Assembly: GCA_944324245.1 (NCBI GenBank)
Contig: CALUVO010000071.1
Location: 1-37,552 of the forward strand
Direction of reading: 5' to 3'
Origin: Candidatus Gastranaerophilales bacterium
Lineage (GTDB): Bacteria; Cyanobacteriota; Vampirovibrionia; Gastranaerophilales; Gastranaerophilaceae
DNA length: 37,552 nucleotides
The translations under genes were made by a program, and so were the position numbers. Shown piece by piece: positions 1-37,552 of the stretch. Every line of letters starts with the position of its first letter. Positions within the stretch are counted from its first letter, which is position 1. Below the pieces are notes generated by a model. That model was not told where the DNA came from. It worked only from the letters and a program-made list of their open reading frames with translations, and made no database searches.

Positions 1-542
1 TGACAATAGATATAACAACACAAAACTCGGCTTTTTTGTTTATTGATGTACAGGAAAAACTTGTCGCTATGCTGACAAAAAACAAATGCGCAAAAAAAGC
101 AGAAATACTGGCAAAAGCAGCAAAAATTCTGGGAATAAAAACTATCCTGACTGAACAATATCCGAAAGGCCTTGGTTCTACAATCCCGGATATAAAATAC
201 TGTCTGCCTGACAATGCCCGTTATTTTGAAAAAACAAGTTTCAATGCACTTGATACTCAGGGGGTAGAAGAAGCTCTTTACGGCACAAAAAATATATTCA
301 TATTCGGTATAGAAACACACATCTGTGTATACCAGACAGCAATTGCCCTTTTACAAAAAGGTTTTAATGTTTTTGTTGTAAAAGATGCCTGCGCATCAAG
401 AGAAACGGATGAATTCAAAGCAGGTATAAATCTTATGGAAAAAGAAGGCGCAAAAATACTCACAACGGAAATGGTAATTTTTGAAATGCTGAAATCATCT
501 AAACATCCTAATTTCAAAGAAGTACAGGCATTGATAAAATAA
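1..542 (+). CDS. Isochorismatase-family cysteine hydrolase (5' partial by one base)
   Basis: This is a small alpha/beta hydrolase of the isochorismatase-like (YcaC/nicotinamidase) superfamily. These enzymes hydrolyse C-N or C-O bonds with an Asp-Lys-Cys triad; the substrate here cannot be told from sequence. Visible motifs are the Asp of the FIDVQEK strand near the N terminus, a Lys in FEKTSF, and the nucleophile Cys in GIETHICVYQTA, the usual GxExxxCV block. The reading frame stays open to the window edge (TIDITTQNSAF before FIDVQEK). The window starts with 'tgacaata', so the real ATG most likely uses the base just before position 1, and only that base is missing. A TTG at 36 would cut off the first beta strand and is not credible as the start. 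Total length of about 180 residues is normal for the family. A repeat element begins immediately after the TAA. Confidence 0.85.
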   Translation, partial: TIDITTQNSAFLFIDVQEKLVAMLTKNKCAKKAEILAKAAKILGIKTILTEQYPKGLGSTIPDIKYCLPDNARYFEKTSFNALDTQGVEEALYGTKNIFIFGIETHICVYQTAIALLQKGFNVFVVKDACASRETDEFKAGINLMEKEGAKILTTEMVIFEMLKSSKHPNFKEVQALIK

Positions 543-903
543 TTGTCTGAGGCGGCCTCGCTTGTACTCAAGAGTATATTGATATGTACGGCTCGTAAAC
601 TCACCTACATCTCAAGCCAGAAGTGGTACACACTCTGCCGAATAAATATACAGGCGGCATATTTATGAAAGGTAGCGAGGACGCATAAGTATAGATATAG
701 CTAAAGTGACCCCATGCACAGTCTTGAAATCTGACGTTCGGGAAAAGCGTGGTTTCCCCTCACAATGGCACTGGGTTCGGCAATGCCTCACACGGCGTGC
801 CAGTCAGATTTCGCTTGTTGGCTGTGCCGGACTTATTAATAAACACGGACTTGTTTATCGCACAGGTTCAAGAGGTAGTCGGATTCAGTTGACAATATGA
901 AAT
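543..903. repeat. Composite intergenic repeat, copy A
   Basis: This 360-base stretch is visibly richer in G+C than its neighbours and has no credible gene. It opens with TGTCTGAGGCGGCCTCGC at 544, which recurs exactly at 37428 and in diverged form at 2751. GTGACCCCATGCAC at 706-719 recurs at 37499-37512. CTTGTTGGCTGTGCCGG at 814, together with the following ACTTATTA, recurs at 37512. The arrangement is modular: conserved blocks are separated by variable sequence. Internal inverted repeats include GAGGC/GCCTC at the head, ATAAATAT/ATATTTAT near 646-670, and GCACAG (716-721) with CTGTGC (822-827). A GTG-started frame at 706-900 lacks a ribosome site and has protein composition unlike the neighbours, so it is treated as non-coding. 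The element could be a miniature mobile element or a dispersed structured RNA; the sequence alone does not decide. Confidence 0.75.
720..814. repeat. 95-bp nested palindromic module inside copy A
   Basis: The copy at the window's right end runs straight from CCATGCAC into TTGTTGGCTG. Copy A carries about 95 extra bases between the same two blocks. The extra block is bounded by a perfect 10-bp inverted repeat, GAAATCTGAC (726-735) and GTCAGATTTC (803-812). Inside it are a GGGAAA/TTTCCC hairpin (740-758) and a GGCA/TGCC pair (767-787). It therefore looks like a folding unit inserted into, or lost from, the larger repeat. Confidence 0.6.
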
Positions 904-1203
904 ATGATTTTAAAAGAATTTTCTGATTTTTTTTTTTTTTACGAACAAAAGCCATCCGTTACATTGCTGTATGCGTGGTTAAAAATAAAAATAGAATCAC
1001 CTGCAAAAAGCAATGTGGACAGAATTTTGCAAAAAGAAATATACATTGCAAAAAACAGAGCCGGCAATTTTCTTTTTATCGGCAAATCCCCGTCAGGAAG
1101 GAATTTGATGGAGAGTTTGTACAACTTTGCATTGAGTTTTGAACAGCAAAAAATGGCACGCTGGCTCCACGATAAAAAAGCAAATGATTTCAAAAATTAT
1201 TAA
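904..1203 (+). CDS. Small hypothetical protein with a T14 tract near its start
   Basis: I do not recognise this 99-residue, lysine-rich protein and see no signal peptide or clear domain. Support for it being a gene: the codon use matches the neighbours, and a plausible rho-independent terminator follows 18 bases after the stop. Against it: no ribosome binding site precedes the ATG at 904. Codons 9-12 are a run of Phe encoded by 14 consecutive T residues (927-940). Such a homopolymer could slip during replication and switch the frame. An internal ATG at 1108 has a very good AGGAAGGA site five bases upstream and would give a 31-residue peptide. The gene's 3' end already carries one TTTTGAACA box (1137-1145) of the kind clustered downstream. 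A frame on the opposite strand over 939-1193 is judged a shadow. Confidence 0.4.
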   Translation: MILKEFSDFFFFYEQKPSVTLLYAWLKIKIESPAKSNVDRILQKEIYIAKNRAGNFLFIGKSPSGRNLMESLYNFALSFEQQKMARWLHDKKANDFKNY

Positions 1204-1220
1204 GTAAAGTTAAAAATACG

Positions 1221-1260
1221 GCATGGAAAAGGTTTTCGGAAATACCCATGCTCTTTTTTT
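1221..1260 (+). terminator. Rho-independent terminator after the small hypothetical gene
   Basis: GCATGG (1221-1226) pairs with CCATGC (1246-1251). A smaller inner hairpin GAAAA-GG-TTTTC lies in the loop. TCTTTTTTT follows at 1252-1260. The stem is short, so strength is uncertain. Confidence 0.55.
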
Positions 1261-1292
1261 GTATTATCATGAAAAATTTCTTTTTTTCTTCC

Positions 1293-1545
1293 TGTAGAAA
1301 ACTTGTTCAAAACTCATTTTTTGCTGTTCAAAAACTGTTTAAAAAGTACGGGTTTTGAACAGGAAAAAATTTTTTCAAAAAATTTTCTACAACTTTGAAC
1401 AGGTTTTATACAGAAAATTTACAAAGTTTTGAACAGGCTTTGTGCTTTATATTATTTGATTTATAATAGTTTTATACAGTTTTTTGTTTCTTTATTATTA
1501 TTATTATTTTATATATTTATATATATTAATATTATAAATAAGAAC
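1293..1545. other. Candidate chromosomal replication origin (DnaA-box-like cluster plus AT-rich tract)
   Basis: Eleven 9-mers fitting TTTTNNACA, or one base from it, lie within 186 bp. On the plus strand they start at 1353, 1383, 1393 (CTTTGAACA), 1404, 1427 and 1470. On the minus strand they occupy 1293-1301, 1304-1312, 1325-1333 and 1336-1344. Most are TTTTGAACA, TTTTATACA or TTTTCTACA, and several are followed by G or GG. The standard DnaA box is TTWTNCACA; these differ only at position 6. An extreme AT tract (1481-1545, TTATTATTA and TATATATTAATATT) follows, suited to be the unwinding element, and dnaN starts at 1583. Cyanobacterial origins have been placed next to dnaN, which fits. Strand-composition skew and DnaA binding were not tested. 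Confidence 0.6.
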
Positions 1546-1582
1546 TTTCATTCAGAAAAAGATTTATCGGGAGATATAAAAA

Positions 1583-2713
1583 ATGGCAAACATGGAATTT
1601 ACGATAGAAAAAGAAACTCTTCTTACCAATTTAAAAATAGTAGAAAAAACTACAGTAACAAGAGGTATTCAGCCTGTTCTTTCCAATATTTTAATTGATG
1701 CTGCTCCTGACAACTATATTACTTTCAGCGCAACAGACCTTGATATAAATATTGTGTCAAAAACTGTTGCTTCTGTAAAAACTCCCGGAAAAATTACTCT
1801 GCCTGCAAAAAAACTTTCTGAAATTGTATCAAAATTGAGCAATAAGCCTATAGTTTTTTCTCTTAATTCTGAAACTAATATTGTAAATATAATCTGCGGG
1901 AATTCTAAGTTTGAACTTATCGGTATTTCTGCAGATGAATTTCCTGAAACTATAAACGAAGAAGCACTACAGTCTGTTCAGCCCGTAGAAATAGACCTGA
2001 ATCCTTTTATTAAATGTATAAAATATACGGCAAATTCTGCTGCCAGTTATGAGAGCAGAAATATTATAAGCGGTGTTTTGTGCACAATTTCAAAAGATGA
2101 ACTTGAAATGGCAGCAACAGACGGCAACAGGCTGACAATGATTGTTGAAAAAACAGCAAATGCAAATACCGACGAAATAAACTGTGTTGTACCGTCTAAA
2201 ACTTTACAGGAGTTTTTAAGAATAGCTTCCTTTGTAAAAGATGAAAAGCTTAGTTTGTATATAGAAAAGTCAAAAATTATATTTAAGACTGCTTCTATGC
2301 TGATGTCATCAAGATTGTTGGAAGGTGAATATCCTCCTTATAAACAGCTTATACCAAAATCCTGCGAAAAAAATGCTTTGTTAAACAGAGAAGATATGAT
2401 ATCAGCTCTTGAGAGAGTTGCTGTTATGGTTAACGAAAGAACAAATATTGTTAAATTTATATTTGCTGAAAATACGCTTTTCTTAAAAGCAGATACTCCA
2501 GATGCAGGTCTTGGTGAAGATTCTATACCGGCACAATATACTGATGAAGAACTTACAATAGCTTTTAATTACAAATATGTGCTGGATTCTCTGAAAATTA
2601 TGGAATCACCAAATGTCAAAATAGGTCTGGGCGGCAGTCTTTCCGCTACACTTTTCAAACCGGACAGCGGTGACGATTATCTCAGCCTGATAATGCCTAT
2701 TCAGTTGAGATAG
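1583..2713 (+). CDS. dnaN: DNA polymerase III subunit beta (sliding clamp)
   Basis: This is the ring-shaped clamp that tethers DNA polymerase III to DNA. The 376 residues match the family length (about 365-380) and divide into three repeated clamp domains. Recognisable blocks are the N-terminal FTIEKETLLTNLKIVEKT, PVLSNILIDA, the central ATDGNRLTMI, and the C-terminal LSLIMPIQLR, the typical beta-clamp ending (PMRL/PIQLR). The ATG at 1583 is preceded by GGGAGAT with about eight bases of spacing. A second ATG at 1592 is possible but less well placed. There is no dnaA, recF or gyrB beside it, so the gene is uncoupled from the usual dnaA-dnaN-recF cluster. Instead it sits directly downstream of the putative origin. 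A 7-bp inverted repeat (2702-2708 / 2723-2729) spans the stop codon without a T-run. Confidence 0.97.
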   Translation: MANMEFTIEKETLLTNLKIVEKTTVTRGIQPVLSNILIDAAPDNYITFSATDLDINIVSKTVASVKTPGKITLPAKKLSEIVSKLSNKPIVFSLNSETNIVNIICGNSKFELIGISADEFPETINEEALQSVQPVEIDLNPFIKCIKYTANSAASYESRNIISGVLCTISKDELEMAATDGNRLTMIVEKTANANTDEINCVVPSKTLQEFLRIASFVKDEKLSLYIEKSKIIFKTASMLMSSRLLEGEYPPYKQLIPKSCEKNALLNREDMISALERVAVMVNERTNIVKFIFAENTLFLKADTPDAGLGEDSIPAQYTDEELTIAFNYKYVLDSLKIMESPNVKIGLGGSLSATLFKPDSGDDYLSLIMPIQLR

Positions 2714-2750
2714 TGTAAAAAGTCAACTGCAGTATTAGATTACATAAAGT

Positions 2751-2937
2751 TGTCTGAGTGGGACCTCGCTTGTACCCGAGAGCATCCTGATGTGTACAGC
2801 TTGTGCTAATTTTTATACTGTACGGAGTCCTTTGCACGCAAAAGCTTCGCTTTTGACTTAGCCCTCTCATAAAATATGACATTTAGTCATATTTTATTCG
2901 GCAGAGTCTCTATTTAAAATGATACTCAATCATTTTG
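2751..2937. repeat. Diverged intergenic repeat, copy B, with two strong hairpins
   Basis: The element starts with TGTCTGAGTGGGACCTCGC followed by TTGTAC, a diverged form of the head of copies A and C. It contains AAAAGC-TTC-GCTTTT (2840-2854), whose loop region is the complement of the very stable GCGAAGC mini-hairpin. Next comes a perfect 12-bp stem, ATAAAATATGAC (2869-2880) with GTCATATTTTAT (2886-2897), and then AAAATGAT (2916-2923) with ATCATTTT (2929-2936). Together with the following sequence this fills the 349-base dnaN-glgA gap. No gene is credible here. Two TATAAT hexamers (3005-3010 and 3018-3023) downstream are possible -10 elements for glgA. Confidence 0.6.
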
Positions 2938-3062
2938 AACAGAGTTCTTGTTCACGTCGCTTTGCTCCTTATCACGAATTTTTCTCGGACAATATTTATT
3001 GCATTATAATTAAATGCTATAATTGTTTTGCAATAATAAATAAGTTTTTACAGAGGCGTTTT

Positions 3063-4526
3063 ATGAAAATAATGTTTGTATCTGCGGAGGTAGCTCCTTT
3101 TTCCAAAGTCGGAGGACTTGCCGATGTTGTTGGAAGTCTGCCGAAAGTTCTTGAGAAAATGGGGCATGAGGTGGCTGTATTTACTCCTTTGCATGGGTGT
3201 ATTAACCAGCAAAAATACGGAATTACTGAGCTTGAAAATTCCAAATTGACAATAGATTACAGTTATGGACAGTATTATTTTAATCTTAAAATGGCAAAAC
3301 TGCCGGATACAAAAAATGTCAATGTGTTTTTTCTTGATAACAGCAAATATTTTGCTCCTTTTCAAGAAGTTTATCCGAGAAATATAGACACAAGATATGA
3401 ACATGAACGTTTTATTGCTTTTTCTCATGCAGCGATTGAATATGCTAAACTTTTAAACTTTAAACCGGATATAATTCATTCAAATGATTGGCATACAGCC
3501 ATGATACCGGTTTATATGAAAGTAAATTACAAAAATGATCCTTTCTTTGAAAATACAAAAAACTTCTTTTCTATCCACAATATAGCTTATCAGGGGCAGT
3601 GGTTTGATGATTTGTTGTATTTTGCACAGATTGACCACAAAGATGTCTGGAACTGCTGGGGGCTTGAGCATTTTGGTATGCTTAACTGGATGAAAGGTGC
3701 GATAAACTACAGCGACAGAGTTATTGTCGTATCACCGAATTACGTAAATGAAATAAAGACATATGAAGGCGGCAAGGGGCTTGACTGGACATTAAATCAC
3801 AATGCACACAAATTACTCGGTATTTTAAACGGTGTGGACTACTCTGTTTATAATCCGAAAACAGATAAAAATATTGTAAAAAACTATGATATTAATCATA
3901 TAGAAAATAAAGAAGTCAATAAAAGAGCCGTATTAAAAGAATTCGGACTGCCTTATGAAGAAGGATACGAAAAAGACAAACCGCTCATTGCAGTAGTATC
4001 TCGTCTGGTTGAGCAAAAAGGATTTGACCTCTTCGGGCCTGTGTGTGAAGAATTGAAAGGTCTTTATGCAAACTTTGTTGTCTTAGGCACAGGAGCACAG
4101 CATTATGAGGATATGTTCAGATACCTTAGCAACACAAGCTCCAATATAAGAGCAAAGCTTGAATTTTCAGCAGAACTCGGAAATTTGATGTACGCAGGTG
4201 CAGACATGTTTCTTATGCCTTCGGCGTTTGAGCCGTGCGGCCTGAGCCAGCTGATTGCGCTTAAATACGGAGCAATTCCTATAGTCAGAGCAACAGGCGG
4301 GCTGGAAGATACTATAATCGGCTATCCTATGGATAATGGCGATGGTTTCAAATTCTGGAACTACAGCCCTTATGCAATGATGGATTGCATACGTTATGCT
4401 CTTGATATTTTTAAAGACAAAAAAGACTGGCAGCAGCTTATCAAAAATGCAATGAGTGCCGATTTTAGCTGGAAAAAAAGTGCTCAAAAATACGTAGAAG
4501 CATACGAAGATGCTTTGAGAAATTAA
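3063..4526 (+). CDS. glgA: Glycogen synthase (ADP-glucose type, GT5)
   Basis: The enzyme transfers glucose from ADP-glucose to the non-reducing end of glycogen. From the ATG at 3063 the product is 487 residues, the normal GlgA size. An in-frame upstream extension to 2919 is rejected because it lies in repeat DNA and the family begins at MKIMFVSAEVAPFSKVGGL. AGAGG lies six to seven bases before this ATG. Residues 14-20 (SKVGGLA) form the ADP-glucose-binding K-x-G-G-L loop. The C-terminal Rossmann domain carries EPCGLSQL and RATGGLEDT, the second nucleotide-sugar and catalytic block. No other glycogen gene is adjacent, so the gene appears to be transcribed alone. A long inverted repeat follows the stop. 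Confidence 0.95.
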   Translation: MKIMFVSAEVAPFSKVGGLADVVGSLPKVLEKMGHEVAVFTPLHGCINQQKYGITELENSKLTIDYSYGQYYFNLKMAKLPDTKNVNVFFLDNSKYFAPFQEVYPRNIDTRYEHERFIAFSHAAIEYAKLLNFKPDIIHSNDWHTAMIPVYMKVNYKNDPFFENTKNFFSIHNIAYQGQWFDDLLYFAQIDHKDVWNCWGLEHFGMLNWMKGAINYSDRVIVVSPNYVNEIKTYEGGKGLDWTLNHNAHKLLGILNGVDYSVYNPKTDKNIVKNYDINHIENKEVNKRAVLKEFGLPYEEGYEKDKPLIAVVSRLVEQKGFDLFGPVCEELKGLYANFVVLGTGAQHYEDMFRYLSNTSSNIRAKLEFSAELGNLMYAGADMFLMPSAFEPCGLSQLIALKYGAIPIVRATGGLEDTIIGYPMDNGDGFKFWNYSPYAMMDCIRYALDIFKDKKDWQQLIKNAMSADFSWKKSAQKYVEAYEDALRN

Positions 4527-4541
4527 TTAAATTATGATAAG

Positions 4542-4588
4542 AACAAGCTATTTCGAATAGGCTATAAGTCAATTCGAAATAGCTTGTT
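4542..4588. terminator. 17-bp perfect inverted repeat after glgA (possible terminator)
   Basis: AACAAGCTATTTCGAAT (4542-4558) is perfectly complementary to 4572-4588, with a 13-base loop. Only a short T-rich stretch (TTTTATGATTTCTT) follows on the plus strand. It may terminate glgA transcription, or it may be a regulatory palindrome. The flagellin gene begins about 190 bases further on. Confidence 0.5.
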
Positions 4589-4620
4589 TTATGATTTCTT
4601 ATAGTAAAGTTGTGTTTTTT

Positions 4621-4689
4621 ATACAAAAGTTTGCTTTTGTATGTAGTTTTTATTGTTTTTTATACTTAAGTTGTAGAAATCTACAACTT
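4621..4689. promoter_or_regulatory. Two perfect hairpins in the flagellin leader region
   Basis: ATACAAAAG (4621-4629) pairs with CTTTTGTAT (4634-4642) around a four-base loop. A second perfect hairpin, AAGTTGTAG with CTACAACTT, occupies 4668-4689. No convincing sigma-28 promoter was found nearby, so these may lie in the 5' untranslated region. Their function is not known. Confidence 0.45.
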
Positions 4690-4781
4690 ATTTAGAATTA
4701 AAATACAACTTTTCATACCTTATTATGTAAATACCGTACAGGGAAGTTATTTTAATAGGATATGCGAAAGGAGTTAACACG

Positions 4782-5645
4782 ATGGCAATTATCGTTAACA
4801 CAAACTTGTCTTCATTGAGGACACAAAACAGTTTAAACAGTGCATCAAATGCAATGAACACATCATTGGAAAGGATGTCTACAGGTTATAAGATTAACAG
4901 CGCAAAAGACGACGCTGCCGGTATGTACGTTGCTACAAACCTGAATAAACAAATAAGCGGTTCCAAAATTGCACAGTCAAATATCGAAACGGGAAACAAT
5001 GTGTTGAGTACCGTAGAAGGTAATTTAGACGTTATTTTGGACAACCTGAACCGTATCAGAGACCTGACCGTACAAGCATCAAACGGTGTATATGATACAA
5101 ATTCACAAAAGGCAATGTCTGATGAAGTAGTAGCACGTATGGAGGAAATTGACAGAATAGCTGAAGCTGCTGATTTTAATGGTTTAAAACTATTAAATGG
5201 CACTATAACGACTGATTTAAGACTACAGGTAGGCGCCAACGCTGATGAAGATGCAAACTGTATAAAAGTTGATAAGTCTGTCTTTGCTTCAATGAAAAGC
5301 AGCGGAACAGCTCTAAATCTTGGTCAAACAACAGCTATTTCAACAACTTTTTCAGATCCGGAAGATGCTGCAGCATATATAGAAACTGTTGATGAAGCAA
5401 TAGAAGCTGTAAACACAAGTAAAGCCACTATCGGTGCTATACAAAACAGATTGGAAGCAGCTTCTGCATCTTTGACAACTACAATAGAAAATGCTACTGC
5501 TGCGCAATCTACAATTATGGATGCCGATATAGCAGAAGAATCAGCTGAATACACAAAACAGCAGATTTTAAGACAAACATCAGCCACTTTGCTTGTGCAG
5601 GCAAATGCTCTGCCTTCGCTGGCATTGACACTGATTGCAGGTTAA
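4782..5645 (+). CDS. fliC: Flagellin
   Basis: This is the flagellar filament subunit, exported by the flagellar type III system and polymerised outside the cell. The N-terminal D0/D1 region is unmistakable: MAIIVNTNLSSLRTQNSL, then LERMSTGYKINSAKDDAAG near residues 28-47. The C-terminal D1/D0 region ends in SATLLVQANALPSLAL. At 287 residues it is short, with only a small central region (about residues 140-200) in place of a large variable D2/D3 domain. The ribosome site AAAGGAG lies eight bases before the ATG. GTTAACAC occurs on both sides of the start codon (4773 and 4794). No other flagellar gene is in the window, so whether a filament is built cannot be judged. A strong terminator follows at 5765. 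Confidence 0.96.
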   Translation: MAIIVNTNLSSLRTQNSLNSASNAMNTSLERMSTGYKINSAKDDAAGMYVATNLNKQISGSKIAQSNIETGNNVLSTVEGNLDVILDNLNRIRDLTVQASNGVYDTNSQKAMSDEVVARMEEIDRIAEAADFNGLKLLNGTITTDLRLQVGANADEDANCIKVDKSVFASMKSSGTALNLGQTTAISTTFSDPEDAAAYIETVDEAIEAVNTSKATIGAIQNRLEAASASLTTTIENATAAQSTIMDADIAEESAEYTKQQILRQTSATLLVQANALPSLALTLIAG

Positions 5646-5746
5646 CGGTTATTTGTTTTATTTTAATATATAAAGCAGGCGAATTTATATTTAACTTGTT
5701 TATTACAAGTATTTTAAGCCTCCAATTAAAGACAAATAAAATAAGA

Positions 5747-5760
5747 TGTTAACGATAATT
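5747..5760. promoter_or_regulatory. 14-bp inverted copy of the flagellin start region in the 3' untranslated region
   Basis: TGTTAACGATAATT (5747-5760) is the exact reverse complement of 4787-4800, which covers codons 2-7 of the flagellin gene. It lies directly before the terminator hairpin and so should be part of the flagellin mRNA. It could pair with the start region of the same or another transcript, or act as an inversion or recombination site. Confidence 0.4.
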
Positions 5761-5764
5761 ACCG

Positions 5765-5789
5765 CCGGAGAGAAATCTCCGGTTTTTTT
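5765..5789 (+). terminator. Rho-independent terminator of flagellin
   Basis: CCGGAGA (5765-5771), a GAAA tetraloop, TCTCCGG (5776-5782) and seven T residues (5783-5789) form a textbook intrinsic terminator. Confidence 0.93.
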
Positions 5790-5881
5790 ATTGTCAGCTG
5801 CTGATATGAAAAATGTCAATTTTTTTTAAACTTTTGTTTTTATTTATATAAAAACACTTTATAGGATATTTTTGGGAACTT

Positions 5882-6775
5882 TTGACTTTGGTAAATTCTG
5901 TTTCGATTTATGAACAAAAAAACAATATGCATTGCAAAAAACAGATGTCGTGTACAAATTACGATATAAAAACATTGTGGCAAAAAGCAGATGATAAAAT
6001 AAAAAATGCATTCCCTAAATACTATATGGCAGATTTGAATTCAATAAAAAATGTCAAATATATAGTAGATTATAGCAAATTCAATTCTTTGATAGATGGA
6101 AAAATCGGTCACTCAAAACAAACCCAGTATGATTGCTGGCTGCTGTCCGGTATTAATGCATTAAATAATACAACCAACGGCAAAAAATTTCTTAAACAAA
6201 CCGTTAAAAATTTATCAAATGATGATATACTGGTACATTTTAAAGGTGTAAACTGTAATATTGTGATTCCTAAAGAAACTTTTGAAGCGGCTAAACAAAG
6301 CGGATTGTATGCAAAAGGTGATGATGATACTGTTGCTATAGAGGTAGCCGTAGAGTTTTATAAAAAAGAATTATTGAAAAATAATGAACAAAATAAAACT
6401 TTTGGTCCTAATATAATAAACGGCAAAACCGTAGTCGGCGCTTTAGACAACCCGTTAGCGGGCGGTTATTCATCAGATATAATGTTTTTATTAACCGGAA
6501 AATATTCCGAAACTTTTTATAATAGTAATAATGAAAACGCAAAAGATATAAAAAATTGTTTGGAAAAAATAAAAAAATCTCCGGATAAGTTTGCGGCAAC
6601 ATGTAATTTTAGAAAAGCAAAACACGGTATTTATATAAATCATGCATATTCAATAAAAAATGTTGATAATGATTTTGTAATATTGGTTAATCCGCACAAT
6701 AGCGCAGAAACAGAAAAAATACCAATAAATGATTTTCTAAATAGTGTACGTACCGTCACCATTCTCGGATTATAA
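5882..6775 (+). CDS. Calpain-like (C2/papain-fold) cysteine protease
   Basis: I read this as a calpain-type cysteine peptidase from its three catalytic blocks in the right order. They are Q-x-x-D-C85-W-L-L-S-G (compare QGxxGDCWLL of calpains), N-H254-A-Y-S-I (compare HAYT/S) and L-V-N270-P (compare xNPWG). The fold should span about residues 60-297. There is no signal peptide or membrane segment, so it is cytosolic or exported by a route not visible here. The start is uncertain: TTG at 5882 gives 297 residues, TTG at 5888 has GGGAAC better spaced, and the first ATG is at 5927. All of them leave the protease domain intact. It stands alone between flagellin and valS. No partner inhibitor is visible. 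Substrates are unknown. Confidence 0.75.
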   Translation: MTLVNSVSIYEQKNNMHCKKQMSCTNYDIKTLWQKADDKIKNAFPKYYMADLNSIKNVKYIVDYSKFNSLIDGKIGHSKQTQYDCWLLSGINALNNTTNGKKFLKQTVKNLSNDDILVHFKGVNCNIVIPKETFEAAKQSGLYAKGDDDTVAIEVAVEFYKKELLKNNEQNKTFGPNIINGKTVVGALDNPLAGGYSSDIMFLLTGKYSETFYNSNNENAKDIKNCLEKIKKSPDKFAATCNFRKAKHGIYINHAYSIKNVDNDFVILVNPHNSAETEKIPINDFLNSVRTVTILGL

Positions 6776-6872
6776 TAAGCTGTATAAATCTGTTTTTCTA
6801 ATTTTTCCTGTTAGAATTTTGCTTTTCTTTGTGATATTTTATAGACAATTGAAAACAAAGAGAGGTTGAGGA

Positions 6873-9527
6873 ATGGAAAATACTAAAAGTATTAATTTCA
6901 GCGAATTGCCGACTACTTATGACGCAAAAGCTACGGAAGAAAAGATTTATAAATTCTGGGAAGATAATGAATGCTTTAAAGCTGACGCAAAATCGCCCAA
7001 AAAACCTTTTTCAATTGTCATTCCTCCGCCTAATGTTACCGGCGTCCTGCATATGGGTCATGCTATTGACGAAACACTGCAGGATATTCTTGTAAGGTAT
7101 CACAGAATGGCCGGATATGAAACTCTATGGGTGCCAGGCACTGATCATGCCGGTATTGCCACACAGAATGTTGTGGAAAAACAACTGCGTGCCGAAGGCA
7201 CAAACCGCCACGAACTCGGCAGAGAAAAGTTTTTGGAGCGCACATGGAAATGGGCTAACGAACATAAAAGTGCAATCTTAGACCAGTGCAAAAGACTCGG
7301 TGCCTCTTTTGACCGTTCAAGAGAAAGATTTACTCTGGACAAAGGCTGCTCTGATGCAGTAAAAGAAGTTTTTGTAAGATTATACGAAAAAGGACTTATC
7401 TACAAAGGCTCATATATTGTAAACTGGTGTCCCCGCTGTCAGTCAGCTATTTCTGACGTAGAAACAGAATATGAAACAGAAGCCAGCCACCTGTGGGAAA
7501 TCAGTTATTCTTTAAAAGATGAACCCGGTGCTATTGTAATTGCTACAACAAGACCCGAAACAATGTTCGGTGATGCTGCAATTGCAGTGAATCCGACTGA
7601 TTACAAATATAAAGATTTAATAGGAAAAACTGTTGTAATTCCTTTAACAGGCAGAGAAATTCCGATTATTGCAGACGAGTATGTTGATAAAAAATTCGGT
7701 ACCGGTGCGCTAAAAATTACCCCCGCTCATGACCCGAACGATTATGAGATTGCAAAACGCCACAATTTAAAACCAATCTGGGTTATTGACGGCGAAGGCA
7801 AAATGAAAGCCTGTGCAGAAGTTCCAACAGAACTCCACGGCTTAGACCGTGACGAGGCAAGAAAAAGAACTGTTGATATGCTTCGTTATCACAATGATTT
7901 GGTCAAAATAACCGATCTTGAACACAATGTAGGAAAATGCCAGAGATGCCACACGACTATTGAGCCGTTACTCTCCGAACAGTGGTTTGTAAAAATGAAA
8001 CCGCTTGCTGAAGCTGCAATAAGAGCTGTAAAAACAGGCGATATAAAATTTGTACCCGAAAAATGGGAAAAGAACTACCTCGGCTGGATGGAAAATATCC
8101 GTGACTGGTGTATTTCACGCCAGTTGTGGTGGGGACATCAGATTCCTGCATATTATCATAATCAGACAGGAGAGATGGTTGTTGCAAAAGAAAATCCTGA
8201 TCCCCAAAATTATACACAGGAAACAGATGTACTTGATACGTGGTTTTCTTCAGGATTATGGCCGTTTTCTACAATGGGCTGGCCAAATACGGAAGCCGAA
8301 GACTTTAAAAAATTCTACCCTACAACCACTCTTGTTACAGGGTTTGATATTATCTTTTTCTGGGTAGCAAGAATGATTACAATGGGGTTGGAATTTACCG
8401 GCAAAGCTCCTTTTTCAACCGTTTATATCCATGGGCTTATACGTGACGAAAAAGGTCAAAAAATGTCAAAATCAAAAGGCAATACAGTTGACCCTGTAGG
8501 TGTAATTGACAAATACGGCTGCGACGCACTTAGATTTACAATGACTTCTATGTGTACTTACGGCGGTCAGGATATAAAAGTCAGCGAAGACAAATTTGAA
8601 TACGGAAGAAATTTTGCAAACAAAATCTGGAACGCTTCAAGATTTGTTCTTATGAACCTCGAAGGCGTTGACAATAAAGCAATTGATACAGACAACCTGA
8701 CAATTGCAGACAGATGGATTCTGCACAGAATGAATGAAACTGCAAAACTCGTTAACGAAAATATCGAATCATTCAGAATCGGCGAAACAGCACATGTGTT
8801 GTACGATTTCTTCTGGAATGAGTACTGTGACTGGTATGTTGAAATTGCAAAAATTCAGCTGCAAGATGCTGCCCAAAAAGCAAACACTCAAAGAGTCCTA
8901 AGATACGTTCTTGATATGTCATTAAGAATGCTTCACCCGATTATGCCCCATATTACAGAGGCTATCTGGCAGCTGATTCCGCAGAAAAAAGAGACTGTAG
9001 GCATTATAAGAGCACAGTTCCCGACTTATAAAAAAGAATTTGTTTTCGAAACCGAAAACAAAGAAATGGAACTTGTTTTTGAAACAATTAAATCTTTAAG
9101 AAATGTCCGTCAGAGCTTGAACATACCGCTTTCAGCAGAAATGGATATTACAGTGCTGGCCAGCAGTAGTGAAAAACCGATTTTTGAGGCTGTTGTGCCA
9201 TACTTAAAACGTCTTGCAAGAATTGAGAGTGTAGAGTTCAAGGGCGAAGATACCCAGATGCCTAAAAAATCAGCCTCAGCTGTTGTGGGCAATTCAAAAA
9301 TAATTATTCCGCTGGAAGGTTTGATTAATTTTGATGAAGAAATCGCAAGACAAAACAAAAAAATAGAAAAACTGAACAAAGAAAAAATGAGTTTGGACGG
9401 ACGCTTGAAAAATAAAAACTTTGTTGAAAAAGCACCAAAAGAGCTTATCGAAGAAACTCAAGCCCGTGCAGACGAACTCGAGGCTCAAATTAAAGCCATA
9501 AATGAGCTTATCGAAACGTTGAAGTAA
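6873..9527 (+). CDS. valS: Valyl-tRNA synthetase
   Basis: This class I aminoacyl-tRNA synthetase charges tRNA-Val and edits mischarged threonine. Its 884 residues match the family. The Rossmann HIGH motif appears as HMGH at residues 60-63 after PPPNVTGVL. The CP1 editing domain carries TTRPETMFGDAA and TPAHDPNDYE. The KMSKS loop is present as GQKMSKSKGN. The C terminus is the Val-specific coiled coil (EEIARQNKKIEKLNKEK) that grips the tRNA. Paired cysteines in WCPRCQ and KCQRCH suggest zinc sites. The ribosome site AGAGAGG precedes the ATG at about eight bases. A long palindrome between valS and the next gene may serve as terminator. The gene is apparently monocistronic. Confidence 0.98.
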   Translation: MENTKSINFSELPTTYDAKATEEKIYKFWEDNECFKADAKSPKKPFSIVIPPPNVTGVLHMGHAIDETLQDILVRYHRMAGYETLWVPGTDHAGIATQNVVEKQLRAEGTNRHELGREKFLERTWKWANEHKSAILDQCKRLGASFDRSRERFTLDKGCSDAVKEVFVRLYEKGLIYKGSYIVNWCPRCQSAISDVETEYETEASHLWEISYSLKDEPGAIVIATTRPETMFGDAAIAVNPTDYKYKDLIGKTVVIPLTGREIPIIADEYVDKKFGTGALKITPAHDPNDYEIAKRHNLKPIWVIDGEGKMKACAEVPTELHGLDRDEARKRTVDMLRYHNDLVKITDLEHNVGKCQRCHTTIEPLLSEQWFVKMKPLAEAAIRAVKTGDIKFVPEKWEKNYLGWMENIRDWCISRQLWWGHQIPAYYHNQTGEMVVAKENPDPQNYTQETDVLDTWFSSGLWPFSTMGWPNTEAEDFKKFYPTTTLVTGFDIIFFWVARMITMGLEFTGKAPFSTVYIHGLIRDEKGQKMSKSKGNTVDPVGVIDKYGCDALRFTMTSMCTYGGQDIKVSEDKFEYGRNFANKIWNASRFVLMNLEGVDNKAIDTDNLTIADRWILHRMNETAKLVNENIESFRIGETAHVLYDFFWNEYCDWYVEIAKIQLQDAAQKANTQRVLRYVLDMSLRMLHPIMPHITEAIWQLIPQKKETVGIIRAQFPTYKKEFVFETENKEMELVFETIKSLRNVRQSLNIPLSAEMDITVLASSSEKPIFEAVVPYLKRLARIESVEFKGEDTQMPKKSASAVVGNSKIIIPLEGLINFDEEIARQNKKIEKLNKEKMSLDGRLKNKNFVEKAPKELIEETQARADELEAQIKAINELIETLK

Positions 9528-9573
9528 AGTTGGTTGTTTTTATTTTAATTTAAAAGGGTACAATGAAATAAAC

Positions 9574-9618
9574 ATACAGTTATTATAAGTTAAATCAATT
9601 AACTTATAATAACTGTAT
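9574..9618. promoter_or_regulatory. 20-bp perfect inverted repeat between valS and fic
   Basis: Arms 9574-9593 (ATACAGTTATTATAAGTTAA) and 9599-9618 are perfectly complementary around the loop ATCAA. A partial direct copy (TTATAATAACAG) recurs at about 9645-9656. The right arm abuts the candidate fic promoter. It may be a valS terminator, although no T-run follows, or an operator for the winged-helix Fic protein. Confidence 0.55.
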
Positions 9619-9645
9619 TGTTGTTATAAATTAACATGGTATAAT
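9618..9645 (+). promoter_or_regulatory. Candidate fic promoter with extended -10
   Basis: TGGTATAAT (9637-9645) is an extended -10. A weak -35, TTGTTG, lies at 9618-9623 with 16 bases of spacing. The ATG of fic is about 45 bases downstream. Confidence 0.5.
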
Positions 9646-9690
9646 TATAATAACAGCTATTTTGTTATACAAAAAGGTATTAATTTTATT

Positions 9691-10860
9691 ATGGATAAAT
9701 TTGACAAAGGATATTATGTTCAATGCGAAGGATATAAAGCATTTGTTCCATCTAAAATTAACCGTCAGTTTGTTTGTAATGACCCTAAAATTCTTTCTCT
9801 TCTTGAAAAAGCAAGCCGGTATATAGGAGAGCTTAACGCATATTCAAAAAACCTTCCGAACATATTCTTTTTTCTTTTTATGCTGGCTATGGATGAGGCA
9901 ACATTTTCTAATAAAATTGAAGGGACAAAAATCACTTTGAATGAAGTTGTTGCTCCTGATGAAGAAATCCTGCCCGAACGCAGGGATGAAAAAAAAGAAG
10001 TTTTAAATTATCTTGTTGCTTTAACACTGAGCTATGGAAAATTGACAGGTGTAGATGATATTTTAATATCTCCTAAAAAAACAGGCGGTGAAACACTTCC
10101 GTTTTGCACAAGATTAATAAAAGAAGCACATAAAGTATTGCTAAAAGGGACACGAGGAAAAAACAAACAACCCGGAGAATTTAGAAAATCTCAAAATTGG
10201 ATTGGCGGCAATATGCCTTCCACTGCAGCATTTGTTCCCCCGCCGGCTGATTATGTAAGTGAACTTTTGTCTGATTTTGAAAACTTTTGGCATAACGAAG
10301 AGATTTATGTACCTCATTTGATAAAAATTGCAATTTCTCATTATCAATTTGAAACAATACACCCTTTTTTAGACGGAAATGGAAGAATCGGCAGGTTAAT
10401 TCTACTTTTACAGCTTATAGACAGCGGTTTGCTTGAGCTTCCTATTTTGTATCTTTCTAAATATTTCGAAAGGAACAGAAAACAATACTACGATGCACTT
10501 AATCTTGTCAGAGAAAATAATGATATAAATCAGTGGATAAGATACTTTTTGGAAGGTGTTTGTGATACAGCAAAATATACTGTTGTAATGTTAAAAAATA
10601 TTGATGATTTAAATAATGAATGCGAAGAAAAAATAAAAAGTTTGACCCGTTCACATATCAATGCAAGCAGACTGTTAAAAACTTTGTATATCGATCCTTA
10701 TGTAAATGCAAATATAGTTAGTGAAAAATTAAAAATTGACTATCAAAATGCGAATAATTTATTAAAATCTTTTGTTAAACTGGATATTATAGAGGTCAAC
10801 AATAAAAAGCGCAATAAAACTTATACATTTAAAAAATATTTAGATATATTTAATTCTTAA
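9691..10860 (+). CDS. Fic family AMP-transferase with winged helix
   Basis: Fic proteins usually transfer AMP from ATP to hydroxyl groups of target proteins. The catalytic motif HPFLDGNGRIGR occupies residues 224-235, with catalytic His224. The N-terminal Fic_N region contains SNKIEG (73-78), matching the (S/T)xxxE(G/N) inhibitory helix; Glu77 is the residue expected to block productive ATP binding. This is therefore a class II, self-inhibited Fic of the usual stand-alone 370-390 residue type. FVPPP (181-185) is the usual loop before the Fic core. The last 60 residues (NANIVSEKLKIDYQNANNLLKSF) look like a winged helix, so DNA binding and autoregulation through the upstream palindrome are plausible. 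No antitoxin partner is adjacent. Target proteins are unknown. Confidence 0.93.
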   Translation: MDKFDKGYYVQCEGYKAFVPSKINRQFVCNDPKILSLLEKASRYIGELNAYSKNLPNIFFFLFMLAMDEATFSNKIEGTKITLNEVVAPDEEILPERRDEKKEVLNYLVALTLSYGKLTGVDDILISPKKTGGETLPFCTRLIKEAHKVLLKGTRGKNKQPGEFRKSQNWIGGNMPSTAAFVPPPADYVSELLSDFENFWHNEEIYVPHLIKIAISHYQFETIHPFLDGNGRIGRLILLLQLIDSGLLELPILYLSKYFERNRKQYYDALNLVRENNDINQWIRYFLEGVCDTAKYTVVMLKNIDDLNNECEEKIKSLTRSHINASRLLKTLYIDPYVNANIVSEKLKIDYQNANNLLKSFVKLDIIEVNNKKRNKTYTFKKYLDIFNS

Positions 10861-10936
10861 AATGTAATAAAAAAATTCATATTAGCAAAAAAAATTTTTT
10901 TCAATTTTTATCCTTTACACATAGAGAGGAATAAAA

Positions 10937-11344
10937 ATGAAAATAAATCAAAATTATGTCGCAAAATCGCCGGCCTTTGGCGCAAAATTTTTGCACAGCG
11001 AGTCATTAAAACAGATAGCTGATTATGCTGTTGAGCATAACAAGTTTGATAAACTCAATCAAGCACGAAAAAATATAGATTCAGCGTGTCTATTAACAAG
11101 GCTGTGTGTTGATACGGGAATAAATGAAAAAGGGTTCCCTTTTATTACTTTTACAAGGTTTGAGCCTAAGAAAAACGTTAATATTGCTATGTCGATGGAC
11201 GATTATCAAAAGACAAAAATAACACTTTTTGAAAGTCAAAAAAAAGAAAATCTTTTTAAATTTGCCTTGGAAAAAATAATAAAACTCTCTAATAATGCCC
11301 CCAAAAATAATATGTATAAAGATGTAGTTATAAATAAAAAATAG
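10937..11344 (+). CDS. F-G-leader protein of unknown function, 135 aa
   Basis: I do not recognise a domain. The protein begins MKINQNYVAKSPAFGAK, a short polar leader ending in Phe14-Gly15, and continues as a soluble, lysine-rich, probably alpha/beta domain with no membrane segment. The same kind of leader occurs on four other proteins in this window, which suggests a shared sorting or recognition tag. A clear ribosome site, AGAGAGG, precedes the ATG with about seven bases of spacing. The next gene starts 12 bases after the stop and also has an F-G leader, so the two are probably co-transcribed. Confidence 0.75.
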   Translation: MKINQNYVAKSPAFGAKFLHSESLKQIADYAVEHNKFDKLNQARKNIDSACLLTRLCVDTGINEKGFPFITFTRFEPKKNVNIAMSMDDYQKTKITLFESQKKENLFKFALEKIIKLSNNAPKNNMYKDVVINKK

Positions 11345-11356
11345 ACATTTATAACA

Positions 11357-12820
11357 ATGAAAATCCAATCATATAAATCAAATTACAAACCGCTTTCAAT
11401 AAATAAGCCACAGCATAAAATTTTTCAAACAAAAATTTTACCTCAGAATAAACAGCCGCAAGCAGTAGTGCACAATATAAATTTTAAGGGGAATCCTTGT
11501 TCGGAAATAAAAAATGCTGCAAAATTTCTCTACGCAAAAATAAGAGTATCGACTTTAAAAAAATATATTGAAAAAACAAAAGAGCAAGACAGCTTTGTAC
11601 TAAGACATTTTGCAATGGAGCCGTTTGAAGGGCTGCAATACGGGATAAAAGCCTTTAAAGGTATGACAATGAAAGAAATTCAATACATGTGCGAAAATCT
11701 GCATGTTATTGCAGTAAATCGAGGCTGCAAAAATATGTACGGTTATTGCTATGCTGATGCAAAACCCTCTAAAAGCGCAATGTCATGGGAAGATTTTACA
11801 ACTATTACAAAAGGTTTGAAAACTTTAAAAAAACGTTTTTTGGGGCTTGATATTTTCGGAGAAAACATTCCGATTTCAAAAGAAGATATTTTGTATAGAA
11901 CAACAGAGCTTTTTTATGATTCCGACTGTATGAATATTGCAGTAAAAGATAAAAAAGGCAAGGTATATGATTTTACAGAGCTTGCAACAGAGCTGTATAA
12001 TTCAACAGGCAGACGCACTGCATTTGATACGTCAGGCTGGTATAAAAACAATCCGATTTTGCAAAAAAGAGCGGAAAAATATACTGAATATTTTTCCAAA
12101 CCAGAAAACATGGAAAAACTAAACGCCTTTAATGTTTCATTTAATGTTTTTAATGCTTCTTATATTGCCTCAATCAAGGCTTTGAAAAAAGGAGAAACAG
12201 AAAAAGCAAACCGTCTTAGAGAGCGTTTTTTATATAACATGGCGAATACCCTTTTTACTTTTATTCCTCTTGTTGACAATCCAAAATTCCATATTCTGGT
12301 GAGGAGCTTTGATTCAAAAGCCAAAAATGCAAAATATTTTGACAAAAATGCAATGGAATCTTTGATAAAACAAGTGCTAACAAGAGTGCAAAGATTATGC
12401 AAAGATGATTTGGCAGGTGAGCAAAAATATATAAAAAATCCTTCTATGATAGAAAACAAGTTTGTTAATCTTTATATTAAACTCGGTTTGTTAGATACAA
12501 GCTTGAACTCTTCCGGCCGTATGAAAAAATTTATGCAGGAGTTTAATATAAAGGCTCCGCTTTTGGAATATGACGAGTCAATGAAAAAAGTGGTTGCTGA
12601 TTTAAAAGAAAACGGCCGATACCACAAATTTATAATGCACAGGCTCATTGATACAGACGGCAAAGTCTATCATATGAATTATGCAAGGTTTATCCCGACA
12701 GAAATCCAATTAAACCTGGCGCAAAAAAATATTCCTGCGCCAAAGCTGTCAAATATGACAGAGGATTTTGTTTTGACAAATGAAATTCTGAACCGGCCTG
12801 AGGTGTATATTACAAAATGA
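11357..12820 (+). CDS. F-G-leader protein resembling a radical SAM enzyme with a degenerate cluster motif
   Basis: The 487-residue protein starts MKIQSYK and has a long basic leader up to INFKGN (Phe43-Lys44-Gly45). The best clue to the core is V-N-R-G-C124-K-N-M-Y128-G-Y-C131-Y-A-D-A. Radical SAM enzymes bind a 4Fe-4S cluster through CxxxCxxC, often followed by an aromatic residue. Here the first and third cysteines are in place but the middle one is Tyr128, encoded by TAC (11738-11740), one transition from the Cys codon TGC. Later segments (TAFDTSGW near residue 216, FNVSFNVFNASYI near 255) resemble the beta strands that follow in such barrels. If so, the protein is either a non-catalytic relative or recently inactivated. 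The assignment rests on motif reading only. No strong ribosome site is seen 12 bases after the preceding gene. Confidence 0.55.
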   Translation: MKIQSYKSNYKPLSINKPQHKIFQTKILPQNKQPQAVVHNINFKGNPCSEIKNAAKFLYAKIRVSTLKKYIEKTKEQDSFVLRHFAMEPFEGLQYGIKAFKGMTMKEIQYMCENLHVIAVNRGCKNMYGYCYADAKPSKSAMSWEDFTTITKGLKTLKKRFLGLDIFGENIPISKEDILYRTTELFYDSDCMNIAVKDKKGKVYDFTELATELYNSTGRRTAFDTSGWYKNNPILQKRAEKYTEYFSKPENMEKLNAFNVSFNVFNASYIASIKALKKGETEKANRLRERFLYNMANTLFTFIPLVDNPKFHILVRSFDSKAKNAKYFDKNAMESLIKQVLTRVQRLCKDDLAGEQKYIKNPSMIENKFVNLYIKLGLLDTSLNSSGRMKKFMQEFNIKAPLLEYDESMKKVVADLKENGRYHKFIMHRLIDTDGKVYHMNYARFIPTEIQLNLAQKNIPAPKLSNMTEDFVLTNEILNRPEVYITK

Positions 12821-12828
12821 GCAAAAAT

Positions 12829-12853
12829 ATGTCTGAGAGGCAGCATCAGACAT
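12829..12853. terminator. Hairpin between convergent genes (possible bidirectional terminator)
   Basis: ATGTCTGA (12829-12836) pairs with TCAGACAT (12846-12853) around nine bases. It lies in the 63-base gap between two converging genes. T-runs are weak, so termination is inferred from position. The TGTCTGA word is also the head of the intergenic repeats at 544 and 37428. Confidence 0.45.
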
Positions 12854-12883
12854 TTAAATGGAAATTAAATGTAAACTAAATAA

Positions 12884-13720
12884 CTACACACCGGAAGCTG
12901 GTTTTACATCTATTTTTTTTAGTCTTTTTTCGAGTTTTTTATACCATTTTAATTTTTGTTTATATAAATACTCGTATTCTTCTATATTGCCGTGTCTTAT
13001 ATCATCAAACTGTTTGTCGCACAGCATTTCAAAATTCTTTTCCAGTTTATGCGTAAATTCTTTTCTGTCAAAATTGTAATCTGTTACGATAATGGGTTCT
13101 CCGACTTCGCACAGAACTTCGGGTTTATCTTCTCTTAAGAAAGGATAATTTACTGCAACCGGTATAAGATTTATCCCGCCTGCTTTTTTGACAACATTTT
13201 TTGCAATATAAGCAAGACCTGTTTGAAATTCTACGGGTCTATACATCGGGGGTCTTATTATTCCCTGCGGGAACAGCCAGAGAGATTTTTTGTTGTCACA
13301 CAATTCTTCAACCGAATACTGTAATGCTCTCATCGATGCCTGAGCAGATTTTTTATTGACAGGGAAAGCCCCTGCTTTTGCCAGAATAGGAAATCTGTTC
13401 ATTTCCTCTATCATCATTCTGATATCGGTTTTAAAAATTCTGCGGCAAAGATTGTATCCGACTATGCCATCCCACCAGTTGTTATGAGGGGCATAGATTA
13501 TATTTGCAAAATCGGGATTGCGTTTATTGTAGTTTTCTTCATTTTTAATTTTTAATGAGAAAAACCTGTGTTCCAGCATTTTGTAAAAAAACATATCCGC
13601 AACCCAGCGCCAGAAGCGTGTGGGTTTTGCAGCACGAAACTTTTCGTCCTTATTTCTCAATTTTGTAGGCGGTACGTCAGAATATAGCTGTTGATTTTCT
13701 TTGTGTAGTAAAGTTCCCAA
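12884..13720 (-). CDS. PlsC-like lysophospholipid acyltransferase
   Basis: Enzymes of this family acylate lysophosphatidic acid or related lipids at the inner membrane. The H-x4-D catalytic motif is present as H79-N-N-W-W-D84. The FPEGTRS-type phosphate-binding block appears as FPQGIIRPP, and the later NLIPVAVNYPF strand matches the family. Length (278 residues) is normal. The start is TTG at 13720, supported by AAGGAG (plus-strand 13731-13736) ten bases upstream; there is no suitable nearby ATG. A 69-base gap separates it from the TPR lipoprotein gene, so it is the likely last gene of that operon. The first proline-to-glutamine change in FPEG (FPQG) is seen in divergent members. The acceptor lipid is not predictable. 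Confidence 0.85.
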   Translation of the reverse strand: MGTLLHKENQQLYSDVPPTKLRNKDEKFRAAKPTRFWRWVADMFFYKMLEHRFFSLKIKNEENYNKRNPDFANIIYAPHNNWWDGIVGYNLCRRIFKTDIRMMIEEMNRFPILAKAGAFPVNKKSAQASMRALQYSVEELCDNKKSLWLFPQGIIRPPMYRPVEFQTGLAYIAKNVVKKAGGINLIPVAVNYPFLREDKPEVLCEVGEPIIVTDYNFDRKEFTHKLEKNFEMLCDKQFDDIRHGNIEEYEYLYKQKLKWYKKLEKRLKKIDVKPASGV

Positions 13721-13789
13721 AGTTTATTAACTCCTTAATAGTAATTTTACCTTGACAGAACATTTTTTTAAAGAAATTTAATATTTTTT

Positions 13790-15067
13790 TTACAATTCCT
13801 GATTAACTTTTATAGAATAAACGGGTATTTTTCTCATATTGTCTTTTTTACCTGCATAAAAATCCAGCCACAAATCTTTTGCAGCATAGATTTCATCTTT
13901 ATCCGTATATGTATATTTGAGAGTAATACTGTTTGATACTTTTCTGGATTTTAGAGGATGTTTCTTTGTAAAAAATTTCTGTTCCATAATAGTTTTACTT
14001 TTATCATCATATCGAAGTTTTACTATTAAAAATAATGTATTAAAATCATATCTTGAATTATTTTCTATCTTAAATTTTGCATTTATTTTATGTTTTGTTT
14101 TAAAAAGATTGCTTCTTACTTTTAGTTTTTCAACATCTATTGCAACATCTTTATCAGTTAAAACGTATCTTTTCTGGAAAGTTTTTATGGACTTAAGTTT
14201 ATGTTTATAAAGTTCAGTTTTTAAGTCATCACCGTTTTGATAATAATATTTTATAAGCTTAATTAATAATTCTTCGTATAAATCATAATTTATAAGACCC
14301 GGATCTTTTTTATAAGTTTTTTCCATATATTTATTTGCTTCAACGGGGTCAAAATCTTTGTAGAGTATAGCAAGTTTGTATAATAAAACCGGCGTTTCTT
14401 TATACAGAAGAGCCGTTTCAAGACTCTCTATAACTTTGTCTATTTTATGCTGTTTATAGTATTTATCTGCAATTTTATTATAACAATCAAGAATACCAGA
14501 AACAGCCATATCTTTTTTTTGTGAATCCACTTTTTTATAATAGAAAAAAGCTATCTTATACTGTTTTACGGCGGTTTCATATTTGCTTTTTTGCCACAGA
14601 GCATCCCCGAGATTCATATAAAAATCACCCTTAGCTATGAGCAGAGGTTTATGATCAGTATTTTTGAGCTGTTTTACAATATTTACAGCTTTTGAGTACT
14701 TACCCTGTTTTACATATAAATTTGCCAGTCCGAGATAAGAGCTGTACACTCCATACGGAGATTTATTTATAGCTTTTATATACTGTTCTTCTGCCTGTTT
14801 GTAACTGAACATAAGTTCGTACAAATTACCCAGCTTCACATTTATAGAATAATCCGCAGGATGTTCTTTTGCCTGTTCCAGATAAACCGTAATCAAATAA
14901 CCTATGAGTTCATTATCTTTTGCTGTATTAGAAATCTTTGCGAGCATTCTTGCATGGTGTTCCGCAACAATATTTGAACACCCCGTAGCAGCTGCCGCCA
15001 AAAATAATGCCACAAGCAGTGCTATAAAAATTGTTCGCAAATATTCCAGAATTTCTACTTTACTCAT
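13790..15067 (-). CDS. TPR-repeat lipoprotein
   Basis: The N terminus has a hydrophobic signal (TIFIALLVALFLAAAATG) ending at Cys30, a plausible but non-canonical lipobox (A-T-G-C), so the protein is probably a membrane-anchored lipoprotein. Residues about 65-290 form repeated helix pairs typical of tetratricopeptide repeats, for example NVKLGNLYELMFSYKQAEEQYIKA and SSYLGLANLYVKQGKYSKAV. The C-terminal 110 residues look beta-rich (NAKFKIENNSRYDFNTLFLIVKLRY), like an extracytoplasmic immunoglobulin-like domain. Its ATG overlaps the mgtC stop in ATGAGTAA, so translation is coupled to mgtC. It may act as an envelope scaffold for the transporter or MgtC proteins; that is an inference from the operon. 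Confidence 0.8.
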   Translation of the reverse strand: MSKVEILEYLRTIFIALLVALFLAAAATGCSNIVAEHHARMLAKISNTAKDNELIGYLITVYLEQAKEHPADYSINVKLGNLYELMFSYKQAEEQYIKAINKSPYGVYSSYLGLANLYVKQGKYSKAVNIVKQLKNTDHKPLLIAKGDFYMNLGDALWQKSKYETAVKQYKIAFFYYKKVDSQKKDMAVSGILDCYNKIADKYYKQHKIDKVIESLETALLYKETPVLLYKLAILYKDFDPVEANKYMEKTYKKDPGLINYDLYEELLIKLIKYYYQNGDDLKTELYKHKLKSIKTFQKRYVLTDKDVAIDVEKLKVRSNLFKTKHKINAKFKIENNSRYDFNTLFLIVKLRYDDKSKTIMEQKFFTKKHPLKSRKVSNSITLKYTYTDKDEIYAAKDLWLDFYAGKKDNMRKIPVYSIKVNQEL

Positions 15068-15770
15068 ACAGCTCTTGTATTGCTAAGGACTCAATTCCTT
15101 CTATTTTGTTTAATTCATTATGCAGTGTCTGCACAGGATTCTTTTCCGCTATATCAAGCTTAAAAGTTATTTTCATAAGACTTTCATCAGAAGAAGATGC
15201 TGCTTTGCTTATCTCAAAAATAGAGCCGAATTTTTCCACCAGTTTTGAATATACGCTGTCTGCAGAAGCAATAGGAGAATAAAAACTTACTTTAAACTTT
15301 CTTAAGATTTTTCTGCCCTTATGAATATACTGTTTTTCAAAAATCCTGATTAAAACAAGCGTACCAACAGCAAGAACAGTGCATACAACAGCGAGCGACG
15401 TAAACCCGCAGCCACATGCCATACCGATACTTGCGGTAATCCACAGTGTAGCTGCTGTTGTCAAACCGTATATGGAATAGCCGTGTCTTAATACAGTACC
15501 GCCGCCTATAAAACCTATACCGGTCAAAATCTGCGCTGCAATTCTGGCAGGATCAGCCTGAGGACTGTGTGCAAAAACAGGAAAAGCATGTATAGAAAGC
15601 AGTGTAAATATACAAGAACCGAGACAAACAAGCATATGTGTCCTGAGGCCTGCCCATTTGTTTGTAATTTCACGCTCAAAACCTATTGCAAAGCCAAGAA
15701 CTATTGCAAGCAGTATATCTAAGAGCATACTTTTCTCTATAACAAGATTATCCAAAACTATATTTTCCAT
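15060..15770 (-). CDS. MgtC/SapB family membrane protein
   Basis: MgtC-type proteins are inner-membrane proteins linked to magnesium stress and, in pathogens, to ATP synthase control. The first 140 residues hold about five transmembrane helices with the family signatures GFEREITNKWAGLRTHMLVCLGS and DPARIAAQILTGIGFIGGG. The last 80 residues form a soluble domain resembling an ACT-like fold. The ribosome site AAAAGGA precedes the ATG. The gene sits 32 bases after oppC and overlaps the TPR lipoprotein gene by eight bases. Several subfamilies share these motifs, and the magnesium link is not proven for this branch. Confidence 0.9.
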   Translation of the reverse strand: MENIVLDNLVIEKSMLLDILLAIVLGFAIGFEREITNKWAGLRTHMLVCLGSCIFTLLSIHAFPVFAHSPQADPARIAAQILTGIGFIGGGTVLRHGYSIYGLTTAATLWITASIGMACGCGFTSLAVVCTVLAVGTLVLIRIFEKQYIHKGRKILRKFKVSFYSPIASADSVYSKLVEKFGSIFEISKAASSSDESLMKITFKLDIAEKNPVQTLHNELNKIEGIESLAIQELYE

Positions 15771-15802
15771 ACTATCCTTTTAATTTCTTCTCTGTTTTTA
15801 TT

Positions 15803-16873
15803 CTATCTTATCTTGCTTTTCGGGTCTAATATGTCTCTAATTGTATCACCTATAAGGTTAAAAGATAAAACCGCAACAAAAATTAAGAAACCCGGAGCCA
15901 AAAGCCATGGACGATAGATTATATTAACATACTCCTGTGCTTCTTTAAGCATGTTGCCCCAGCTTGCATCAGGCTGCTGTATACCTAATCCCAAAAAGCT
16001 CAGACCTGATTCCGCAAGTATATATGACGGAACAGAAAGAGTCATTGCTACTATTACATAGCTCAATGTCTGCGGAAGAAGATGTTTTACTATAATACGA
16101 AGTTTTGAAGCTCCTATAGATTCTGCTGCCTGTACAAACTCCTGATTTTTAATTGACAGAACCATTCCTCTTACCACACGGGAAAAACCTGCCCAGCCGA
16201 TTAATGCAAGAATTACCGTAATCAATGTAAATCTTTGAATGCTTGTCATGTTAGTAGGCAGTATTGCTGCAAGAATAATCAAAAGATAAAAACTCGGGAT
16301 AGACATTATTGCCTCGGACAATCTCATCATAAGATTGTCAACAATTCCCCCGATATATCCTGAAATTCCGCCATAGAGCATTCCCAGAGGAAAAGATATA
16401 AACAAAGCAAGAAAACCTATTGTCAAAGAAATCCTTCCCCCAAAAAGTATTCTCGAAAAGATGTCTCTGCCGTTTATGTCCGTTCCGAGCAAAAACAGCC
16501 TTCCGTCTTTGTCTACTGTAACAAGGTGTCTTTCCATAGGAATAAAACCGAGAAATTTATACTTTTCGCCTTTTGCAAAAAATTTCAGATAATATTTTTT
16601 ACTCCTGTCGAGTTTATAAGTTATTTTTAATTCTTCCGGATTAAAATATCTTTTGTAATTGTAAGTATACGGTCTTGAAAATTTACCGTTTTCATCTATG
16701 GTAAAAACTTTTGACGGCGGCACATAGGCTCTGTGGCGGTCAGAAAATTCCTTTGAATACGGTGCAAGAAAATCAGCAAACAAAATCATCAAATACAAAA
16801 TCAAAAGAACAACAAAAGCAGTTGCTGCGTATTTATCCTTAAAAATTTGAGCAAGAATAGAGTTTTTGTTCAT
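15803..16873 (-). CDS. Oligopeptide/dipeptide-type ABC transporter permease (OppC/DppC-like)
   Basis: This is the second membrane subunit of a peptide/nickel-type importer. The first helix is VVLLILYLMILFADF, followed by a soluble insertion of about 100 residues (roughly 38-135). The membrane core starts at GTDINGRDIFSRILFGGRISL and includes the cytoplasmic EAA loop, EFVQAAESIGASKLRIIVKHLLP, which docks with the ATPase. Its ATG overlaps the oppB stop by one base (TGATG). No ATPase (OppD/F) or substrate-binding protein gene lies in the window, so the complex must be completed elsewhere. The large N-terminal insertion is known from OppC_N/YejE-like branches and makes the protein longer (356 residues) than typical DppC. 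Confidence 0.92.
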   Translation of the reverse strand: MNKNSILAQIFKDKYAATAFVVLLILYLMILFADFLAPYSKEFSDRHRAYVPPSKVFTIDENGKFSRPYTYNYKRYFNPEELKITYKLDRSKKYYLKFFAKGEKYKFLGFIPMERHLVTVDKDGRLFLLGTDINGRDIFSRILFGGRISLTIGFLALFISFPLGMLYGGISGYIGGIVDNLMMRLSEAIMSIPSFYLLIILAAILPTNMTSIQRFTLITVILALIGWAGFSRVVRGMVLSIKNQEFVQAAESIGASKLRIIVKHLLPQTLSYVIVAMTLSVPSYILAESGLSFLGLGIQQPDASWGNMLKEAQEYVNIIYRPWLLAPGFLIFVAVLSFNLIGDTIRDILDPKSKIR

Positions 16874-17841
16874 CAGTTCACACTCACTCTCGGGTCAACA
16901 AATTTCAAAAGTATATCAGCAAGCAAATTGCCGAGCACCAGCATAACCGTACCCATCATCAAAGACGCCATAACAAGATTTATATCAGACTTCATGACAG
17001 CTTCGAGAATCAAACGTCCCAGCCCGGGATATTGAAAAACATATTCTGTTAAAGCCGCACCGCTTAAGAGAGAAGCAAATTCAAATCCGAGAAGAGTAAC
17101 CATGGGGTTTATAGCATTTCTCAAAGCATGTTTATAAACCACTTTGTTTTCGCTCAAGCCTTTTGCCCTTGCAAATTTTACATAATCTGACCCGAGAACA
17201 TCAAGAAGATTGCCTCTCATCTGTCTTTGAAGGCCTGACAAAGATATGGTAAAAAGAACTATAACGGGAAGCACCAGATGATGAATAATATCAACAACTT
17301 TCCCGCCGAATGACAGGTTGGAAAAATTGAAGGAGGTCAGTCCTCCTGTCGGGAACCATCCTGTTTTTACCGCAAAGATAAGCAACAGCAATGCAAAAAA
17401 GAATGACGGTATTGCCATACCGATACTTGTCACTACGGTCAAAATCCTATCCACAGGTTTTTTCCAGTTCAATGCCGCATATATACCCAGAGGTATACCG
17501 ACAAGCCATGTTAAAAGAATAACAACAGCGGTTAGCAAAAGAGTATTGGGTATTCTTTCCATCAGCTTTACGCTGACTTTTTCTCCCGTTACAGTAACCC
17601 CCAAATCGCCTTTTAAAAAACTTTTGAGCCACAATCCGTACTGTACTATTTTGGGTTTATCAAGCCCGAGTCTTTGCTGTTCAGCTTTGAGTGTTTCCTG
17701 CGAAATTGAAGGATTGAGCCTCAATTCACCCAGAGGATCCACCGGGCTAAGTCTTATTATAAAAAAGCTGATAATCGAAACCAGAAATAATAACGGTATT
17801 GCCTGTAAAAGTCTTTTGATGATGTAAACAAATATTTGCAT
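16873..17841 (-). CDS. Oligopeptide/dipeptide-type ABC transporter permease (OppB/DppB-like)
   Basis: This is the first membrane subunit of the same importer. The N terminus IKRLLQAIPLLFLVSIISFFIIRLSPVDP is the family hallmark. The periplasmic segment (GELRLNPSISQETLKAEQQRLGLD) and the EAA loop, DYVKFARAKGLSENKVVYKHALRNA, are intact. Length (322 residues) is normal. It is the first gene of the minus-strand operon oppB-oppC-mgtC-TPR-plsC. The divergent gene at 18079 leaves a 237-base shared upstream region. The substrate could be peptides, nickel or oligosaccharides and cannot be read from the permeases. Confidence 0.93.
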   Translation of the reverse strand: MQIFVYIIKRLLQAIPLLFLVSIISFFIIRLSPVDPLGELRLNPSISQETLKAEQQRLGLDKPKIVQYGLWLKSFLKGDLGVTVTGEKVSVKLMERIPNTLLLTAVVILLTWLVGIPLGIYAALNWKKPVDRILTVVTSIGMAIPSFFFALLLLIFAVKTGWFPTGGLTSFNFSNLSFGGKVVDIIHHLVLPVIVLFTISLSGLQRQMRGNLLDVLGSDYVKFARAKGLSENKVVYKHALRNAINPMVTLLGFEFASLLSGAALTEYVFQYPGLGRLILEAVMKSDINLVMASLMMGTVMLVLGNLLADILLKFVDPRVSVN

Positions 17842-17896
17842 ACAATTATTTTACAGTACGATGAAAGTTTTGCAATTAGTTTATTGTACAGTTTAG

Positions 17897-17927
17897 TATA
17901 ATAGCAGCGAAGCTGCACACGAAGTGT
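17897..17927 (+). promoter_or_regulatory. -10 box followed by two back-to-back GAA-loop hairpins
   Basis: TATAAT (17897-17902) is followed directly by GCAGC-GAA-GCTGC (17904-17916) and ACAC-GAA-GTGT (17917-17927). The first contains GCGAAGC, a sequence known to form an exceptionally stable mini-hairpin. If the TATAAT is a true -10 (no good -35 is seen), these hairpins lie at the 5' end of a leader of about 170 bases ahead of the gene at 18079. The rest of the 17842-18078 gap shows nothing else I can name. Confidence 0.4.
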
Positions 17928-18078
17928 AAGACGGCTCAGTCTCAGTCAATATACAATTCTGAAGTGTAGTTTTAGCAAAATTCTACTCTATAGATAATAC
18001 ATTTGGAGGATATTAGAACCTTAGTTATAAAGTTTTTTTTTATCATATCGATAGATAGTGTGAGAGGTCTTAGAGAAA

Positions 18079-18459
18079 ATGATAAACAAAACGTCAGTAC
18101 TATTAATACAAAATAATTTTCAAACAATTTCCGTACTTACCGAAAAATGTCTTGAAGCCGGAATTTCTGAAAAAAATATTTTTTCTGTTACAGAAGCAGA
18201 TTCGGCAGAAAGGTATCTGGAAATAGCTGGAATATCATATGTAATTATAGATGCTGATATGTACAATTATGTTATAGCTACGATTATAGATAAATTTTCC
18301 GAATATTTCCCCATTCAAACCGTGATAACAAACGCAAAACCGGAACAAAAAACATTGAGAATGCTGAATGATAAAACACTTACGTTTGCAGCTTCTTATG
18401 ATGAAATACCTGATATTCTACATAAACGGGATACAAAGATTATTTCATACGGTTTTTAA
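18079..18459 (+). CDS. Stand-alone degenerate receiver-domain protein
   Basis: The 126 residues have the strand-helix rhythm of a response-regulator receiver domain: SVLLIQNN, VIIDAD (residues 55-60), TVITNAK and TFAASYDEIPDIL. The usual acidic pair after the first strand is replaced by Gln-Asn-Asn, and the conserved Lys near the end is absent. An Asp (58 or 60) remains where the phosphoryl acceptor would be. Phosphorylation by the normal Mg-dependent mechanism is therefore doubtful, and a phospho-independent or atypical receiver is likely. GAGAGG lies 11 bases before the ATG. Dedicated upstream hairpins and a strong terminator argue that it is a real single-gene unit. No partner kinase is adjacent. 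Confidence 0.7.
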   Translation: MINKTSVLLIQNNFQTISVLTEKCLEAGISEKNIFSVTEADSAERYLEIAGISYVIIDADMYNYVIATIIDKFSEYFPIQTVITNAKPEQKTLRMLNDKTLTFAASYDEIPDILHKRDTKIISYGF

Positions 18460-18511
18460 AAAATAGATTTCGAAACTCATAATTTTATTTTATCATCCCT
18501 GTTTAGACTGT

Positions 18512-18544
18512 GCTGTTGAACCCCTAATTCAACAGCTTTTTTTT
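18512..18544 (+). terminator. Strong rho-independent terminator
   Basis: GCTGTTGAA (18512-18520), loop CCCCTAA, TTCAACAGC (18528-18536) and eight T residues (18537-18544). The T-run is on the plus strand, so it ends transcription of the degenerate receiver gene. Confidence 0.92.
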
Positions 18545-18567
18545 ATATTTAGATATAAAATTTAAAA

Positions 18568-18831
18568 TTAATTTAAAATTTTATCAAGCTTTTTTGTCTT
18601 ATACATGTTTTCAAAATTATCATAACCACCTATATACTTGTCATTTATGATTATCTGCGGTACGGTTGAAATGGCAGGTTTGTTATATTTTTTGCTTAAT
18701 TCTTCACACATTTCATCAAAGCTGTCATCGCAGTTTATTTCCTCAAAATCAATATTAAGTATCTTTAAAAGTTTTTTTGCTTTTATACAATAAGGACAAG
18801 TTGTCATTGTATAAACTATAGCTTTGTTCAT
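18568..18831 (-). CDS. grxC: Glutaredoxin
   Basis: This is a small dithiol glutaredoxin for reducing disulfides or deglutathionylating proteins. The active site C12-P-Y-C15 is the classical one. The TVPQIIIN cis-proline loop and IGGYDNF glutathione-binding block are both present. Its 87 residues are normal for GrxC-type proteins. AAAAGGAG lies seven bases before the ATG. It is close to the terminator of the convergent receiver gene and well separated from lysS. Whether the cell makes glutathione or uses another thiol cannot be told here. The gene symbol is by similarity. Confidence 0.92.
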   Translation of the reverse strand: MNKAIVYTMTTCPYCIKAKKLLKILNIDFEEINCDDSFDEMCEELSKKYNKPAISTVPQIIINDKYIGGYDNFENMYKTKKLDKILN

Positions 18832-18953
18832 ATATATCTCCTTTTTTCACATACTAATACTAAAATAATTTTCACAACTTAACAATATCTTTAAGGATAC
18901 TGCTGGTATAAAGAGTTATTATATAGCTTTGTATATGTAAAAAGTCAGACAGT

Positions 18954-20462
18954 TTATTTTTCAAGCGGTCGCATTGTCGGGAATGCTATTACGTCTCTGA
19001 TAGTTTGAGAGTTGGTAAGCAGCATAACCAGCCTGTCTATACCCATACCCATACCGCCTGTTGGAGGCATGCCATATTCCAGAGCGGTGATAAAGTCTTC
19101 ATCCAGCTCCATGGCTTCTTCATCACCGTTTGCTTTTGCAAGTGCCTGTGCTTCGAATCTGCTTCTCTGGTCGATAGGGTCTGTAAGTTCGGAGAATGCA
19201 TTGGCAAGCTCCCAGCCGTTTATTCTTGTTTCAAAGCGTTCTGTCAATCTGGAGTTATCTCTGTGAACTTTTGCCAGAGGAGAAATTTCTCTCGGATAAT
19301 CTATAATATGGCAGGGCTGAATCAAAGAAGGCTCGATTTTGTCTTCGAATACTGCTTCTACAACCTGACCCCAATTCATGTCATCTTCTACCTGTACATT
19401 GAGTTTTTTCGCAGCTTCTATAGCAAGTTTTGCATCATAAATTTCCATAAAATCAATGCCGGTTGCTTCTTTAATTGAACCCAGCATTGTTTTTCTGTCC
19501 CAGGGCGGAGTAAGGTCTATTTCGTGTTCCCCGTATGTAATTTTTGTTGTGCCTAGAACTTCCTGAGCAACATAAGCTACCATGTTTTCTGTAAGAGTCA
19601 TCATATCATTATAATCAGCATAAGCCTGATACAGTTCTATCATGGTAAATTCAGGATTGTGGCGGGTATCAATACCTTCGTTGCGGAAACATCTGCCGAT
19701 TTCATAAACTCTTTCCGACACACCGCCTACGATAAGTCTTTTAAGATATAATTCAAGAGCAATTCTCAATGTCAAATCCATATCAAGTGCATTGTGATGT
19801 GTTGTGAATGGTCTTGCGTTCGCGCCAGATGCTGTTGTTTGAAGAATCGGTGTTTCAACTTCCAAAAAGCCGGCTTTTGCAAGATATTCTCTTATTTTTT
19901 GGATAATAAGGCTTCTTTTTCTGAAAGTATCACGAACATCTTCGTTCATAATAAGGTCAACATAGCGCTGTCTGTATCTTGTATCCACATCTGTAAGACC
20001 GTGGAATTTTTCAGGCAGAGGCAGAAGAGCTTTTGATAAAAGCTTGTAATCTGTAGCTTTTATAGAGAGCTCGCCTCTTGGTGTTCTTCTAATAGTACCC
20101 TGAAATCCGACAATATCACCTATATCAATGAGTTTCATTGCTTTAATTTTTTCAGCATCCATATTTTCTTTGTGTGAAAATATTTGAATTTTGCCAGAAC
20201 CATCCTGTAAATCAATGAACATTCCGGTATTTCTCATTGCCATTATTCTTCCGGCTACTTTATATTCGTCATTTGTTTCTTCTCCGGCAGGCAAATCTTT
20301 GTATTTTTCCTGCAGAGCTTTTGCAGATGCGTTTTTGTCATAAGAATACGGATAAGGATTTACTCCTTTGTCTGCAAGTTCTGTCAATTTTTGTATTCTT
20401 GTATTTCTGATTGTATTTAGTGTAGGTGCATTCATAGCCGATGTATGATTATTTTCTGACAT
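18954..20462 (-). CDS. lysS: Lysyl-tRNA synthetase, class II
   Basis: The enzyme charges tRNA-Lys. From ATG 20462 the product has 502 residues, the normal size; a TTG six bases upstream is in frame, but AAGGA is seven bases before the ATG and decides the start. The N-terminal OB-fold (VAGRIMAMRNTGMFIDLQDGSGKIQ) binds the anticodon. Class II motif 1 includes GFLEVETPIL, motif 2 is CFRNEGIDTRHNPEFT, and motif 3 is GGMGMGIDRLVMLLT. The first 20 residues (NNHTSAMNAPTLNTIRNTR) form a short polar extension. No T-box or other leader structure was recognised upstream. It appears to be transcribed separately from queE. Confidence 0.98.
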   Translation of the reverse strand: MSENNHTSAMNAPTLNTIRNTRIQKLTELADKGVNPYPYSYDKNASAKALQEKYKDLPAGEETNDEYKVAGRIMAMRNTGMFIDLQDGSGKIQIFSHKENMDAEKIKAMKLIDIGDIVGFQGTIRRTPRGELSIKATDYKLLSKALLPLPEKFHGLTDVDTRYRQRYVDLIMNEDVRDTFRKRSLIIQKIREYLAKAGFLEVETPILQTTASGANARPFTTHHNALDMDLTLRIALELYLKRLIVGGVSERVYEIGRCFRNEGIDTRHNPEFTMIELYQAYADYNDMMTLTENMVAYVAQEVLGTTKITYGEHEIDLTPPWDRKTMLGSIKEATGIDFMEIYDAKLAIEAAKKLNVQVEDDMNWGQVVEAVFEDKIEPSLIQPCHIIDYPREISPLAKVHRDNSRLTERFETRINGWELANAFSELTDPIDQRSRFEAQALAKANGDEEAMELDEDFITALEYGMPPTGGMGMGIDRLVMLLTNSQTIRDVIAFPTMRPLEK

Positions 20463-20606
20463 TCTCAATTCCTTTTTAACTTGTTCTTTAATAATTATTT
20501 TATCATTAAAAAAATATTTGAAAAATGTAATGCCTGTATACGTAACATATACTATAACCTCATTCTAATAGAGCTGTATACTCGAAAAATACGTTATAAA
20601 TAACAT

Positions 20607-21311
20607 TTATCTGATATCAAAAAACTTGTGCACCTGACCGATTAGCCGCGTATTGTAGTATTTTTCAGAAAATTTGTTAAAAGTTTCCACAATTTTTTCG
20701 TGAGAAACTTTTATTCTGTCTCCCTCCATTTCTGGCTGAAGAATAAGCTCTATATTATATTTTTGCGCAAGATTTATGCTTTCATTTATCTCAAAATCCC
20801 GCAAATTGTCATCAAATACAAGTTTTGCAAAGATTTTTTTGTTATAATTTTTTGCTGTTTGCAAAAATTTATCATGTTTGAGGAACAAATCCCCGATTTT
20901 TGCGCTGGAATCAACCTTAAAATCCATAGAAATTATATCAACACAGTCTATTATGCTCTCGAGCGCCTTTGGCATTGTTCCGTTGGTTTCCAGATAAACT
21001 TTAAGATTCAGCTTTTTTATCTCCGGCAGAAATTGTTTTAAAAATTCGTAATGCAAAAGCGGCTCCCCGCCTGTAAGGCTTATGGAGTGAAAAGCATGCA
21101 GATTAAATTCTTTAATTTTTTCGATAAGCTCTGAAACTGTATATTCTTCGCCTTTATCAAACTCTGTATCGCAATAATTACACAAAAGATTGCAGCCGCA
21201 GAATCTTATAAAAAGCTGTCTGTATCCTATATAAGGTCCTTCTCCCTGTATTGAATCAAAAATCTCGGCTATTTTTGCAATTTTTGCATTATTGTCTGCT
21301 TTTTCAGTCAT
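20607..21311 (-). CDS. queE: 7-carboxy-7-deazaguanine synthase (radical SAM)
   Basis: QueE rearranges 6-carboxytetrahydropterin to 7-carboxy-7-deazaguanine in the queuosine pathway. The cluster motif is C40-N-L-L-C44-N-Y-C47. SIQGEGPYIGYRQLFIRF before it and SLTGGEPLLHYEFL after it (SAM-binding GGE) are family hallmarks. At 234 residues it is the usual size. Its ATG overlaps the dnaJ stop in ATGACTGA, so translation is coupled. Other queuosine genes (queC, queD, queF) are not in the window. The intact cluster motif contrasts with the altered one in the protein encoded at 11357-12820. Confidence 0.95.
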   Translation of the reverse strand: MTEKADNNAKIAKIAEIFDSIQGEGPYIGYRQLFIRFCGCNLLCNYCDTEFDKGEEYTVSELIEKIKEFNLHAFHSISLTGGEPLLHYEFLKQFLPEIKKLNLKVYLETNGTMPKALESIIDCVDIISMDFKVDSSAKIGDLFLKHDKFLQTAKNYNKKIFAKLVFDDNLRDFEINESINLAQKYNIELILQPEMEGDRIKVSHEKIVETFNKFSEKYYNTRLIGQVHKFFDIR

Positions 21312-22419
21312 TTAATAAATTCTCCCTAATTTTATGTGAGGACAGATTCTTCAACTGTTCATACAATTTAATTTCTTCAGAAGTCATTTCTTTTGGAATT
21401 TCTATTCTGACAGTGACAATCTGGTCTCCTTTTTTCTTGGATTTCGAATCGGAAAGCCCCTGCTCTGACAGGCGGAATTTTTGCCCCGTTGTTGTATTAG
21501 CCGGAATTTTCATGGAAACATTACCGCAAAGAGTCGGAATTTCTATGTTTGCGCCAAGTACTGCTTCAAAAGGTGTTATAGGAATTTCACAAATTACATT
21601 CAGCCCGTCGTATTTAAAGAATTTGCTTTCTTCAATGTTGATAAAAAGGTACAGGTCTCCGTTTTTACCACCGTTGTAGCCTTTATTGCCTTCATTTGCA
21701 ATTCTTATTTTTGCACCTTTTTTTACGCCTGCAGGAATTTTTACATTAAGTTTTTTGTGAATGGACACTTCGCCCGTACCTCTGCAAAGAGGACATTTGG
21801 AACCGTTTATAAATCTTCTGCCCTCGCATTTCGGACAGCGTTCGCTGTGCAGCACATTCACCGTTCTGTGAGTGCCGGATATTGCCTCTGATACTTTTAT
21901 ATTTACATTTAAATTTATGTCTCTGCCGTTTTCCGGCTTTGGTTTTTTTGTCTTTTTTTCTCTGCGTGTATCTGATGTAAACAAGCCGTCTAAAATATTT
22001 TCAAACACCTGTGAAAAAGAAGATTTTTCTTCTTCATTTGGTGTGTAATAGTCTTCTTTGCGGCTTTTTTGCTGCGATTCAGTACGGGGTTTTGTTTGTG
22101 TATAGGCATAATTTGTTTCGCCGTAGGCCTTTTTTGCCTGTGACTTTGTGGTATTTGATGTGTTTGAAGTATAAGAGCTCTCTTTTCTTGTATTAAAGCC
22201 TTTTAAGATATCATACTGGCTTCTTTTATGCGAATCCGTTAATACCTCGTAGGCTTCTGTTATTTCTTTAAAACGGAGGATACTTTCCTGAGAATTATCA
22301 TTTACATCAGGGTGCCAGATGCGTGCCTGTTTTCTGTATGCGGATTTTATTTTTGCCATATCCGCATCAGGCTCAACTCCGAGAATAGAATATAAATCTT
22401 TTTGATAATACTGGTTCAA
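21304..22419 (-). CDS. dnaJ: DnaJ-type co-chaperone with a half-size zinc finger
   Basis: This J-domain protein stimulates DnaK ATPase activity. The J domain (residues 5-72) has the obligatory H36-P-D38. A long polar, Ser/Lys-rich linker (75-165) replaces the usual G/F region. The cysteine domain has only two CxxC pairs (C195-P-K-C198 and C209-P-L-C212) where type I DnaJ has four CxxCxGxG repeats, so only one zinc can be bound. C-terminal client-binding domains follow (NVKIPAGVKKGAKIRI, GDLYLFINIEE, NVSMKIPANTTTGQKFRL). The start is TTG with GGCGGG five bases upstream. It lies 50 bases after bioF and overlaps queE. It may be a secondary DnaJ, with the canonical one elsewhere. It is not next to dnaK or grpE. 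Confidence 0.9.
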   Translation of the reverse strand: MNQYYQKDLYSILGVEPDADMAKIKSAYRKQARIWHPDVNDNSQESILRFKEITEAYEVLTDSHKRSQYDILKGFNTRKESSYTSNTSNTTKSQAKKAYGETNYAYTQTKPRTESQQKSRKEDYYTPNEEEKSSFSQVFENILDGLFTSDTRREKKTKKPKPENGRDINLNVNIKVSEAISGTHRTVNVLHSERCPKCEGRRFINGSKCPLCRGTGEVSIHKKLNVKIPAGVKKGAKIRIANEGNKGYNGGKNGDLYLFINIEESKFFKYDGLNVICEIPITPFEAVLGANIEIPTLCGNVSMKIPANTTTGQKFRLSEQGLSDSKSKKKGDQIVTVRIEIPKEMTSEEIKLYEQLKNLSSHKIRENLLND

Positions 22420-22469
22420 TTTTTCCCGCCGTTTAGATTTTTTAGCTACAGAGTTATTTTAATGATGGT

Positions 22470-23642
22470 TTAAGAATTATCAATAATTTGTTTAATTAAA
22501 TTTGGAATTTCTTTAATTTCATCATAACTTATATCTGCTCTTAATGAAATTCTAATACGTGAAGAACCTTCGGCAACCGTCGGATGGCGGATAGGAAGAA
22601 GGTAATATCCGTTTTGGATAAGTTCTTTTGAAACTTTGACTGCAAGTTCATTTGTGCCGAGAATAACAGGTACAATATGACTTTCGCCAAGCGTTTGCAG
22701 TCTCGCATTTTTTAAATCCTGTCTCAGTTTTTCAGCTGTTTTTAAAAGTTCTTTTTTCTCATGCTGTAAATTTGGCAAAATTTCCGTAATTATACAGTAA
22801 GAAAAAGCTGCATTAATCTCCGGAAGCGCCGTTGAAAAAATCAAAGGTCTGCATTTATTGATTAAATAATTTACAAGAATATCATCACCCGTACAAAAAG
22901 CACCAACAGAGCCCACTGCTTTTCCGAAAGTCGCAATTATCAAATCAATATCTTGTATACAGTTTTGTGCTTCCGAAATACCAAGACCTTTTGTTCCGTA
23001 TATACCAAAGGCATGCGCCTCATCCACTACAAGTATTGCATTATACTTTTCTTTTAGTTTAACAAGTTTGTTTAAATCTGCGATATCTCCGTCCATACTG
23101 AACAAAGATTCCGAAACTATTATTGCGTTTTCATATTCGTTTCTGTGTTTTTGCAAAAGTTCTTCAAGGTGGTTATAATCCAGATGTTTGTACCTGAACA
23201 TTTTTGCTTCCGACAACTTTATCCCGTCTAAGATACTGGCATGGTTTAATTTGTCAGAGAAAACAGCATCTTTTTTTGATAGAAGAGCACCCATTATACC
23301 TGCATTTGCGTGGTAGCCGCTGTTAAAAAGAAGGGCTTTGTCTTTGTGAAAAAGAGCTGCGAGAAGACACTCCAGCTTTGCGTGGACATAAGAGCTGCCT
23401 GTGAGGAGTCTTGAAGAAGCAGAACCCAGCGAAAATTCATTGATGTTCAAAAATCTTTTTAAGAGTTTTCTGTTTTCCGCAATGCCCATGTAATCATTGG
23501 AAGAAAGATTGAGGTACCTTTTGTTGTCTTCAAAAATGTATTTTCCGTCTTTTTTAAAAGAAATTATCTTTCTGTCACAGCAATCTGCATGGAGTTTTTC
23601 GAGTTCTTTTTTATATTTATCGTAAAGGTTATTCTTGTTCAT
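22470..23642 (-). CDS. bioF: 8-amino-7-oxononanoate synthase family (alpha-oxoamine synthase)
   Basis: These PLP enzymes condense an amino acid with an acyl-thioester; BioF makes the first biotin ring precursor from pimeloyl-ACP or -CoA and alanine. The PLP lysine is K241 in ATFGK241AVGSVGAF. D208-E-A-H210 holds the PLP ring, and GSASSRLLTGSSYVHAKLE is the family signature. Length (390) is normal. No other biotin gene is adjacent, so a related oxoamine synthase (for example 2-amino-3-ketobutyrate ligase) remains possible, but the motif spacing favours BioF. No clear ribosome site precedes the ATG. It is probably the first gene of bioF-dnaJ-queE. Confidence 0.88.
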   Translation of the reverse strand: MNKNNLYDKYKKELEKLHADCCDRKIISFKKDGKYIFEDNKRYLNLSSNDYMGIAENRKLLKRFLNINEFSLGSASSRLLTGSSYVHAKLECLLAALFHKDKALLFNSGYHANAGIMGALLSKKDAVFSDKLNHASILDGIKLSEAKMFRYKHLDYNHLEELLQKHRNEYENAIIVSESLFSMDGDIADLNKLVKLKEKYNAILVVDEAHAFGIYGTKGLGISEAQNCIQDIDLIIATFGKAVGSVGAFCTGDDILVNYLINKCRPLIFSTALPEINAAFSYCIITEILPNLQHEKKELLKTAEKLRQDLKNARLQTLGESHIVPVILGTNELAVKVSKELIQNGYYLLPIRHPTVAEGSSRIRISLRADISYDEIKEIPNLIKQIIDNS

Positions 23643-23958
23643 TTTTTATCTAATCCGGCGATATAAATTCCATCTGCATTTTGTCGGGCAGAATGTATTT
23701 TGTCATAAATTTTCTGTACATAAATAATATGAAAAAATCCAAAACAGGGCAAGGGGCATTTATACAGAGGTTAGCTAAAGCTGTCTTGTTTATGGCAGAA
23801 TTGCAGGGTGCAGTTTATTGCACCAGAATTTAGTGTTGTCAGCTTAGTATTAATTAATTTGGGATTAAACATACATCTGTACATATCCATAAAAATAGAC
23901 ATTGCAGACAGACCAAAATTATAATATAATTCCAGTATACATAATATAAGGTGAAAAT
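23643..23958. other. 316-base intergenic region between divergent genes
   Basis: No gene is credible here. A small hairpin, GGTGCA/TGCACC, occurs near 23807-23824. The region must hold the divergent promoters for bioF and the small gene at 23959; only the latter is clear. Confidence 0.6.
23912..23940 (+). promoter_or_regulatory. Sigma-70-type promoter for the gene at 23959
   Basis: TTGCAG (23912-23917), 17 bases, and a perfect TATAAT (23935-23940). This leaves a very short leader, with AAGGTG close before the ATG. Confidence 0.65.
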
Positions 23959-24306
23959 ATGGCAAAACATAACGATACAATTCCTATAGAAGTATGTATT
24001 TTAACAGTGGACCACGATATAAAAGGCACCGTTCACGTTTCTAAATACACAAACACAAACCGCGAATTGACGGACCTTTTAAATGATAAAGAAAGAAGAT
24101 TCCTCGCAGTTACAAATGTTGAAATTTATCCGAGAAATTCAAACCAGCCGCCGAGAAGATATAACTTTCTTGAAATTCACATGGATTATGTCTTGATGGT
24201 TCATCCGTCATCTCAGGTTGTGTTCAAAGAATCTTCCAAAGCGCAGGAAGATATTGCAAGATTCAGAGAATTAAGAAACAAATTGAGCCATACAAAACCA
24301 TTCTAA
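23959..24306 (+). CDS. Small conserved protein of unknown function
   Basis: The 115-residue protein is soluble and beta-rich. The pattern IPIEVCILTVDHDIKGTVHV, then RELTDLLNDKERRFLAVTNVEIY, resembles a small family (I think DUF6812) in which a strand with H-x-I-K-G is followed by R-x-T/S-D-L-L-N and a second strand pair. The function of that family is not established. The C terminus (QEDIARFRELRNKLSHTKPF) is helical and basic. A good promoter and the site AAGGTG support the start. It is followed after 67 bases by the GT9 gene, with which it may be co-transcribed. Confidence 0.75.
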   Translation: MAKHNDTIPIEVCILTVDHDIKGTVHVSKYTNTNRELTDLLNDKERRFLAVTNVEIYPRNSNQPPRRYNFLEIHMDYVLMVHPSSQVVFKESSKAQEDIARFRELRNKLSHTKPF

Positions 24307-24373
24307 CTTCTACGATTACGGCTTTTTGCTGCCGGATTAGTTTTTTGCTGGTTCAATTCAGAGTTGGATAAAT

Positions 24374-25357
24374 ATGAAAAAGCCGAAAAAAATATTGATG
24401 ATAAACTTTGGCGGAATAGGAGATGAAATCCTTTTTTTGCCTGCAATTTCAAGCTTAAAAAAGGAATATCCCGACGCAAAAATCACGCTTGTACTGGAGC
24501 CCAGAAGCAAGTCCGTAGAAGATTTGTCCAATCTGATAGATGATGTTATCTGCGTCGATATCAAGGGAAAATATAAGTATCTGGAACTTTTCAAATTTGT
24601 TTTAAAAGCCCGTGCAGGCAAATTTGACATGGTATTTTCTTCGGGTGCAAACAATCTTATCCCGCTGCTTTTGTTTTTGACAGGGATAACATACCGCTAC
24701 GGCTTTGAAAGCGGTGCTCTAAGCCGTATATTACTGACAAAAGCCGTAAAACTGAACAAAAATCAGTATGCATCTTTTATGTACCACGAACTCGTAACAC
24801 CGGTTACGGATTATAAAACGGATTATCCGGAAATTGAGACAGGAGAAGTCGAAAAAGAGACAGATTCTGTTTTGATTCATCCCGGTGTGAGCAAAATGAG
24901 TGTAGTACGTCATATGATTAAAACTTGGACTCCTGAAATCTGGGCGGAACTTGTACAAAAGGTTCTTGCAACAGGGAAAAAAGTCTATCTAATAGGCGGG
25001 CCCGATGATAAAGAATGTATTGAAAAAATCACCGAAATGGTAGGCGATGCGCCGAATTTTACAAACCTTTACGGTACAACCAAAAATATCATGGATTTAG
25101 CCCGTCTTACCAAAAAAGCCGAAGTGCTGATATGCTCTGACTCTGCGCCGATGCATATAGGAGTGGGTGTGGGAACAAAAACACTGGCATTATTCGGCCC
25201 GACGGATGAAAAGAAACTTATTCCGAACAATGAAAAATATATTGCAATAAAAAATAACTGTGACTGCAGACCGTGTCTGTGGGACAAACGACAGACCACC
25301 TGCGAAGAATTGAAATGTCTCAAAATAAACCTTGATGATATTATAAATCTGTTATAA
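24374..25357 (+). CDS. Glycosyltransferase family 9 (heptosyltransferase-like)
   Basis: GT9 enzymes such as WaaF/WaaC add heptose to the lipopolysaccharide core. Hallmarks are the N-terminal ILMINFGGIGDEILFLPAISSLKKEYP (acceptor domain) and the C-terminal CSDSAPMHIGVGVGTKTLALFGPTDEKK (ADP-sugar binding). The tail contains a Cys-rich segment, C-D-C-R-P-C-L-W and C-E-E-L-K-C. Cysteines at this place are frequent in GT9 proteins. Length (327) is normal. anmK begins four bases after the stop, which suggests an operon with cell-wall recycling. The sugar and acceptor are unknown; an outer-membrane or capsule glycan is likely. Confidence 0.88.
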   Translation: MKKPKKILMINFGGIGDEILFLPAISSLKKEYPDAKITLVLEPRSKSVEDLSNLIDDVICVDIKGKYKYLELFKFVLKARAGKFDMVFSSGANNLIPLLLFLTGITYRYGFESGALSRILLTKAVKLNKNQYASFMYHELVTPVTDYKTDYPEIETGEVEKETDSVLIHPGVSKMSVVRHMIKTWTPEIWAELVQKVLATGKKVYLIGGPDDKECIEKITEMVGDAPNFTNLYGTTKNIMDLARLTKKAEVLICSDSAPMHIGVGVGTKTLALFGPTDEKKLIPNNEKYIAIKNNCDCRPCLWDKRQTTCEELKCLKINLDDIINLL

Positions 25358-25361
25358 ATAT

Positions 25362-26498
25362 ATGGTCAGAACATACAAAACAGCAATCGGAATGATGTCA
25401 GGAACATCAATGGACGGCATTGATGCTGCACTTGTTCGTATTTACGATGATTTTGGTTTCGAGATACTGAACACCCATACTCTTGATTATCCGAAGGAAA
25501 TTCAAAAAAAACTGTTTGAAATAGCCAATGATAAAGGAACAACAAGCGATATCTGCTTTATGGATTTTATTGTCGGAAAACTGTTTGCGCAATGTGCAAA
25601 TGAGCTATTGGAAAAATCAAATATAAAAGCAGGCGATGTAGATTATATAGCTTCACACGGGCAGACTGTTTTTCATCAGCCGCAAATCAAAGAAATCGGC
25701 GGTATAAAAACAGGAAGCACTCTGCAAATAGGCAATATATCTGCCATTGCCCAATTAACAGGAGTAAAAACCATAGGAGATTTCCGCTCAAAAGATATAG
25801 CAGCAGGCGGTCAGGGCGCACCTCTTGTCCCTTTTGCAGACGAATTAATTTTTAAAAAAGAGGTCAAAAGAGCTATTCAAAATATTGGCGGCATAGGTAA
25901 TGTTACTGTTCTGTCAAAAGATTGTGAGACTTTTGCCTTTGATACAGGCCCGGGAAATATGCTTATTGATTATTTTTGCCGCAAACTCTTTGATATTCCT
26001 TTTGACAAGGACGGAAAAATTGCGGCAGAAGGAAAAGTTGATGAAAAGTGGCTTGATGAACTTTTAAAAGAGCCTTATTATGCCCTAGAACCGCCAAAAT
26101 CAACCGGCAGAGAGCTTTTTAATGAAGATTATGCACGGCATATTTATAAATCCGCACCGGAAAATAAATATGATGTAATAACAACTCTTACTGCACTGAG
26201 CGCAAAAACAATCTTTGATGCATATGAAAGATTTGTATTCCCGAAAACAGATATAGAACAAATTGTTCTCGGTGGCGGCGGGGCTTATAATCCTGTACTG
26301 GTAAAGTTTTTAAAACAGTATTTTAAAAACGTACAGGAAATAAAAACTCATGCGGATTTTAATATTAATGACAAATTTAAAGAAGCTCTGGCCTTTGCTT
26401 TACTTGGCTTTTGTACAATTAACAAAATACCGTCTAACCTTATACACTGTACAGGAGCGAAAAAAAGAGTTATTATGGGAATAACAGCCGATATGTAA
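25362..26498 (+). CDS. anmK: Anhydro-N-acetylmuramic acid kinase
   Basis: AnmK opens and phosphorylates 1,6-anhydro-MurNAc, released in wall turnover, to MurNAc-6-phosphate. Signature blocks are A-I-G-M-M-S-G-T-S-M-D-G at residues 7-18 (phosphate binding), SHGQTVFHQP, GDFRSKDIAAGGQGAPLVP, QNIGGIGNVTVL and DTGPGNMLIDY. Length (378) matches the family. Translation likely depends on the preceding GT9 gene, four bases away, as no strong ribosome site is visible. murQ follows after 47 bases and uses the product, so these two genes form a complete conversion of anhydro-MurNAc to GlcNAc-6-phosphate. Confidence 0.97.
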   Translation: MVRTYKTAIGMMSGTSMDGIDAALVRIYDDFGFEILNTHTLDYPKEIQKKLFEIANDKGTTSDICFMDFIVGKLFAQCANELLEKSNIKAGDVDYIASHGQTVFHQPQIKEIGGIKTGSTLQIGNISAIAQLTGVKTIGDFRSKDIAAGGQGAPLVPFADELIFKKEVKRAIQNIGGIGNVTVLSKDCETFAFDTGPGNMLIDYFCRKLFDIPFDKDGKIAAEGKVDEKWLDELLKEPYYALEPPKSTGRELFNEDYARHIYKSAPENKYDVITTLTALSAKTIFDAYERFVFPKTDIEQIVLGGGGAYNPVLVKFLKQYFKNVQEIKTHADFNINDKFKEALAFALLGFCTINKIPSNLIHCTGAKKRVIMGITADM

Positions 26499-26545
26499 TA
26501 ATATAATCGGTCTATATTTAATTAGTTTTTGGAAAATAAATCAGA

Positions 26546-27433
26546 ATGTTTGAAAAAGAAGCAACCGAATTTATAAACCGTGACACTATTAACATTGACC
26601 TTGTAGGCACTCATGACATGCTGGTTATGATTAATAACGAGGATAAAAAGGTTGCGCTTGCCGTTGAAAAATGTATTCCGCAAATTACAAAGGGCGTTGA
26701 TATAATAGTAAGAAATTTTTTGCATGGCGGAAAATTATTTTACGTAGGAGCAGGAACAAGCGGCAGACTCGGCGTTTTGGATGCTTCTGAATGTCCGCCT
26801 ACATTCAGTACACCAAAAGATATGGTTGTTGGTATTATAGCAGGCGGAGACAGAGCCTTAAGAGAAGCCATTGAAGGAGCAGAAGACTCGGAAGAACTTG
26901 CTCTTGCGGATTTTGATAAATACGATGTCTGCAACAACGATACTGTTGTTGGAATTTCCGCATCAGGCAATGCAAAATATGTAACAAAGTTTTTACAGGT
27001 TGCAAAATTAAAAAAATGCAAAACAATAGCAATAACATCAAACCCTGATGCTAAAATGAAAGAATTTGCCGATTGCTTTATCTGCGCCGAAACAGGAGCA
27101 GAAGCTATTTCCGGTTCCACAAGAATGAAAGCAGGAACGGCACAAAAGATGATTCTGAACATGCTCTCAACAGGAGCAATGGTAAAAATAGGCAAAACCT
27201 ACCACAATCTGATGATAGATGTTAATCCTACAAATGCAAAATTAAAAAGAAGAGCTGTTACAATAGTTTCTGAAATTTGCGGCTGCAGAGAAGTAACTGC
27301 AAGAAATGTTCTTGAAACAAACGGATATAAAATAAAACATGCGGTATTATTTATACTGTATGGTCTGGATTTTAAAGAAGCGGATATGCTCCTGAAACAG
27401 CATCAGGGCGTTCTAAGACGCATCTTTGAGTAG
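26546..27433 (+). CDS. murQ: N-acetylmuramic acid 6-phosphate etherase
   Basis: MurQ cleaves D-lactate from MurNAc-6-phosphate to give GlcNAc-6-phosphate. The sugar-isomerase (SIS) core shows FYVGAGTSGRLGVLDASECPPTF and the catalytic/ligand region GIIAGGDRALREAIEGAEDSEE. VGISASGNAKYV and SGSTRMKAGTAQKM complete the sugar-phosphate site. The C-terminal helical domain (ARNVLETNGYKIKHAVLFIL) is present. Length (295) is typical. The stop codon TAG (27431-27433) is shared with the first bases of the downstream palindromic repeat (AGCGGATTTTC from 27432). The repeat may thus have inserted exactly at, or created, the gene's end. Confidence 0.97.
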   Translation: MFEKEATEFINRDTINIDLVGTHDMLVMINNEDKKVALAVEKCIPQITKGVDIIVRNFLHGGKLFYVGAGTSGRLGVLDASECPPTFSTPKDMVVGIIAGGDRALREAIEGAEDSEELALADFDKYDVCNNDTVVGISASGNAKYVTKFLQVAKLKKCKTIAITSNPDAKMKEFADCFICAETGAEAISGSTRMKAGTAQKMILNMLSTGAMVKIGKTYHNLMIDVNPTNAKLKRRAVTIVSEICGCREVTARNVLETNGYKIKHAVLFILYGLDFKEADMLLKQHQGVLRRIFE

Positions 27434-27788
27434 CGGATTTTCGGACGGACGCCGTGTGAGCGAGAGCGAACCCAGTCCGGGGAGCGAGACACTAAATGAG
27501 CAGAAGCGACAGCGCAGCGAATGACAGTGTCGAGCGTGAAGAAAATCCAAGAAGCGGATTTTGAGCGGGCACGGAGTCGAGGCTTAAAAGCCGAGCGAGT
27601 GCCCATGTGAGTAAGGTTGATGAAGAGAAGAAATTTTAAAATAAAATTTCGAAACGGAATACCAAACCTTACGAACGCCAATAATCCAAGAGCGGATTTT
27701 CGGACGGACAAAGTCCGGGGAGCGAGGTACGAAGTGAGCACAGGCGAAGCAATGCGAACGACAGTACCGAGCGGGAAGAAAATCCAAG
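27432..27788. repeat. Tandem array of three related palindromic units
   Basis: Unit 1 (27432-27551) begins AGCGGATTTTCGGACGGA and ends GAAGAAAATCCAAG. Unit 3 (27691-27788) begins with the same 18 bases and ends with the same 14 bases. Unit 2 (27553-27690) starts AGCGGATTTTGAGCGGG and ends AATCCAAG but has a different centre. Unit ends are inverted complements (GGATTTTC/GAAAATCC), and centres hold GGAC/GTCC, GGGCAC/GTGCCC, GGCTT/AAGCC and GTAAGGTT/AACCTTAC pairs. Units 1 and 3 share GGGGAGCGAG and ACGACAGT/AATGACAGT-type words. The G+C content is clearly higher than in surrounding genes. This resembles mosaic palindromic elements (REP/BIME-like) and appears non-coding. Confidence 0.8.
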
Positions 27789-27968
27789 ACAGCGGATTTG
27801 CCTTCTTTTGCCGTTGAGCTGATGCGAAACGTGCAAAATGGCTTCACGAAATTATCAATAGTTTTTCTTTGAATTATTGATTTGTAAACAGTGAAAGTGC
27901 GGCTGTGGAGCCGAACGAAGTGGCTCGTTAGCATTTTTATATTTGAATTTGTCTCAGACAATTTTTGA
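27789..27968. other. Rest of the murQ downstream gap
   Basis: A fourth AGCGGATTTG start (27791) is not followed by a full unit. GAGCC/GGCTC flank GAACGAAGT near 27908-27926. The palindrome TGTCTCAGACA (27950-27960) recalls the TGTCTGA head of other repeats. No gene is credible. Confidence 0.5.
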
Positions 27969-28985
27969 TTATTCAAAATGAGAAGAAGGATCCGCCATAT
28001 TCAAAAGATTTTTAAAAGTTTTGATGGCAGAAGAGTTATGAAAACTCAAAACACCCGAAGAAACACGGAATACAGGTGATGTTCTCATCATTCTTTTTTG
28101 AAAGTCTTCCTGTGAAATTTTGCCTTCATCCAGTTTTTTCTGGTATTTTTTTCTTGTCGTAACAATATTTAAGTGAGGAAGGAAATATCCAAGCAATGCA
28201 GCCATAAAGGCAATACCGCCGAGTTTTACATAAGCATGTGATTTTCTGGCATATTTAACGAGTTTGTTGTTGTTGCCGGTTTCCTTTAATGCTTTTTCCA
28301 AATTAGCAAATGCTTCGGAATTGTTTGCCTGTGATTGTTTTAATGCATTCAATATTTCATCATTTTTAACTGAATTTGTAATAGCATCCAATTTGTCGGT
28401 AAAGCCGAGTTTTTTGAATACTTTTCTTAAATTACCGCCATGTTTGTTAACTGTTTCAGAAAAATTAACGAGGGCATTGTCCATAGTGCCAAAATCAGAA
28501 TACCAGTCAATCAATTGTTTTTGAGAAACAAAGTTAGAACAGAGTAATTCACCCTGTTTTCCAAATTTATGACGATATTCTCCAGTTGCTTTATCTTTTC
28601 CAATTTGGAAAAGAGGTGCATCTGCATCACCCAAAGTAACAATAGGGATTCCAGATTTTTTAGACACAGCAAAAGCTACAGCTTTGTTAATTAACGGTGC
28701 ACCCGCTGCAGAAAGAGCAACTGCAGGTACATCACGTGTAATAACTTCGCGTTTTTCATCGTTATCACGGGATTTCACAAATCTGCCGCCAAGCATAAAT
28801 AATGTAGCAACAAGGAAAAACATAAGTCTTGTTAAAGAACCATTTGCTTCAATATTGCAGGCATTTCCCAGTCCTTCAAAAACTTTTCTTGCTGTACTTA
28901 TATTTGGTGTTGTGCCAAAGGAGGTATTATTTTTTGTTTTGTTTGCTGCATAAGATTGTGCATTTGAGTATGGTTGTATTTTCAT
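27969..28985 (-). CDS. F-G-leader membrane protein, 338 aa
   Basis: I do not recognise a domain. The protein begins MKIQPYSNAQSYAANKTK and its polar leader ends at Phe23-Gly24. A first membrane segment lies at about 53-70 (TRLMFFLVATLFMLGG) and a second at about 253-270 (KLGGIAFMAALLGYFLPHL), with a largely helical, Asn/Lys-rich soluble region between them. VPAVALSAAGAPLINKAVAFAV (about 83-105) may be a further membrane or re-entrant helix. The ATG overlaps the stop of the upstream gene (TAATG), so the pair is translationally coupled. The position of the C-terminal membrane helix and the basic stretch after it match the partner, which suggests distant paralogy. Confidence 0.75.
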   Translation of the reverse strand: MKIQPYSNAQSYAANKTKNNTSFGTTPNISTARKVFEGLGNACNIEANGSLTRLMFFLVATLFMLGGRFVKSRDNDEKREVITRDVPAVALSAAGAPLINKAVAFAVSKKSGIPIVTLGDADAPLFQIGKDKATGEYRHKFGKQGELLCSNFVSQKQLIDWYSDFGTMDNALVNFSETVNKHGGNLRKVFKKLGFTDKLDAITNSVKNDEILNALKQSQANNSEAFANLEKALKETGNNNKLVKYARKSHAYVKLGGIAFMAALLGYFLPHLNIVTTRKKYQKKLDEGKISQEDFQKRMMRTSPVFRVSSGVLSFHNSSAIKTFKNLLNMADPSSHFE

Positions 28986-29938
28986 TACACAGCCTCCTTC
29001 ATTTGATTTTCTTTAGGAGCCTGTGCTGTTTGCGCTGCAGCATCAGCTTCACCTGTGTTCAATCCGTCTTTACCGGGGAATTTCTTGGAAGTTTGATACA
29101 ACTTTGGTATCAGCATCAGAAACGCAGACAATGCAGCAACTGAAACAATATTTGTCATATTTCTTAAATCTTTTGCTTTTTTATGGAAGCGTTCTATAAA
29201 CTCTTCTGCGGGTTTGTCTGTTTTAGCTGCTTTGTTTGTAAAATCGTCAAGATAATTGGACATATCCTTAAAGAAGTCTTTTATATTAAATTCAGCATTA
29301 TCGCCGAGTTTTATGGTGCTTGCATTATCAAGAAATCTGCCGTTTGCTTTGTTCAGTTTTGTTATTACCTCATCGGCTTCTTTTCTTATTTTACGTTTTT
29401 TTGCACCATTTTGCATGTGGTTGTTCATTAATTCTTTTAATTTATCAACAAGACCTGTTTCTTTTTTGTAATCAACAAAAGCTTTGTTAATAACAGTATC
29501 AATGAAATTCTTTTTAGTTTCTGCTGCATCTTTAAGATTAACAGGCGTTTTTTTCATTAAGGATTTAAAGCCTTCCAGAACTTTTGTTTGAACCTTTGCG
29601 GCTTTACCTCTTAAAAGACCTGCCAGAGTAATTACAGTAAGCGGAACATAGAAAAACGCAGGACCTGATAATAATTCTCTTACAAGTTCTTCCTGACCTG
29701 CTTTGTAGTTAAAATGACCTAACTCTTCTTTATTGCGCAAATATCCCTGAGCAGTACGAGGGATCATCATGCCGGTAGTATCAATTGTTAAAAATTCACC
29801 TAAAAAACCGTTATTTTCTATAAAAGTAGCAAAATTAACCGCAATGTTTCCGAAAGAAGGATTTTTCTTCTGTCGTCGGTCATACTCCGTATTGTTATTA
29901 TTAATACTTCTGGCGTAACTTATTTGTTGTAACTTCAT
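28985..29938 (-). CDS. F-G-leader membrane protein, 317 aa
   Basis: This partner of the preceding entry is also unrecognised. The leader is MKLQQISYARSINNNNTEYD, continuing to P-S-F29-G30. A hydrophobic segment at about 88-108 (AFFYVPLTVITLAGLL) and another at about 265-282 (VSVAALSAFLMLIPKLY) frame a helical, charged region (MKKTPVNLKDAAETKKNF onward) with likely coiled-coil character. The C-terminal 30 residues are Ala/Glu-rich and disordered (GEADAAAQTAQAPKENQ). AGGA lies five bases before the ATG. It is the first gene of the pair. The basic stretch after the last helix suggests that the tail stays in the cytosol. Confidence 0.75.
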   Translation of the reverse strand: MKLQQISYARSINNNNTEYDRRQKKNPSFGNIAVNFATFIENNGFLGEFLTIDTTGMMIPRTAQGYLRNKEELGHFNYKAGQEELVRELLSGPAFFYVPLTVITLAGLLRGKAAKVQTKVLEGFKSLMKKTPVNLKDAAETKKNFIDTVINKAFVDYKKETGLVDKLKELMNNHMQNGAKKRKIRKEADEVITKLNKANGRFLDNASTIKLGDNAEFNIKDFFKDMSNYLDDFTNKAAKTDKPAEEFIERFHKKAKDLRNMTNIVSVAALSAFLMLIPKLYQTSKKFPGKDGLNTGEADAAAQTAQAPKENQMKEAV

Positions 29939-30243
29939 TTCATTCCTACCACAGTCTACATGTTTAGTTAAATCAAAACAGTGATGAAAATTGCTAGCTG
30001 GTAACGATTATTTTAACATATATTAACAAATATGTGTACCCTTTACACTTAATTTTTGTTGTTTTGTTAAGCAATATTAAGATTGTAGCAGGTAAAAACA
30101 GTCTTTAAAATTACTATTTTTGTAGTGTTTTGGGATTTTATAATATTAATTAAAAATGTTAAGCAAAAACGGTCTTATCAAAAAATAGTTTTTTTGATTT
30201 ATAATATTTCAGTATAATTATGTAATTTTAAAAGGAAGAATTA
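29939..30243. promoter_or_regulatory. Divergent promoter region with a degenerate internal duplication
   Basis: The 305-base gap serves two divergent genes. Three words occur twice in the same order: GTTAAGCAA (30066 and 30158), AAAAAC-A/G-GTCTT (30094 and 30165) and GATTT(T)ATAATATT (30134 and 30197). Near 30214 there is TATAAT, a probable -10 for the gene at 30244. The pattern suggests an old duplication of an upstream control segment. No gene lies here. Confidence 0.45.
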
Positions 30244-31314
30244 ATGTCCGAAACAATGCAAATAGGTATCCCCAGAGCAATGTCTTATTACAATTATTTT
30301 CCGTTCTGGTATGGTTTTTTCGAAGATTTAGGTATAAAAATAGTTATTTCTGACAAAACAACAAAACAAACCATGTCATCAGGTTCCGCGCTTGTTGTTT
30401 CAGAAACATGCCTTCCCATAAAGGTTTATGTCGGACATATTCTTAATCTGCTTGAAAAAGGTGTGGACAAGATTTTTATACCGTCTATTCAATCAATAGA
30501 TCACAAAATTTATAACTGTTCAAAAATCAGAGGACTTCCTGATCTTATAAAAAATGTTGTAAAACAAAACTTTACTATTATAGACGCAACACTGGATAAA
30601 TCAGCTAAAAACCAAGGATTGTATGCATTTTTAAAAGAAGCTGTTGCTCCTTTTGGCATAACTGATGAAAAAAGAATTAAAAAAGCATCAAAAGAAGGCT
30701 GGAAAGTCATGAATAATTTTAAAATCATGCTAAATTCCGGTTTGTCTTTTGAAAAAGCTTTGAATTATGCAAAAAAAGGACAGGTAGTAATCACTAATAA
30801 TCAAAAATCTTATCCTATTTCAGTTGCAATTCTTGCACACAACTATAATCTTTATGATGAAAGAATTTCAATGAAGATTTTTGATAAACTCGAAAAGCTT
30901 GATGTAAAAACTTATACAGCAGAGCAGCTTTCTATCGAACAATTAAAAGAAGGCATCTGCTCTATGGATTCCAAACTCTACTGGGCAAATGAATATGAAA
31001 TGACTGGTGCGGCAGGTCATTATTTGCAGGATAACAACATTGACGGTATTATTGCTATAAATGCTTTTGGCTGCGGGCCGGATTCTATAATGATAGAAAG
31101 AATCTCACGTGCAGCAAGAAAGTTCAACAAACCTCTTTTGCATCTTTCTGTTGATGAGCAAACGGGTGAAGCAGGTTTTGTAACAAGAATCGAAGCATTT
31201 ACTGACATGCTTTTCCGCAAAAAACGTGCAAGTATTATAAATAAAATTGATATTAAAGAAGATATAAAAACAAAAACATCTTCTGATGCTGAAATAAAGA
31301 TATCAAAACAGTAA
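30244..31314 (+). CDS. Acyl-CoA dehydratase activase-related protein (DUF2229 type)
   Basis: The N terminus I-G-I-P-R-A-M-S-Y-Y-N-Y-F-P-F-W (residues 7-22) is the hallmark of the DUF2229 family related to 2-hydroxyglutaryl-CoA dehydratase activator/component proteins. Candidate 4Fe-4S ligands are C56 (SETC-LPIK), C92 (YNCSKIRGLPD) and C277 (AFGCGPDS). The block LLHLSVDEQTGEAGFVTRIEAF near the C terminus is also typical. Family members are usually much larger fusions with the ATPase (BcrAD/BadFG) domain, which is absent from this 356-residue version. A reductase-like role in assembling a radical or cluster enzyme is possible but unproven. AAAAGGAAG precedes the ATG. Two WYL regulators follow after 12 bases. 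Confidence 0.82.
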   Translation: MSETMQIGIPRAMSYYNYFPFWYGFFEDLGIKIVISDKTTKQTMSSGSALVVSETCLPIKVYVGHILNLLEKGVDKIFIPSIQSIDHKIYNCSKIRGLPDLIKNVVKQNFTIIDATLDKSAKNQGLYAFLKEAVAPFGITDEKRIKKASKEGWKVMNNFKIMLNSGLSFEKALNYAKKGQVVITNNQKSYPISVAILAHNYNLYDERISMKIFDKLEKLDVKTYTAEQLSIEQLKEGICSMDSKLYWANEYEMTGAAGHYLQDNNIDGIIAINAFGCGPDSIMIERISRAARKFNKPLLHLSVDEQTGEAGFVTRIEAFTDMLFRKKRASIINKIDIKEDIKTKTSSDAEIKISKQ

Positions 31315-31326
31315 TCCAAAGAAAGC

Positions 31327-32295
31327 ATGAAATCTGCAAGGAAAAAACATCTCGCTTTTGAAAATAATATAAGCAAAACAGGCTATAGAGCCCTGTTTGT
31401 GCTGTTTAAACTCTTAAATGCACCGGCTAGCAGGGAAGAAATTCTGACATTTTTTTCAAAAGATCCTATCCTAAAAAATGACATATCAAAAGATACAGTA
31501 ACAATTACCGTAAACACTCTTAAAAAAGCCGGCTGTATTATAAGCAGACCTTCTCAAAGAACAGATAATAAGTATGTTTTAAAGTCGCATCCTTTTGATA
31601 TACATTTTTCTTTGTCAAATATTGATGCGCTCCAATCTTTGCGAGAAAATATTGTGACTTTTCAAGATTTGTATCTTTTGATGCATCTGAACAATTTATA
31701 CATGAAAATTGCAAATCTTGCACCGGATGAGGAAACCAAAAATCTTTTGATATACAAACATCCTCTTTCGGAAATTAATTACGATATTCTTAATGAGCTT
31801 GTAATTTATGCAAGAATAAAAAAGCCTGTAAATATTTCTTATAACTCTCCGGAAAATAAAAATGAAAAACTGGAATTTACACCGGAATATTTAACTTTTG
31901 AAAGCGATAAACTGTATGTCTGGGGATATTGTAAAAAATATAATGAATTTGCATATTTGAGAGTAGATAGGATAAAGAGAGTAAACCTCATCACTGTATG
32001 CACTGCATCTGAAGGATACTTGGAATTTAAAAAACCGGTTGAGTTAATAGTTTACAAATTAAAAGGTTACAGTGCTTTGATGTACAGCGAAAATAAAGAA
32101 GAAACAGTTACCTATGAAGATAAAAACAGTGAATACCCTCTTACAATCAGGGCAGCTGTTTCAAACAAATTCAATTTCTTTCAAAGAATTCTTTCATACG
32201 GAACCGACTGTTTGATTGTTTCTCCGGATTCTGCAAAAACCGAACTCTTAGAGCATTTGAAAAATATAAAAGCGGAGTATGAAAATGAAAAATAA
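31327..32295 (+). CDS. HTH-WYL transcriptional regulator 1
   Basis: WYL proteins are winged-helix regulators whose WYL domain senses nucleotides or single-stranded nucleic acid. The N-terminal HTH is about residues 15-75 (GYRALFVLFKLLNAPASREEIL, then DTVTITVNTLKKAGC). The WYL domain is about residues 150-225, with EFTPEYLTFESDKLYVWGY and YLRVDRIKRV, the diagnostic R-x-D-R-I. A C-terminal extension (WCX-like) follows. The gene overlaps the next regulator by about 11-17 bases. Together with that paralogue it forms a tandem WYL pair, an arrangement seen in PafB-PafC DNA-damage regulators. Target genes are unknown. Confidence 0.85.
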   Translation: MKSARKKHLAFENNISKTGYRALFVLFKLLNAPASREEILTFFSKDPILKNDISKDTVTITVNTLKKAGCIISRPSQRTDNKYVLKSHPFDIHFSLSNIDALQSLRENIVTFQDLYLLMHLNNLYMKIANLAPDEETKNLLIYKHPLSEINYDILNELVIYARIKKPVNISYNSPENKNEKLEFTPEYLTFESDKLYVWGYCKKYNEFAYLRVDRIKRVNLITVCTASEGYLEFKKPVELIVYKLKGYSALMYSENKEETVTYEDKNSEYPLTIRAAVSNKFNFFQRILSYGTDCLIVSPDSAKTELLEHLKNIKAEYENEK

Positions 32296-33193
32296 TAAAA
32301 TTTCTAATGCAGGATACAGGGTATTAGAAATCCTGAAACATCTTATAAAACAACCGCTTTCTCCAGACGAGATGCTCAGGTATCTGGAATCTTCCACAGA
32401 CAATTTATACAGAAAAGAACTTATTCTAAAGTATTTAAATACTTTAAAACTGTTAAATATTGATATAGACAAAACTGACGGGAAATATTTTATAAAACGA
32501 AGTTTGGAATCCATAAATCTGGCTGAAAATGATTTGTCAGCAATACTTTTTATCAGAAAATATATAAATACTATAGGTCATGAAGGTTTTAAAAATAATA
32601 TAGAAGAAGCCCTTCAAATTGTGGAACGCTGTTTTTCTGATAATATCGTCGATTGTATAAAAAGAAATAAGATAAAACCATATACCCCGCAAAAGTCTCT
32701 GATTATAAAAGATGAAAATGTTAAAAAATTTGAAAAATACTGCCATGATGGTTTTTGGCTGGAATTAGAATATAAAAATTATAAAGCCGATAACAAAAAT
32801 GGCTCATACAAAATTGCACCTCTAAAAGTGGTCTACAAAAGAGGAAAGGCTGTATTGATAGCTTATGACCATAAAGACAATGATTACAAAGAATTTGTTC
32901 TTGAAAATGTTATAGATGTAAAACAAAACCCGCAGAAACAGGTAAAAGGCTCTCCCTCTTCGGTTTTATTTAAACTAAAAGGCAGACTTGCAAAGTCATA
33001 TATGCTCAAAAATGATGAAATGCTGGTAGATTCCGGAGAAGATTTCATAATTATTTCCAATAAAAATGAAGACAGGGAACTCTTGATAAGACGGCTTTTG
33101 AGATATTACAACAAATGCGAAATATTGTATCCAAAATTGTACCGCCAAAAAATTATTGAACTGATAAAAGAAATGGAAGCAATGTATGACTGA
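32285..33193 (+). CDS. HTH-WYL transcriptional regulator 2
   Basis: This is the second, diverged WYL regulator. HTH: residues about 5-65 (SNAGYRVLEILKHLIKQPLS, KELILKYLNTLKLLNI). WYL domain: WLELEYKNYKA, IAPLKVVYKRGKAVLIAY and FVLENVIDVK. An ATG at 32279 is also in frame, but GGAG lies only one base before it and seven bases before the ATG at 32285, so the latter is chosen (302 residues). Alignment by eye with the first regulator shows the same order of blocks (NKISNAGYRVLEILK versus NNISKTGYRALFVLF), supporting tandem duplication. It overlaps yraN by eight bases in ATGACTGA. The two probably act as a heterodimer. Confidence 0.85.
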   Translation: MKNNKISNAGYRVLEILKHLIKQPLSPDEMLRYLESSTDNLYRKELILKYLNTLKLLNIDIDKTDGKYFIKRSLESINLAENDLSAILFIRKYINTIGHEGFKNNIEEALQIVERCFSDNIVDCIKRNKIKPYTPQKSLIIKDENVKKFEKYCHDGFWLELEYKNYKADNKNGSYKIAPLKVVYKRGKAVLIAYDHKDNDYKEFVLENVIDVKQNPQKQVKGSPSSVLFKLKGRLAKSYMLKNDEMLVDSGEDFIIISNKNEDRELLIRRLLRYYNKCEILYPKLYRQKIIELIKEMEAMYD

Positions 33194-33563
33194 ATCAGTA
33201 TCAAACAAAACAAAAGGTAAACTTGGTGAACAAGCCGCTGCAAAATATCTTCAAAGACTCGGTTATAAAATACTGGAAAGAAATTACCGCTATTCCCGTT
33301 TTGCAGAAATTGATATCGTTGCAAAAGACAAAGATACAATCGTTTTTGCTGAAGTTAAAACACGTACAGGTACAACATTCGGACATCCGTTTGAGGCGGT
33401 AAATCATACAAAAATAGAAAATATCTTTAAAGCAGGATTATATTACCTTAAAAATACTAAGGAAACTTATAAAAAATACCGTATAGATGTAATTTCTGTT
33501 ATAGGAGATTTAAAAACAGAAAAACCAAAAATTGAACATCTAAAAAATATCAGCCTGAATTAG
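33186..33563 (+). CDS. yraN: YraN family endonuclease-like protein (UPF0102)
   Basis: YraN proteins have a restriction-endonuclease-like (RecB-type) fold of uncertain biological role. The hallmark blocks are all present: G-K-L-G-E-Q-A-A-A-K-Y-L near the start, R-F-A-E-I-D-I-V-A near residue 40, and I-V-F-A-E-V-K-T-R near residue 55. These provide the conserved E, D, ExK set of the nuclease fold. Length (125) is typical. It is the last gene of the activase-WYL-WYL-yraN operon and ends nine bases from a converging gene. Linking a nuclease fold with a PafBC-like regulator pair hints at DNA repair or DNA uptake, which is an inference. Confidence 0.93.
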   Translation: MTESVSNKTKGKLGEQAAAKYLQRLGYKILERNYRYSRFAEIDIVAKDKDTIVFAEVKTRTGTTFGHPFEAVNHTKIENIFKAGLYYLKNTKETYKKYRIDVISVIGDLKTEKPKIEHLKNISLN

Positions 33564-33572
33564 AGAAAATTA

Positions 33573-33818
33573 TTATTTTTGAACCATTGCTTTGTATTTT
33601 GCAGCGAGCTGGTTATATTGTTCAACCTGAGCTACTGCAAAACGGCTGAGAAGGTCATATTTTGCATTCAACTTATCATATTCTTCACGGGATACTGTTC
33701 CTGAAGAAAAAGCAGGAGTATTGTTAGAAGGAGATTCTTTTTGCTGAGGCGCCTGAGATTTTCCAAAACTTCTTAACGGTTGGCATGACAATGCGTTTGT
33801 GGAAAAACTTACTTGCAT
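33573..33818 (-). CDS. Small F-G-leader protein with coiled coil, 81 aa
   Basis: I do not recognise it. The leader MQVSFSTNALSCQPLRSFGK ends at Phe18-Gly19. A Ser/Pro/Asn/Gln-rich linker (20-42) is followed by a predicted helix with heptad character (EEYDKLNAKYDLLSRFAVAQVEQYNQLAAKY). Support for expression is strong: AAAGGAG precedes the ATG and an excellent promoter lies upstream. It sits between yraN (convergent) and murT. Of all F-G-leader proteins here it is the smallest, with almost nothing beyond leader and helix, so it may show the minimal form. Confidence 0.85.
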   Translation of the reverse strand: MQVSFSTNALSCQPLRSFGKSQAPQQKESPSNNTPAFSSGTVSREEYDKLNAKYDLLSRFAVAQVEQYNQLAAKYKAMVQK

Positions 33819-33869
33819 CTTTTTATCTCCTTTCTCCTATTTAAAGTACACTCTATCTCCAGCTTTTTA

Positions 33870-33898
33870 ATTATAACTCGTAATACATATAATTTCAA
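33870..33898 (-). promoter_or_regulatory. Sigma-70-type promoter for the small F-G-leader gene
   Basis: Read on the minus strand: TTGAAA (plus-strand 33893-33898), exactly 17 bases, and a perfect TATAAT (33870-33875). The start codon is about 50 bases downstream. Confidence 0.8.
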
Positions 33899-33990
33899 TA
33901 ATCTTTACAAACGATATCGAATAATGCAAAAAACATATAAATATAGTTAATAAAATAAATTATTATTTTGTTAATTTTCTTAATAAATAA

Positions 33991-35355
33991 TTATTTTTGC
34001 TTTTTCAAAAATTTCTGCATTTCTAACAATGCAGTATAAGTAGGCATTATAAGAAGTCTTTCGTCAGAATTTACCTGTGATACAGAATATTCTACTGCTT
34101 CTTTAATGTCTTTTATAACTTTTATCTTAGACTGTTCAAATCCTGCGTACTTAAGTCTTACCGCCATATCATACGCACGTATCCCGCTCACAACAATATT
34201 ACCCGGATAATCTTTTAAAAGTTCAAAATCTGCATCCCACAGCCATGAAACATCACGTCCGTCTGCGTAGTTGTCATTTATAATTATTAAAAGCTCTGAA
34301 TTTGACCGGTTATTTACTGTTCTCAATACTTCAGAAGCACCTGTAGGGTTTTTAATAAGCTGTACGAGTACATTTTTGCCGTTCAGTACAAATTTTTCCG
34401 CACGTCCAAAAACTGACCTGTAGGTATCAAGCCCTTTTTGTATTACAGAAGGCTCTATGCAGAGCTCTAGAGCCAGACTGATTGCAGCAAGTGCGTTATA
34501 TGCGTTGTAAAGACCTGCGATATTAATTTTAAAACAATTTTCGATTTCCTGTCCATTTTTAAAATATTTAAGATAAATTTCGGAAAAATCATCATATATA
34601 ACGGCATAGGCTTTGTAATTCGGTATAGGGCGTGATTTAGCGCAATTTTTGCAGTAATATCTGCCTATGTGTGCATAATATCTTTTTTCGTAAGACAAAT
34701 CAGCACCGCAAGGGCAATATACAGATTCTGCCGGTGCTTGAGAATCCTGCAGAGAGGTTTTGTAAGTTATTTCATCAAATCCGAAATAAATTCTTTTATT
34801 ATTAACACCTATTTCAAGAAGCATGGGGTCATCAGCATTTACAAGCAACTTTAAAGCTTTCTTTTTTGCTACGGCTTCCTGTATTTTTTTTGCCGTAGTA
34901 TCAAGCTCCCCGTATCTGTCCAGCTGGTCGCGGAAAAGATTTGTGACAATAAGATAATCCGGATTCAAAAAATCATACAGCTTTGTTAAATAAGCCTCAT
35001 CGCTTTCTAAAACCGCATAATCAAAGTCTGAAAAAGGCTTGTACCCGACAGCAAGAGAGCTTGCAATGCCGGAGAGCATATTCGCTCCTTTTTCATTGTG
35101 CAAGACGTGATTATCCGCTGTTTTTAAAATATGCGCAAGAAGTCCAGATGTGGTAGTTTTTCCGTTAGTACCCGTTACTGTAATAACTTTTTTCCGGCAG
35201 TATTGAGACAAAAATGACAGAAAATTTTTTGATATTTTTAATGCCACAACTCCGGGCAGAGATGTACCGGCACTTTTTGCAAGATGCAGCATTTTGTTTA
35301 CGGATTTTGCACTGAAAAGTGCTGTATAAAAACTAATTTTATCCATCATTTTCAT
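33991..35355 (-). CDS. murT: MurT-type Mur ligase (lipid II isoglutaminyl synthase subunit)
   Basis: MurT with GatD amidates the D-glutamate of lipid II to D-isoglutamine. The Mur ligase P-loop is G-T-N-G-K-T-T-T at residues 62-69. Unlike MurC-F, MurT has a zinc ribbon, seen here as C214-P-C216 and C235-K-N-C238. NPTGASEVLR and DGRDVSWLWDADF (Asp368) are further MurT signatures. Length (454) is normal. ATGs at 35355, 35349 and 35346 are all possible starts. gatD, which normally follows murT directly, is absent here; the next gene downstream on this strand is the unrelated small F-G-leader gene. It starts 28 bases from the divergent folC. Confidence 0.92.
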   Translation of the reverse strand: MKMMDKISFYTALFSAKSVNKMLHLAKSAGTSLPGVVALKISKNFLSFLSQYCRKKVITVTGTNGKTTTSGLLAHILKTADNHVLHNEKGANMLSGIASSLAVGYKPFSDFDYAVLESDEAYLTKLYDFLNPDYLIVTNLFRDQLDRYGELDTTAKKIQEAVAKKKALKLLVNADDPMLLEIGVNNKRIYFGFDEITYKTSLQDSQAPAESVYCPCGADLSYEKRYYAHIGRYYCKNCAKSRPIPNYKAYAVIYDDFSEIYLKYFKNGQEIENCFKINIAGLYNAYNALAAISLALELCIEPSVIQKGLDTYRSVFGRAEKFVLNGKNVLVQLIKNPTGASEVLRTVNNRSNSELLIIINDNYADGRDVSWLWDADFELLKDYPGNIVVSGIRAYDMAVRLKYAGFEQSKIKVIKDIKEAVEYSVSQVNSDERLLIMPTYTALLEMQKFLKKQK

Positions 35356-35383
35356 GTCAATGATTATATCGTAAAATTGTGGT

Positions 35384-36655
35384 ATGGAAAATGGTAACTA
35401 CGAAAAAGCAATAAATCTGATAACATCCAGAGAAAAATTTCATATATGTCTTGGGCTTGAACGTGTGTCTGCAATGCTGGAGATTCTGGGCAATCCGCAG
35501 GACAGCCTGAACATAATCCATGTTGCCGGCACAAACGGAAAAGGCTCTGTATGTGCGATTTTGTCAAAAATTCTCACCTGCGCGGGTTTTAAAACCGGAC
35601 TCTATACCAGTCCTCATATACTGGAATATAATGAACGCATAAAGATAAACCACAGAGACATCTCCAAAAATGATTTTGCGGATTTAATAACGGAAATTGC
35701 ACTGACAGCAAAGGTAAACGGCATTTATCTTACGGAGTTTGAACTTTTAACATGTGCGGCTTATAAATATTTTGCAGACAAAGAGACTGATATATGTGTA
35801 ATAGAAACAGGTCTCGGCGGCAGGCTTGATGCCACATCCGCCATAAATAAAAATATCCTCTCAATTATTACTTCCATAAGTTTAGACCACACTGACAGAC
35901 TGGGGGATACCATTGAAAAAATAGCATTTGAAAAAGCCGGTATTATAAAAGACAGCTATCCTGTTCTTTTCAGCTCAGACAACAGGGGGGGTGAAACAAT
36001 AAAAAGAATTGCTAAAGAAAAACAGAGTCCTGTTCTAACGCCTGAAGATAAAGCAGAGTTATTATTTGAAAATTCTAAAAATTATGTTTGTTATAAAGGG
36101 AAAAAGTATGAGTTTGCACTGCTCGGTTTATGGCAGGCAGAAAATATGTCTCTTGTGTTTGAAGCAATTAATTATTTGAGAGAAAACGGATACGAAATAC
36201 AGGATACTGCAGTGCAAAAAGCTCTAAAAACCGTATGCTGGCCCTGCAGAATGCAATATATTAAAAAATACAATCTGCTGATTGACGGTACTCACAATCC
36301 TGACGGAGCACGGGTGCTAAGAGACAGTATTGATTATTATTTCCCTGATAAAAAAAGAGTCTGGATATACGGTTCTTTGACAACAAAAGACTACAAAAAG
36401 GTTACGGAAATTATCTTCCGGCCGCAGGATGAAATTTATTTTTATGATTTTAAATACCCGAACAGTGTTCCTTTTAAAAAACTTGCAGAATTGTATCCGG
36501 ACACTCTTTTAATAAATCAAAAAGAGCTTGAATATCTTGCAGCAGAAAACAAAGAGGCTCTTATTATAATTTCCGGTTCGTTTTATATGATAGGGCAAAT
36601 ATTAACTGCAAAAGGCTTTTTTCAAAATATTGCCGAGGTGGATAATATATATTAA
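35384..36655 (+). CDS. folC: Dihydrofolate / folylpolyglutamate synthase
   Basis: FolC joins glutamate to dihydropteroate or folates, and is a relative of Mur ligases. The P-loop is G-T-N-G-K-G-S at residues 49-55 after IIHVAG. The omega loop and folate-binding region follow as TGLYTSPHILEYNERIKIN, then IETGLGGRLDATSAI and ISLDHTDRLGDTIEKIAFEKAGI. LLIDGTHNPDGARVL in the C-terminal domain is diagnostic. Length (423) is normal. Initiation at ATG 35384 leaves only 28 bases to the divergent murT, so at least one promoter must lie inside a coding region. It appears to be monocistronic. Confidence 0.96.
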   Translation: MENGNYEKAINLITSREKFHICLGLERVSAMLEILGNPQDSLNIIHVAGTNGKGSVCAILSKILTCAGFKTGLYTSPHILEYNERIKINHRDISKNDFADLITEIALTAKVNGIYLTEFELLTCAAYKYFADKETDICVIETGLGGRLDATSAINKNILSIITSISLDHTDRLGDTIEKIAFEKAGIIKDSYPVLFSSDNRGGETIKRIAKEKQSPVLTPEDKAELLFENSKNYVCYKGKKYEFALLGLWQAENMSLVFEAINYLRENGYEIQDTAVQKALKTVCWPCRMQYIKKYNLLIDGTHNPDGARVLRDSIDYYFPDKKRVWIYGSLTTKDYKKVTEIIFRPQDEIYFYDFKYPNSVPFKKLAELYPDTLLINQKELEYLAAENKEALIIISGSFYMIGQILTAKGFFQNIAEVDNIY

Positions 36656-36723
36656 ATTTTTATTCGTCAATAATGTCATGAACTAAAAATTATTTAAGCA
36701 TCCAAGTGAAAGGAAAAACTGCA

Positions 36724-37410
36724 ATGTTGACAACAGTTGAAGAAAGTAATGAATTAATCAATGTAGTTATTGTCGAGGATTACAAACTGACACGTGTAGG
36801 TCTGCGTTCCACCATTAATGAGTTTGAAAATATAACCGTAATAGGAGAAGCTGAAGATGCAGCAAAAGGTCTTGAGGTTATTAAAAACAAAAAACCGCAG
36901 ATTGTATTAATGGATTTGGGATTGCCGGAGATGAACGGTATTGAAGCTACACAAAAGGTAAAAGAAATTTCTCCGGAATCAAAAGTTATAATCTTAACTT
37001 CTCATGACAGAGAAGAAGAAGTGCTGGCTGCACTGGGCTCGGGGGCATCTGCATACTGTTTAAAAGATATTGATCCAAAAACTCTTGCATCGGTAATAAG
37101 AAATGTTTCAAGAGGTGCTTGCTGGCTGGATCCGGCAATTGCTCAGGTTGCGCTTAACTTATTTCCCAGACCGGAAAATGTAAGTCTTCAGGGCAATGGT
37201 GAAATGGCAGACGCCAGAGCACAATTGACAGAAAGAGAATTTGAAGTTTTAAGACTGCTGGTTAAAGGCAAAAGCAATACAGAAATTGCAAAAGAGCTTA
37301 TAGTTTCCGTACATACCGCCAAAGCGCATGTCTGCAGTATTCTGCAAAAATTGTGCGTGGATGATAGGGTACAGGCTGCAGTAAAAGCAATAAAAGAAAA
37401 TATTATTTAG
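36724..37410 (+). CDS. NarL/FixJ-type response regulator
   Basis: This is a two-component transcription factor. Receiver domain: acidic pair E18-D19, phosphoryl acceptor D64 in IVLMDLGLPEMNG, and K114 in AYCLKDI. The C-terminal LuxR-type helix-turn-helix is LTEREFEVLRLLVKGKSNTEIA followed by VSVHTAKAHVCSILQKL. A GTG at 36706 is in frame, but AAAGGA lies about nine bases before the ATG at 36724, which is preferred (228 residues). No sensor kinase is adjacent, so it is an orphan regulator. All key residues are intact, in contrast to the degenerate receiver at 18079. A repeat element follows 17 bases after the stop. Confidence 0.94.
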   Translation: MLTTVEESNELINVVIVEDYKLTRVGLRSTINEFENITVIGEAEDAAKGLEVIKNKKPQIVLMDLGLPEMNGIEATQKVKEISPESKVIILTSHDREEEVLAALGSGASAYCLKDIDPKTLASVIRNVSRGACWLDPAIAQVALNLFPRPENVSLQGNGEMADARAQLTEREFEVLRLLVKGKSNTEIAKELIVSVHTAKAHVCSILQKLCVDDRVQAAVKAIKENII

Positions 37411-37427
37411 ATTTTAATATAATAAAA

Positions 37428-37552
37428 TGTCTGAGGCGGCCTCGCTTGTAGGAGTGTACACGGAGTGCGAGTGACGCCAAGTCTAGCATTTTACGGAAGT
37501 GACCCCATGCACTTGTTGGCTGTGCCGGACTTATTATTAAACAACGAACTTG
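37428..37552. repeat. Composite intergenic repeat, copy C (cut by the window edge)
   Basis: It opens with the same TGTCTGAGGCGGCCTCGC as copy A, then has a different 45-base segment. GTGACCCCATGCAC (37499-37512) joins directly to TTGTTGGCTGTGCCGG, lacking the 95-base nested module of copy A. The match to copy A continues, with a few differences, to the last base of the window. Confidence 0.8.

Follow-up and report, generated by a model that had tools for sequence, protein, structure and literature searches.

The region beside dnaN in this genome raises the question of whether the chromosome is replicated from here and, if it is, how an initiator could use sites that depart from the DnaA box, one of the best-conserved regulatory words of bacteria. 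The window, the whole stretch of 37,552 nucleotides that was analysed, is contig C71 of a Candidatus Gastranaerophilales MAG (genome G000; 2.04 Mb in 116 contigs), and its nearest named relatives by dnaN are likewise Candidatus Gastranaerophilales. These are common gut bacteria that belong to the class Vampirovibrionia, a gut lineage of Cyanobacteriota without photosynthesis.

The box array beside dnaN

The first-pass annotation had described eleven 9-mers, exact or one base off and in both orientations, within 1293–1478, one more at 1137–1145, and an AT tract followed by dnaN. All of these were recovered, and the features of the region are as follows:

904–1203, plus strand: conserved 99-aa ORF, function unassigned, on the opposite side of the array from dnaN
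1137–1145, plus strand: distal DnaA-box-like site TTTTGAACA, within ORF 904–1203
1293–1344, minus strand: left arm, four exact boxes, TTTTCTACA (1293–1301), TTTTGAACA (1304–1312), TTTTGAACA (1325–1333) and TTTTAAACA (1336–1344); position and orientation conserved in the genus
1353–1478, plus strand: right arm, boxes starting at 1353 (TTTTGAACA), 1383 (TTTTCTACA), 1393 (CTTTGAACA, one mismatch), 1404 (TTTTATACA), 1427 (TTTTGAACA) and 1470 (TTTTATACA); position and orientation conserved in the genus
1479–1552, no strand: AT-rich tract, presumed DNA-unwinding element from its sequence; relatives have an equivalent tract
1492–1508, plus strand: DnaA-trio-like run TTATTATTATTATTATT, 3'-AAT repeats on the opposite strand, directly past the last box
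1583–2713, plus strand: dnaN, DNA polymerase III sliding clamp, 376 aa (Pfam beta-clamp domains PF00712, PF02767 and PF02768)

Nine sites within 1293–1478 (186 nt) match TTTTNWACA exactly (four minus-strand and five plus-strand sites), and the one-mismatch positions 1393 and 1372 (the latter on both strands) bring the total to eleven; the distal site at 1137 is also exact. The left-arm box starts are spaced 11, 21 and 11 nt apart. The departure from the standard TTWTNCACA had been placed at position 6, with A or T for C, and this is borne out: the standard box does not occur at 1100–1600 of the window, and positions 1–4 and 7–9 (TTWT..ACA) are kept. The region accordingly holds the cluster of DnaA-box 9-mers expected of an oriC, provided that the altered word counts as a DnaA box.

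The interval between the 99-aa ORF and dnaN (1204–1580, 377 nt) contains nine TTTTNWACA sites, against a mean of 0.47 and a maximum of 4 in 5000 first-order shuffles of the same interval, and the second-densest 190-nt bin of the window has two. A search of the whole G000 genome for three same-strand boxes with short gaps gave five matches, four of them in this array. The genome-wide count of TTTTGAACA that the first-pass annotation had proposed is 140, compared with 95 for the reversed control pattern, which means that the signal is the cluster and not the word itself.

Conservation of the array in relatives

The 480 nt upstream of dnaN in 74 Gastranaerophilales loci contain 483 TTTTNWACA sites where shuffles predict 52, and in a motif-free screen of all 9-mers in the relatives' upstream regions, TTTTCTACA, TTTTGAACA and TTTTATACA were among those with the strongest enrichment. 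Boxes with C at position 6 (C6) show no enrichment in the order, and TTTTNCACA occurs only 10 times upstream of dnaN in the 74 loci. Opposed arms (−+ or +−+) are present in 58 of the 74. Boxes on one strand are most often 11 nt apart (87 pairs), with 21–23 and 43–45 nt as the next most frequent distances. The −+ layout and the 11-nt step also occur, with C6 boxes, in other Cyanobacteriota; the arrangement is therefore ancient, and it is the word inside it that changed.

Positions 5 and 6 of the boxes are coupled in these 74 loci (L070–L149): GA occurs 154 times, CT 139, AT 114 and AA 48, and CA and GT only 1 and 7 times, respectively. This pattern may reflect two box subtypes of differing affinity.

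At dnaN, no array can be recognised in families f11 and f14, and the one in f12 is only weak. In these families (L202–L208, L250–L284) TTWTNNACA arrays at dnaN are weak or absent, and in f12 and f14 the DnaA residue that corresponds to E. coli 433 (below) is Thr or Gln. The boxes or the place of the origin may have changed again in all three.

The unwinding side of the array also has counterparts in relatives, which often carry CTTTATTACTATTATTATT after the last box, read from the complementary strand as 3'-AAT GAT AAT AAT. At least four consecutive (T/C)TA units occur on the same strand as in the window in 27 of 74 upstream regions, on the opposite strand in 3 of 74, and in 2 of 647 control tiles. 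The window thus has, with the run at 1492, the presumed AT-rich unwinding element with DnaA-trio-like repeats that should neighbour an oriC, and in relatives such runs are strand-specific.

Location of the origin

The origin had been proposed to lie at dnaN and not at dnaA, with a minimum of cumulative GC skew at the site. Since the window's own MAG is too fragmented, skew was read in four relatives with long contigs. The minimum lies at 262,798 in G035, whose array starts at 262,851 (400 kb examined); at 278,247 in G021, with dnaN at 279,206 (323 kb); at 56,861 in G006, with dnaN at 59,725 (270 kb); and at 47,514 in G022, where dnaN starts at 42,033 (140 kb). The minima are therefore about 0.1–5 kb from the array, two of them 2.9 and 5.5 kb from dnaN, which agrees with the proposed location. 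In every stretch tested in relatives the array is the densest cluster, and clusters of TTWTNCACA never exceed two.

An origin at dnaA was considered and rejected. In G000, dnaA is on contig C113, apart from dnaN, and has no box cluster upstream; the corresponding regions of 36 relatives (family) contain 8 sites in 14.5 kb, never two together, so that the dense rival cluster that would have counted against the dnaN location was not found. In G021, dnaA is at 67 kb of the same contig as dnaN, and the skew has no switch there.

Because the array exceeds chance, is conserved, has opposed and phased arms and strand-specific trios, and lies near the skew minima of relatives, we consider it very probable that 1137–1552 is the chromosomal oriC, with a class-wide altered box that is most likely read by a DnaA in which Asp433 has become Lys. 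DnaA would bind the two opposed arms of TTTT[G/C/A][A/T]ACA 9-mers, oligomerise along the helically phased sites toward the trio and AT tract (1479–1552) and open this tract beside dnaN, after which the helicase would be loaded, as expected from established knowledge of DnaA.

DnaA residue 433

An altered box preference was predicted to have left its mark in DnaA domain IV, and a change was found there. The domain reads F-E-K-K-H-T-T in G000, G-G-R-D-H-T-T in E. coli and B. subtilis and F-G-R-D-H-T-T in M. tuberculosis, and in an ungapped match to the last of these K431 of G000 aligns with E. coli D433. The strings used as reference for E. coli and B. subtilis were entered by hand; alignments to PDB entries 1j1v, 3pvp and 8btg agree on the residue correspondence. 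The Asp433-His434-Thr435 contact residues are thus K-H-T here, in a protein that has the domain III/IV fold and helix-turn-helix of an initiator (PF08299, E 7.9e-25; AlphaFold model vs 8btg_B, TM 0.82). In the AlphaFold model (mean pLDDT 91.5) the Lys (K309 in model numbering) directly precedes the recognition helix, H310–326. The structure of domain IV–DNA contacts was reportedly the subject of a paper by Fujikawa in 2003. D433 is a base-contact residue of DnaA (PMC7561715), helix 434–451 reads the TnCACA half of the box (PMC5742627), and the Asp-His dyad has been described as highly conserved (PMC5043019); the literature searched does not state which base D433 contacts.

The rest of the order Gastranaerophilales has mostly GGRKHTT. 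Among 80 members of the class, residue 433 is K in 61, T in 11, R in 5, Q in 3 and D in none, whereas all 29 other Cyanobacteriota have D. Box position 6 follows the same division: upstream of dnaN, boxes with A or T there (W6) and C6 boxes number 238 and 15 in the class, and 5 and 68 in other Cyanobacteriota. The Fisher p of 8e-49 for this contrast is uncorrected for shared ancestry and overstates independence, because the D433/C6 change maps to one ancestor; in essence it occurred once, at the root of the class, and so has few independent replicates. The sites, their architecture and conservation, the skew minima in relatives and the joint change of base and residue are direct observations, whereas DnaA binding, unwinding and the causal role of residue 433 are inferred.

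Relative to TTTTCCACA, the ancestral box of cyanobacteria, position 6 is changed, with coupled choices at position 5, and we think it likely that loss of Asp at 433, just before the recognition helix, is the reason. On chemical grounds, Asp is expected to act as acceptor for a hydrogen bond donated by the C6 amino group, a role that Lys could not fill; Lys would instead suit acceptor atoms such as A or T offers.

The box could instead have truly changed through other alterations of domain IV. In the DnaA of this genus the loop is indeed shorter by one residue and Tyr occupies the position of H439, and these, or neighbouring changes, might have altered the specificity without residue 433. However, the rest of the order and the other class families with A or T at position 6 keep the full-length GGRKHTT loop, M. 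tuberculosis has a short loop and retains Asp, and most other Cyanobacteriota combine Tyr439 with C6 boxes. We regard this explanation as unlikely, although it is the strongest of the alternatives, and prefer residue 433 as the cause.

A more general code, in which Asp at 433 specifies C at position 6, Lys A or T, and Arg tends toward G or A, so that Vampirovibrionia rewrote the initiator and all origin boxes together, is a tentative proposal that we think more apt to fail than to hold. Family f15, which has Arg433, has six G6 boxes in three genomes where 0.28 are expected, a hint of a second or further shift; extension of f15 to one further genome gave no matches. Against a strict correspondence between residue 433 and the base stands one f8 genome, in which Arg433 goes with T6 boxes.

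Alternative readings of the array

The sites might bind some other regulator, for example of dnaN transcription, with the origin elsewhere. The array abuts dnaN and its last box (1470) is near a TATAAT at 1462, so regulation of dnaN by the binder is plausible. Nonetheless, in G023 (C4; L272, 1875–2037) an intact array is found about 5 kb upstream of dnaN and separated from it by several genes, a position that speaks against a function confined to the dnaN promoter; in the genus of G023, origin and dnaN appear to be separated. The skew minima at the array, the match of its opposed arms, phasing and trios to cyanobacterial origins, and the lack of a competing cluster at dnaA also make a regulator without origin function very improbable.

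Mutation pressure toward AT could by itself have turned C6 into A or T and left weak, degenerate boxes and a DnaA of unchanged specificity. The intergenic DNA of Gastranaerophilales is indeed very AT-rich (the upstream regions are ~26% GC). However, G145, which is outside the class and has D433, keeps 12 C6 boxes at 20% GC upstream, and class families f8 and f9 have T6 or A6 boxes at 44% GC, so base composition is not the explanation; in addition, the boxes retain C8 and their other positions, the order shows no enrichment of C6 boxes, and the contact residue changed along with the box. We give this possibility very little weight. Chance together with AT composition is ruled out by the shuffles, the 9-mer screen, the excess upstream of dnaN in the order, and G145, f8 and f9.

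Comparison with known origins

The reading of 1137–1552 as an oriC with an altered box agrees in most respects with what is known of the phylum. The oriC of Synechococcus elongatus, Anabaena and Cyanothece likewise adjoins dnaN, with dnaA often elsewhere; its boxes, of the TTTTNNACA type, form opposed arms with 11-nt spacing, and it has an AT tract. It differs in its TTTTCCACA box and D433 DnaA, where the window has A or T at position 6 and Lys433 (PMC4674748). For Cyanobacteriota it is thus ordinary that the origin adjoins dnaN and is remote from dnaA; the altered box is not reported in the literature searched. In the basal unwinding system (BUS) of Bacillus subtilis, too, 3'-(G/A)AT repeats on one strand come after the boxes (PMC10721633), and the G000 DnaA model is most similar to 8btg; unlike in BUS, no GC-rich spacer is seen in the window, and the G000 trios are all 3'-AAT, with one GAT in relatives. 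Thermotoga maritima resembles G000 in having a DnaA loop without the Asp (FNRSHPVV) and a non-standard box, but its box is a 12-mer of unrelated sequence, whereas G000 keeps the 9-mer frame (PMC10316083). Epsilonproteobacterial origins (Helicobacter TCATTCACN) similarly combine a lineage-specific box with domain IV changes, but their consensus keeps C at position 6, and the Asp-His dyad is described as highly conserved (PMC5043019). Our literature search, which covered few subscription journals, found nothing joining Gastranaerophilales with a replication origin or Melainabacteria with a DnaA box, and no paper that prints the altered box words.

How an essential initiator and many essential sites could change jointly is not easily explained. 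In this case a whole class changed its box yet kept the origin layout, and since the outgroups still carry the old pair and there is a single candidate residue, co-evolution of the two is testable by one point mutation. The findings also suggest that in Vampirovibrionia, Gastranaerophilales included, origins would be overlooked or wrongly annotated by origin finders based on TTWTNCACA.

Flanking repeats, the distal box and the 99-aa ORF

Two intergenic repeats flank the array and dnaN, a 41-nt sequence at 556–596 and 2764–2804 (80% identical) and an inverted 20-nt piece at 627–646 and 2893–2912 (90%); an Rfam search of the window gave no match, to these or elsewhere.

The 99-aa ORF is present in 62 of the 82 Gastranaerophilales loci searched and is possibly an origin-linked gene. 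It was considered as a known replication protein, and this was rejected: it has no Pfam or NCBIfam match, and its predicted fold (a modest-confidence model) has no match in the PDB. A T-run at 925–943 encodes FFFFY where relatives have LKxNE or similar, and by this comparison it appears to be a homopolymer change or an assembly error.

The DNA of the distal site within this ORF (AGTTTTGAACARCAAAAAATG) is identical in 20 of 20 genus orthologues, synonymous sites included, and because nearby synonymous sites vary, this suggests that selection acts on the DNA word at 1137 inside a coding gene. A 19-nt perfect inverted repeat, TTTTGAACAGCAAAAAATG, at 1137–1155 and 1315–1333 links this coding-embedded box to the left arm, with identity running 10 nt beyond the 9-mer.
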